From contig CM028335.1 in NCBI GenBank assembly GCA_016647705.1, positions 7,022,579 to 7,086,578 of the forward strand: a stretch of 64,000 bases of DNA, written 5' to 3'. Both the position numbers and the translations under genes were made by a program. Of the stretch, positions 1-64,000 are shown piece by piece. The notes beneath the pieces were generated by a model. The model did no database searches. It saw only the letters and a list, made by a program, of their open reading frames with translations, and was not told where the DNA came from. Within the stretch, counting starts at the first letter, position 1; each line of letters opens with the position of its first letter. This DNA comes from Eucommia ulmoides. Lineage: Eukaryota; Streptophyta; Magnoliopsida; Garryales; Eucommiaceae.

Positions 1-2529
1 GAATCTCTCGGCAATTGACAAAACTCTACAATAAAGGAACACTTCCGCATCAATTTATGAACTACAATGCCCTTGACAAATGCATAGGTATGACACATAA
101 ACATAAACACGCGAGCGTGAAATTGAAGTAAATCTATTCTATAAATTATCTAGAAAAAAATAAGAACATTTATGTTCTATTCTCATAAATGTGTTCTTAA
201 AAAACAGAGTATAAATTCGATTTTTTTTGTTCCATCTTCAAGATATATAGAATTAGAACAACTTTGTTTGCTAAGAAACAGACATTAGAGAACGTAAATA
301 GCTTTAGAGAACAAAAACAAAAATTGTTTCAGTTTTAGAGAACAATGATTGATGAAGTACAAAAAAATAAAAAAATTCAAGAGGTTGTGAAAAAATTTGG
401 CATACCGGTATAGTTTTAGCATTTTTCGTATTCGGGCAAAGGACCAAAACCAGACATATCGTCCCAATCGACCTTTGGCAACACCGGTGTACGTGCTTAA
501 CCAAATTGCACAACAACCAAAAGAACATAACAGAACAGAACAAAATAATTTTTATTGATCTCGAAGTATCATGAACATCACAATTAACCAAAAGGTAAAA
601 ATATAAAGCATGCGCACAGTGAAATGAGTGATTTCCATCATTTCTTGCATCATTTCTTATTGCCTCTGACGGATCTGTTTGTTCTAAAACATCATGTTAG
701 AAAGGGAAATGCTAAAGTTGCACTTGTTGTGGTTGGATATGACGACAAAGTCAAGATAGGCTATATGATTTGGCGTTTATAGGATTCTTAGCAATGTATT
801 GCAATTAAAAAAAAAATGTTCCAAGGACTTCTAAAATGCCTCTATCTGTTTGGCGTTAATTTAGTTCCAAGTTTTTCACAAACAGAAACAAAACCAAAAA
901 AAAAAAAAACGGTAGTCACAGAAATGCAGAGCATAATAGAGACAAAATTCTAGGAACAATCTATATCCCTGAATGAAGGGCGATCAAATTCATAGATTGA
1001 AAATCCTAACTTTTTTACAATTCATCAACATTATTGAAATTGAAAACTTAAACCTTAACTAAATCAAAATTGAATCCTAAAATCTAAACCTCAAATTCCA
1101 GAACCGAATCACACATCACGTATAAACCAAGCAAGTTCTGGATCACCAAAAAAATCTATCATTCTAATGAATAGTAAGCTAATCAAATACGAAGCCATAT
1201 AGTTCGTAACACAATCGAGATCAAGCGAGAGATTAATAGAAGTTGAAAAAGAGATTCCGCGGAGCTATACCTATGTATCCATATCAGAAAAAATAGCCCC
1301 AAGCTGATTGATCATACTCATCCACAATTGACAAGAAAAAAACAGCATTGCACTTGCCCCCATAGATTTTCAAGACTAAAGGGGAAAATCACAATGAGCA
1401 ACTTGAAATAGAAACAAATTTCTACTCCCGGAAAAACTAAAACAATTTTTGCTTTTGTTTTATATAAGGACGCACTAAAAAAAATTGAAGTAAAAACAGA
1501 AATATGTTCCCATGTTTTTGTTTCAACTCCCCGAAAAACTTGAAATAAAAACAAATTTCTGGGAACAATTTGTTCTGTTACCAAAAAAATTGTCCAAAAA
1601 TCTAGGACTATAACAGAAAAACATGAACAAAATACTAAACAAATAGGACTTTGTGTTTATGTTCCCAGTTCTGCGGAACAACGATCTGATGCGGAAGTTT
1701 TATTAAGAAAAAATAGGAAAATGAGCAAATTTGAGAGTAAAAATGTAAAAATCAGATCTGAAAAAACATCTACCAGTTCGGAAAAAAATCATGGATCTGA
1801 AAAAATTTCTCATTTGAGGCAAAAATAGAGTATGTTAGATTTCGAGGCACAAAAGGGTGAGGTTGAGGAGAGGGATAGAGAGAAAGATGAAGATAGAAGC
1901 ACACCTGAGAGTTGATAATCGCGTAACGATGAAAATGGGACTGCAAGAGGGAAGATAAAGAAAACCCTAGATCGCAGAAAGATGAAGAAAACCCTAGATT
2001 GCAGACCGTCTAATTACCTGTTGCCAACTGAAGAAAAAGTACAATTACTTGTCTCCGGCGGGTGACAATGGCCATCTACTGTGGCCATCAAGATCCAACC
2101 CTCGCCATCCATCAAAAGGGTCTACCGTGGCCATCCAGATCTGGCTTCCTCTTCTACGCCATTCGAGAGACTTCTAGGGACGGTGGTGGTAGCGGCAGCC
2201 TTCAAAGAGCAGACGATGAGACTGTGAGAGAGAGAGAAGCGAGCAACGGGGAGGTGCGATGAATGATGGCGCGACATGGTGTGAGGCTCGACGACGTGTG
2301 AGATGGTGAGGCGCGGCGTGATGGAGAACGACAGCGGGGCTGGGGCTAGGGCTGGGAGCATGGGATGAGAGACAGAGATAGAGAAGCGAGAGGCCGGTGA
2401 TGGGGGGCTGAACAGGGGAAAGTGGTGTAGGAGTTGCGTGAATTCATCTCAGCCTTCCATTTAGATAAGATTTGATATGGACCATTGAAATATTCTAGTC
2501 AGTAAACATCATTGTGATTTATTAATAGA
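1..2529 (-). mobile_element. Helitron C, 5' part (3' end outside window)
   Basis: On the minus strand this starts with TCTATTAATAAATCACAATG directly after the CTAG terminus of Helitron B. That is close to the 5' ends of Helitrons A and B, which begin TCTATATAATAAATCAGC. Behind the 5' end lies a GC-rich, low-complexity block (about 1860-2440), then AT-rich DNA with scattered GAACA/TGTTC motifs (about 160-600 and 1430-1690), the same ordering as in the other two elements. No helicase or convincing gene is visible; short reading frames here have no recognisable domain. The 3' hairpin and CTRR end would lie left of the window, so this may be a non-autonomous element or a truncated 5' end. Confidence 0.5.
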
Positions 2530-2533
2530 CTAG

Positions 2534-2562
2534 CGTATAACCCGTGCCTGAAGGCACGGACA
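2534..2562 (-). other. Helitron B 3' terminal hairpin and CTAG end
   Basis: The minus strand reads CCGTGCCTTCAGGCACGG, a near-perfect palindrome, then GTTATACG and CTAG. The base after CTAG is T. This is the standard Helitron termination signal. The same hairpin and spacer occur at the end of Helitron A. Confidence 0.8.
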
Positions 2563-2649
2563 TAAAACATATATCATTTATTTGAACAATTATATCAATT
2601 TATTTTATTATTCAACTTTAAAATGTTGCATCAACAGAAACAATTACAG

Positions 2650-5600
2650 TCACAATAATACTTCAGGATAAACAATATTTGTCGTGGATAGAGATCCATA
2701 TTCGGGAAGAAGTACACTTAATCGATCAAATGATGTACACCTTGATAAGGCCACATATAGTTGACCGTGACTAAAAACCGGTGTAGTCAAATCAACTCCA
2801 ACAAATTTCACTGATTGTCCTTGTGATTTATTTACGTCATAGCATATGCCAAACGAATTGGAAACTGGGGCCTTGTCATTTGAAAAGGAAATTCAGAAGA
2901 CAATGGCGTCAAGGATATTCTCGGAATGAACGCCAAATTTCCTGCTTTATCCCCTGTCAATATTCGAGCTTCTATTACACGTAAAGAACACCTGACAACC
3001 ATTAATCGCGTGCCATTACAAAGTTCATCACTTGGTGCGATATTTCTCAACAACATAACTGGACATCCAATTTTCAAATCTAATTTGAACGGAGGTAATC
3101 TTGGAGGATCTAAGGAATTCAAGTACTCGTTAGGATAACGATTTGTAATTTGACGATCAGCTCCATCATCTTCAGACATTTTATCTGCGGCCAGATATGT
3201 GATCATTTCTCCGGGAAAAATATTTAAAGCAGCTGAATTAATAGCACTAACATCGTCATTTCTTGCAGAAGAATAGAACGTTCAGTTAGAAATGTAGGGG
3301 TAACAACACTGGGTATGCCTAGATGTGGATAAAGTGAAGATATTAGTTCAACTACATTACGACACTTGTGTATGGTTGACGGCAACTGTACGATTTCATG
3401 CGGATCACTGCCAACCTATTTAAAGAAAAAATAAATGTAAATGAATAATTTAGTATCAAAGCATATATAAGTAATCTATTACAAAATGTTAAAATATATT
3501 TAAATGAAATATTACCTGAAGTAAATATCTCGAAAACTCTGCATTTTCAATGTTCCTATTATTTAGGCGCATGTTTAAATTCAAAGTTAAGACATGTATA
3601 TCATTCCAAAGGTACGAACGTCTCAACGATGCTGCCACAATTTGTTGACGGACACCTTTAGGTATAACAGGTAGAATTTGCCGAAAGTCTCCTCCAAGAA
3701 CAACCGTGATACCCCCGAATGGATTTGGATTACTGCAAATATCTCGTAGCGTGCGATCCACAGACTCAACGCAGTACTTATGTTGCATCGGAACTTCATC
3801 CCAAATGATTAACTTTGTCTCTCTAAACAATTCGGCATGCAACGATTGTTTACTGAAATGACAAATTGAATTATCAAGAATATCTAAAGGGATGCGAAAT
3901 GTGGAATGTGCAGTTCGACCTCCTTCAAGTAGTAGCGATGCAATACCGGACGATGCCACAGTAATGACAATGTGACTGTTACTACGACATTTTGCTGCTA
4001 TGGTATTATATAGAAACGTTTTTCCCGTACCAGCACCACCATTCAAAAAAAACATTTTTCCTAAATTTCCGAACACTGATGAAGTGATTGATTCGTATGC
4101 AGCACGTTGGTCTTCATTGAGACGATCAATATTACACTGCACATTCCTTTGTTGTGCTTCACTTTGCATTTAACGATGTTCCCATATCAATCTATTTCCA
4201 ACTACCATATTCCAATTCTGGACAGGTTGTGGAATCGAAGGAAAATCTACTAAGCTCTTGCCCGATTCTTGAAGTAATTGATTCAAAAGGTACAAACTGT
4301 AGTCTTTAATCTGTGCCTCGCTTAGGACGGGTATCGAAAATAACGTGCGAACTTTATGTGAGAGATCATCACATATATGCATCCAAAATTGATCCCACAA
4401 TTCACACGGATTTAAAGGGGAGCATTGTGTAAGAATGACGCAAAATAATCTTCTCAGTTGATATCCAGTACTCATAATAGACGTCTCTTGAAGACATTGT
4501 ATCCATTTACTATCATCTTCCAATAGCCCTCTTGCTACACATGCGGCTTTGAACGTCGCATGTTCAACATTGTTTACAATGCGTAGACACCTAAATGATT
4601 GCGGCCCTTTTACTACAGTCAATAGTAGTTGCAGATAAAATCGTTCACCCGAATTGGGAGGCGCAAAATACATTCTGCCGATGGCAAATCCCCTCTGTCG
4701 TGGCTTCCAAAAAAATTTAGTTTTATTCCAAACAAAATGCTGGGGAAACTCTTGATAAGTATACACACGTGCAGAAACATGTGCATCACAATATGAAAAA
4801 AATTCTGTTAGAGTCGACTTCTGTGACTGAGCTCGAGAAATGATAGACTCTATTGTTTCAGTAGGATTGAAGACAACCTGATGCATTCCAGGCAAATGGA
4901 GCGCCAATCGAACAACTGTTGGATTCTCATCGTGCAAAGGAAAACTCAACAATCGCCAGGCTGCCTCAGAGGGTCCAATGTATCTTGCATCAAGATATTG
5001 CTTGATCTCATCCATCATTCCCAAAATCAATGTCGTCGTATCACCTCCTTTATAGATATACTTGTGGATATATTTGACGCACCTAATCCCAGCGCATACT
5101 TCAACATTAATATGACAGTCAAACATCTCGGAAAGGTACGGATTGTATGGGACGACGTCTCTATTATCAACTTGTTGCCCCCTCACGGTATAAACTTTGC
5201 CATTATCACGACGACGGTAAATGGGATATCCATCTGAATCCATCGTTGTATACTCCGCAAAATCTCGTGGATACCTCTTAGTGCATCTGCCGTTCTCCAT
5301 GCATGGGACTTGACAATTTTGAGCACCACATGGTCCGTGAACCATGCATTTTTTTATTGTCTCGAAAAGTTCTGGCTCTTCATTTGGATCTGGAAATTCA
5401 GCACAAACTATTTTGTCTACTTGGTCGCACGTTCGAATTTTATCTTGATTATCAAGAAATATCAATAAGTGCATGTGCGGCAGACCTCTTTTCTGGTACT
5501 CAATTGTAAAAACATGGGCAACTTTTTTTCCAAATACTCGAGTGCTTTCAATCTCTTTCATTAGAGAAATTCTTTTTAACTCGAAAACGCGAGCAATTAA

Positions 5601-8600
5601 GTCTGGACGGTCAGTTGGTTGTTGATGAGGCAATAAAGCTTCAGTGATTTCTGTCCAAGTTGGATTCGCAGTCATGGTAAGAAACACATCAGGGTGATGG
5701 TGGTACCGGGTTATGGCCATTGAATCTTGGAAGATTTCAAACATATGTCTTGGACTACCAATAAAAGATGATGGCAAAATCATTCGTTGACCTATTTGAT
5801 TAGGTTCCATCCCATCTAATGCCACATCAGTAAGACTTTGATAGAGTTCACTACGAAGATTTGGTTGATGTTGCCTAAAGTAATTCAACCTATTTTGCTC
5901 GGTCGCAGCCCAAGCATCTAGCAAGAACTCTTGAAATAATTTTCTTCCCCTTAGAATTGTCGAATACTCTGTCGGCCTTTCAAAAATACGGTAGCTATAA
6001 AATTGCATTTGAGTTAGTCGAGCGTTTGTGTGTCGACCGTGAATCACATCCCACTGTCTAAATTCAGGCTCCCATCCAAGCTCACCAAAAGGGAACAACA
6101 AAACGTAATGCAATGGTAGATAAGCAGGATGACATTCATTGATTTTCATTAGTTCATTTCCCCCCCTTAAATGTATAACAATATCTCTCATCGCGCTAGT
6201 TTCGGTTCCATCCCCCGGTAATATGACGGCCACGTCATCAGTTGTCGGAAAATTATATCGCCGATGATCGGTAGATGCTGTGTAGTGAAGAAAAGCAGGC
6301 AACGTTTGTTGTTCCAAATCCAATTGATTTAAAATCGCAAACGCTTGACGAAATTTATCTACGAATGCATTATGTTGCAACAATGTATCTTGAATAGTTT
6401 GCAAAACATCTGTTCTCAAATGAGGATTTCTACGGCTTCTCACGCCAAAAGCGAAATCAGGATCGTAGATGTACAACTGAGAATAAATGGCATCTTGTCC
6501 CGGTTCTGGGATTAATGCTCCTGTCCGATGACGCAACTCTCCATGTATAGTAAACGTTGTTGGGCCTCTTCCGGAAAGCAGCCTTGTATCCAAGTTGGCA
6601 CCGAGGCTTGTAAAAGCATTGCTTGCATTGTACTCTCTAGCATAACGTCGGAATGATTTTGATCTATCATCATTATCATCATATAACGCTTTAATTTGCG
6701 GAGAAGGTGTGAGAAGTAATGGAAGCCTAACTTTCCCTTGTAAGCAACATGTACCGAAGAGAGGACGTCGTTCGGATGATCTTGTTAATCTCTCATCCAT
6801 CCAGTGTAACGCAGAACAATGAGGGCACATGACATTCATTCTACCAAGCGAGTGTCGATTTTCACTTGTATGAACATCACGGTCGGCAGTTGGATTGTTG
6901 AACTCGTCAATATCTTGATTATCGTAAAACTCATCATTGGTAGTATTTGGCGGCCTACATTTGATAAATAACAAAATTATTATGTAGATTCTAACAACAT
7001 ATTTGTGAACGCCGTATTTAATTAGATGAATAAGATAAAAAAGAAACTCACCATCTATTCCCAGAAGGTAGATTTGTTTCTTCAACTGCTACGGTCGAGC
7101 TTTCATTAAGGTTCGTGGAAACAAAAGCTTCTTGGTTATTGCACGCAAAAGGGCATGCATCGTCAATTATACCAAGAGAATGAGGAATCAAATTTGTAAC
7201 CATCCCATCGTCAACAGATGAATTTCCTGCATGTTCAGTATCTTGATTCTCGGCAAGGTGTTGATTTGTTGAAGCTGACCTATAGTTGGCAAATATTAAA
7301 TTTTACACATCAAACACTTTTAAACATTTAATACTTAATAACATGAATAATGGATTAGTATAATACCTTATACCAGGCAATACAATTGGTTCCTCAACTT
7401 CAGGCGTTGAGCATTCATTCGGAGTTACGGTAACAAATGTTTCAGTAAGATTACGTGGAAAAGGCAAATTTGGTTCAACAATAGAATTCATTTGATTAGC
7501 CATGGACGATGGAGTAGTGCGATCCCTAAGGAGGTCCACAATTCCAGGGGTACATGGACTCGTAATCACTGATGGCCCACATGATTGTACAATCATTCTC
7601 TGTTGACTATTCTGAATATGTTATTGACCGGATCTCTCTCGTTCTCTTCGTGCTCGTTGAGCTAGAACACGTTTCGATATGCCGTTGTTGTTGGGTGCTA
7701 TACATTTAGGAAGTGTAATTGTTTGCTCAACGTCCAACGTTGAACGACTGTTGGGTATTGTGGACACAAACATTTCAGTAAGATTTGGTGGGGACGTCAA
7801 ATTGGCCTCAAAAGTAGAATCCCTTTTGTTTTCCATTACTGGAGAAGGAACTTGATCACTGAGAATTATAGGGGTATATCGACTTGTGCTTGATGATGAC
7901 ACAGAAACTGTTGTAACCATTCTTCGCTTCGGCGTAGGCTCTGATGATTCTCCCAAAAATGGCTGACCTCCTTCCAGGCATTCACGATTATCTTTATTGA
8001 AGCGATCACACCGCTCCCGGTCAACTCTTTCCCGTTCTCTTCGTTCTCGTTGAGCTAGAGCCCGTTTCGATACATCGTTCTTGTTGGATGCTATATATTC
8101 AGAAGGTATAATTGTTTGCTCAACCCCCGTTGAGCGACTGTTAGGTGTTGTGGACACAAACGACTGACCTCCTTCCATAGGGCCATCACAGATCTCCCGA
8201 TCAGCTCTCTCCCGTTCTCTTCGTTCTAGTTGAGCCACAGAACGTCTTGACACATCGTTTGTGCTAGATGTTCTGGCAATGTTACCTGTGCGGGATCTTC
8301 CACCTTCTTGACATTCTAAAATCGGACGACTAAACCTCTCTCGTTCCCTTTGCATTCGTTGGGATATAGCAGATTTTGATATGACGTTATCATTGAATAC
8401 CTAAAGATAATATGAGGTTGAATCTTCAATTTTCTAGATCGAATAAATGAAAAAGAACAGTGGAGGACAGTGTGACAAAGTACGAACTAAAATTGGTACT
8501 AAATGAAACCATAAATAACATGTAATAAGTTACGGTATAAATAAGAATACGGATAATTTAATATCACCACAAAGGCAAGAGTATAAATACAAAATCAGAT

Positions 8601-8905
8601 TAGATAAATAACTATACATTTGAAATCACAGCTAAATATGTTCTTATCATGTTTATTGTCAGGTTAAGATTTTTTCAAAATTTAAGTATAAACCTAACAT
8701 GGACACAAATAGTCATAATTATTTAATACGTTTAATAGATTAAATATGTGATTATTGTTGAATGATAAAACAGTGATAATTAAAACTAAAAAATAATTAA
8801 CCTTACTAATTAGACACATACCACAATGCTACTGATGTTCCCCTTTTCACTTTTCTCTTTCCCTCTACTATTTGAAGTAGAATTTTTATTTGACTTGTCA
8901 TCCAT
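2650..8905 (-). pseudogene. Helitron Rep-PIF1 helicase, broken
   Basis: This encodes the Helitron transposase, a HUH-type replication initiator fused to a PIF1-like 5'-3' DNA helicase. My exon model is 8822-8905, 7367-8400, 7052-7279, 3516-6954 and 2650-3415, all with GT-AG borders and matching phase. The N-terminus has four Arg-rich ISKRxLAQRxRRERER-type repeats. A CPHC...HW zinc-like motif lies near 6820. The Rep HUH signature GLPHMHLLIFL is near 5455-5490, and the two-tyrosine motif YIHKYIYKG is near 5045-5075. The helicase has Walker A GGAGTGKT (about 4017-4041), Walker B LIIWDE (about 3790-3815) and [11 protein letters not shown]. The C-terminal PIF1 block GCPVMLLRN follows at about 3050. 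Breaks are an in-frame TAA at 7621-7623, an in-frame TAA at 4170-4172 between Rep and helicase, and single-base frame changes near 3270 and 2830. It is very probably non-functional as read. Confidence 0.85.
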
Positions 8906-9333
8906 TGCCAAATTTTTTTCCTTGAAAAAATAAAAATAAAAATTCAATGCAAAATAAATGATAAACTAAAATTATATTATGAGCTTAAAAAATAAATTGT
9001 AAGATTTACATATTAATTAACAATTAACAAAAGCAAGAGAACAATAAAGACAGAAACATATATAATATTAAATCCATCACATTAAGACAACTTTTGTTGA
9101 ATATAACAAAGTAAAACAATCAATCACATTACAAAATACAAAATGTATATCATGAATCATGAATACAAAATACATTCAAAATATATTTTCAACAACCGAA
9201 GAGAAAAAACAGACTTGACGAGGTAACCCTACAAAAGGAAAAGAAAGAAAAAAATATATTAGACATAAAATATACCAAATGTATATCAAGAATACAAATT
9301 ACATTAAAAATTATTTATACCTTAAAAAACAGT
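8906..9333. other. AT-rich spacer inside Helitron B
   Basis: This is an AT-rich stretch upstream of the helicase start codon, so it should contain that gene's promoter and leader. No motif stands out and no coding signal is visible. Confidence 0.4.
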
Positions 9334-9858
9334 TTACGGTACAACTTCATTACTTTGGTTGCCAATTTGTAGCTGAACCTCGTATTCCTCCAGTGCCTTT
9401 AAGCCAATCTGGTCGTCCTCGATGCTCTCTAACAAAGTTTCTAATGCTCTTAGGTCTAGGAGTTCTTTCTTTAAGGCTCTATGAACTCTAACTCTAAGCC
9501 AAGATTTCGGTAGAGTACGCACTATTACATACACCAACACTGCCCAATTTGGTTGAAACCCCTTACGTTTTAGGTGGTAGTACAGGCGCTCTTTTCTAAG
9601 TACATGCATTCTAACACTCTCTTTTTTATTCATTTTCTCTCTTTCAAATTCTCTCCATAATGGATGTACATCTTGTTCAGCCTCTTCTAAAAATTGTACA
9701 AATTCAAAGGCAGTAAGAGGCCGATGATTTTCAAATATATTCTTTGTCGCCACATCCCAATTTGATGGTAAGCCATCAACAATTTGGTTCATTATGTCTC
9801 TCTCACTAATTTTGTACCTATAATTCTGCAAAATTCTAGCACTTGCTATTTTATTCAT
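9334..9858 (-). CDS. Unidentified gag-like reading frame in Helitron B
   Basis: This is an open frame of 174 codons lying between the Helitron 5' half and the helicase gene, on the same strand. I cannot assign it with certainty. The pattern ISERDIMNQIVDGLPSNWD, followed later by VRTLPKSWLRVRV and LEEYEVQ, resembles the helical gag (UBN2-like) region of plant retrotransposons, where a conserved LP-x-x-W/Y sits between helices. Charged residues dominate and there is no membrane segment. The upstream sequence on the same strand could extend the frame only through stops. Likely alternatives are a captured gag fragment or a chance open frame. Nothing shows that it is expressed. Confidence 0.35.
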   Translation of the reverse strand: MNKIASARILQNYRYKISERDIMNQIVDGLPSNWDVATKNIFENHRPLTAFEFVQFLEEAEQDVHPLWREFEREKMNKKESVRMHVLRKERLYYHLKRKGFQPNWAVLVYVIVRTLPKSWLRVRVHRALKKELLDLRALETLLESIEDDQIGLKALEEYEVQLQIGNQSNEVVP

Positions 9859-10129
9859 CCCATATTCTCTAACGGGACAACTTTGTAAATAAAATTTCTC
9901 ATAAAAGAATTATTTTTCCGTACGCAATTTTAATCTAGTACTCGTTCTCAATACGATAGCGGGTCGTACCATATTGCTTGAGATTGAAGGACATAAATAA
10001 CACATAAGGCAAACACTAAACTAAAACACTTAATAAATGCTAAACTAAAAATAGAACAAATTTTAGGAACCCAAAAATAATATATATAGATGTTGTATAA
10101 TATGTATGTATGTTGCTGTGTTTTTAAAA

Positions 10130-11137
10130 TATAAGATGTTTTTGTTTGTTGGGGGACCAAATTAGAAATAAAAAAAGATGTAGAATTTGATTCTTTTGGT
10201 GAATTTAAGATAATAAAATAATTGGGGGGGGGGCAATATGGATAAATACGGTTAAATTTTTTGTGATCCTTATATTTTGGGTGTAGTTTCAAATGGGTAG
10301 CTAAAGTTTAAATATTTTAATTGAACCCTTAATCAAATAGCAAGGTCATCGGCTACAGTTTTTATAATACCCCAGAGTGACCGAGACACCTCTTATCAAT
10401 GAAAAGAAACAGAAACAGGAACAAAAACAGAAACAGCAGGAACAGAAACAGAAACAGGAAACAGAAACAGAAACAATTCATAAACAGAAACAGAAACAGA
10501 AACAAAAACTGAAACCAAATGCTACCTTGCGAGGAGCATTGAGATCAAATTGTTTGTATTTAGGTGACGCATTTGGTTAGTGTTAACTGTTTTTGCTCCC
10601 AGAAAACTTTGTTTCTGTTCTGATGGTTAGTGTTAAGATGTTTTTGTTAGTTAGGGGACCAAATTAGAAATAAAAAAAGATGTAGAATTTGATTCTTTTG
10701 GTGAATTTAAGATAATAAAATAATTTGGGGGGGGGGGCAATATGGATAAATACGGTTAAATTTTTTGTGATCCTTATATTTTGGGTGTAGTTTCAAATGG
10801 GTAGCTAAAGTTTAAATATTTTAATTGAACCCTTAATCAAATGGCAAGGTCATCGGCTACAGTTTTTATAATACCCCAGAGTGACCGAGACACCTATTAT
10901 CAATGAAATGAAACAAAAACAGGAACAAAAACAGAAACAGCAGGAACAGAAACAGAAACAGAAACAGGAAACAGAAACAGAAACAATTCATAAACAGAAA
11001 CAGAAACAGAAACCGAAACCAAATGCTACCTTGCGAGGAGCGTTGAGATCAAATTGTTTGTATTTAGGTGATGCATTTAGTTAGTGTTAACTGTTTCTGC
11101 TCCCAAAAAACTTTGTTTCTGTTCTGTTTCTATACTG
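10130..11137. repeat. 504-bp tandem duplication with GAAACA hexamers
   Basis: Two neighbouring copies with an offset of 504 bases share the segment from AAGATGTTTTTGTT through a run of G, the phrase ATACGGTTAAATTTTTTGTG, a hexamer array built of CAGAAACAG/GAACAGAAAC, and TGTTTGTATTTAGGTGA. The hexamer array gives a Lys/Gln/Thr-rich open frame in each copy, which I treat as a by-product of the repeat. The copies differ by scattered substitutions and a few repeat units, so the duplication is not the newest event here. Confidence 0.85.
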
Positions 11138-11450
11138 TTCTGTTTCTGTTTCTATTTTTTATTTTTTATTTTCCAATTTTCAGTTCTGAACAGAAACACT
11201 AAATCAGAACAGAAATCAGAACAGAAACACTAAATCAGAAACAGTTAACACTAAATCAGAACAGAAACACTAAATCCAAGCCCTAATCCCTGTTAACACA
11301 GAAACCGAAACAGAAACCAGAAACCGAAACAGAAACCACATTTATCCATTGAGAATTTCACCATTGAGAACAGAAACACTAAATCAGAACAGAAACAGTT
11401 AACACAAAATCAGAACAGAAACAGTTAACACAAAATCAGAAACAGTTTCC
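11138..11450. repeat. Degenerate GAACAGAAAC repeat tract
   Basis: Short motifs such as CAGAACAGAAACACTAAAT and CAGTTAACAC recur many times in imperfect order after the 504-bp duplication. This looks like expansion of the same hexamer-rich sequence. No gene is visible. Confidence 0.7.
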
Positions 11451-11740
11451 ACCGACCCTCAGGTGAACAAATCTATACTGCTCAACCACTCCAACGTTTT
11501 CGTGCCCTGGTATCCCAAATCAGTCACGGAATTGCTCGGAAAATCCTCCATTTTCCAAATGAACGGAGCTTTGCAGAAGAGGGTTCATGGCCTCAACTCA
11601 TAGAATTCATAACTAAATATATTGAGAACTCCGTCAAACTCTCCTTGCAAGATGAAGTGCTATACATATGCATATATGTGTATATATTGGTTGCAGATAA
11701 CATTTCAAGTTCTGGGGAAGACATGAATTTTCTCAAGAGA

Positions 11741-11950
11741 GAAACCGAAACCAAAACCAATTTTTCAAAACTAATATACTGATAACGATTGAGAAGAGCA
11801 CTCGGTGAAACAGAAACCGAAACCAAAACCAATTTTTCAAAACTAATATACTGATAACGATTGAGAAAAGCACTCGGTGAAACAGAAACCGAAACCAAAA
11901 CCAATTTTTTAAAACTAATCTATACTGATAACATGAAGAAGAGCACTCGG
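11741..11950. repeat. Three 72-bp tandem repeats
   Basis: Copies start at 11741, 11813 and 11885. Each begins GAAACCGAAACCAAAACC and continues through AACTAATATACTGATAACG to AGCACTCGG. The first two are almost identical; the third carries small changes and ends in different sequence. Repeat units touch without spacers, so this is not a CRISPR-type array. Confidence 0.9.
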
Positions 11951-12300
11951 ATTAGGGTTACCTTCACCCGTCCAAGCTTGACTGAAATAGAAACCGAAAT
12001 CACCGTCCAAGCTTGACTGAAACAGAAATCGAAACCAAAACCAAATGCTACCTTGCGAGGGTTTTATAGATGCGAGGAGCGATTCCATTAGGGCACGGCA
12101 AACAGAAATCTGATTAGGGCACGGAGAAGCGGAGAAGCGGCGGACGACAGCTACAGGTCTATCAGAGTAGGGAGGCGACGGCGACGGCGACGGGCTTGAC
12201 GGTAAGGGTCTCTGCTCCTGCGGCTCTATAGGGTCTCTGCTCCTGCGGCTCTCCAAATTGACGGTAAGGGTCTTAGGCTTTTTTTTTTTTTTTTTTTTTG
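11951..12300. other. GC-rich low-complexity block in Helitron B
   Basis: GGCGACGG-type triplets and small duplications (for example GGTAAGGGTCT and CTCCTGCGGCTCT) give a GC-rich island between AT-rich flanks, ending in a T run. Comparable blocks occur at the matching position of Helitrons A and C. It may be a decayed captured exon or just family sequence; I recognise no protein. Confidence 0.45.
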
Positions 12301-12439
12301 ATAAACTGATGGTAAGGCTCTTAGGCTGTATTATTATATAGGGTATTGATGGTAAGGCTCTTAGCCTGTATTATTATATAGGGTGTTATATAGGGTGGCG
12401 AATAGATTATATATAGATCATTATATATATAGATTGTGT

Positions 12440-12448
12440 ATTATTATA

Positions 12449-12496
<48 letters not shown>
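12440..12496. repeat. AT dinucleotide microsatellite
   Basis: A long run of alternating T and A lies just inside the 5' end of Helitron B. Confidence 0.95.
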
Positions 12497-12499
<3 letters not shown>

Positions 12500-12639
12500 G
12501 ATTAATAGTTATATATATTAATGGATTATAGATTATATATATAGATGTTGTATATATCAAAAGACATCCAATGGTTACGAATATCCAGAGACATCGGACG
12601 GCTGTGAATGTAAATGAGCTGATTTATTATATAGATTAG

Positions 12640-12666
12640 CGTATAACCCATGCTTGAAGGCACGGG
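12640..12666 (-). other. Helitron A 3' terminal hairpin and CTAA end
   Basis: The minus strand reads CCGTGCCTTCAAGCATGG with one mismatched stem pair, then GTTATACG and CTAA (12636-12639). The spacer is identical to that of Helitron B. Confidence 0.75.
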
Positions 12667-13540
12667 TATAAAACGAAACGACAATTTTTTTTTTTTACAT
12701 AATCTCTTTTTTTTATACAATATTTTACATATATTTCATCTGACCATCAATAATAATAATAGAACAATAATAATAACTAACCATAGAGACTAAATCTTAT
12801 TTTTACTTAATTTGAGGACTATCATCATTACTTTTTTCCAGCTTCTTCGTTTCGTCGCCCACTCTCTAACTGCCGGATTCTTAGTGTTTGCCTTTCATTT
12901 TTTTTTTTTTTTTTTTTTGTTTTCTTTTTTTGTTTGAGGGGGGTCCATTTGTTTATATCTCAAAAATTTGTTAAAAAAACTGGGATCAGAAAAACAGATT
13001 ATGTTTCTATTTCTCTGTTCTAATCCAATTTTAGTAGAAATAAAAAGATTGAAAAAACTAACCAAACAGAACCTTAGTTCTGCAGAAGGCGAGGTTTTTT
13101 TTTTGGAGGGGGTGGGTGGGGGGTTATTATTACTCATCTATGTAAAAGCTATATTTCCTTTTTAAAAAAATTGGCAATAAATCTGACTTTGCACAAACGG
13201 TTACTCTTCAGTCCTAAAAATTATGAGTGAAAAAAGAACAAAAGAGAAGTTAAAAAATGGGCAAAGTTCGACATTGATTATTTTAGCATTGTCAAATTAG
13301 TCCAAAAAGTTCTAATTTACTCAATTAAGTTCCTAAACTTTAAATAGAGCAACAAATTGGTTTCAAATTCCAATTTCATTCTTCAGTCCACTACATCCAA
13401 TTTCACTCTTCACATCAATAATAATGAATCTATTTTGTTCCCACTTCCCAAAAGAATAGAAACAAAAATTTGGGTGCAAAACAACAAAAATATAAATAAA
13501 TTTTAGAAATGTAATTACCAATTTTAAATAAAAAAATTAA

Positions 13541-13562
13541 CCCATGCTTGAAAACACGGGTG
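13541..13562 (-). other. Second Helitron 3' hairpin lacking a CTRR end
   Basis: The minus strand reads CCCGTGTTTTCAAGCATGGG followed by GTTAA and then a T-rich run instead of the ATACG-CTRR terminus. The bases before it (minus strand) also resemble those before the true end at 12640, so it is a decayed or bypassed terminator rather than a chance palindrome. Confidence 0.55.
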
Positions 13563-13599
13563 TACAAAAGGTCAAACCTAAAAAAAAATTAACATAATT

Positions 13600-14656
13600 T
13601 CTTTTACTTATACAACATTCAACAAAAAATTAATATTTAAATTCCGTCACCAACTAAGTATATTACAAATACTACATAATTAATATCGATAACATAGATA
13701 TCCATCTATTCAAATAATACCACAATTAAGCCTAAGTTAAACCACAACAAATCAAAACGAAAAATGATTATTGCCCATCTAAATTTCACTATTTCAATGA
13801 TACATTTTGCATGTCTAAATCTCATATTTGATGTTTGATCGGGCATGAGGAGGCAACACCCATGAACACTTTCAGTTAAACAATTCAATTCAAAATTTCA
13901 TTCCAAAAAATAGATAACTAATGAACATGAACATGCACACACACAAACATTGCCTCATCTCATGAACACTTTTAGCTAAACAAATGAGCCCAAATTGTTG
14001 CATGTTTACCCACTGTAAACCAAAAATTTTAGCTGGATGAGAAGAAAAATAACCAAATTAGAACACCATAAGTGAATTGCAAACGTTTGTAAATAAATTG
14101 ACACAATTTTTTCTACTTATACAACATTCAACAAAAAATTAATATTTAAATACTGTCACCAACTAACAATGTATATTACAAATACTACATAATTAATATC
14201 GATAACATAGATATTCATCTATTCAAATAATACCACAATTAAGCTTAAGTTAAACCACAACAAATGAAAACGAAAAATGATTATTGCCTATCTAAATTTC
14301 ACTATTTCAATTATACATTTTGCATGTCTAAATCTCAGATTTGGTGTTTGATTGGGCATGAGGAGGCAACACCCATAAACACTTTCAGCTAAACAATTCA
14401 ATTCACATTTTCATTCCAAAAAATAGATAACTAATGAAAATGAACATGAACATGCACACACACAAACATTGCCTCCTCCCATGAATACTTTTAGCTAAAC
14501 ATTACCCAATATTGTAGTGATCACGATTGAACAAACACTTTTCGTAAATAAATGAGCCCATATTGTTGCATGTTTACCCACTGTAAACCATAAATTTTAG
14601 CTGGATGAGAATAAAAATAATCAAATTGAAATACCATAAGTGAGTTGAAAACGTTG
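13600..14656. repeat. Tandem duplication of about 0.5 kb in Helitron A
   Basis: Copies begin near 13606 and 14115, an offset of 509 bases. Both run through ACTTATACAACATTCAAC, TCAAATAATACCACAATTAA and AGCTGGATGAGAA. The second copy has an extra stretch of about 50 bases near 14505-14555. No coding function is visible. Confidence 0.85.
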
Positions 14657-16811
14657 TCATTTTTCCATCCTTCGCCATAGTTTGGCTGCCATTCTTCATT
14701 CCCTATTTTCAAATTAACCGCAAAAAGAATAGTTTGTCTTTTACAAAACAAAGAAATCAAGAATAATTGAGTAACAAAGAGGGCAAGAAATTGAAAAAAA
14801 AAATTAAAAAAAAAATCAGAAGTATAAGAAGTATAGGTGACTGTGTGGTGTGCACTGTAATTTTCATTGACGACCCACGTTAAACAGGTGGTGTGCAAAT
14901 TTAGAGTTTCCAAATGCTTCAAAATTGAATTAAAAATCAACAATTAGAGGCAAAAACATCCAATGAATCATACGAACAAATCATACAAACAAACAACATA
15001 ATTCTATTTTTAGCAAAAAAAATAAATCAAGGTCTCGACAGGAAAAAACAAAGAAAAAAAGAAGCATCTAATTCAGATTTTAATAGAAATAGGAAAAAAA
15101 TTACCTTCATCCTATGTTGAGCAACCGACACGATTAGAGAGGAGATAAAACCTGCAATTATCAGAATTATTGTACCAAAACAAATAAATTAAAACTGAAA
15201 ATAAAAATCACAATTACTATTGGAGTACCTGCGATTGCTCTCTGACACCTAAAAGTGATTAATATACAGCCTGAAGGTAATTAAGAAACAGGTGTACAGA
15301 ACAGATATATTAAGATAATTTCGAGAAAAAAAAATGTTTCAGGAGAAATCTAAGTGTATTGTAATTTTAGAAGAAAAACTCAATGAATTCATATGGAGCT
15401 GCTTCATACAGTTTATTTTGAATTGGAGTAATACCCACTTGCTCTCACCTCCCAAAGTTATCTATTTGCAAATAGAGGTTAGAGCTTAGACTGCAAAGAG
15501 AGGCTGAAAATATATACAAAAAAAATCGTATATCACCAAATATTTTTCATTAGATATCGAATACCCAAAATTCCAAAATTTGATCAATTTTTTTTCTCCA
15601 AATTTTAAACCAAGCATTCAAATCATTTAAGCAAGAAAAAAAAAATGCTGAAATAACAAAACTTAGATGAAGCATCAATTTAAAAAAAATAATTTTTTTT
15701 TTGGTGATTTGGAAGAATCGACCGAAATGAAAAAACTCAATTTTTCCAATCTTTAAGATCAAACCACAAGAAAATGTGGGGATTGACAATTATAAAATGA
15801 AAATCAATATAACTCAGATCTTGAAATCAGACTGAAGGAAACCTTCAACATCAAACCGAAGCATTTCTAGAGAACTAAGATATGGTCATAGAGGAAAGAT
15901 AGGGAGACGCAAAAAACGAGAGTGCACCTGAGTTGAAAGGGGAGCTGCTTTGGCATGGCCTTCGACCTCGAAACAGAGAGACAAAGAGAAGCTGAAGGCT
16001 TTGAGCTTCAACCACTTGAGTGTAATGAGAACTCACAACCAAACAACCTGCATGATAGAACAATGAGAATAGAACCCTTAATAATAAGAAAGTATAACAG
16101 AAATCAGAGACTAACAGAAACAGAAAACAGAAATTAGAGACACACCCAAAACAGAATTCAAAAAAAAAAAAAAAAAAAGGAACTGAAAACAAAATAGAAA
16201 CCCACAAGTGTCTAGATCCGACCACTACAGGCCACTGCCATCTAGATTCGACCACCGACAGCCATCGCTATCGCGATCCAGCCCAGTTGAAGTTTAATCT
16301 GGCCAAATCAAACTCAGATCTGGTCGAATCAACGACGACGGCTACTGCGGTGGTGGTTGGTGACGGCAATGGCAAGAGCGTTGAGCGAAGGGACCGATCG
16401 ATCGATGTCGGTTGGGAGCGTTGAGGATCTGGCGATGACGATAGTGAGGGCTAAAGAGACGGCGAGGGCACTGCAGTGCTCCAGCTGTAGCGGAGACGGC
16501 GACGGAGTGTGAGTGAGAGAGATGAGCGATAGAGAGAAGTGAGAACGTGCAGTGAGAGAGAGAATGAGAGGGCATGCACTGGTCTTGAAAGGTAGGCACT
16601 GGTCTTGAAAGAACATGAGGAATCAAATCTCTTTGTGAACAATGTATCTTAGCCCTTGGATATTAGATCGATGGGCCTTAAATGTTTCCCGCCCAAGAAG
16701 TTACTGTAGCTATACTAGTACATTTTCAAACTTGATTTTTAATCTAACGGCTACGAATATCCATAGACATCTAACGACTGTAAATATAAATAAGCTGATT
16801 TATTATATAGA

Positions 16812-17473
16812 TATATTAAAATAGTTTGTGTAATTTATATAAAAATAAGAAAAACAAAATAATATGTAACAAGTTTTTTTTATTTAAACTTCCAAATAAT
16901 AAATTACTAAGTTTTTTTTAATGTCGTTTCATTAGAGGTTGATATTGATTTGAGAGGAATTGATAGATGAAATTGGATTAAGTATTTGGGGGACAAAAAA
17001 TTTGTCTAAATTATCTTACGTACTATCTAAATTTTAGTTTTGTATTTAATTTGACTGTCTTTTTATTATTTATTATTTTTTTATAATTACAAATTAAAAA
17101 ATCAATATAGTACATTTAGACACGGAAAATCACTGCGACAAGGTTATAAGCCCGGTTGGGTCATACCGATCATTTCTAAAATCTAAATATAGATTAAAGC
17201 CCGGATCAGGACCCGACCCAAGTCGGACTTCGTCCGAGTCCGGTCGAGGCAAAAAAAATAAGCTTTTAATAGGACAATAAATTTTGGGCTTCAGGGATTA
17301 TTTGGGCCTAAATCGGAAGATCGTGGGAGACGAAGCCGGAGCAGCGACAGAGCAAGGGGAATTCCGATTATGCGAAGCTTTTCAATCGCTAATTCGGTGC
17401 ATTTTTCTGGATATAACTGCAACTAGAGCCATCGATTTGAGTTTTCAGTTCCTGAAGGTTTTCAATTTTTTTG
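16812..17473. other. Intergenic and leader DNA before the TRF-like gene
   Basis: AT-rich spacer runs to about 17100. More GC-rich sequence follows, rich in GGxCGGG and GTCCG words (17140-17260), then the presumed leader of the downstream gene. No TATA box or other promoter element is clear enough to call. Confidence 0.4.
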
Positions 17474-20400
17474 ATGGCTACGAAGCCTTCATCAGCTTTA
17501 AGCCTTCCATGGCTCTGGGTTATTGAAGCCCTAGCAAGCTTCAAGCAAGTGGAACCACCTCTGTTGATCGGTACTTGTGTAATTTTTTTGAATTTCAGCC
17601 TGGATGCCTGTGTTCATGGTTTCGAACCTCAATTGCGTTCGTCTTTTTGTTCGTGGTTATGTATTGCAGACTTGGTTAAAAGGACTCCGGAAAGCTCCGG
17701 CGATGTCGGAAAAGACGCTAGGGAAATGGTTTCATTGAAACTTCTGGAGAGATTGTCCAGTCAGGGAACTGGAATCACTAATGACGTTGATTCAGCTTCG
17801 CATACTAAGATAGGCTTTGATCCGTCGGAGCGCTGTGAAGATGTCCTTCTCCACATTTTCGACCAGGTAATTATCTCTGATTTTGCCCGTCTCTTTGGAT
17901 ATTAGGTTTAGATGTCTGAAAAAATGTTGTGATAAAACACTAGATTTCAGTAATTCCCGTTAATTTGTTACATTGTTCATCTATTGTCAGACATCTGAAT
18001 CAAGTTTGAAAACGGCTGGACCAGAGATGCAGAAATGGGATACTCAGTCCTTTGTTGTTCATAAAAAGAGTTCTTCGCCCAAATGTACTCTACAAAAGGT
18101 AAAGAAAAGCCTTCTCATGTTCACCTGACTTTTTTTGGAGTAGAAGAAGCCAAGAGAATATTTAATTCTCATTTGCTTGCTTCGATTTCTGGATTGTGTT
18201 TCTTGACAAGCAGTTGAAGGAAGCAATTCTGTCAGGCAGCCATGGCCAAATTGAATCCTTGAAGGAAAGGAGTGGACTGGCACCTAGAATTCAATCTAAA
18301 GATAGTCTCTCTTCAGAAAATGGGAATGATCAACTCCAAGAAAATCCTTCAAATAAAACTTCATTACCTGCCAAGAGGCCTAGGGATGAATCTACAAACA
18401 AAGATTTACAAATTCACGAAGAACAAATCGCTATAAACAATAGTAGCATTCCATGTTCAAGTACCTCCAAGAAGCTTAAGCATGGTAATGCCTCTTCCAG
18501 CAAAGAGGCCATAGTTGAGAATTTAGTTTCTGTGCGTCAAACTGATTTGGTAAACGATTCATCCGAAAGAATACAGCATGTTGAAGGACAAGGGTGTGGA
18601 TTGTCAACAGAACCTGTGGCTGGAGAGTCTGAGGACAACAGATTTCTTGAGGATAGACCTGACAAACAAAGGCTAGTGCAGAATGGTGATGCTGAATTAC
18701 TGCATAATCTTGAAAATATTCCTTCGACTGGATATAGCGGTGGACAAATCAAACAAAATATTTGTGGTGCTGAAGACAAAGAGGACGGTGAAGGCCTCTT
18801 GGACATAGGAACAAGCCAACAAAGAAATTCTGTTGATGAAGCTACAGTTGGCTGTGGAAATAGTATTAGAGAAAATTGTGATGCTGAAGCCAAAGAGGAT
18901 GGTGAAGGCCTTTTGGATATAGTAATAAGCAAGCAAAAAAATTCGGTTGATGAAGCCAGAGTTGACTGTGAAAACAGTATTAGAGAAAATGGAACAAACC
19001 CAAATGTTGCACTTTCTGAGAAAGCTAAAGCTAAAGCTAACACTAACAGGGATAATACAGAATCGGATATGTATAGTGATAGTGACAGTTACCATGAGGA
19101 AAGGAATGATATTGTCACGAAGAAGCATGCTTTCTTGAGTTCTCAGCCCACATATAGTCAAGATTCTTTGGCGACAACTAACTTCTCAGAGCTAAGTCTT
19201 TGTATGAAATGTAACAAAGGTGGTCAGTTATTGGTTTGTAGTTCAAATTCGTGTCCAATTGTGGTTCATCATAGCTGCTTGGGCTCTTCGAGCAGCTTTG
19301 ATGGAAATGGGAGCTTTTACTGTCCCTTTTGTGCATATTCTCGAGCGATTTCAGAGTATTTGGAAGCAAAGAGAAAAACCTCATTGGCAAGGAATGATCT
19401 TGCAGCCTTTATTGGCTTGAAGGTTGACCATCAACCAAAGAAAATCTCCAAGAGACGGCCTAGATCAGAGGAAAATAAAGAAGATCAACAACCGGAGCCG
19501 TCAGTATCAAGGGCAAATGATAATCCACCTCATGGAAGAGATAAAGAAGTCGAAAAAACGGGTCAAAAGCGCCAATCTCCTAGAGGGATGAAAGAGAAGG
19601 AAGTCTCTATTCAAGCAGTAAGCAAGGAGATTATTGTTAGAAATGAGAAGATTGTTGACCCACTGCCGGTTGTTAATTTTGCTTATGAACGATTGCCCGT
19701 TTCTGGTAGTAAGGCAGAGGGAAGTTCGGATGAAGAAAACAACAAGCCCCTTGCTTCAGTTTATTCCATAAGAGTCCGGAAACAAGAAGCTCAGTGGTAA
19801 GTTTCATTTTTCATTCAAAGAAACCAAGAATGCCTTTCTTCTGTTTTTCTTTGCTCCCACCATTTTTAACATATTTATATAGGTGTTTTGGTGGCTGGTC
19901 CTTATTTTATCTTTAATTTTAAAAAAAGTTTCCTAACCAATTGCAACCAACGCATTAAAAAATGTGAAAGACCCAATATACGTGCCTCTGCAGTCCTACG
20001 AACAGAAACATCTGTTACATGTATCTAACTTGTACGTAAATATTTGTTAGATGTAACAAATATTAAACGATTTCATCCTAAAAGTAAAAACACGATAAAT
20101 ACATGGTTTTCTAAGTTTTTTTGTAAATAATCATATTTTTATATAACTATTATTAACGATTCGGTTTTAAATCTAAGAGATATAGATAGTTGTAGTTTTT
20201 TCTGCATAAAAATAGTTACGTGTAAACTAAAACTAATATTACACAAGTAATATTTTACATGTAATTTGTAATTATTAATTTGTAACTAATTTTAGTTATG
20301 TGTAATTAATATTCACTTTAATACGAATCACTCACCAAGCACTCTTTCTTTATGCTCCGCATACAATGCGTGAGCACCCACGAGACTCATACGGAACCAA

Positions 20401-21382
20401 AAATCAAATTAAAGGACTAATTCTAAACTTATTTTTTAAATAGGACAAATAACAAATTGCACCCGCTATTAGAGACTAATCAGTATTATCCATATTTATA
20501 TTGAGATCCATGATTTCATGTTTTAATTGATTAGTTTAATTTTCACCCTTTTGGTTCATTTATTGAAAGTTGAAAGTGCTCTGGTTTGCCCTGATATGCA
20601 GCACATCTCCTGCGTTTCCTCAGTTGAGGAGGAAGAAAGTTCCATGGACGAAAGTAGAAGAAGAGACACTAAAGGTACTAATTTCTCTATGTATGATATT
20701 TTTCTTACATCTAGTAAAGTGAGAATCAGGATGGTACTTTATGATAGCTAAGACTATAATTGTTTTTAGGGTCCGTTTTGTTTCCTAAATTGTAAAATCA
20801 CTGAATTCTCATTTGATTTGTATATTTTTCTATTTACATATCATTTAGTTTCGGAGAAATCTCACTTTAGCCCATGTCCTTTCAATTTGAACACAATAAA
20901 CCCTGATATATTCAAATCATGTAATACTTTCAAATTGAAAGTATATGGGGGCTAAAGTGGGATTTCTCTGAAACTTCAGGGGTGCAAAGTGCAAAAACTC
21001 TTAGTTTAATTTAGTTTTTTGTGGGGTGGCGGCAGAAAAAAAATTCTATTATCTTATTTTGGTTACATTTTGTTCAAATTGCACGAGAAAATAGCAATTG
21101 AAGAATCGACTAATTAAATAGAAATATAATTGAAGGACAACCGAATGGGCCCTATTGTTTATCTCATAATATGAAATTTATATATGTGCGTGTGCGCGTA
21201 ATGTTCTTTACTGCTGTCAGGAGGGGGTCCGAAGATTTACAAGTGCTAACGATAGAAGCATACCGTGGAAGATGATCTTGGAATTTGGAGTTGACGTGTT
21301 TTTTAAGGGTCGTACCACCATCGATCTCAAAGACAAATGGAGGAACATATGCAAAGGAGGAGGAAGCCCTATGCCCAGATGA
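17474..21382 (+). CDS. TRF-like protein: PHD finger plus C-terminal telobox Myb
   Basis: The model has six exons: 17474-17570, 17670-17866, 17991-18098, 18214-19796, 20602-20674 and 21221-21382. All borders are GT-AG, phases agree, and the product is 739 residues. A PHD zinc finger (C4HC3, starting CMKC near residue 464 and ending YCPFC) suggests binding of histone tails. The last two exons give a single Myb/SANT domain that starts KKVPWTKVEEETLK and ends with the telobox helix TTIDLKDKWRNICK. That helix contacts TTAGGG-like plant telomere repeats in TRF-like proteins. The middle is Ser/Lys/Glu-rich and disordered, with two 38-residue repeats sharing EDGEGLLDI. It is probably nuclear. Arabidopsis TRFL proteins without the Myb extension are the nearest family I know; the exact member is uncertain. 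An alternative acceptor would place exon 4 at 18211, adding one Gln. Confidence 0.88.
18766..18993 (+). repeat. In-frame 114-bp tandem repeat in the TRF-like gene
   Basis: Two units of 38 codons stand side by side in exon 4. Both read through KEDGEGLLDI, then NSVDEA, then a Cys and NSIREN. Substitutions are spread over both units, so the duplication is old yet kept in frame. Confidence 0.85.
19878..20500. repeat. Dispersed element in intron 4 of the TRF-like gene
   Basis: The block from GGTCCTTATTTTAT through ATTAAAAAATGT, TTACATGTATCTAACTTGTA and GAGACTAATCA also occurs at 61640-62030 inside the protease gene, with divergence. It is probably a small non-autonomous DNA transposon; I could not fix its ends. 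Confidence 0.6.
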
Positions 21383-21579
21383 ACTCTTTGCATGCTTAAA
21401 AACGGGCTTGCAATGTTTGACATCGAGTGGAGATTTTTCGGGTTCAAAAGTAAGTAAATAGATTCTTGGGGGAGTAATTTGGACTAACATATAATGAGTA
21501 ATGTGGACTTTATTACACCAGGTGTTGGGGAGTTCCTGGGTAATGCATATAGTCATTTTAGCCATGAAATCGGAATTGA

Positions 21580-22016
21580 GGCCCCGTTTGGTTATTGTTT
21601 TGTTCTCTTATTTTTGTTCTTGCTTTTAAAATTTTAGAATTAATGTACAAAAACACATTTGGTAAACACCCCTCTTCTCAAATTTTGAGAGTAATTTTGG
21701 ATTATTTCTGAATTGTTTAAGAATGTGAAACAAAAAAATGTTGATTCATATTCACTCCCCCACCATCACCCTGTTGGCGGCCAACACACCACGACGCCGG
21801 CAGCTATACATTTAGAGAGTGAAAACAAAAAGAGTGAACAGATGAATGCGTTTTTTGTTTCTATTCTCATAAATTTAAAGGAAAAAAACATTCTGAACAC
21901 TGATCATTACCAAATATGTTTTATTTTCGGAATACTCTAAAAATAAACAGAATTTTCATCTTTATCTCATGTCAGAAGTAGAAATAGAAAATAGAAACAC
22001 CGACCCAAACGCCACC
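21580..22016. mobile_element. MITE with GGCCCCGTTTGG / CCAAACGCCACC ends
   Basis: The left end reads GGCCCCGTTTGGTTATTG and the right end CCAAACGCCACC, the same pairing as the element at 60543-61162. The flanking trinucleotides do not match well here. It lies just downstream of the TRF-like gene. Confidence 0.55.
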
Positions 22017-23826
22017 TTTATTTCTAATTCGAATTTCAAATTCCATGTAACCAAACACTACTACATTGTCTTCTCTTCCATTGCTGGTATTTGACTCCTA
22101 ATTGTACTCGTTTTCATTCCACCAAAATAATGGGAAAAAATTGCTTCAGTTACCTGAAAAATCAAGAATAAAGTGGGGGGTTTACATATCCTTATCAAGA
22201 TTCAGCCCCATGCATTCAGGAAAACAGATCTGCCATTAAATAAGGCACAGAGCATTTTTAAGTTTTTTTTTTTTTTTTTTTTAAGGGAAATAATAATTTT
22301 TATATTAATTTTTACTTAAAAAAGAGTACTTAAAAAAATTAAGCATTTTATGGGAAGTAAATGTCGTTGCTTTTTTATTTTATTTTATTTTTATACTATA
22401 AGAGATGGATGAAAATTTTCAATTTTTTTTTTATTTATTTTTTTTATAACTTTTTAAGTTAACAATTATAAATAATGTTTTTTTAATCTTAAAAAATACT
22501 TTTAAAATAAAAAAAAAATAAAAAAATTATATTAAATTTTGGTTTCCAACAACGCCACCGATCACCACTCCACGCCGCCACCAACATTATGCCACCATCT
22601 CGCAGTGCTATCAACATCTATCAACTGTCGAACCACCACGCCATCGCCAACCTCGTGCCATAACCCTAGATCGGGCCATGACGACCAAGATCTGACAAGA
22701 TCTGGTCATGTTTGGCCAAATCTAGTCGGAATGTTCAACCTACGGCACCGCCAACGTCGTGCCACCACAAACCCTCAACTCACCAACTTCATGCCACCAC
22801 CAATCCGTGCCACTTTTACGCCACCAACCAGTGCGAATCACCAGATCTCTTCCCCCCCCCACCCTCCCAAAAAAAAAAAAATTGGTACTTTTTTTTTAAC
22901 CTCCACATATTTTTTTAATAATAAGACATGTTTTTTTTTTCCTCAATCATATATTATATATTTGATGTGGTGGTAGTAAATATTTACTGTTGATTTTTGT
23001 ATGATCTTGTATTTTTTTTCTATTTTGATTGTATAATTATGATATTTGTTGTTGATTTTTTCATTATTTGTTATGGGACGGTAGTGATAGCGAATATTTA
23101 TTGTGCGATGATGGTGAATCTTACTGCGGTAGTAGCGATAATTGTGAAATTTTATTGTGGTTGATAACAAATATTATTATAGTGGTGACAATGATAGGAA
23201 TGTTTGTGGCAACAGTAATAACAATGCTGTAAAAGGCAAGGGTGTTGGGCGGTGTGTTTTGACCTGTGCGGAGTGAGGCGTAAGCCCCATGATACATAAA
23301 TTTTTAATATTTTAAAATATATATATAATTAAAAGATATGAAAAATAAAATAAAAATGATATATATGAAAAATAAATATAGATAAAATGATAAGATAACA
23401 AAAAGTTATGAATCATAAATAGTAATTAATTGAAATTCTATTTTCCACATGAGATCAACCTATTTAGGGATGCTATTAATTTTTTTTTTTTTTTTTTATC
23501 TATTCTCTAACAAATAATAATATTCCTCGAAATCTAATCAAATACTCTAAATTTTTTCTTTATTAATTTAATATATATATATATATATAGATATATATAT
23601 ATATATATATATATTAGAGGCGACAACTACTTTACTTCCAAATAAAACATAAAAAAAAACGCATAACTAATTCTAATTCTCCTATTCCAAACCTTGGTCG
23701 CACCTCCAGCCTTCGTGTTCTGGCACCAACGAAGTGATGAAGACAAAGACGAATATACTAAACAGGTGCAAATGAAGTTTTGTCTCTCTTGATTTTTCTA
23801 GTGATGGAAACACAAAACGTAAGCCC
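22017..23826. other. Low-complexity intergenic DNA
   Basis: There are T and A homopolymer runs, a CAC/GCCACC-rich patch (22545-22860), a GGTGGTAGT-type triplet patch (22970-23220) and TA dinucleotide runs (23572-23613). Reading frames in the CAC-rich patch follow the repeat and show no domain. Confidence 0.5.
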
Positions 23827-24964
23827 TAGGGATACCACAAAAAATCGAAACGATAGGTAACCGAGAGAAACCAGACTGAATGGTCCGGTTTTAAAACCGA
23901 CAAAATGGTTTGATTGCGATTTTGGATTTGAAATTAGCAACCGAAATGATTTTGGTTTGAGTTGGTTTTGGAATAGAAATTGTGAAACCGAACCGCGAAA
24001 CCGTGAAACCGACATTTTAAAAATATTTTAATACATATATATCCTTATTTTTTTTATATATTTACATTGTAACCTTAATATATATATATACACTTTTAAC
24101 CCCTCTCATAACAACAAAAACTGTTTGTTATGGCACTTTTATTAGAACACTATATGTAATGTGCCCTATAAAGATGTTTTTCGAGGCACAAAATTGAAAG
24201 TGTTGTATAAAAATAAATTTGATATTTTAATATTGATTTTTTTATTATTTTATTAAAAACTAATATATAATCAATTGTTTAAAGGACAAAAAGTAGTGGC
24301 CCCGATAAAATTATATTAGTGAAAAAATTAATATTTTATATATAATATAAGAGACAACAAATAGTGACCTAAAAACAAAAATTATATTGGAGCACAATTT
24401 TGTGTCTTATTGTAATTGAATAATTTAATCTTAATCATATAATAAATAAATTAAAAATAAAATAAAATTAAAGGTCAATTAATAGTGCCCTAATAGATAT
24501 AATAAATCAATTGAAAAAAGAAGATGATAAAATAGAAATCATCCTTAGAAACAACGTCGTTTTTGACAAACGATGTCGTTTTGTTCTTGGTGCCAAACCA
24601 AAACAACGTTGTTGTGGCCTTACTATTGTAGTTTAATCATAGTTATTGTTTAGAAACTTTAATTATAGTTACTGGTTGAAAATTTTAATTATGATTATTT
24701 TGTATTTTTTTTTTTTAAAGAATTTATGTTTGATATTTTAACTATATTTTTGTTATATATCACAAACAACGATTTGCGGTTTTGGTTTTTATAAAATTAA
24801 AAAATCTTAAATGATTTCACAGTTTACGGTTTGGTTTTGATTTTGTGTAAATTTAAATGGTTTGGTTTTTAAAACCGAACCGACGTTTGGTTTTGGTTTG
24901 ATATATTTCTAGTGGTTTTGGCTTTATATGAAACCGGACCAAAACCGAACCAGTGACATCCCTA
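23827..24964. mobile_element. Non-autonomous hAT-type element with 8-bp target duplication
   Basis: The element begins TAGGGATAC and ends GTGACATCCCTA, giving short terminal inverted repeats of the TAGGGATG type common in plant hAT elements. It is flanked by GTAAGCCC (23819-23826) and GTAAGTCC (24965-24972), an 8-base duplication with one change, as expected for hAT. The ends are rich in AACCGAACC / GGTTTGGTTTTGG words in opposite orientation. No transposase is visible. Confidence 0.75.
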
Positions 24965-24972
24965 GTAAGTCC

Positions 24973-25907
24973 CAATGAACTTCGCCCTGAGTGAAGTTAG
25001 GCGTTGCCCACGGCATCTGGGCGCAAGCCCAGCTAGAAATAGCCTCCCATAGCCCCAGGCAGTTTAGGATTGCCCCACCTCTGTGCAAACCCACGAAAAC
25101 CTTTACAACATTAGGTGATAGTAAACGACATAAATGTTTTGTTCTTAGTGGTGGCATTGATAGTTGTGAATATTTACTATGATGGTGATGGTAAAAAATT
25201 GGTTGTTGTAATGGTAGCAGTAGCGATAGCGTATAATTACTAGTGGTTGGTGGCGGGTAATAGAAATATATGATGTTGTAATGGTAGCGGTGATAGCGAA
25301 TTGTTAGTGTGATTGTAAGAGGATAGTGAATAATTTGAGTGATAGTTAGAATTATTATTAAAAAAATTAATCAAAGGGCATTTTTATCGTAAAATAATAT
25401 ATTTTATGCATTGGGGTTAAAAAAATCAAAAAGTGGAGATAAACATGAATAGTTGTGCGGTTTTGGGGGGAAAAAAATCACTCAATTTTCTCAATTCATC
25501 CTGAAAACAGAATTTGGTTATCTAAATTATCCTATTTTACTTATTTTTTATTCATTGATTATTATTTCTTCATTTGCACAATTGCATATGATTTAATCAA
25601 ATTAAATGTGTTCTTTTTTAACAAAGAAATGTACAATTGTTTGTCACATTACAATTTTAGGTTATACTTGCTCTCTACACCAGAACTAAAATGATTAACT
25701 AATCTAAGTGTGTAATTTTTAGAACCAAATACTAAATCATAACAACGCATAAATTAACCAATTGAAAAACACTACAATTTGTAAATTGAAGGACAACCAA
25801 ACGGACCTAAGGAAGCATCGAAGGAAAAGTTTTTTTCTGCAGCGCCATTGAGGGTGAAAGGGCCATAAGAGGAGCCTCACTGTGTGTGTTCTTTTTTGTT
25901 ATCCTGC
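24973..25907. other. Intergenic DNA with a dispersed MITE-like block
   Basis: 25480-25808 matches 62040-62290 in order: an ACAAAGAAA..TACAATT word, then TAGGTTATACT, then AATTGAAGGACAACCAAACGG. The same GAAGGACAACC ending occurs near 21135. The rest is AT-rich with triplet-like GGTAGCGGT words (25150-25300). No gene is seen. Confidence 0.5.
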
Positions 25908-26907
25908 TTATTCGTTGTCATACTCCGAGGCACTCAAATATTCACCATGTTCTTCAAATACTCGACTAGGCGCTTCAAGAACTTATCGCCACTCACTGTT
26001 TCGGTGTCGCATACAATACAACACTGCCCTCCTTGCTCGAGTCACTGCAACATTCATCCGCCTTGATCACTCAAAAACCCCACCTGAATGTGGAAATTAG
26101 ATCTTACACATTTAGTTTTTATTGAACAAATCGTGATTTCGACCATCTAAATCGTATCTGCATTTTTTTAAAATTAAAAGTAGTAGTAAGAGTAGAAATT
26201 ATGTTAATGACCTCATGTTCGAGTTCGAGCGAACCATTGAAATGATTATTGCTTCCTTTTCCCGACCCTGGAAGCCATCAACCGTTGAGATCTCTACATC
26301 CTTAAGCTTGTCTTCTTTGCTTTTCAACATCTTCAGTAACACAACCTGTGTGATTAACAGTTGCAAAAAAAAGAAGGAAAATATATACAGATTAGGCCGA
26401 GACTCAGTTAATCCATAGGTATTAGTCCCTACTTCAATTAGAAGAATTGCATGTTGGAAGCCATTGTATACAGCCTAGAAGTCCGGATTCAAATCTTAGA
26501 AACAGTCTCTCTATATACAGGAGCAAGGTTGCATACATCAGACCCTCCCCAAACTCTGTAATGGCGGGAGCCTTCGTTTACTGAGCTACCCTTTTTGCAT
26601 GTTGAAAAAGATCATTCTATAAACAAGAAAATGCTTAACCTGTGCAGCATAAGGGGTAATAACTCCAATATCAGAACCACGGACTCCACTTTGGACAAGC
26701 TTCTTTGCATGGCTATAGCAACCTTCGCTTCTCCCTCATTTAGTGTGCTATCTTCATCGTCCTTCTTTTCCTCCATGTCACACCTGAAGCAGCTTTGTAC
26801 ATGTGACTAAAGTATAACACAATTCTTGTATAAATTTAGCATCACTTTGAAAACAAATTGTGACACCCCGGTCCTCATCCAAAAGTGCTGCTTGAAGGTA
26901 ATCTTTG

Positions 26908-27190
26908 TGTTAGAATCGAATCTGTGAGGCTTCCCCAAAGTAGTTTACCTATGAAAGAAATCTCCTAATATGGTATCAGAACACAGTTTGGGAACTCTTG
27001 TTTGTTTGTACTGTTTGAATGTTTGTCTTGTCTTATCTCCTCTGTTGTTGATCCATCACGTGCAAGGTGGGGATTGCACATGAGGGTAGGTGTTAGAATC
27101 TCATATTGAATCTGTGACGATTCCCAAAGTAGTCTACATATAAAAGGAGTTACTCCACTTGAAAACCATATTTAAGATGGAACCTCCTAA
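26908..27190 (+). mobile_element. Small TRIM-like element in a pseudogene intron
   Basis: A segment starting TGTTAGAATC (26908) is followed at 26971 by TGGTATCAGA, which matches the initiator-methionine tRNA primer binding site. A second copy of the segment starts at 27091. Shared words are GAATCTGTGA and CCCAAAGTAGT. This is the layout of a terminal-repeat retrotransposon in miniature; the ends are eroded. Confidence 0.5.
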
Positions 27191-28375
27191 CACTTCGGAA
27201 TTCTTGAACCCTCATATAAGTTCAGGTTCCCTACTGTACTACTAATGTGGGATACAAGTTTAAGGTTTAGGTTCTCCCTACTGTATTGCTAATGTGGGAT
27301 ACAGGTCGTCACACAAATTAAATCAGTATTGCACTTTCACATTTAGGGTAGTTCATTATAGCACTTGTAACAAATCTCAGATTTATATACTAAACCCTTA
27401 ATTGCATAATTGGTTTGAAAGAAAAAAACTCAACTTCATCAGTCATCACCCAACCCCATACATGCATAAAAGAAAACTTCTACATGTAATTTTTATAAAA
27501 GATGCATTTCTAGAGCTTAAATTTAACCGGTCTTTTGCAAAAGCTGGAGATTGTGGCAAAAGGACACAATAAGCTGCATACCCTGCTATGTCTATCAGAC
27601 TAAGGGTAGGTTCAGTCGAACTCGACTTCTTTACAGCATCAAGGTCACACAACGTGTGTGCAGCAACAATTGGATGGGCTTTAATCTGTTATCAACAAAA
27701 ACAGCAACATCACATCCAAACTTGTATAAGTTTATAATGTAAAAATGGCTCTGTAAGTCGTGAGATGATTATGATCAGCACCTTACTGTCATAAAGCTCT
27801 TCAGATGACCAATTCATTATAAGCTCATGCATGCGGTACTGGACAGTAAGCATGGACCAACTTCATCCCCATAAAAGTCTGCGAGGCGTTCAAAAGGGTT
27901 CTGCCCAAGCCTTTCTTCTCGGCTTCAACACTTTGTATGGTTGGAGGACGCTGCAGGTGGTCACCAGCAAGTATGCATCTTGAGCCCTGAAAAGTGAGAG
28001 TTCTGGTCATTCAGTGCTTACTGATTTTTTTTTTTTTAAAACAAGGATGTGGTATAAAGCCAGAGATTGTTGAGAATAAGAGACAAGAAGAAGGAGAAGA
28101 AAAGAGGAGGGGAAGAAGCTAGCGTGGGTTCATTGCTACGAAGAAGGTTTCTTGTTTTCACCTTTCTTGAAAGTTCCAATAAATAAGAATTCACATTCAT
28201 TGAGGCCAGAAATTATTTGCCATGCCAACAATATCCATTCTTGACAATTGGCTATCTTTCTCGCATCACTACCGCACAACCTAAGCTACCGCACACGGCT
28301 AAGCGCATAACTTCACTGCCGCACAAAGCTTTAGCCCGCTTAGCCCGCAACCTTCCTTCTAAATTATATTATTTA

Positions 28376-28790
28376 GGGGTTGTTTGTTTTGTTATTTGAT
28401 TAGTGTTCTTTGTTTTAAAAAATACAAAATACAACTATTTCTCATTTACAACACCATTCGAAAATACTTGTACAGAACAATTTTCACAATACTTAACTAT
28501 AAGATCACCTACTTATAATATTATACTTTTATTTTATAAATTTAATTTAATTTTTTTTTCTTTTTATCATTATTTCTTTTTCCTATATAAACTTTATCTA
28601 TCACACAGTCACCTAACAAACACTGTTACTATCTGTCTTTCTCAGCATCATATTTTAATCCATCACATTAAAATTAACTTTTTAATTTTTTAACACATTA
28701 TTAAAATTTCTTGTTTTTTAAAAATTAAACCAAACTCATAATTTTCGAAAGTTGTTTTCAAAATTTTCAGAAACTGAACCAAACAACACA
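28376..28790. mobile_element. Possible MITE in a pseudogene intron
   Basis: The left end GGGGTTGTTTGTTTTG and right end CTGAACCAAACAACAC form imperfect inverted repeats around AT-rich DNA. Target duplications are not clear. Confidence 0.35.
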
Positions 28791-29146
28791 AGATATCAAA
28801 CAATGCAGCTGATAAACATTTTTTAATAGGTTTGTTTAATTATGAAGTCTCTCATATGTGTTGTGTATGCCAGCATGTTTTAAATTACCTTCAGTAGAGC
28901 TATCCAGCATGCTATCTCAAGTGCTTGAGCGGCTTCGTCAATGATCACCAAGTCAAATGAGGTGCCATCCAACTTTTTGGACGATGCACCAGTCAATGTT
29001 GCCAAAACAACATCTGCATTTTTAATGACATCTGTTACAGCTAGTTGCTGCCTTTTACGCTCTTCTCGAGAAAGAGTTCTGAGCTCCCTCTGGATTTCCC
29101 TCCTTGTGCTTTTGTCTTTGGCCTTCAGAAGTTTCCCATTCAATGC

Positions 29147-29793
29147 CTGAAAATATCCATGAAGGAAAGCGTGGGGAAATATCAAAATCATCAAAATTTT
29201 ACTTAACTGCAAGGGAAGAATAAATCGAAATGGAAACTGCATAAATACTTGTTTAGAAATTGAAGAGAAATTTTCAACAATATTTCCGAAAAATTACATC
29301 AGAAAAATCTATGAAAAACTAACACTTCTAATGTTGGATAATATATTTGGCTCGGATTGCAGGATAGATTTTTTTCTGTTCTGGCTGGAAACATCTACAG
29401 AATGAAGTTTAGTATGAGTTCTATAATTCTAAACTTTTCATATCCAAAATGATCCTTTAATTCAATCACTTCAAGCAAATCATGCATATAAGCATTCAGC
29501 AATGGCAAGGGGAACAGGAATAAAAACATGTTCTACGAGACATTCCACAATCTTTAGTCCATAGATAAACTTGTATGGATTAAATAGATCAGATTTAACA
29601 TATCAATATAGAATTATTTAGTACAAGAGAAATACAAAATGTAGGAGCCGTTTCCTTTTAGAGAGAATATATTGTGATTAGAATGCAATCGTTACTTGAC
29701 GGAGTTACTTAAGCTGTATAGTATAACGTGAAAGTGCATCTTGAATTCCGCAAAGGTATAAAAAGCCACATGTCTTCCCCACATTCTTTCCTT
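29147..29793. other. AT-rich DNA upstream of the last readable helicase exon
   Basis: This should be the intron preceding the 28889-29146 exon. I looked for the next upstream exon of the helicase and found none. Confidence 0.4.
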
Positions 29794-30139
29794 TAGGGAT
29801 GGCAATGGGTCGGTTTTTGGCCGGTTCCACTAGAACCCAAAACCAAAACTGTTAGGTCTACACCAAACCCAAAACCGAACCATAAAAGTCGGTATTTAAA
29901 CCGAACGGTTTAATTTTATAAAAACCAAAACCAAAATTGTAAAACCACAAACCCATTAAGTTTTTTTTTTTACATATGTATTAATTTCTCTATTGTAATT
30001 ACTATTTACTAGCAATGCAAGTTCATAAAATTGTAAACAAAAAATAATTATAATATAAAACAAATTCCAAACAAGATCAAAACCAAACCACGAAATCATT
30101 AATCGTTTCAAAATTAAAGTATAATAAATTTCAAATGTA
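29794..30139. mobile_element. hAT-type element end, cut by the assembly gap
   Basis: It starts TAGGGATGGCAATGGGT and continues with AACCAAAACC and CCGAACC words, like the element at 23827-24964. The other end is lost in the gap or beyond. Confidence 0.5.
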
Positions 30140-30239
30140 NNNNNNNNNNNNNNNNNNNNNNNNNNNNNNNNNNNNNNNNNNNNNNNNNNNNNNNNNNNNN
30201 NNNNNNNNNNNNNNNNNNNNNNNNNNNNNNNNNNNNNNN
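30140..30239. other. Assembly gap (100 N)
   Basis: Exactly 100 undetermined bases, the usual placeholder for a gap of unknown size. Continuity across it should not be assumed. Confidence 1.
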
Positions 30240-30731
30240 AATTGGGTAATTAAAAAATTATCAGAATAATACTTTAATAAATCAACTAATTAATTTTAAT
30301 CCTATATTAATTATTATCTTTATATCACAACGGAATAATAAAATCTACTAGGTGCACACCAAATAATAATAATAAACAAATTAAATATTGCAGTACATAA
30401 AGATTTATACTGGTTCACCAAGCTACTCTTGACTAATCTAGTCCTTGAGCCCCACGGAGAGTCCTACCCACTAATACTCAAGATCCCTTTAAAGGTAGAA
30501 ACCAAACTCTCATAACGATTCTTTTACAGGCTCAGAATCAACCTTTACAAAATTCTTTTCACAAGTTAAGGAAGATACTCTACTTTTTACAAGCTCAAAC
30601 ATAACCTAATTTTTTTTAACACAAAGGCAAAAGAATCAAAATCTCACCAATACTCCAAATATCTTTTTACCCGGTAAGGATTGAACCGTTACAAAATTCA
30701 CCCAAATCAATTCTATCTAAGAAGAATTACT
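30240..30731. other. AT-rich DNA with possible retroelement remnant
   Basis: The stretch with CTGGTTCACCAAGCTACTC, CTAGTCC and CCCACGGAGAGTCC (30410-30470) looks like an old repeat. No coding sequence is seen. Confidence 0.3.
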
Positions 30732-33700
30732 ATATATATATATATATATATATACACACTTTACAATTATATGTTATACTTTTATCTCTAAAATTTATGC
30801 ATGCGCGAGTGACAATATATATTTGTAGATAGTGTCAAAGATGTCAAATATATGATCTAACTCATTTGTCAAAGATCCACCCTCTATCACGATTAATACA
30901 AACCCATGCTCAAGTCTTCTTTTTGTCCATCATGAAGTAATTGTTATATAAATAAACATTCATATCATACGTATGTGTTCGTAACGATTTAAGAGAGAAA
31001 TGAATAGGAGAGGGAAAAAAAATTGGTGGGAGAAAAAAAAAAAGGGGGGGTTCTAGTGGGATAAAAAAAGGGTTTTCTGTTCTTCAAATTTGGTTGCCGT
31101 AAACCTAGACACTCCCAATAGGATTGCGAGAAACAGCGTGTTTTCGATTCGAGTAAATAAGTCCGAAAACGACAAATAAGTTCGATCGAGTAAAATCATT
31201 AAATCCAACTCTGACCACATTTCAAATTCGAGAAAGCCGTTTTAATTCAATTGGATTTATGCATTTGATGTGTCGGATGACGGCTCAATTATTTCAAGTT
31301 GTTTTATTTCCCTTGTTGATGGATTTGATGAGGATTTTAGATCTTTGATTCGATTAATGATTTTGATTTTATTTTATTTTTTGATTAAATTTGTAGGGTT
31401 TCATTTTTTGGGGATTTTATGTAATACTTTGCTAATATAAGATTTAATCGAACACAATCACTTATGAATTTGGTATTTTGAGTGGATGATTTCTCTTTTT
31501 TGCATGTATATGTTCTTGTTGAATTCCACATTGTTTGCATTACCTTGATTGTGCTTAAAACGAGTTAGTTAATGTTTAAAATTTGTTTGCTTAAGCATTG
31601 CACTGATATAGGAGAAGAACATTGTTATTATGATCATATTACTTTATTGAATATCTTTGATCACATTTTGTGCTTCGTTGAATATTTGATGTGTTTTTGA
31701 ATTATTTTTCATGATTGTGCTTTAACAAGTTAAAAAATCTGTCCTTGAATTTAGGGGAACGTGGTTACATTCTTATTTTCAAGAAATATCAAAATTAATT
31801 GTCATCATAAAAAAATGAGAGATTGTTGATCCCAGAATTTTGATGGATAATTAAATGTTGATATTTTTTGTGAAACTAATATTTTTATTGAGTGTTTCAG
31901 TTTAAAGAGTTTCGATCAAGATAATATCATGAAGTAATTGTGATAAAAATAACAATAACAATAAATATATATTTGTTTATCAATAAATATATATTTTTGA
32001 AATATCGCGGTAACCTCACTTGGATTGGGTCTATCTTAGTGCCAACAGGTTCATGATCTACATAATTTTCTTACTTTGCATGTCATTTTCAATCCACTGT
32101 CATATTCCATTATCAACATTGACCAATTCTATCCAACATTCATAGACAACCTACTCATAACCAACATCATAATTACCAAATAGCCTTTTTCTCCTTATGA
32201 ATTGTCCCGTGAGAGTAAAAATCATCAATTCCAATATCCACAATATATCCTAATTTCATCTTATAATCTCGTTAATTTTTTCATAAAAATCAATACAATA
32301 CAAACATCAGATAAAGAATTCCTTGAAAATAAACAAATATATAATTGTTATTAATCTAAAATCATAGATTTAATTTCAATCACATAACTACATCTTGAAA
32401 CATATAAATATATCTCAACCACATAAATACATTACAAAACACATAGAGAAACTTATTTAAATATCTTATTGACTATATTTGTTTCTTACCAAAAGTTTTG
32501 GGTAAAGATAATTATTATAAAAGTCAAACTTGAGTATTATGTGTCTATACGATAAATATAACCGTATTATAATTATACATAATTTTTATCTATGATACGG
32601 TCATTATTAGAGGGAGATATATATAGATTTTGAAAGATGAGAAATGTAATAAAAATACCAAATTATTCTAAGTATAATTTTACTGATGATTATTGTAGAG
32701 AAATAATTTAAGTTTAATTTTATTACTAAATTGTTCTAAATATAACTTTATTGATGATTACTATAGAGAAATAATTTATATAACCTTACTGATGATTATT
32801 ACGGAGAAATAATTTAAGTTTAGTCAAGGATCATTTGATAAAATTAAAAATTAAGTGATATATCTTGTAAATATTAAATTTTGAATTTTCAAATTTAAGT
32901 GTTAAATTTAATAAAAACATTATTGTTATTTTAAATATTTTCAATCTTAATAAATTTGTTATAATTATTTTTATTTTAAAAATATTCTTATATCTCAAAA
33001 CATTTCTCTCAAATTTCTCAATAATATATATATATATATATATGTTATACTTTTATCCCGAAAATTTATGCCTGTGCGAGTGACAATATATATTTGTAGA
33101 TAGTGTGAAAGATGTCAAATATATGATCTAACTCATTTGTCAAAAATCTGTCCTCCATCACCATTAATACAAATCCACGCTCAAGTCTTCTTTTTGTCCA
33201 TCATGAAGTAATTGTTATATAAATAAACATACGTATCATACGTATGTGTTCGTAACGATTCTAGAGAGAAAGAAATAGGAGAGGAAAAAAAATTGATGGG
33301 AGAAAAAAAAAGGGTTTTAGTAGGAGAAAAAAAGGGTCTTCTGCTCTATAAATTTGGTTGCCGTAAACCTAGACACTTCCAATAGGATTGCGAGAAACCG
33401 CGTGTTTTGGATTCGAGTAAATAAGTTCGAAAAGGCCAAATAAGTTCGATCGAGTAAAATCATTAAATCCAAATTTGAACACGTTTCAAATCCGAGAAAG
33501 CCGTTTCATTTCAATTGAATTTATGCATTTGATGTGTCGACTGACAGCTCAATTATTTCAAGCTATTTTATTTCCATTGTTGATGGATTTGATGAGGATT
33601 TTAGACCTTCGATTCGATAAATGATTTCGATTTTTTTTTTTAATTAAATTTGTAGGGTTTACTTTTTGGGGATTTTATGTAATGCTTTGCTAATATAAGA

Positions 33701-35951
33701 TTTAATCGAACACAATCATTTATGAATTTGGTATTTTGAGTGGATGATTTTTCTTTTTTGCATGTATATGTTCTTGTTGAATTCAACATCATTTGCGTTA
33801 CCTTGATTGAGCTTAAAACGAGTTAGTTAATATTTAGGATTTATTTGTCTAAGCATTGTACTGATATAGGAGAAAAACATTGTTGTTATGATCATATTAC
33901 TATATTGAATATCTTTGATCACATTTTTTGCTTTGTTGAATATCTTATGTGTTTTTGAATTATTCTTCATAATTGTGCTTTAACTAGTTAACAAATCCAT
34001 CCTTGGATTTAGGGGGAGCGTGGTTACATTCTTACTTTGAAGAAATATCAAAGTTAATTCTCATCATCAAAAAATGAGAGATTGTTGATTCCAGAATTTT
34101 GATGGACAATTAAGTGTTGATGTTTTTTGTGAAACTAATGTTTTTATTGAGTATTTCAGTTTAAAGAGTTTCAATCAAGATAATATCATGAAATAATTGT
34201 GATAAAAATAAAAATAACAATAAATATATATTTGTTAATCGATAAATATATATTTTTGAAATATCGCGGGAACCTCACTTAGAATGGGTCTATCTTAATG
34301 CGAATAGGTCCACGATCTACATAATTTTCTTACTTTGCATGTCATTTTCAGTCCACTGCCATATTCCAAAATCAACATTGACCAATTTCATCTAACATTC
34401 ATAGGCAACCTACTCATAACCAACATCATAATCACCAAATAGCATTTTTTTTCCTTATGAATTGTCCTGTGAGAGCAAAAATCATCAATTCCAATATCCA
34501 CAATATATCCCAATTTAATCTTATAATTTCGTATACATAATTGTTGTTAATTCAAAATCATAAATCTAATTTCCATCATATAAGTACATCTCAAAACATA
34601 TAAATATATCTCAATCACATAAATACATTGCAAAACACATAGAGAAACTTATTTAAATCTCTTATTGACTATATTTGTTTCTTATTAAAAGTTTTGGGTA
34701 AAGATAATTACTTAAAAAGTCAAACTTGAGTATTGTTTGCCTATACGATAAATATACCCGTATTATAATTATACTGAATTTTCATCTATGATATGCTCAT
34801 TATTAGACGGAGAGATATAGAGATTTTGAAAGATGAGAAATGTAATAAAAACACCAAATTCTTCTAAGTATAATTTTACTGATGATTATTATAGAGAAAT
34901 AATTTAAATTTAATTTTATTACTGAATTGTTCTAAGTATGACCTTATTGATGATTACTATAGAGAAATAATTTATGTAATCTTACCGATGATTATTATAG
35001 AGAAATAATTTAAATTAGTCAATGATCATTTGATAAAATTAAAAATTAAGTGATATATCTTATAAGTATTAAATTTTGAATTTTTAAATTTAAGTGTTAA
35101 ATTTAATAAAAATATAATTGTTATTTTAAATACTTTCAATCTTAATAAATTTGTTATAATTATAAAATATTCTTATATCTCAAAATATTTCTCTCAAATT
35201 TCTTGATAATATATATATATATACACACACACACTTTAAAATTATATGTTAAACTTTTATCCCGAAAATTTATGCATGCGCGAGTGACAATATATATTTG
35301 TAGATAGTGTCAAAGATGTCAAATATATGATCTAGCTCATTTGTCAAAGATCCACCCTCTATCACCAATAATGCAAACCCACGCTCAAGTCTTCTTTTTG
35401 TCCATCATGAAGTAATTGTTATATAAATAAACATACATATCATATGTATGTGTTCATAATGATTCTAGAGAGAAAGGAATATGAGAGGAAAAAAAATTGA
35501 TAGGAGAAAAAAAAAGGGTTTTAATGGGAGAAAAAAAAGGTTTTCTGCTCTGCAAATTTGGTTGCCGTAAACCTAGACACTTCCAACAGGATTGTGAGAA
35601 ACCGCGTGTTTTGGATTCGAGTAAATAAGTCCGAAAACGACAAATATGTCCGATCGAGTAAAATCCTTAAATCCAACTCTGAACACATTTCAAATCGGAG
35701 AAAACTGTTTCATTTCAATTGGATTTATGCATTTGATGTGTCGATTGACGGCTCAATTATTTTAAGCTACTTTATTTCCCTTGTTGATGGATTTGATGAT
35801 GATTTTAGACCTTCGATTCAATTAATGATTTTGATTTTTTTTATTAAATAAATAGGGTTTCCTTTTTTGGGGGATTCTATGTAATGCCTTGCTAATATAA
35901 GATTTAATTGAACACAATCACTTATGAATTTGGTATTTTGAGTGGATGATT
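30732..35951. repeat. Tandem array, unit about 2.2 kb, 2.3 copies
   Basis: Each copy opens with a TA microsatellite, then GCGAGTGACAATATATATTT (first bases at 30805, 33076 and 35280, offsets 2271 and 2204). Then come TTGTTATATAAATAAACAT, GGTTGCCGTAAACCTAGACA and, in the two full copies, AATGAGAGATTGTTGAT. The third copy stops after about 740 bases at GAGTGGATGATTT. The purine-rich run before TGTTGATCC/TGTTGATTC in copies 1 and 2 resembles a polypurine tract plus LTR start, so units may be LTR-plus-internal pieces multiplied by unequal recombination. Copies differ by a few percent by eye. No long protein is encoded. Confidence 0.8.
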
Positions 35952-36416
35952 TGCTTACAATGTGAAAGGAGAGCAAATGGTTCCTGTTTTTTCATTTTTT
36001 TCCCATAAAACTTGGAACAGAAACACTAAACAAGAGCAAAAATCAAACCTAGTACATTACAAATTGTTGTTTATGGGATTGAAAGTATATGATCTTTTGA
36101 TGTTTGTGTGGCAGTAATGGGAACAAAGGTCCAAAGTAAGAACTGTTTTTGAGGCTATTACTCCATGAGGGACCTTAATGAGGATTCTAATTGCAGCAGT
36201 TGGCCACTATTTTACGGTGATAAAACCTAAACAAATGGACAGACTACAACGGGTTTGTCCCAAGAACGATAACTGAATCATTGTCGTATTCAGGCTACAA
36301 CAGGGATGCATTGAAACAAAAGATGCTTGAACATGAAACGATGATTTAGTTACTACAGAGGCGGGGAAGGGAGAGAGAGGAGGGTGTTCAGTGAAGAAGG
36401 CAAGAAAAGAAAAAGG

Positions 36417-36454
<38 letters not shown>

Positions 36455-36725
36455 CAAAGGAAAAAAATATAGTAATAAGACCGTTATACCCCTAAAAAAT
36501 AGAATTTTTGTTAATTTAGATAGAAAATCTAACAGAATGACCTTTTAAAACTATTTTCATACTTAAAGGGTCTAAACTGAAACGAATAAATTTAAGAAGA
36601 CTACATAAAAACGTGCCAATAGGTAGAGGGTTTAAAATGTATTGCCGTATTTCTATTCCTTGTTTAACAACGGATGGTTATTTAGTTTTTTTTTAGAATA
36701 ATAAATGTATTACTTATTTCTATTT
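35952..36725. other. Spacer between array and copia relic
   Basis: It contains an A-rich run near 36415-36470 and no recognisable gene or repeat boundary. Confidence 0.4.
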
Positions 36726-38490
36726 AAAGTTGGTTGGCTTGGGCATGCATTATAACAATCTTTATTATTTGAAAACGTGTGGTGAAATTAATAACATAGC
36801 AAATGAAAGTATAAAAAAGAAAAGATTGAGTGATGAAAATCCTACCTACTTATGGTATCTCAGACTAGATCATATTAGTAAGAAAACTATAAACAACATG
36901 GTTAGAGATGGGTTCTTAGGCCCATTTGGCTTGGAGCCGTTACGCAGTTTCGACAAAGCCATAGTGTTCATCCCCTCCATGTTGTCTTCTCTCAATCTTC
37001 TGCGTCTGTAAGATATGTTTACCTTTGTGTACCACTAATTTGAATCGTGCTATCTTTTAGATCCAAATAAAAGCTGTCTTAAAGTCTTGGGATTAGATCC
37101 GATCTTGGAAATCTCAAGAATAATTTTTTTTTAAAGTTCTCTGTGTGGATACTATTAGAAGTGAGACATTTGTGTTACTTCTTGGAGAATCAAACCTCTT
37201 GTAGTAGTTTTTGTTATTGTTTGGAAGCTCTTAGAAAAACCTTCTCAGATCACGCCTCAAAAACAATCAACTTTAAGGTTGAAGCCCCAGAAGAAGTATA
37301 TTTATTGAAAGAGTTTTAATATTGCATGTGTCTTTATTTTATTGTTAATACGGGCAAGGAATTGGATATTAAATTAGGATCTAATTTTTTTTAGTCTGCT
37401 AGATAGGTATGATAGTTTTGATATCCGATCCCTTTAGAAAGTTCTTCAACATCAAGGATTTGGGTCCTCTCTGATACTTCTTTGGCATTATGGTTGCTCG
37501 ATCTTGCTGAGGTATATCCCATCCTAGTGAAAATATACTCTTGACCTCCTTCAGGATACGGGTATATTTGGATGCAGACTTGCTTATACTCCTATGGACC
37601 GAAACTTTAAGTTGACAGCAAAACCAGGAGAACTATTACCAGAGCCATCTGTATGTTAGCGAGTTGTGGGCTTCCTCATTTACCTGAGCATTGTGAGCTT
37701 GTTTATGTATACACCACGTACATCTCACTTGGATGAAGTCTATTACATCATCTGGTATCTTAGAAGTGCCCTGGTCTTGGTCTCTCCTATGTGGCCGAGT
37801 CGCAAAAAGAGTTATCCTGGTTTACAAATGCTTGCTATATAGGATGTACTGATGGTAGACGATCGACTTTTGTTAGTGCACCTTTTGAGGCAGCCACCTT
37901 ATCTCATGGAGAAAGAAAGAAAAAAGTTAGTCTGCCGATCTTCGGTCGAAGCCGAGTACCATGGTATAGCTTAGGGAACGTGCAAACTTCTTTCCCTTCA
38001 TTCTCTCTTGATTGTTAGGATTTCTTAGGACGGACTCGTCTACAATATTCTATGATAAAAAGTTTGCCAGAATGTTATCTTCTAATTTAATCTTTCATAA
38101 ATAACCAAACACATCGAAGTAGATATCCACTTCATTCAAGAGAAAGTTCAGGCATGGGTCATTACTCTCACCTTCATCTCATCATCTGAGCAAACAACTG
38201 ACATGTACACGAATCGATTAAAACATCCCTTCTTCAGTCAACTATTATCAAGTTAGGACTCATCAAATATCTTCGCCTCATCTTGAGAGAGTTTTGAAAT
38301 ATTTATTTTCCTGCTTAATTAGTATTTGGTATCCTACAGGTCGTGTTAACTTCCCTTTTCAGTAGTTTTCCTATTCTGTTTATGAAAAATATTCTTTTTT
38401 GTTTAGTCTATTCTTGTGGCTATATAACACTCTGTAAAACTCTATTATAATATCTCATGTAAAATAAAAATTTCCCTCCCTCTCCTGTAT
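36726..38490 (+). mobile_element. Ty1/copia relic, heavily eroded
   Basis: The open stretch 36730-36925 matches the GAG-pre-integrase segment of copia polyproteins (NPTYLWYLRLDHISKKT). From about 37430 to 37900 broken frames hold remnants of the late reverse transcriptase (NIKDLGPL, then a GIMVARS-like piece) and RNase H (PRTSHLDEVYY). The integrase core and most of the reverse transcriptase are deleted. 38290-38490 may be a 3' LTR with a TATA-like CTATATAAC and a following A-rich signal. Multiple stops and frame changes make it inert. Confidence 0.6.
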
Positions 38491-39132
38491 CCTTTTTACC
38501 ATATTTGATATTGTGCAAGATTTTTTGGTTTCTTCGCAATGGGAACTTTAATATAAATATATATTATGTTTTATCTTGATTAAATTTTCAAAAAACAAAA
38601 AACACACACACACACACAAAAAAAAAAAAGGCAGAAAAAAATAAAAATAAAATTAAAGAAGATATTTGATTCCTTGTAAATTTTTCTAACTTTTCTTGAG
38701 AATGTTCTACAAATCCCTTCTCAAAATCACCCCCCTTCAAATACATCAACCAAACGCACCCTTAAAGAACCCAATAACATTATTCTCATTTTTTTTTTCT
38801 GTTCCAAATATTTAGGAAAAAATTGAAAAACTGTGGGGGAAAAAACACCAAATAAAAATTACATCTCATAATACAGTATAAATATATACATATAAATGCT
38901 GAAGAAGCCAATATAGGGAACACTAGACATAGAATCCAAAAAACCCTACGGTGGCGTTTGGTTCCATGGCATTGGAGCCTTGGAATTGGGATTAAAAATA
39001 ATCGCACCAAACACTACCTAAACAGACGTACGTGAATAAAATTACCAACCCTTGAAAAAACAAAAGAAAAAAAAAAAAGAGAAAAAAAACGATCAGCGGC
39101 AGCAGAAGAAGAAGAAGAGGAGGAGGAAGAGT
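38491..39132. other. Region downstream of LST8
   Basis: It is AT-rich with A runs, a mini-MITE at 38951-39019, and GAAGAAGAAG/GGAGG triplets (39100-39130) just beyond the LST8 stop codon, which should lie in its 3' untranslated region. Confidence 0.45.
38951..39019. mobile_element. Mini-MITE of the GGTGGCGTTTGG family
   Basis: GGTGGCGTTTGGTTCC at the left and CACCAAACACTACC at the right form inverted ends only 69 bases apart. Confidence 0.5.
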
Positions 39133-42100
39133 TCACGATGGAGAGGGCTCAGCACCGTCGTGAAGAGCGCAGCAAACGGTTGCTTTATGATGGCCTTGAT
39201 AAACCCTAATATCTTCCCCAGTTGACATTGACCAAAGTCTCGCAGTTGTATCTGAAGAGGCTGCAAGAAAGAAATTTATCAGTTCCGAAAAATGATGAAA
39301 GTTGAAAATTCAAATCTTCAATGATTAAATTCTAAAGCATAGAGTAAAATCATCTTGATATTAACCTTATTATTAGATGATTTTTGGATTTGAAATCATT
39401 TTTTTCCCTTCATAGTCAACTAGTTAATTAGGAAACGCTCGATGCACCTAAGAGGTTTAGTCCAGTTAGTAAGAGAAAGTGTTCATTTCCCTGTCAACCA
39501 GGGTTCGATCATCTTGGAGAGCATTACAGAAGTAAAATCTTGAATGCATCAAGCTGATGTGGGAGAATGTGTCCTTAAAATTACCCAGGGAGATAATTAG
39601 TCAAGGTGCGAGTTGTTCCTGACTTTTGTCCAGGAAGATGAAGTTCTTTATTTTATTACCCGAAACCACATGGCATTGGCCAAAAAAGGTTATGATTTGG
39701 AAATTTTTTTCGCACGGGTTAGGGTCGACCCGATACTAACCGGAACAACCCATTTGATTGAATGGGTTGACCTGATAATGATCCGGGCATTTCAACTGAA
39801 TTTGTTCTAAATTCTAGGCCACACTGTAAATTTTAATTCATGGTAAGATGGATAACAGAAAAAGTTTTTAGTATTATGATTATCAATATAACAAACTGTC
39901 TTTATTTCACGCCGCTGGTTTAATTATTTTTGGCTCCTCCTAGTTTGTGTTATGGGTGCTATGGGATGAAATACTGTTAGTTGGAACAGATTTGGAAATC
40001 CAACAGGTGAAGGATATTATTTATTTTGATTAATTTCTGCCATAAGTAACTATTTTTTGAAATATAGAACTGTTGTAGGAACCCAATGGGCCTAACTCAC
40101 TTTCAAGAGACAACTTGAAAGAGAAGGATTGTCCGAGGCTCAGGTAACGCAAACGATGTGGAATTCAACAAGAACATATACATGCAAAAAAGGGAAATTA
40201 GTCACAAATTTTTTTCCTCAGTTTTTCTCACTTTATTTATAAGTCTTTCAATTCACATCAACTAGCTTGAATCTATTAGGGGTGTGCACGGGTCAGGTGG
40301 CCCTATTTTTTGGTTGATCCGACAACCGACCCTAACAAAATCAGGTCAAAAAATTGTCACCCGTTGCCGACCGAAATGTGGAAGAACCAGCGGCTTTGAG
40401 GGTTTGTCGGATTTTGTCGGATCCCCAACAGCAAAACGAAGAATGAACGAGAAATGTCAATCGAATTGGAATCCATAAATCACAACAGAGAGATTTTTTG
40501 ACAAAGCTAGAGAAAGAGATGGGGGGTCACCTTCCAGTTTGTCTTCGTCGTCGTCTTCTTCGCAATGGTGCAAATCAGCATCCCCTTCGCTCCCCTAGAT
40601 CTGGTTGTTGGATTGGATCTAGATGAACGACGAAGGAGCTAGAAGCGGCGGAATCAAATGAATCAATAAACTGAAGAAGCAAACCCTAGAGACAAAGGAA
40701 TTTAGGTTGCATTTTGGGTCTATCGTTGAAGCTCGTGGTGAAAAAAGCAAATGGCTAAAGAGAGTTGAGAGTATAGAGAGGCAGCTGAACAGAAGCGAAG
40801 GCTGGAATGAATGAGCAACCCTAGAAAAATCCTATTTAAAGGGGGGTATATGGTCGGATAGGGTTGTATTCGGATGGGCTAGGAGAAAACTGGCGACCGA
40901 CCCGCAAGGCTGAAAAAATAGAGTATCTCACCCGAATTTCCACCCGTGCACTTCATTACCCGATTTTTCGGGCTTGGGTCGGATGGTTTACTCAGGTTGG
41001 CCGGGTCTAGCAAGCTAATAGCACACCCCTAGAATCTATTAATTTAATGTTAACTAGATGTGGAATTCACATTTGATATCGTAATAAATCTTAACTTAAG
41101 GATTTGAAAATAAATAAATAAGGATTAAAAAATAAGTTGCTCTATAAATAGGATAATAATGTAATATTTATTTTGATTAATTACTAGGGTTCTTAACCAA
41201 TATAGAATATAGACACTACAGGCTAAACAGGTCATTTTCGGTTTGGGTGACCCGAAAAAACAAACATGATGAGTTAGGAATTATATATTTTGGCTCATTT
41301 AGTTAAATAGCTCGGTTTAGGGTTAATACTCTATCGACTTGAACTTTGAGTTGAACCCGACAAAAAAACATGATATGATTGATTAAGAATTTAAGGTTAT
41401 CTGGGATTTCTGCAATAAAAAAGGTACCTGTAATAAGATAGACACCATCAACAGAAAAAACACAGTCCCAAACCCAGCGTTGATGTCCTGGAAAAAAAAT
41501 GGTTAAAGATTGATCTTAGAGACAGGCATCTAAGCAAAGCAAAACAGCATATAAGTAAGCAAAACAAAAGGAAAATCAGGGTGCTGAGGTTATTATAGAT
41601 ACCTAATAGAGTTTTATGCAATGTAAAACCATCGACATTCCATATCTTGACAGTGTGGTCGGAAGCAGCAGTGGCCAAATACCTAGAGGAAACAAAAAAA
41701 TCAGTTTTACAAAATGAAAAAAAAAAATTGAGAAAGCAAAGGAAATTTAGAATCTAACCGATTGGGTTCACCGAACTCGGGTGAGAGGAGACACTTGAGG
41801 ATGTAGCCATCATGAGCCTGAAGCTTATGAAGTGGCTCAAAATTTGTCATAGTCTGAAATAGAACACAATTTAGGCGCAACTTAAAATAGTATTTTGGTG
41901 AGCTCGGTTCCTAAGAGAAAGCAACACTTCAAGGGTATCCTATGATCACATATGGCTCAACTGCACTTCTCCATTTCAACTATCCTGTCTTGACTCTATT
42001 AATATCATACCTCGATTTCGCCATTGCTCTGAATCGTTGAATCTAAATATCTAAAATGATCAACCTTAGAAATTTCCTGATCTCCAATTTTGACCGCACC

Positions 42101-45100
42101 ATCATCTCTCCGGACATTATTAACATTGCAATACGTGTATTACATCTTACTTTTGCTAACCTTCAAACCTTTAAAACTCTAAGGCTTTTCTCTATCATTC
42201 TTAGTATTAATACCTATTCCACTTTCATCAAGTAGTACTATGTTATCTGCAAACAACATACTCCAAGATATCTCATCTTAAATATATTTGATGAGCTCAT
42301 CTATCACTAAAACAAAGAGGTAAGTACTTAAAGATGATTCTTGATATAAGACTATATTAATAGGAAATGCACAAATACCGTCTTCTTCTATTCGAACACT
42401 AGTGACTATAACTTCATACATATACTTAATCACCTTAACATATACATGTGATGCCTGTTTCTTTTGAAACACCCACCACAAAACTTCTCTACTTACCTTA
42501 TCATAAACCTTTTCCAGGTCCACAAAAAATATATGTAAATCTTTCTTCTTTTCTTTATATTTTGTCATCAATTTTTTGAGTAAATAAATAGTTTCAGTGG
42601 TTGATCGACTGGCCTTAAATCCAAATTGGTTATCTTCGATTGCTCGTTTCATATCTTATTCTATATTCTATCACTCATTCCCAAAGTTCCAATTATTAAA
42701 AAGAAAAAAAAAAAAGCCATTTAATTTGATTACTAAAAAATGGATAATTTAATTTGATTCCTAAGAAATTAATAATTTAGCATAAAATGAAAAAAAAAAA
42801 ACACAAGAAAAAGGAAAAACAGGGAAGGGCAAGGCAAGCAGCTTGCAGCCCTTGGTGCAGCAGGAAAAAAAGAAAAGAAAAAGAGCACATAGCAGAACAG
42901 AAGAAGCGCAGAAGAGAAGAAGAAGAAGGAGATGAGAAGAAGGCAGAACAAAGAGTAAGAAGAAAAAGTGCAGAAGAAGAAGAAGAAGAAGAAGAAGAAA
43001 AAGGAGGAGGAGGAAGACATATCTGGACCAATCAAGTCAAGGTGCGCTAGGAGGCGCACCTTGAGCCTAGTGCCTAAAGCCCATAGGCACGCGCCTCTAG
43101 CAAGCTGCACGCCCAAACCTAGGCAAGGCGCTTGACCTGTGCCTAGACGCCTTTAACAACTATGCCCTAAACTTGTGAAACTGTTTCAATTTCGTCATTT
43201 GGTCTAACAACCATTTAATTGTCTAACTAAAATTTACATGTAGCCAATTTAGGGAGGTACACATTTCACTTTGTGTTAGATGATTGAACAGACGTTTGCC
43301 CAAGGACAAAATTGAATGATTTCACAACTTCAGAGACTTCATCTTAAAAAAACAAAAAAAAAAAGAGGATGAAAATGATACTACCTCAATCTTTAGGGAC
43401 CACCGGTGTAATTAATCCTTAAATTTGTGAAGGTAATTATACCTGGGTTCCTCGCAACAAGCGCCAAACATAACATGTTCCGCTGTTATTTGCAGCAACA
43501 ACCAAGCTTCCATCCCACATTACTGTCAAGGACCTAACAGCCGTATCCACCTCTGGAACCTGAGTTTTACATAGATGTTAGATCCTCAGATATATTTATT
43601 TATTCAGTTACTTGGGAAGAGCCTCACAGTCAAGACTGCAAGAGAAAATTAGAAGGCAAAAGCGGAAAAAAATTAACACCAGCTCAAATGCATAACGATA
43701 TAACTGAAAGGAATGGGTTTTAGGTACATAAATCTTTTGATTTTGCCCCGCTTTTCTTAACGATTGTTTCTTAACTTTCGTGAAGATTATGTTTCTTGCT
43801 TAGGTTTGGGTTCCCTGTTTAAGTTTCTGGGTTTCATCATAATACTTCCGATTTCGTTTGCTCTCTCTGTGTGTGTTGGGGGGATGAAAAATAGGAAGAA
43901 GCAGAATATCAGCACGTACCAACTCACAGCTGCATGCATTTGCGGTCAAATCCCACACACGGATGTTACCATTTTGGTCCCCGGATATTAATTCTGTCTA
44001 TAGAAGAAACAATTATATAAACAGAGCAGAATTATATGTAACTCAAAAATGGTGGACAAAAAAAATAGTAGAATAAAGTTCATATATAACACACATGCAG
44101 CAAAGGACTGAACAATAATTTGATAAATAATTGTTGCATTGAAGATAGACGTCAGATTTCACTTATGCTTAAATATCACAAAACCCATTTCATTTGTATC
44201 CATAGAACAATGAACATAATAAGATGTAAGCATAGGAATGAAGCGTCACAGTAGGTTCGAGATCCCATTCTGTCATTGCAATATCATTGATTGATTGTAG
44301 AAGGTCCTTAGAGGGGGAAAAAAGGATGTTGAATTCTCAAAACAAACAAAAAAAAAAAATGATTAGTTTTCAATTTTTCATCCCAAAACCAAAAATTTCA
44401 GATAAAAAGTGCATCTATTCCAAGAAGAATGAATTGTTTTCAAACCTGATTTGGGTGCAAAACAACAGTATTAACAGCACCCCGGCTTTCATATTCCCTC
44501 TGACAACCTGGAGCCCTGTCTCATCCAAAATAAAATTAGATCCAAGTCTTCAAAAATATATATAACTACATGTTTATGTTCTAAGAAAAAAGAATAAGCA
44601 AGTCTACATTTTGATTATCCATTTGCTGATGCATAATGTACCTCAAATCCCAAATCTTCACGGTGCCATCTTCAGAACCAGAGTACATCCAATTACCATC
44701 ACATTGAAAACCCACTGCCATTACGTTGCTGGTATGCGAATCATAGCTCATCACCTACCATTAGGACCAAGAGAAGATTTGTTCATCCGAAGAAAGATGG
44801 GGCACTAAAGCTATTAATATCAGCAACTTGGGGGGGGGGGGGGGGGGGAGAAGCAGGAAGAAAAATAAGAGAGAGAGGTTTACAGGCTGCGGACTGTTTG
44901 AATTAACATCAAATAGTCGGATGTGAGGATTCCCTGCTGCAGCCAGGTGCCGCTTATTTGGCGTTATCTCAAGCCGATTTACTTGCTGTATCACACATCA
45001 TAAATCAAACTCAGCAATCAAAGGTGAAATCAAATTAAAAGATTACATATAAGATATCTGTACCTCCGCAACAAAATAGATTACATATATCATACGCTTT

Positions 45101-47321
45101 TAAGATTAAACTACTGAATACTAGAAAGTCGCAAAAGCTAATAAATCATTAAAGATCCAAAAAACAAATTTATGATTTTTATGGCAACCCACAAACCAAT
45201 GAGCAATCTTAAAACCCAGTCACACATGATCTTACATGACCACCTCATTCAGTCCAAAGTTCATCCAGTTTCTATAAATGTGAAGAAGAATGGCAAGAAC
45301 AACAAATTCTTTTTCTTTTCCAAATGGAGTTAGCTAGATGAATATTCTATGGCTAGGCACAAATTGTTTGTTTGAAAACCCCATATAATAAATTGAAATG
45401 GGCTGCTTTCAATAATAAAGAATCTCACTCAGATTTTCACATTGCCAGCAGCCTCAATCTAATTGGATTTCAAGAGAGAACTCAAATGGTGAGTGACATA
45501 TACAATTGGCAATTTTTTAGCACTGATTCCTGAGTTGAATATTTAAGAAGAAGAATAACCTCTATGATGGGTATTGCATGTGGGCCAAGTTTTTCCCTAT
45601 AAACAGGAAAGCCATTGGTGATCACTATGGTTGAGATCTTGAATAATCTCATAACATAGAGTGGGTACAGGTGAGTAGGTGACAAGTAAAGAGAGCAATA
45701 GGGAAGTATGGTTTTTTTCTGAGGGGGTACTATTCACAAAGAGTATTGGTTAATATGTACAGAACTACGGATACTATTCACATGTAGAGGAGAGGCCCCA
45801 ATCATGTATCCTTTCCGCCACTGCCTTGCCGGTGGTATCAATTCACCAAATAGTAACAAAATCATTGACAGTTTTAAGGAAATGATATCCCTTTTCAAAC
45901 ACCAAACTAGAGAAAAAGGTCTGTGAAAGTAAATCTAACAGTTACAGACTGGGGTACGTAAAATCTAGCTATAAGAAAAACGTTTCAGAGCTATGCATGC
46001 AGAAATGTACAGTAATTCTATTGTGGCAGAGAATTTGTTCATCAGAAAGGTATTCGCACACCACTTGTAGGACACTTCTTCTCATGATTGGATTTTAGGT
46101 TTCTCATTTCAGATGCAGGATGCGTGTATGGTACATGAAAGAAAGTTTTGATAAGTTCCAAGAAGGCTGCCAATCTTCATCTTATGAAGGGTTCATGCTT
46201 GACATCATGAATTCGAATGAAGAAAATCAAAACATTTATTCTAGTGGTTCACTATTTAAGCGATTCGATTTATGTCCCGAATTTGTCTATCCATGGCCCC
46301 CCTGAAAAGCTTCTTTTTGTTGGTGGAGCCATAAAAATCACACACAGCAATCTCTCTCTAGTAAAAGAGAAGTTTTGTATGGTATAATAGAGAGAGGCAC
46401 TTGTAGGTTGGTCTTGGACCTCTCTCAACCCTACTAGCTAGTTCACGAGATGAGACTTTTCATCACACTTATAACCTGACCACCCACATCCTATGTGAGA
46501 TAAATCCAACAATTTCTCCCTCACACATCGAACCTTTGGTCGGCTAATCCTCAACTCCCTTTCTGGCTATTTGACCAGTTGGGCGTTGACACCAGTGTAA
46601 GATGGTCTTGGGCATCTCTCAACTCCAAAAGCTAACTCTCTCCCTTACACATCAGGCCTTTGGTCGACTAATTTTCTAACAGTCTCTCCCTTTGTGGTTA
46701 TTTGGCAAGTTAGGCGTTGATACCAGTGTAGGGTGGTCTTGGACCTCTCTCAGCCCTAAAAGCTCGCTCTCGAGGTGAGTTTTTCTCTCACACTTATAAC
46801 CTTATCACAAAACCCTTTCACACCTAAAGTTCATAGAGAACAGAAGGACGTTGGAAACAATCTGATTTGGGCAAAACCAAGCAGGAATGAAAAGAATCAA
46901 ATAGAAAAAGAAAAGTAAAAAGAAATTCGATCATTCCAATACTGAGTTACATGTTCTAACACACCTATATTCCTCTACTGGTTATTTATAATCATATCAT
47001 ATAAAAAGAGTAATTAATCTCTAGCCAAGGCCGTTTGACGAACTAAATTAATCTCGCCTGTGATCTCTCTTCTTCATATTGCACTCATTTCTTTCGATCG
47101 ACTTGACTCACAATGTGCTAAACAAGAGGCTTCAGCTTTCTAGAGCTGCGTTCGCTAATCGTCACATCGAAATCAAATTATACAGAAACATAGAGATGCA
47201 AATAAGAACTTACAGATTCTGGATACTGGATTGTTCTATAGCATCGGCCACTCTTTGCCTCCCAGAACCGTATGGTGTGATCATAGCTCGCCGTCGCAAG
47301 GATCACTGACGGTTGAGTCAT
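39133..47321 (-). CDS. LST8: LST8, WD40 subunit of the TOR kinase complex
   Basis: LST8 is a beta-propeller that binds and stabilises the TOR kinase domain in the nutrient-sensing complex of the cytosol and endomembranes. I read ten exons: 47214-47321, 44884-44985, 44642-44754, 44446-44515, 43920-43997, 43443-43559, 41759-41853, 41603-41682, 41428-41487 and 39133-39260. Borders are GT-AG throughout and the sum is 951 bases (316 residues plus TGA), the usual plant length. WD-repeat signatures include [66 protein letters not shown] and [15 protein letters not shown]. The end [19 protein letters not shown] is typical. The start [16 protein letters not shown] fits the family start. No break was found. 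Introns are swollen by transposon pieces but exon ends are unharmed. Confidence 0.95.
40277..41031. mobile_element. Non-autonomous hAT-type element in LST8 intron 9
   Basis: Ends TAGGGGTGTGCACGGG and AGCACACCCCTA are inverted repeats, flanked on both sides by the identical octamer GAATCTAT (40269-40276 and 41032-41039). The 755-bp interior has GTCGTCTTCTTCG-type sequence and no transposase. Confidence 0.85.
41960..42700 (-). mobile_element. LINE reverse-transcriptase fragment in LST8 intron 6
   Basis: The 124-codon open frame 42278-42652 reads [20 protein letters not shown], then [16 protein letters not shown], typical of non-LTR retrotransposon reverse transcriptase. Downstream, in broken frames, FADN stands where the catalytic F/YxDD box of the family should be, followed by a DHFRYLDS-like block. 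The 5' endonuclease and 3' tail are missing. It lies in the same orientation as LST8 and would be removed with the intron. Confidence 0.75.
42787..43140. repeat. GAAGAA-rich tract followed by an inverted-repeat block
   Basis: A long AAG/GAA purine tract (42787-43015) is followed by a perfect 10-base stem at 43038-43063 and more GGCGC-type words. The K/E-rich frame on one strand and the S/F-rich frame on the other are products of the purine tract. Confidence 0.6.
44830..44848. repeat. Run of 19 G
   Basis: An uninterrupted G run on the plus strand sits in LST8 intron 2, close to exon 2. Its length is likely to be inexact in any assembly. Confidence 0.9.
46340..46800 (-). mobile_element. TRIM-like repeat in LST8 intron 1
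   Basis: Three imperfect units start with GGTCTTGGACCTCTCTCA or close variants (near 46409, 46595 and 46735). Between units the minus strand reads TGGTATCAACGCC or TGGTGTCAACGCC, near matches to the initiator-methionine tRNA primer site. This fits a miniature retroelement with an extra repeat, but the ends are unclear. Confidence 0.45.
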
Positions 47322-47560
47322 TTTTGAGCTTCACTGCCAATGAAGCATCGAAACTTCAACATAAAATCAACACAAAAACAAAAACAAAAATGGTTAAAAA
47401 TTGCTTAAAAATCGAATCAACAGGGCCAAGTGCGATACATATAAGATTGTGGGAGAAGCAAAGATTTTACCTCAGGAGGGCTCTATTCAGGGACCATCGT
47501 GTAGAACCACTAGAGCGAGAGAGAGAGAGGAGAGAGAAAGAGAGAGTTGATGACTGCAGA
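47322..47560 (-). promoter_or_regulatory. LST8 leader/promoter region with CT repeat
   Basis: The minus strand upstream of the start codon carries a CTCTCTCT-type tract (plus-strand GAGAGAGA, 47511-47547). Such CT-rich tracts are frequent in plant 5' untranslated regions and core promoters. The position fits; activity is inferred. Confidence 0.45.
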
Positions 47561-48900
47561 AGACAGAGGAGGCGGCCTCCGGTTGAGCATTCGGTCGAGG
47601 GAAATGGCACAAAGCTTCCATTGTTTGATGAGTCAAGTGCTGAGTCCTGACTCGGTATTTGGGCCTTCGAATCGGGCTCGACTTAACATGGCCCATGAAG
47701 TAGAAGCCCAACATAATTAAAAGTAGATTTTTTATTTTTTTTTTGTCGATTATATAAGGCCAAATTACAAATTTGCTTCTCTATTTCAGCTTGTTTTTGA
47801 CTCTCTAATTCTTTTTTTTTTTTTTTTTTTATTTTTATTTTATGTGATTCTTCTGTCAAATATTAGAAATAAAATGTATAGAAATTGACTATAAAAAGCA
47901 AGACCACATTGAAAAAAAATGAATTGAAGGTCTATATAGAAAATATGTTGCACAAGAATATCATACCTAAGTCATTTACTAAAAAAGGATATTGGACGAA
48001 AAGCCCTCTAGAGTGATGAAAGCAGTTTCGTGTTGCTTTTTTCATTTCATTAGCAGTTCCGATCCACTAGGAGGACCGAACTTGTAATTTGCCCTTAAAA
48101 TAAAATAAATTATGAATTGGACCATCTAATTAGGATTATTGATCAATTATTAAAAATGATCATTTTAATTTTTATAATATGAGTTTTGTTATTTTAAATG
48201 AGACATATTTTGTGGAAAAAATATAGACAAATGTTACTCCTATTGTTTTAAAGAAAATTACCGCTTAAGCCTAATCTAAACATCTAATTGCCGATACATT
48301 CCAAGTAGTTTATAATAGACCAAACACTCTTATTATTCAGATTTCATTAACTGTTTAATACTAATTTAAAAAATCGTCGAATTGCAAATAATTGATTTGC
48401 TCTTTGCGAGTTTTGTGTGATTGAATCCTTCCTTATTTAGTCGTGATTGGCATATGAATCGAATCATTCAAATGAAAAACAGAGAAAGTTTCCATTTGTT
48501 AGGTTATTTCAAAAATTCAAATTTGAGAGAGAGCAAAGAGCTCGGACAAAGAAACGCATGAGCATTTTTTGAACATCAAATTGAGTCATTCAGAATTAAA
48601 ATGAACACAAGTAAGCATAAGCTCATGGTTTGACATTTGTGGACGGTAGTGTTCATCAATATTTAGGTTTTCAGAATCCTTCATTTATTGTAAGTGCTAT
48701 TTTCTTGCAAAACAATTGTTTTCATTGACTTAACGACATATAGCACATTGAACAAGAATGGATCTAATTAACACTATTTCACATTCATCGTCTTAATGCT
48801 TTTGGTTTTTGGTTATTTCATTCAACAAGCACACACATTGTCACATTCTTTTTTATTTTTAAGCGGCATATGTAAGAACTGTATCGTAGCGTTATTTTCA
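47561..48900. other. Intergenic AT-rich DNA
   Basis: Nothing recognisable except a T run near 47812-47830. Confidence 0.5.
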
Positions 48901-51560
48901 TGCGAATTTGAATGTTATATTCAACATGCAAATGAACATATCTTCAGTTGAGGTTACATTCAACACGATTATATACGTTGATGAAAATCAATCGAATATT
49001 ACATTCAACGTGTTTTGAAACACTAGCACATCATTACATGACCAGTGTTACATTCAACATCAGCATACACATGTTACACTCAACACGGTGATCATTATAG
49101 TTCAAAAACAATAAAATGTTATATTCAACACATGAAGTAGGTATATACAAGTCATGTTACATGTAACAATTTTACACAACTTTGATATTTATCAACATTT
49201 AACTGATGGTACATTTTAACAAAATAAATTGGTGTGTGATACATAAGTTAGGATGACGGTTTCTATCGCTTTAATGTGTAAGTACAAGGCTGTGACAACA
49301 GTGGTGAGAGTGGGTAACGAAAGACTAGACATAAAAAGACGTATAAACTAAAGATATAGGCATACTTGATCTTCAGTCAGGCTAGACAACTACCTCCCTG
49401 ATGCAACACTCATGAGCTGGATCATATGCCACTTTGCCCAATGTGGGATAAAATGAGTCTTGTCCAGAGTGGGTTCAATTAAGAGAGTGTGCTCGCATAG
49501 CCAAAACCGAACCAAAATATCGATTATCAGTACATTTCTTCCAAGCAAGTTGAATGAACATTTATGTAAAATACAAACAAAAGAGGTTTGTAACCTATAA
49601 TGCGATCGCACAACCAATTATTGCTGATGGTCTCTAATAGCCGGCTTCAAAAGACGACATCAAATTTGAATGTATACGATCGAACCAATAGTATGTTTCC
49701 ACCATATTCAAATTTTCGACAAGTATAATGTTAGATTCCCACACCACCTATCCCTTGTTCGCGAAAAAACATGTCGATATAAGATGCAAGCACAACAGAC
49801 GTATAACATCTTCAACATCCTCCCCCTCATCACCATCAATAGTGGACCATATCTCATTCTTGATTTCTACCATGCTTAGTTTGTTGGTATTCAGCCCTCG
49901 ACGGGTCAAGAATGACCACTCTCCGTTCTTTGCATATCGTCCAAGTATTTGTACATTGCCAAAGATAAGTCCAAAAATAAGTTGGACATCATTGGGTGTG
50001 AACTCAACAAACTTCGGCCCAATACTGAATGCTTTGCGATGCGGTTGGTATGAGAGGAATATGATTGTGAGCATACTATTTATCTTGTGGAATGAGTTTC
50101 TCCCCAACCCTTGTGGAAGCAAAGTTGATCTAGTGTTTCAAAATAGAGTTTTCTACAAAAGCTCAAAGTGTTACTCATGAAGAGGAAGGTTAGCAATGAG
50201 GGAACAAAATTGCGAGAGGTTAGAACAATATTTAGCTATTGGATTTAATGCTACATGATCTCGTGTGCACTACGTAGTTGTGACGTTTATGCATCTACAA
50301 AATACAATCGCAAAATTATCAGTGCAATGAATGATAAAATGACACAATTTGCACAAAGGATTATAGGTTTATCGTCGTTGGCATCCGAGCTGCTAGTTGA
50401 TATGTCATGTTGCGTGCCATCAACAAGGGAACAATTTTGTGGATATCATTAACGAAGTTACATTCAACATACATAGATAACACAATTTTAGGGTTTGAGA
50501 TAATGTTATATTCAACACGCACAACAATTTTGAATGTAACACATTATGAATGTGTTACATTTAACACGCACATAAATATTGAAGTTATAAATATGTTAAT
50601 TTCAACATTTTCCAGTTAATAATATGTTACATGTAACACACACAAGAATTTGTTGTTGAATGGAAAACACCCTAAGTTCGGTCATATATATGGAAGCCAA
50701 ACAACATCAACAAATACATAGTTGAAATATTTTGGGGAAAAAAAATGAGCACATAAACAAATGTTTTGACAAATTGAAGTACAATCATAGTCATGGTAAT
50801 GGATGGACAATCAAATACATTGAGGACGACAATACAAATAGCACAACACACAGAGAACGGTGGGGGGTGGATGGGATGGTACGAATATGCTAAAACGACG
50901 CCAAGAAATACTGTCTTTCTTTTTGTAATCATCAATATATTATGTTTTGCATATCTAAAAATTAAGATTTTTAAATAAAAAAAGACGAAAATCTAGCATC
51001 TTAACAAGATGAGAAGATGATTTTTTTTATTTTTTTTTGGTAGGTTTTTTTTTTTTTTTTTTTTTTTTTTAGGGAAGATGAGAAAATGAATACAAAGAAT
51101 AAACGTATTAATTGAGTCTAGTAGATCCACGGGGTTATCAGAGGTGTTAGGGTTCTTCGTTTTCATTTTGCAACGAGCGATAACCATTGTAGCTGACTGG
51201 GAGATTTCGATTCGCAGTCGTCGTCTTCAAGATCGCAAGGAACATAGCAAATATGGTAAGGTTTGTGAGAGTAGTTTTTTTTTTTATCAGAGATGGAAGG
51301 TGTACAGGCTCGAAAATAGTGGGAGTGATTATGCGTGTGCGGTTTCCTAAAACGGTCACTTCACGTCCGATTATCTTTGACACATTTGAAAATGGCGATT
51401 TTGAAGGGCTATAATCATGTGTTACTCAATATAACATAATTAAGTTATAATCGGAAAGATAAATGTCTTTTTCAATCACCGAATATTACATTCAACATTC
51501 GTGCCCACACGAACTACAAAATGTTACGTGTAACATTGATATGAAATACAATTTACAACT
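48900..51560. repeat. Clusters of TTACATTCAACAC-like motifs around a reading frame
   Basis: The word TTACATTCAACAC or a one- or two-base variant recurs about seven times in 48905-49160, about six times in 50455-50640 and again near 51485-51530. The palindrome TTACATGTAA also appears. Between the clusters lies the minus-strand frame 49748-50122. Clustered short motifs near both ends are a habit of CACTA and some Mutator-type transposons. No terminal repeats or target duplications could be fixed. Confidence 0.45.
49748..50122 (-). CDS. Unidentified, transposon-associated-looking frame
   Basis: This is an open frame of 124 codons. The stretch FTPNDVQLIFGLIFGNVQI followed by a helix ending LLCLHLISTCFFANKG resembles, from memory, the plant-specific DUF1985 or plant-mobile-domain proteins that accompany Mutator-like elements, where a (D)V-xx-I-x-GL motif precedes a C-x-L-x-FF segment. 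I cannot be sure. It is short for those families and lacks a partner exon, so it is at best a fragment. It sits between two clusters of a repeated TTACATTCAACAC-like motif, which supports a mobile-element origin. Confidence 0.35.
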   Translation of the reverse strand: MLPQGLGRNSFHKINSMLTIIFLSYQPHRKAFSIGPKFVEFTPNDVQLIFGLIFGNVQILGRYAKNGEWSFLTRRGLNTNKLSMVEIKNEIWSTIDGDEGEDVEDVIRLLCLHLISTCFFANKG

Positions 51561-52207
51561 AAAAAAAATATTAATATCTCATTTTAAAGATGATAATTCT
51601 TTAATGATTATTGTGTAAAAAATTAGTTTTCAACAAATAGATTTGTGAAAAAATTCACATGTTTCATGTTCAACTATTTGATCAAAAGTTTCCAGATTTG
51701 TTTCTTCGTTTTTAGGAGTCATTGTAAATGAAAATTTAGTTCTACATAGATTAGGAAGTGTATCATTAAATAGGAATATTTCAGTCCACGATTTGACAAA
51801 AAGAGTGATTGGTACAAAGAAAAAAAAATGAGTTGAAATAGTAGTTTCACTTCCAAACAGGAGTGTGTTGTACGCGATTTTTTTATTTTTTAATGGTAAG
51901 ATATGTTGGGCAAATTTACGCACATTTCAATTAATCACCCCTCCAAGTGATCTGAAGGCGCACCCCACGAAAAATAAAACTCCACACGCGACAAAACTCC
52001 TTTCATTCTTCCACAGGGAACAAAACTCCACAGCCACAAAGCAAAAGATTCTTGTGAGCCCCCAATTGAATCTCAATAATAACTAATTAACTATCACCAT
52101 TCAAATAAATAATAATAAATAAATAAATAAAGAGAAATTTCTCGTTCTCTCTGTTTCATTCAGTTGATCAAATTTCCCGGAAAATTGGACTCCTCCTTCC
52201 AAAGAAT
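51561..52207. other. Region upstream of the protease gene
   Basis: AT-rich sequence with TAAATAAATAAATAAA at about 52112-52130 is followed by a CTCTCTGTTTCATTCAG leader-like stretch up to the start codon. A core promoter must lie here, but no single element is clear. Confidence 0.4.
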
Positions 52208-55200
52208 ATGGAAGCTTTGTGCCGTAAATTTGATCTCTACTCGCCGCCGCTCTCTTCAGTCTCCAAAAACCTCCCAAAATCCACTGCCATTAGACGCCAC
52301 CCGCCTCGGATTTTGTGCTTGAATCGTAAATGCCGAGTCTCAGTGCCTCAAGCTTCGGCCAAACTGGAGCGCTCTTCGCAATTCGATTACGAAAATCTCG
52401 GCGGATTAAATCGGAAATTGAGGAAATGGATCGGAAGCGGATTGCTCGGTTTCGCCGCTGCAATCACGGTTTGCGGCGATGCTCCGGCGCTGGCGGAGTC
52501 ACTGACTGTGGCGTTCCCTGTTTCCCACACTCTTGAGGTGAAAATTCAGTACTGTAATTCGACTGTGTTTTTCTAGTTTTTTTTTTCGCCCCTGGATTTC
52601 GTTTTCTTTCTTGTTGATGCGACAGTTCGTAGATTGAATATCTGTTTGGTTATGTCGAATTGAAATTGAATTTTCAGTGGAGAAACAGCTGTTATACAAG
52701 TTGCTCTTAGTAGATTGTATACTCATGAGGTATATAATTTGTTTGGTAATGGTAGGTGAATAGAGTTCAGAGAACACTTGTGGAGGCTTGGGGTTTGATT
52801 AGAGAGACTTTTGTAGATCCTACCTTCAATCATCAAGGTAATTCCATAAACAGCTCTAATTAGTTTTCTGAATTTTCAAATTTTTTTTTTTTGTAAAAAA
52901 GAAATATTAATTATATTCTTTAAAAATATGAATTGTTAGGAAATAATGTTGTTCATGTCTCATAATCACAATAAAACGGAATTAAGCAATAATCTAAAGC
53001 ATACATGATTATTAAAACACAATAATAAATAACGGTAATCGACTACGTACCTGTTTGGACCATCGCAGAAGATTGAATCTATCGCAACGGATTACTAATT
53101 AGATCTTCTTCCATATGATCTAGATTTTATGGTGGAGACTCTCAATGAGAAGAAACCCTTAATCTAGACTATGGAGAGGACCTAATTATATATACTAAGG
53201 TTTCTCGTTGGGTCTTCCCATAACGGGTTTCAATGAAACTCTAAACCTATATTTGCCACTTAACTAGACTTCTACATAAAAGACATCACAGCTCAAATCA
53301 AAATATGATCATTTATTATTTGGGTTGCTTAAATAATAGATTATCCATTAATCTTTTTTTTGTAAAACAATTTATATTAATTAATGTTAGCTCACAAAAA
53401 AAAAATTATAACATTCTCCCATTTGAGTTACATTAATTGAATAAATTTGATTTTGAAAACAAGACTCTCGGGTTGATGACAGAAATTTTTTTATTTTTGT
53501 GTGGCCACACTTTTTTTTTTTTGTAAAGAAATGATAGTCTATAAGTAGCATCTTTATAAACTTATCATGTCCAACATGATCTTAATATTGAATTATGATA
53601 GTCTATATATTAATCTTAATAAATATAAGACATTTCATACTCACAAATACTTATAACCATATCGACATGGATCGTAAGCTCAGGAGTATAATAAGAAACC
53701 AATGTCAGAATGTGATCATTATCAATATGCATTGTTCTTATCGATCCTCATTACAATTTCTCAACAAAATGAAATTACTAATTGCAGTTTCTCAATAAAA
53801 TGAAACTGTTACAATTTCTCAACAAAATGAAATTGCTACAATTTCTCAATAATATGAAATTATTTGACTTTAACAAGTTATCTGCCATTAATAATACATC
53901 ACAAGATCTAAAAATAGTGATTTGTGACAACCAAAAGTATACAACTATAATTCTTAAGACACAATATTTTAAAATACCATATTGTATAATCAATTCAAAT
54001 AATATAATATATAATAATATAACATGCAATAATGATAATCATAAAATAGATTTCAATTTTGCAAAATGCATAATAATAGTGATCACAACAGAATCAGCAA
54101 AATAAAGGAAACTACAAAAGCTCCCACTAAACCAGATAATCAAAAGATTTAATGACACCTATATTCACAACATGTTGCTTGAACGCTATGGGCCTTAAAC
54201 CTTTGGTTAAAGGATCAGCAAACATGAATTCAGTTCTTATATGCTTAATCATGACGTATCTTTTCTTTACTAAGTCCCTGACTGTGAGGTACTTAATTTT
54301 CATATGCTTGGAATCCGTACGTATCTTATTGTTCTTGGAGTAGAACACGGCTGCATTATTGTCACAATAAATCACAATGGGTCGAGAGATAGGGTCAACA
54401 ACCCGCAGCTCTGAGATCAGATTTCGTAGCCAAACAGTTTGAGATGATGCACCATAACAAGTTACAAATTCAGCATACCTAGTCAATGATGCAATTAGGC
54501 TCTATTTGACACTTTTCCATGAAATGGATTAACCAGCTAGAACAAAAATATGTCATGAAGTAGATTTGCGATCGTTTGAACAACCACTAAAATCAGAATC
54601 TGAGTACTCAATTACTTCGAGATTATCAATCCTCCTATACACTAGCATAAAATTCTTCTTTCTTTGTAGATATTTCATGACTTTCTTTACAGCAACCCAG
54701 TGATCATGCCCAGGGTTCGACAAATATCTACCAAGAACATTAACAATGAAGGCGATATTAGGTCTCATACATACTTATGCATACATTAGGCTACCAATCG
54801 CACTGGCATAAGGAACAGTCTTTACGACATCCTTTTCCAAATCATTCTTTGGATATTGTTCATTGTTGAGTTTAACTCACTTTACAACAAGCACATCACA
54901 TGCCTTGCATGTCTGCATATTGAACCTTTTAAGCACACAATCGATATAGGCTCTCTGAGATAGTCTGAGAAGGTTTCGAGATCTATCACGATGAATCTCA
55001 ATACCCAGAACAAATGATGTTTCTCAGAGATCATTCATGTCAAAATTAGCATACAAAAGATGTTTGATATCATTCAGGAGATTCACATTGCTACTAGCGA
55101 GCAGGATGTCATCAACATAGAGAATCATGAAAATGAATTTGCTCCCACTGATTTTCATAGAGACGCACTGATCAAACTTGTTTTCTACAAAACCAAAAGA

Positions 55201-58200
55201 TGTCACAATTTTGTCAAATTTTAAATACCACTGTCGAGAAGCTTGCTTGAGACAATAAATTGACCTTTTCAATCTGTATACCATGTTCTTCTTTCCATTT
55301 TCCTTAAATCCCTTAGGCTGTGACATGTAAACTTCCTCACTCAAATCTCTATTAAGAAAAATTGTCTTGACATCCATTTGGTGAAGCTCTAAGTCAAAAT
55401 GAGCTACCAACGTCATGATTAGCCTAAAGGAATCATTGGTGAAAATTGGTGAAGAAGTCTCTGTGAAATCAATGTTTTCTCGTTGTATGTATCCTTTAAC
55501 AACCAATCGGGCCTTTAATCTTTTAACATTCTCTTTGTTGTCTCTCTTAGGCTTGAATACCCATTTGCATCCAATGGGTTTATATTCCTTGGGAAGATCA
55601 ACAAGTTCTCAAATATTACTGTCTGACATAGACTGCATCTCATATCCCATGACAATTAGCTATTCATTTGCCTGATCGCTATTGAGAGCTTTACGATAAG
55701 TAGTCGGGTCCACCTCTTCTCCAATATCATATTCTCTCTCTCCAAGGTAAACATAGTAGTCGTTAGAAATGACAACCCTTCTAGTTCTTTGCGATTCCCT
55801 CACTTATACTTCAGAAGAGGACTCATTCGCAAGCTCATTGGTTAGAGGGATCTCATCTGCAATAGGCGTTACTTCAACAGTAGAGGGAGTGACAATATCC
55901 ACACCTCGCTGAATCCCTCGATTAATAGCTCCATCATAAGAGATGACTTATGAGGCCGGTAAAGGTAAAAAAACAACATCAATGGGTTTCACTCTTTTAT
56001 CGAACTGAGAGAGAATGACTTCAGCAACATCCAACTCCAAAAATTTTTCCACTTGAGATTCAACAACTCTAGTGCCACAAGTCGAACAATAAAATCTGTA
56101 TCCTTTTAAGTGATTAGGATACCCTATAAAGTAGCATTTAGTTGTTCTCGAATCTAACTACTTCATAGAAGGATCGTAAAGCTTCACCTTAGCTGGATAC
56201 CCCCATACTCTAAAATGATTCAAACTGGGTTTTCTGATCGTCCATAGTTCAAACGATGTTTTAGTCACTGATTTGCTAGGGACGCGATTCAGAATGTAGG
56301 TTGCTACTTTGATGGCTTCACCCCACAAGTATTCTGGCAAATTCGATCTGCTCATTATGATCCTCTTCATTTCCATAAGAGTGTAATTGCACCTCTCTGT
56401 CACGTTATTCTATTAAGGACTTCCTGGCATAGTATACAAAGCAACAATACCATTATCCTGCAAGTACCTTGCAAAAGGTCCCTTCTGTTGTTCTGCATCA
56501 CCATGCTTCCCATAATACTCACCACCTCAATCAGATCTCACAATCTTGATGACTTTCCCCAACTGTTTTTCAAGTTTAGTTCGAAAGATTTTAAACATTT
56601 CAAGAGTATCTGCCTTTTTTTTTTTTAAATTAAATAAACATAGTCATATCGGGAAAAATCATCAATGAATATAATGAAGTACTTGTTGCCACACAAGCAA
56701 GTCGAGTAAGGCCCACTAATGTCTGTATGAATAATCTCCAACAAACTCTAACTAAAGTAGCACCTTTTTTCTTGGTCTTGGTCAATTTTTCTCTTACACA
56801 ATCAACGCAAACTTCCAAGTTATCAGAATCAAGAGGAAAAAGAATCCCAAAACCAATCAAGTGATCTACTCGTTCCTTAAAAATGTACCCCAACCACTTA
56901 TGCCACAATAACGAAGATCTTTCCTTAGTCAAAGATCTTTTAGCAACAATGTTTTCAACATTGTAAGAATATGCAAATAACAACGAAAATCTATAAAGCC
57001 CATCAGATAAAACACAATTGCCAACTACCTTAGAGTCATAAATCATCTCAACTCTTTTATTTGAAAAAGTGAAATAATATCCATTTCTATCAAGTATTGA
57101 AAAAGAAATTAAATTTCTTCTAAACGAATGCACACAGAAAACATTGTCCAAAACAAGTTGAAAACTAGAGTCTAAATCTAAAACAACAGTCCCGACGTGC
57201 TTAACACCAATCCCGATATTACTGCCAATTTTAAACTTTGACTCTTTCTCACTTGACTTCCTCAGGTTTCTTTTCCCCTGTAAAGAAGTTGCAATATGAA
57301 CAGTAGCACCACTGTCATGCCACCAAGAATTTAAAGGAACATCAACTAAATTAGATTCAAAATAGACATAGGCAGATCACATACCATGTTTCTTCTTCTT
57401 CTCTAGCCAGTTCTTAAACTTAAAGCAATCAACCCTCTTATGACCCTTTTTGTTATAGTGAAAGCGCTTAATGACTTTGTTCTTGGCATTTCCATTTCTC
57501 TACTTCTCACTCCTACTTTTCTTGAAATTCTAATTTTTCTTGTGACGGTGGAAGTTGGACTTTCTAGTCTTCTCACTCCTCTTCTGATTATTTGGCTTCC
57601 CAAGAGTAATAAAATGAGCAGATTCATTCCTTTCTCTTTTCAGCTTTTCTTCCTCAATCACACATTTCGTGATCAGATCGTTTACACTCCAAGTCTGATC
57701 TTGGGTGTTGTAGGCAGTCTTGATTTGGCTAAAAGAAACTAGCAGAAAGTTGAGAGCGTGATGAATAATGAACTTATCGGGAAACGGAATGTTTTGTGCC
57801 TTCAATTTAGTTTGAAGATTTACCATTCTCAAGATTAATTCGCGAACGCCTTTTGTATCATCGTACCTCATATTCATCAATCCATCCATAAAATACCCAA
57901 CCTCGGCATTGTCCAATGTCTGGTATAAGTTTTCCACAGCAGTGAGAAATTCCTTAGCCTTTTTACTCTTAGGTATTCCTCTAAGGAGATGCTCAGCAAT
58001 TGACCTCTTAATTGAAATGAGGGTCAAACGGTTCGACCTTTCCCAATTTTCATAATAAGCTTTCACGACTTCAGTACTCTCATTAGTAGGTTGAGGAGGT
58101 TCATCCTCACGGAGGGTCAGGTCCAAGTCCATTATTCCAAAAATGAACTCAACGTTTGACCTCTATTTCTTATAGTTCGACCTATTTAGAATTTTAATAG

Positions 58201-61200
58201 TGGCGTTATTGTTGTTCACAACAAAAGAAACTGTTTTTCACAAAAAAAATTGCAACTTTGATCAATTGTGGACAATAGGCAAAATGCTCAATTAAGCATA
58301 AGTTATACAATATAAGAATCAATTGCATTATCATAAACTCCTCTTTGGGCAGAGTCTATAATAAACAATTATTCTTTAATTATGAAGATCAACAAAATAA
58401 GAAAAATCTACAGATTTAAAAAACCATCCCCTTTGGGCAGATCGATCTTCAAATCCAAATGTTTCATTCAAATATAATGAAACAAATAATCTTTCAAAAT
58501 TTATTCCCTTTAGGCAAACAAATTTATCAAATTATTTATTTTACATAATATCCTCATATAATAAAATTAATTTGCACAATAACCTCCTTTGGGCAAGTAA
58601 ATGTACAAATTAATCTAAAAATTTTCCATCAACAAAATAGGAATTTGAAAATTTACAAACTATATTGGTTAAATTACTTCGGTAAAATTAGCCTCAACAG
58701 TTCACAAACAACCGTTTCAAATCGGAAAAATTAGACAATATTGTCCAACCACGACAACGCATATAAGCAACGTATATGCATATGATCAAAACAAAATGAA
58801 GTATGTCACAAAATGTACTATCAGTGATCAACGATCAATTATAGTTGCAAGAATTTGAATAACAATTTTACTATATTTTTAAACTAATTATTAAACTAGT
58901 TTTATGTGGTTTAAAACTAATTAGGAGAGTACACATCAATAAATCTTAATTTAGGAAGAGTGAGTACTGTAATCCTATTCCAAATCATCCAATATAATTT
59001 CTGTAAAATTTTCAACAGAAAATCATGCCTAAAAATAATTTTAAGCTAATTAAATCACATAATAAGTAATAATTAATTAAAAATTATTTTTAATCCTAAA
59101 AAAATCAAATAAATTTTACAGAAAATTAGAGAACAGAAAACAAGTGCACAAGAAAAAAAGAAACCCAAAACGGGTCCCAAAAGAGGCTCAAGCACCCCAC
59201 GCACCTGTTACGCGTGTGGGGGGAACCGAAATTGGCTAGAAGTTGTATTCAACCTCCAATTGGATTTGAACTGGGTCAACTCGACCCGGTTTCGACCCGG
59301 TTGTGCAAAAACCCTAAAAACGTGTCATTTTCTCCAAAAAAAATTTATGGATTTATGTAGACTTATGTATTTATAACACGCCTATAACAATTAATTGAAG
59401 GAAAATCAAGAGAAATATCACCAAACATCACAAACAAGTTTCGGTTTGAGGTTTTCTAACTCCTCCATGGCTAAAATCCTAAAATTCGAAATTTACCTTT
59501 ATTTTCACCGAATCTTATATGGGTTTAAGCCTAATACTAATTTAAAACTTTTCTATGATATTTAATTGAATCAAAACCGCGTCTATATCTCTTAATTTAA
59601 AACGAATCTCGATTTTACTAAGGTTTTGAAGTCGAAAATTTAATCACGAAATACTTTCTGATTACATAACCAAATAACATATGTAATATATCAAATTAAA
59701 GCTCAAATTAAGAGGACTAAAAGGCCTAAGGTTTTACAGTCAATTGAAACAAAAAATTACATGAAATCACGGCTCCAAGTTTCGGTTTCGGGAGTTTTCT
59801 AGGGTTTGTAGCCGAAACTTCAATCACGAATTAAATACTCTCCGATTAAGCAATCAAATAGCATATATAATATATCAAATTAAAGTTTGAATCAAAAGAA
59901 ATAAAAGCCCTAAGGTTTCACAGTCAATCCAAACGAAAAATCACATGAAATCATGCTCGCAAGTTTCTGTTTTGTTTAAGAAAAAAAAATGAAAATAATA
60001 ATTGTTGATCCTAAATCTTGTACGTAGGCTCCGATACCACATGTTGTTCATGTCACATAATCACAATAAAATAGAATTAAGCAATAATCTAAAGCATATA
60101 TGATTATTAAGACATAACAATAAAGAACGGTAATTGAATACGTACTTGTTTGGGCCATCGCAGAAGATTGAATCTATTGCAGCGGATTACTAACTATGTC
60201 TTCCTCTCTATGATCTAGATTTTGTGGTGGCTGCTCTCAATGGGAAGAAACTTTTAATCTAGACTAGGGAGGGGACCTAGTTTTATATACTAGGGTTTCT
60301 CGTCGGGCCATCCCATAACGGATTTCAACGAAATCCTAAACCTACATTTGCCACTTAACTGAACTTCTACATAAAAGACGTCACAACTCAAATCAAAATT
60401 TGATCACTGATTATTTGGGCTATTTAAATAATAGACTATCCATTACCCCTTTTTTTGTAAAACAATTTATTCAATTAATGTTAGCCCACAAAAAAAAAAA
60501 ATATTCTAACAAATAAGACTCGGTAGGTCTGGTGGTTGGTTAGGCCCCGTTTGGTAACCGTTTCCATTCCAGAAATTTCCATCCCATTCCCAGATTTTTG
60601 GGAATTCTGTTTGGGAATAGCGTTTGGTAATTTTTGTTTCCGTTTCCATTTCATTCCCATTTGAGAATTGTGCCCACTTTTTTCTTAAGAAATTAGAAAC
60701 AAAAAAAAGTTGTTTCTCATTATTCCCATTCCATTCCCAAAACATATGGTCACTATTCACCCGCCGGCCGACCACCGTCCTCCGCCGTCGCTGGCGGCTA
60801 TCTCCGGCGACCGTCGCCGATCACCGTCTGGCCGGAAATTTTCCGGCCACTGTCACCTACCCGCCACCGCTATCCGGCCGTCGCGCGTGGTGACGGCGCC
60901 ATTGCCTTCTAGCCGGTGCCGGCGCCGGAGCCACCGTCGTCCGCCGTCGCCGGCGACGGCGACGGTGCCACTGCCGTCAGGCCAAAAAAAAAAAATATAT
61001 ATATTTTAAGATAAAATCGTTACCAAACACAATTCCCTTCCCAAAACAAAAAAAAAATTATCGTTACCAAACGCGATTCTACTCCCAAGAAGAAAACAAA
61101 ATTCCTATCCCATTCCCATCCCACTGCTGGAATGGAAACAGAAACGGTTACCAAACGCCACCTTAGTGTTTTTGCTTTTCTATTTCTACTTCCAAAACTG

Positions 61201-64000
61201 AGATAGGAATTTTGTTTTCATTCTGGGGTATTCTGGGAATAGAAACATGTTTGGTAACGATCATTATCTTGAAATTATTTCTTTAAATTTATGAGAACAG
61301 AAATAAGAAACACGTTTGGTTGCAACAATTATTCTTTTTTTCTTTCTTTAAATGTATGGTGGCTGACATTGTGGTGGTGGCCGAGTGGTGGTGGTGTGAA
61401 TAGTTTTGTGAAAGTGAATAGGAATCAACATTTTTTTGTCTCTTATATTCTGAAAGAATTTAGGAATTACTCCCAAAATTTTGGGAACAGAAACATGTTT
61501 ACCAAACGCGTTTCTGCACATTAATCCCAAAATTTTAGGAGCAAAAACAGAAATCACGGAACGGAAACAATAACCAAACGGGGCCTAAAATTTTCTTATT
61601 TTATGAATTATCTTTTTTTTTTGTGAATTGATTTATATATGGGTGTTTCTGTAACAAGTACCTTATTTTACCCTTAATTTTTAAAAGATCTCATACGTAA
61701 TTGCAACTTGTGTTTTAATCCCGCACATTAAAAAATGTAGAAGGACCAATACATATGTTGCACTTTCACAGTTACATGTATCTAACTTGTATGTAAAATA
61801 TTTGTTAAATGTAACAAATATTATACAAGTACATGTAATATAGTTACATGTAATTTATAATTTCTAAATAATATTAAACAGGTACATGTAGTTAATATTA
61901 TACAGGAGTGAGCACATGCTAGATTAATATGCAAAGCAAAAACCATTTTAAGGGATTAAATCAAAACTTATGTTTTAACTGAGACTTATAACATATTACA
62001 TCCGCTGTTTGAGACTAATCACCAATTTTCCTTTTATATATTTCTTCACTCACCTAATTTAGTCAAATTTAATTGTTTAAACAAAGAAACATACAATTAT
62101 TTTAATTCATTTAAATTTCTAAGTTATATTTTACTCCAATTACATTAGAAATAACATATGAACTATGACTAAAATGGTTAGCTAGTTAATTTAAATGTTT
62201 TTAATTTTTGCAACAAAAGGTTGAAATATAACAATTCTTAAATTGACTAATTGAAAAGTAGTGTAATTTGAGAATTGAAGGACAACAAAACACCCCTTAT
62301 TTTCCCCTTAAGCGTGTTCAAGTGACAAGATGAGTTTGATATTTATTTTGCAGACTGGGATTTGAAATTGCAGCAAACAATGGTGGAAATGTTTCCACTT
62401 AGAACAGAAGATGCAGCATATAGCAAAATCAGTGGAATGCTTTCTACGCTTGGAGATCCCTTTACTCGGATCATCAGTCCAAAGGTGGTTTTATTATTGC
62501 ATTTCATTTCTATATACTAAGGTAGTGTTTGGTAGCACGGAATTGAAGGCTTGAAATTAAAATCGGAATAAACGCATGCAAATTTGTAGATTTTTACATG
62601 TGTTCGTTTCTAAATCCAATTCCATGAAATAAACCAAATGCCACCTAAAGAATTTCATTTGACAAACATTGGAAATTGGTAGAACATGTAACGGGTTTTA
62701 ATTTCCTTTGAGAATACTAAGGTAGTGTTTGGTTTTACGAAATTGGAGTCTGGGAACTGGAATTGGAAATGAAAAAAAAAAATCTAAAAATTTATATGCG
62801 TTTATTTCCAACCAACCGCCGCCCAAATGCATTTCGAATTTTCTCTTACAAGTTGGCATCCATAGGCAAATTGAATCATTGAAGGCTGACAATGATTTTT
62901 TTATTTTTTATTTATTTATCAGGAATACCAAGGTTTTAGAATTGGAAGTGATGGAAATTTACAAGGAGTTGGTCTCTTCATTAATGTAGAACCGAAAACA
63001 AGGCATCTGGTTAGTAAGAATCTGAAAAACCAATTTGACGTTTTGTGTGGGAAGCTTTTGGTTTCTTGGAATTGGTTTGAAATGAACGCATTCAAATTTA
63101 AAAATTCAATACGTTCATCTCCGATTCCAAGGCTCCAAGTCTATGAAACCAAATGCTACCTTTGTTCCCAGATGTCTTCATTTTCTAAGAACGGGAACAG
63201 AAATATCTCAATAAAAAAAGATTGTCTGTGACTCTGTGTTCTGTTCCCCAAAAAATTGTTCTAAATTTCTGGAAACAGAACATAAACAATTTTAGGTACA
63301 TAGGATGAACTTTTTGCAACTTCTATTTCAGGTGGTTTTGTCTTGTATAGAGGGTAGTCCTGCTGCTCGTGCTGGTTTACATGAAGGAGATGAGCTAGTC
63401 GAGATTAATGGTATGAAATTAGGATTATTTTATCTCAAAATCTATTTGAAATGACACCCAATCAATTAATTATCATTAACCAAAACTAAATTAATTGTAA
63501 AGTATTGTTTGTTGAGTTCAGGTGAAAGGCTACATGGAATTGACAGTGAAGCTGCGGCACAGAAGCTAAGAGGCCGAGTCGGAACAACCGTTACAGTAAC
63601 TGTCAACACTGTAAATATGTTCTCTCTCTCTGTGCACACACAGAAAAAGTGTTTTTCTTACAATTTCTCACAAGCCCATGAATTCAAACCCAATATGTTT
63701 TTCTTCTTTTATAAAAGTTTTTTTTTTAGAAGATACTAAACTTGTATCCAAACAAGGAATTGGCCAAACGACAAGATTTTTGCAACTTGAAAAAAAGTCA
63801 TTAGTTTGCAAATTACATGAATTTTTCAAATTCCTTATCCAAACGCAGTCTAAATGTGCCCACCGTTTCTTCTTCAGGGTACAAATATGGGAGGCAAAGC
63901 AAGTTTAAGAGAGGTATGGACTCTCTAGCTTTCTGTAACAATGGTATAAGTACATTTTTAAGCTTGGAATGCAGAGATCTTATCTGTAAGGTAGCGTTTG
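52208..64000 (+). CDS. CTPA3: Chloroplast carboxyl-terminal processing protease (5' part)
   Basis: CTPA proteases are lumenal Ser/Lys endopeptidases; the best-known member trims the photosystem II D1 precursor. Exons read are 52208-52537, 52756-52837, 62354-62484, 62923-63009, 63332-63410, 63522-63610 and 63878-63913. Borders are GT-AG, phases agree, and 278 residues are open with no stop. Residues 1-70 look like a stroma-targeting peptide rich in Ser, Arg and Lys. Residues 72-96 look like a thylakoid signal ending in the cleavage-type motif ALA. Then come the conserved EAWGLIRETFVDPTFNHQDW and LSTLGDPFTR, the carboxylate-binding/PDZ region with VGLFINVEP, EGSPAARAGLHEGDELVEIN and AAAQKLRGRVGTTVTVTV, and GGKASLRE. 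The catalytic Ser and Lys lie in exons right of the window. Among plant paralogues the sequence looks most like CTPA3. Intron 2 is 9.5 kb because of insertions. Confidence 0.9.
52947..53413 (-). repeat. 3' LTR of the intronic copia element
   Basis: On the minus strand it runs from TGTTATAATT to CATGAACAACA, and is bordered outside by AATAA. Confidence 0.88.
54127..54768 (-). pseudogene. copia RNase H region, two fragments
   Basis: The upstream piece (54553-54768) carries the late polymerase/connection motif RPNIAFIVNVLGRYLSNPG and the SDSDFSG segment. The downstream piece (54127-54486) carries IYCDNNAAVF and the end FADPLTKGL. A stop-containing interval separates them. Confidence 0.78.
55024..55506 (-). 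pseudogene. copia reverse-transcriptase fragment
   Basis: This is an open piece of the copia reverse transcriptase with LHQMDVKTIFLN (catalytic Asp region), LKQASRQWY and the active-site box LYVDDILLAS. It is bounded by stops on both sides, so the enzyme is not complete. Confidence 0.8.
56158..57151 (-). pseudogene. copia GAG-pre-integrase and integrase remnants
   Basis: 56630-57151 carries the pre-integrase zinc-binding region in degraded form (HKWLGYI, CVDCVREKLTK). 56158-56403 carries the integrase tail (NLPEYLWGEAIKVATYILNR and FELWTIRKPSLNHFRVWG). The catalytic core between them is frame-broken. Confidence 0.75.
57530..58132 (-). pseudogene. copia gag fragment
   Basis: This is a gag (UBN2-type) region of about 200 codons with the usual start MDLDLTLREDEPP, a mid-region YQTLDNAEVGYFMDGLMNM, and a basic tail that should lead to the zinc knuckle. 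The nucleocapsid zinc knuckle is disrupted downstream. Similar gag proteins package element RNA into particles; this copy is one piece of a broken polyprotein. Confidence 0.75.
58200..60026. other. Untranslated part of the copia element
   Basis: Between the 5' LTR primer site and gag lies about 1.8 kb of AT-rich DNA with recurrent CTCCTTTGGGCA-like words (58340-58620) and no coding sequence. This leader is long for copia. Confidence 0.55.
60042..60511 (-). repeat. 5' LTR of the intronic copia element
   Basis: On the minus strand it runs from TGTTAGAATA to CATGAACAACA. It differs from the other LTR at many scattered bases, so insertion is not recent. Confidence 0.88.
60543..61162. mobile_element. 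PIF/Harbinger-type MITE with TTA target duplication
   Basis: Ends GGCCCCGTTTGGTAACCG and CGGTTACCAAACGCCACC are inverted repeats. TTA flanks both sides (60540-60542 and 61163-61165), the usual duplication of PIF/Harbinger elements. The centre is GC-rich with CCGTCGCCGG words (60770-60970). Confidence 0.75.
61166..61585. mobile_element. Second MITE of the same family, inverted, abutting the first
   Basis: The right end CCAAACGGGGCC is the mirror of the left end of the neighbour at 60543. The left end is eroded (GTGTTTTTGC). It shares the TTA with its neighbour. Confidence 0.5.
61640..62030. repeat. Dispersed element, second copy
   Basis: It matches 19878-20500 in ATTAAAAAATGT, TTACATGTATCTAACTTGTA and GAGACTAATCA. 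It is followed directly by a second dispersed block (62040-62290) that matches 25480-25808. Confidence 0.55.
62521..62645. mobile_element. MITE in protease intron 3
   Basis: Ends GGTAGTGTTTGG and CCAAATGCCACC are inverted repeats flanked by TAA on both sides (62518-62520 and 62646-62648). The element is 125 bp long. Confidence 0.75.
62721..62830. mobile_element. Partial MITE copy before exon 4 of the protease gene
   Basis: It starts GGTAGTGTTTGGTTTTACG after TAA, like the element at 62521. The right end is not clean (CCGCCGCCCAAATGC). Confidence 0.45.
63990..64000. mobile_element. MITE left end at window edge
   Basis: TAA followed by GGTAGCGTTTG matches the left ends at 62521 and 62721. The rest is outside the window. 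Confidence 0.5.

Follow-up and report, generated by a model that had tools for sequence, protein, structure and literature searches.

How did three Helitrons come to stand head to tail without a single base between them? The question is raised by a stretch of 64,000 nucleotides from Eucommia ulmoides (contig CM028335.1, positions 7,022,579 to 7,086,578), called the window here. On its minus strand, element A (16811-12636), element B (12635-2530) and the 5' part of element C (from 2529) adjoin with zero spacer. The features are as follows.

12636-16811, minus strand: Helitron A, 4176 bp, with 5' TC at 16811 after a host A and 3' CTAA at 12639-12636.
12647-12666, minus strand: imperfect 3' hairpin of A, 7 bases ahead of CTAA.
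2530-12635, minus strand: Helitron B, 10106 bp, with 5' TC at 12635, 3' CTAG at 2533-2530 and a Rep-helicase gene.
12566-12635, minus strand: 5' terminal region of B, 86% alike to 16742-16811 of A.
4170-7085, minus strand: Rep part of B (Helitron_like_N) up to an in-frame stop (Pfam PF14214, E 1.3e-53; Helraiser 7lcc_A, E 7.8e-180).
3489-4169, minus strand: PIF1 helicase part of B, in the same frame directly past the in-frame stop (Pfam PF05970, E 4.2e-80; Helraiser, E 8.3e-37).
2650-3400 (approximate), minus strand: C-terminal helicase blocks of B in two frames, picked out by eye from translations, without a search.
2541-2560, minus strand: 3' hairpin of B, 7 bases ahead of CTAG.
1-2529, minus strand: Helitron C, 5' part, with 5' TC at 2529 and the 3' end beyond the window.

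On the minus strand A runs out in ...GGGTTATACGCTAA and B opens directly with TCTATATAATAAATCAGC (12636/12635); B in turn runs out in ...GGGTTATACGCTAG, followed at once by TCTATTAATAAATCAC of C (2530/2529). The initial annotation had read these as junctions of three Helitrons with zero spacing; both are as it described them, and copies elsewhere in the genome back the borders. A has the canonical form, with TC after a host A, CTRR before a T, and a short hairpin near the 3' end. A 31-base 3' motif, allowing at most 3 mismatches, has two occurrences in the window and none in 100 shuffles. In a comparison with the 5' consensus, the start of C is the top scorer (13) of 127,920 start positions, both strands included, once the termini of A and B and offsets of a few bases from these are left aside. 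The proposal that all 3' ends share a hairpin holds for A and B, imperfectly for A, and these are the only two 3' ends in the window. A strict scan for perfect hairpins, which the hairpin of A escapes as well, found no hairpin with CTRR for C within 1-2529.

Genome copies support all five testable borders (5' and 3' of A, 5' and 3' of B, 5' of C) as real ends. For the 5' border of A (query position 250), 32 of 37 other places start within query 237-252 and the other 5 start 26-48 bases earlier; at its 3' border (query 265), 20 of 23 A-side places stop within query 256-282. The 3' end of B stops at CTAG, then T, in 39 of 39 fetched copies. In 20 fetched loci, 14 copies of the 5' end of B turned up, and all 14 begin at the border, with differing flanks; their first bases are TC in 9 and TA in 5, and A precedes 13 of them. 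B has the TC, hairpin and CTRR ends and the A-T insertion of a Helitron, with TA for TC in those 5 of 14 copies as the exception. C had no match among the other loci first fetched; the genome search then revealed its family, and its 5' TC end is common to dispersed copies. Among 33 other places, 10 start at the C border, 5 two bases later and 3 three to four bases earlier, and 15 match through the joint, i.e., have a Helitron 3' end upstream (a count biased upward by score, being 3 of 13 above 150 bits). Four of these 13 high-scoring places (C14, C382) resemble one duplicated group. A, B and C each belong to a dispersed family of their own, with ends at these borders.

Those 15 through-joint matches are what one would cite for a single larger composite repeat, in which the internal borders merely look like ends. 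Helitrons with several termini derived from nested elements have been described from maize and Fusarium. The A/B joint tells against such a repeat here: of 40 places, 23 match it from the A side and 12 from the B side without going across; 2 go across it at 80-83%, and the remaining 3 are this locus plus its two redundant contigs. The flanks are different in all 39 B 3' copies, and the upstream partners of C vary (10 of 15 joints read). A larger repeat containing these borders, the result that would have undone their reading as ends, was searched for and not found, and we regard this explanation as highly improbable. A sequence at first taken as shared 13 bases past CTAG in B copies was dropped; the flanks are mostly unrelated TA-rich DNA.

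An assembly artefact that fused separate pieces deserves equally little credence. Contigs C249 and C115 also carry the A/B joint and are nearly identical across the same flanks, so that three contigs show it, perhaps from the same reads. Both break off within B, at window position 8257, which leaves a single contig to show the B/C joint. Misassembly does not, however, produce breakpoints exactly at Helitron ends, and like joints recur elsewhere in the genome.

Concatemers provide another route to such an array. Read-through in rolling-circle replication, or multimers of the circle, would give a concatemer that integrates as a unit, and zero spacing with the same orientation is what a circle junction should leave. 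Concatemers are discussed for Helraiser (PMC5876387), have been considered for a Metarhizium acridum tandem of three copies (PMC5148889), and have been proposed for tandem Helitrons in bats and plant centromeres. By sequence comparison, A, B and C are not copies of one element. The 5' ends of A and B are alike over about 70 bp at 86% and their 3' ends over 38 bp; their interiors have only short repeat-like matches besides (the longest 98 bp at 74%). C, of which the first 2.5 kb was compared with all of A and B, has no match longer than 36 bp. The suggestion that all 5' ends share about 20 bases was an underestimate for A and B and too generous for C, whose 5' end has 15 bases in common with theirs, with one gap. 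A and B share too little beyond their termini for the array to be a concatemer of a single element. The three belong to different families, their 3' ends differ (CTAA and CTAG), and C-family joints have at least four types of upstream partner. In the 10 of 15 such joints that were read, all 10 have a hairpin upstream; the types were grouped at a shuffle threshold, at which two groups merge. A concatemer is thus very unlikely. The unlike interiors, and families that each end at these borders, favor separate insertions, as had been supposed. Very probably the array consists of three separate Helitrons that inserted successively, each at an A-T on the border of a resident Helitron.

B encodes a Rep with HUH and two-tyrosine motifs, at positions aligned to Helraiser, together with a PIF1-type helicase. 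B had been called autonomous. Its Rep-helicase is indeed related to that of Helraiser; the coding sequence of this copy is interrupted by one in-frame stop and one frame change, so autonomy is doubtful. RPA-like genes are common in plant Helitrons. A Pfam scan of five ORFs, not aimed at RPA, gave no RPA-like match. A has no ORF of at least 150 aa, the length that the family-library scans covered. Viral contigs, scanned once for the 3' end, yielded nothing.

In what order would the elements have arrived? Each would have inserted at an A-T dinucleotide at the resident border. If only A-T were used, the CTAG-TC joint would require B to insert upstream of a C already in place, between a host A and the T of C; since A-T use alone allows this joint no other way, C probably preceded B. 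The CTAA-TC joint could form in either order. A maize pair makes the order less certain. There, in a 2008 report (PMC2267711), the TC of the second element directly follows CTAG of the first, and unlike contents were taken to mean consecutive insertions. Some lines have the upstream element alone, for which the authors proposed that the downstream one either arrived later, by a non-canonical G-T insertion, or was excised. Because such lines allow a later G-T insertion, C before B is not certain. Ages leave the order unsettled: the 3' siblings of B are close (1.6-3.9% divergence across the last 1-1.75 kb, n=39), yet its 5' part is not young (2.7-14.3% across at most the first kilobase), and A siblings are divergent (5.8-14.6%, n=6).

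The window array is not singular; zero-spaced joints recur in the genome. A scan for a 3' end followed by a 5' end at spacings of 0-30 found 16 places, or 14 distinct loci without two redundant contigs. Thirteen are zero-spaced and 1 is at +4, with none at other spacings; 2 of the 13 have a downstream TC (one is the window) and 11 lack it. Controls with the pattern reversed, or with the second motif reverse-complemented, gave 0 places; the latter corresponds to an inverted element read from within its 5' end rather than to two borders in contact, and is weaker than intended. The genome has 1097 3' ends GGGTTATACGCTAR and 704 5' ends TATATAATAAATCAGC. Random A-T insertion predicts 0.004 exact joints; 11 distinct loci were observed (10 excluding the window) in a joint scan whose 3' end was defined by GTTATACGCTAR alone and was thus slightly looser. 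The identical joint of CTAG with TCTATTATATAAAAC occurs at 7 places, which could all descend from a single joint that was duplicated whole. Among the 39 B copies, three (L021, L027, L051) have A/B-type 5' ends at the joint and L032, judged by eye, another type; this sample is biased upward, since the query contained the 5' motif of C. That exact joins of this kind recur at other places suggests frequent insertion of Helitrons at the leading border of others.

Why exact joints recur is likely explained by a preference for TA-rich targets like TATATAATAAAT, with which Helitron 5' ends also begin. That insertion before such DNA is the whole story has something just under an even chance. The flanks of B 3' ends are TA-rich, positions 1-6 being mostly TATATA (in a sample biased by the motif of C in the query). 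Eighteen 3' ends are followed by TATATAATAAAT, and the 9 without CAGC next are about 320 times the random A-T expectation. The preference may account for much of the joint excess. Against its sufficiency, CAGC comes next in 9 of 18, versus 704 of 5585 for that 12-mer genome-wide (odds ratio 7, Fisher P 1.3e-4), and the window joints begin at TC, two bases ahead of the TATATAATAAAT register. Some of the 5585 12-mers will be other Helitron 5' ends, so the effects of target preference and of recognition are not cleanly separable.

Rep might in addition recognize the 5' end of the resident element. The Rep would take the donor nick (between A and TC) as its target, and Helitrons would home onto Helitrons. 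The CAGC excess beyond the 12-mer is consistent with this, as are the register of the joints (13 of 14 loci zero-spaced), the empty reverse-complement scan, and an orientation count of 0 head-to-head versus 12 head-to-tail strings in the loci fetched (6 distinct places, several chosen for the joint). However, the simple A-TC model leaves the 11 of 13 joints without TC unexplained, where the nick would not be canonical, and the reverse-complement control does not bear on bordering elements. Homing is rather unlikely on present counts. Tentatively, Helitron 5' ends may be oriented, register-exact landing sites through reuse of the donor nick, with arrays that grow stepwise at the 5' side.

Both the head-to-tail arrangement and insertion close to other Helitrons have been reported before. 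The maize pair resembles this locus in having CTAG then TC without a gap and differing contents; it comprises two elements, whereas here one locus has two joints and a Rep-helicase element, and the joint type was counted genome-wide. The Metarhizium acridum case (PMC5148889) is also three in tandem, of Fusarium type with non-canonical ends, in contrast to the TC/CTRR ends and three unlike interiors here. In Myotis lucifugus, perfect head-to-tail junctions like these (Pritham and Feschotte 2007, as cited in PMC2267711 and PMC5876387) were read as tandem repeats of related elements. According to PMC3288121 and PMC12477314, Yang and Bennetzen (2009) reported that Helitrons insert preferentially within or close to one another, which is likewise self-association in a plant; as cited, it concerns proximity, whereas the counts made here are of register and spacing at the 5' border.

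Head-to-tail Helitrons have been described one case at a time and taken as evidence of rolling-circle transposition. In a genome where exact joints are numerous and several connect Helitrons of different families, a joint need not imply a concatemer. The choice of targets beside one another becomes testable through counting, and joined Helitrons supply material from which composite Helitrons with several ends can arise.

Three Helitrons lie head to tail on the minus strand, as the initial annotation had proposed. The sequence reads directly from the CTAA that ends A into the TC that starts B, and from the CTAG of B into the TC of C, with no spacer at either joint. The base before the start of A at 16811 is A.

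16811-12636, minus strand: Helitron A, 4176 bp
12635-2530, minus strand: Helitron B, 10106 bp
2529-1, minus strand: Helitron C, 5' part only

The window holds two instances of the Helitron 3' motif, against none in 100 shuffles. Scored against the 5' consensus, the start of C ranks first of 127,920 start positions once the ends of A and B, and sites a few bases off them, are disregarded. The genome searched comprises 946.67 Mb in 391 contigs (window at contig C11, 7022579-7086578). Contigs C249 and C115 carry the A/B locus again with the same flanks and were handled as redundant copies; both break off at window position 8257, inside B. A run of 100 Ns at 30140-30239 is an assembly gap.

That these borders are true element ends is supported by a genome search for termini and joints: the A, B and C families each have copies with ends there. 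Among the best 40 of 1619 candidates for the A/B joint, three match at full length (the locus itself, C249 and C115), 23 match the A side only, 12 the B side only, and 2 cross. Most A-side-only places (20/23) stop within query positions 256-282, the border being 265; the other three stop sooner, at 204, 210 and 244. At the 5' end of A (best 40 of 797 scored), 32 of 37 other places start within query 237-252 (border 250), and five start 26-48 bases earlier. For the 3' end of B (best 40 of 1387), all 39 copies retrieved besides the window have CTAG then T, in mostly unrelated flanks. A B 5' copy is present at 14 of 20 loci scanned; L073 holds a joint from a different subfamily, and five A 3' loci have none. 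All 14 (L059-L072) have different flanks and 13 are preceded by A; nine begin with TC and five with TA, the latter in TA-rich flanks. Pairing ends by coordinates among the scored candidates gave eight other A-family copies (2.4-7.2 kb) and nine B-family copies (10.1-14.7 kb).

The C family is dispersed in the genome. The best 40 of 78 candidates were scored, and 33 other places span the 5' end: the match begins at the border itself in 10, two bases later in 5 and three to four bases earlier in 3, and continues through the joint in 15. Upstream sequence was read at 10 of these 15 joints, and the hairpin is present in every one when up to 4 mismatches are tolerated. Comparison of the 52 bases preceding the hairpin separates at least four types, one of which resembles B at 85% (shuffled 99th percentile 63.5%). 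The upstream end at locus L083 is CTAT, not CTAR, and the stretch at L081 stops at CTA.

B had been called autonomous; it carries a Rep-helicase gene. Its first long ORF hits Helitron_like_N at E 1.3e-53 and aligns with Helraiser across residues 76-912, including the HUH-type and two-tyrosine stretches; the second matches PIF1 (E 4.2e-80). This copy as it stands, however, is probably not coding, unless splicing bypasses the stop and frame change, because a stop splits the Rep and PIF1 blocks, both in one frame, and the final helicase block (recognised by eye) sits in a different frame. That block stops about 120 bases before CTAG. An ORF scan found none of at least 150 aa in A or in the part of C within the window.

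B also contains a copia-type gag (Retrotran_gag_2, E 4.2e-10) at 9334-9858, a captured or nested fragment. A 40-base tandem pair at 12307-12386, CCTATATAATAATACAG on the minus strand, resembles a Helitron 5' end and could represent extra 5'-like termini. The 5' half of B (10132-12060) holds direct repeats of about 500 bases and GAAACA-type repeats; similar AACAGAAACA-like stretches are also found in A and C. ORFs resembling, by eye, copia gag and polymerase pieces lie at 55024-58132.

The interiors of A, B and 2.5 kb of C are unlike each other on sequence comparison, which rules out a concatemer of one element and upholds the earlier preference for separate insertions. If an element inserts into an A-T dinucleotide at a resident element's 5' border, zero spacing results; the same argument has been made for maize Helitrons (PMC2267711). 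If only A|T is used, the CTAG|TC joint would place C before B, and the CTAA|TC joint would be compatible with either order of A and B. Some maize lines, however, contain the upstream element only (PMC2267711), which leaves room for a later G|T insertion. Sibling divergence (loci retrieved twice counted once) is 1.6-3.9% for B on the 3' side (39 copies), 2.7-14.3% on its 5' side, and 5.8-14.6% for A (six places); it does not settle the order.

Adjacent, tandem and near-Helitron insertion were all known before the present array. Neighbouring Helitrons have been reported in maize (PMC2267711), and a fungus has three copies in tandem (PMC5148889). PMC5876387 cites tandem arrays from plants and bats, and PMC3288121 and PMC12477314 cite insertion close to other Helitrons. 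Titles and abstract openings of the matches listed mention no genome-wide count of zero-spaced joints.

Such joints recur in this genome. GGGTTATACGCTAGTCTATWWAATAAATC (up to 2 mismatches) has 47 matches in the genome, or 45 once C115 and C249 are discounted; its reversed control has none. In seven of them the joint reads CTAG|TCTATTATATAAAAC, and these may be copies of a single joint. A genome scan for a 3' end, 0-30 bases and AATAAATCAGC found 16 places, 14 distinct: two zero-spaced with TC, 11 zero-spaced without TC, and one at +4. With the second motif reverse-complemented, the same scan found none. A zero-spaced joint without TC could equally have arisen by insertion into the terminus, two bases from its start. 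The 5' ends seem looser than TC, given the five TA ends in the B family and the absence of TC at 11 of 13 zero-spaced joints. Genome totals are 1097 3' ends (control 2) and 704 5' ends (control 1). Scaling up the window's density puts the number of A|T sites at about 9.6e7, for which random insertion predicts 0.004 exact joints; 11 distinct ones were observed, window counted in.

TATATAATAAAT occurs 5585 times in the genome and its reversed control 5185 times, so most occurrences are ordinary AT-rich DNA. Immediately after Helitron 3' ends it occurs 18 times, and CAGC follows in nine, compared with 704 of 5585 overall (odds ratio 7, P 1.3e-4). Recognition of the resident 5' terminus itself is possible. 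DINE-1 is reported to prefer T-rich insertion sites (PMC2374699). Because the nine cases without CAGC still lie about 320x above random A|T expectation, much of the joint excess may come from a preference for targets of the kind that Helitron 5' ends resemble.
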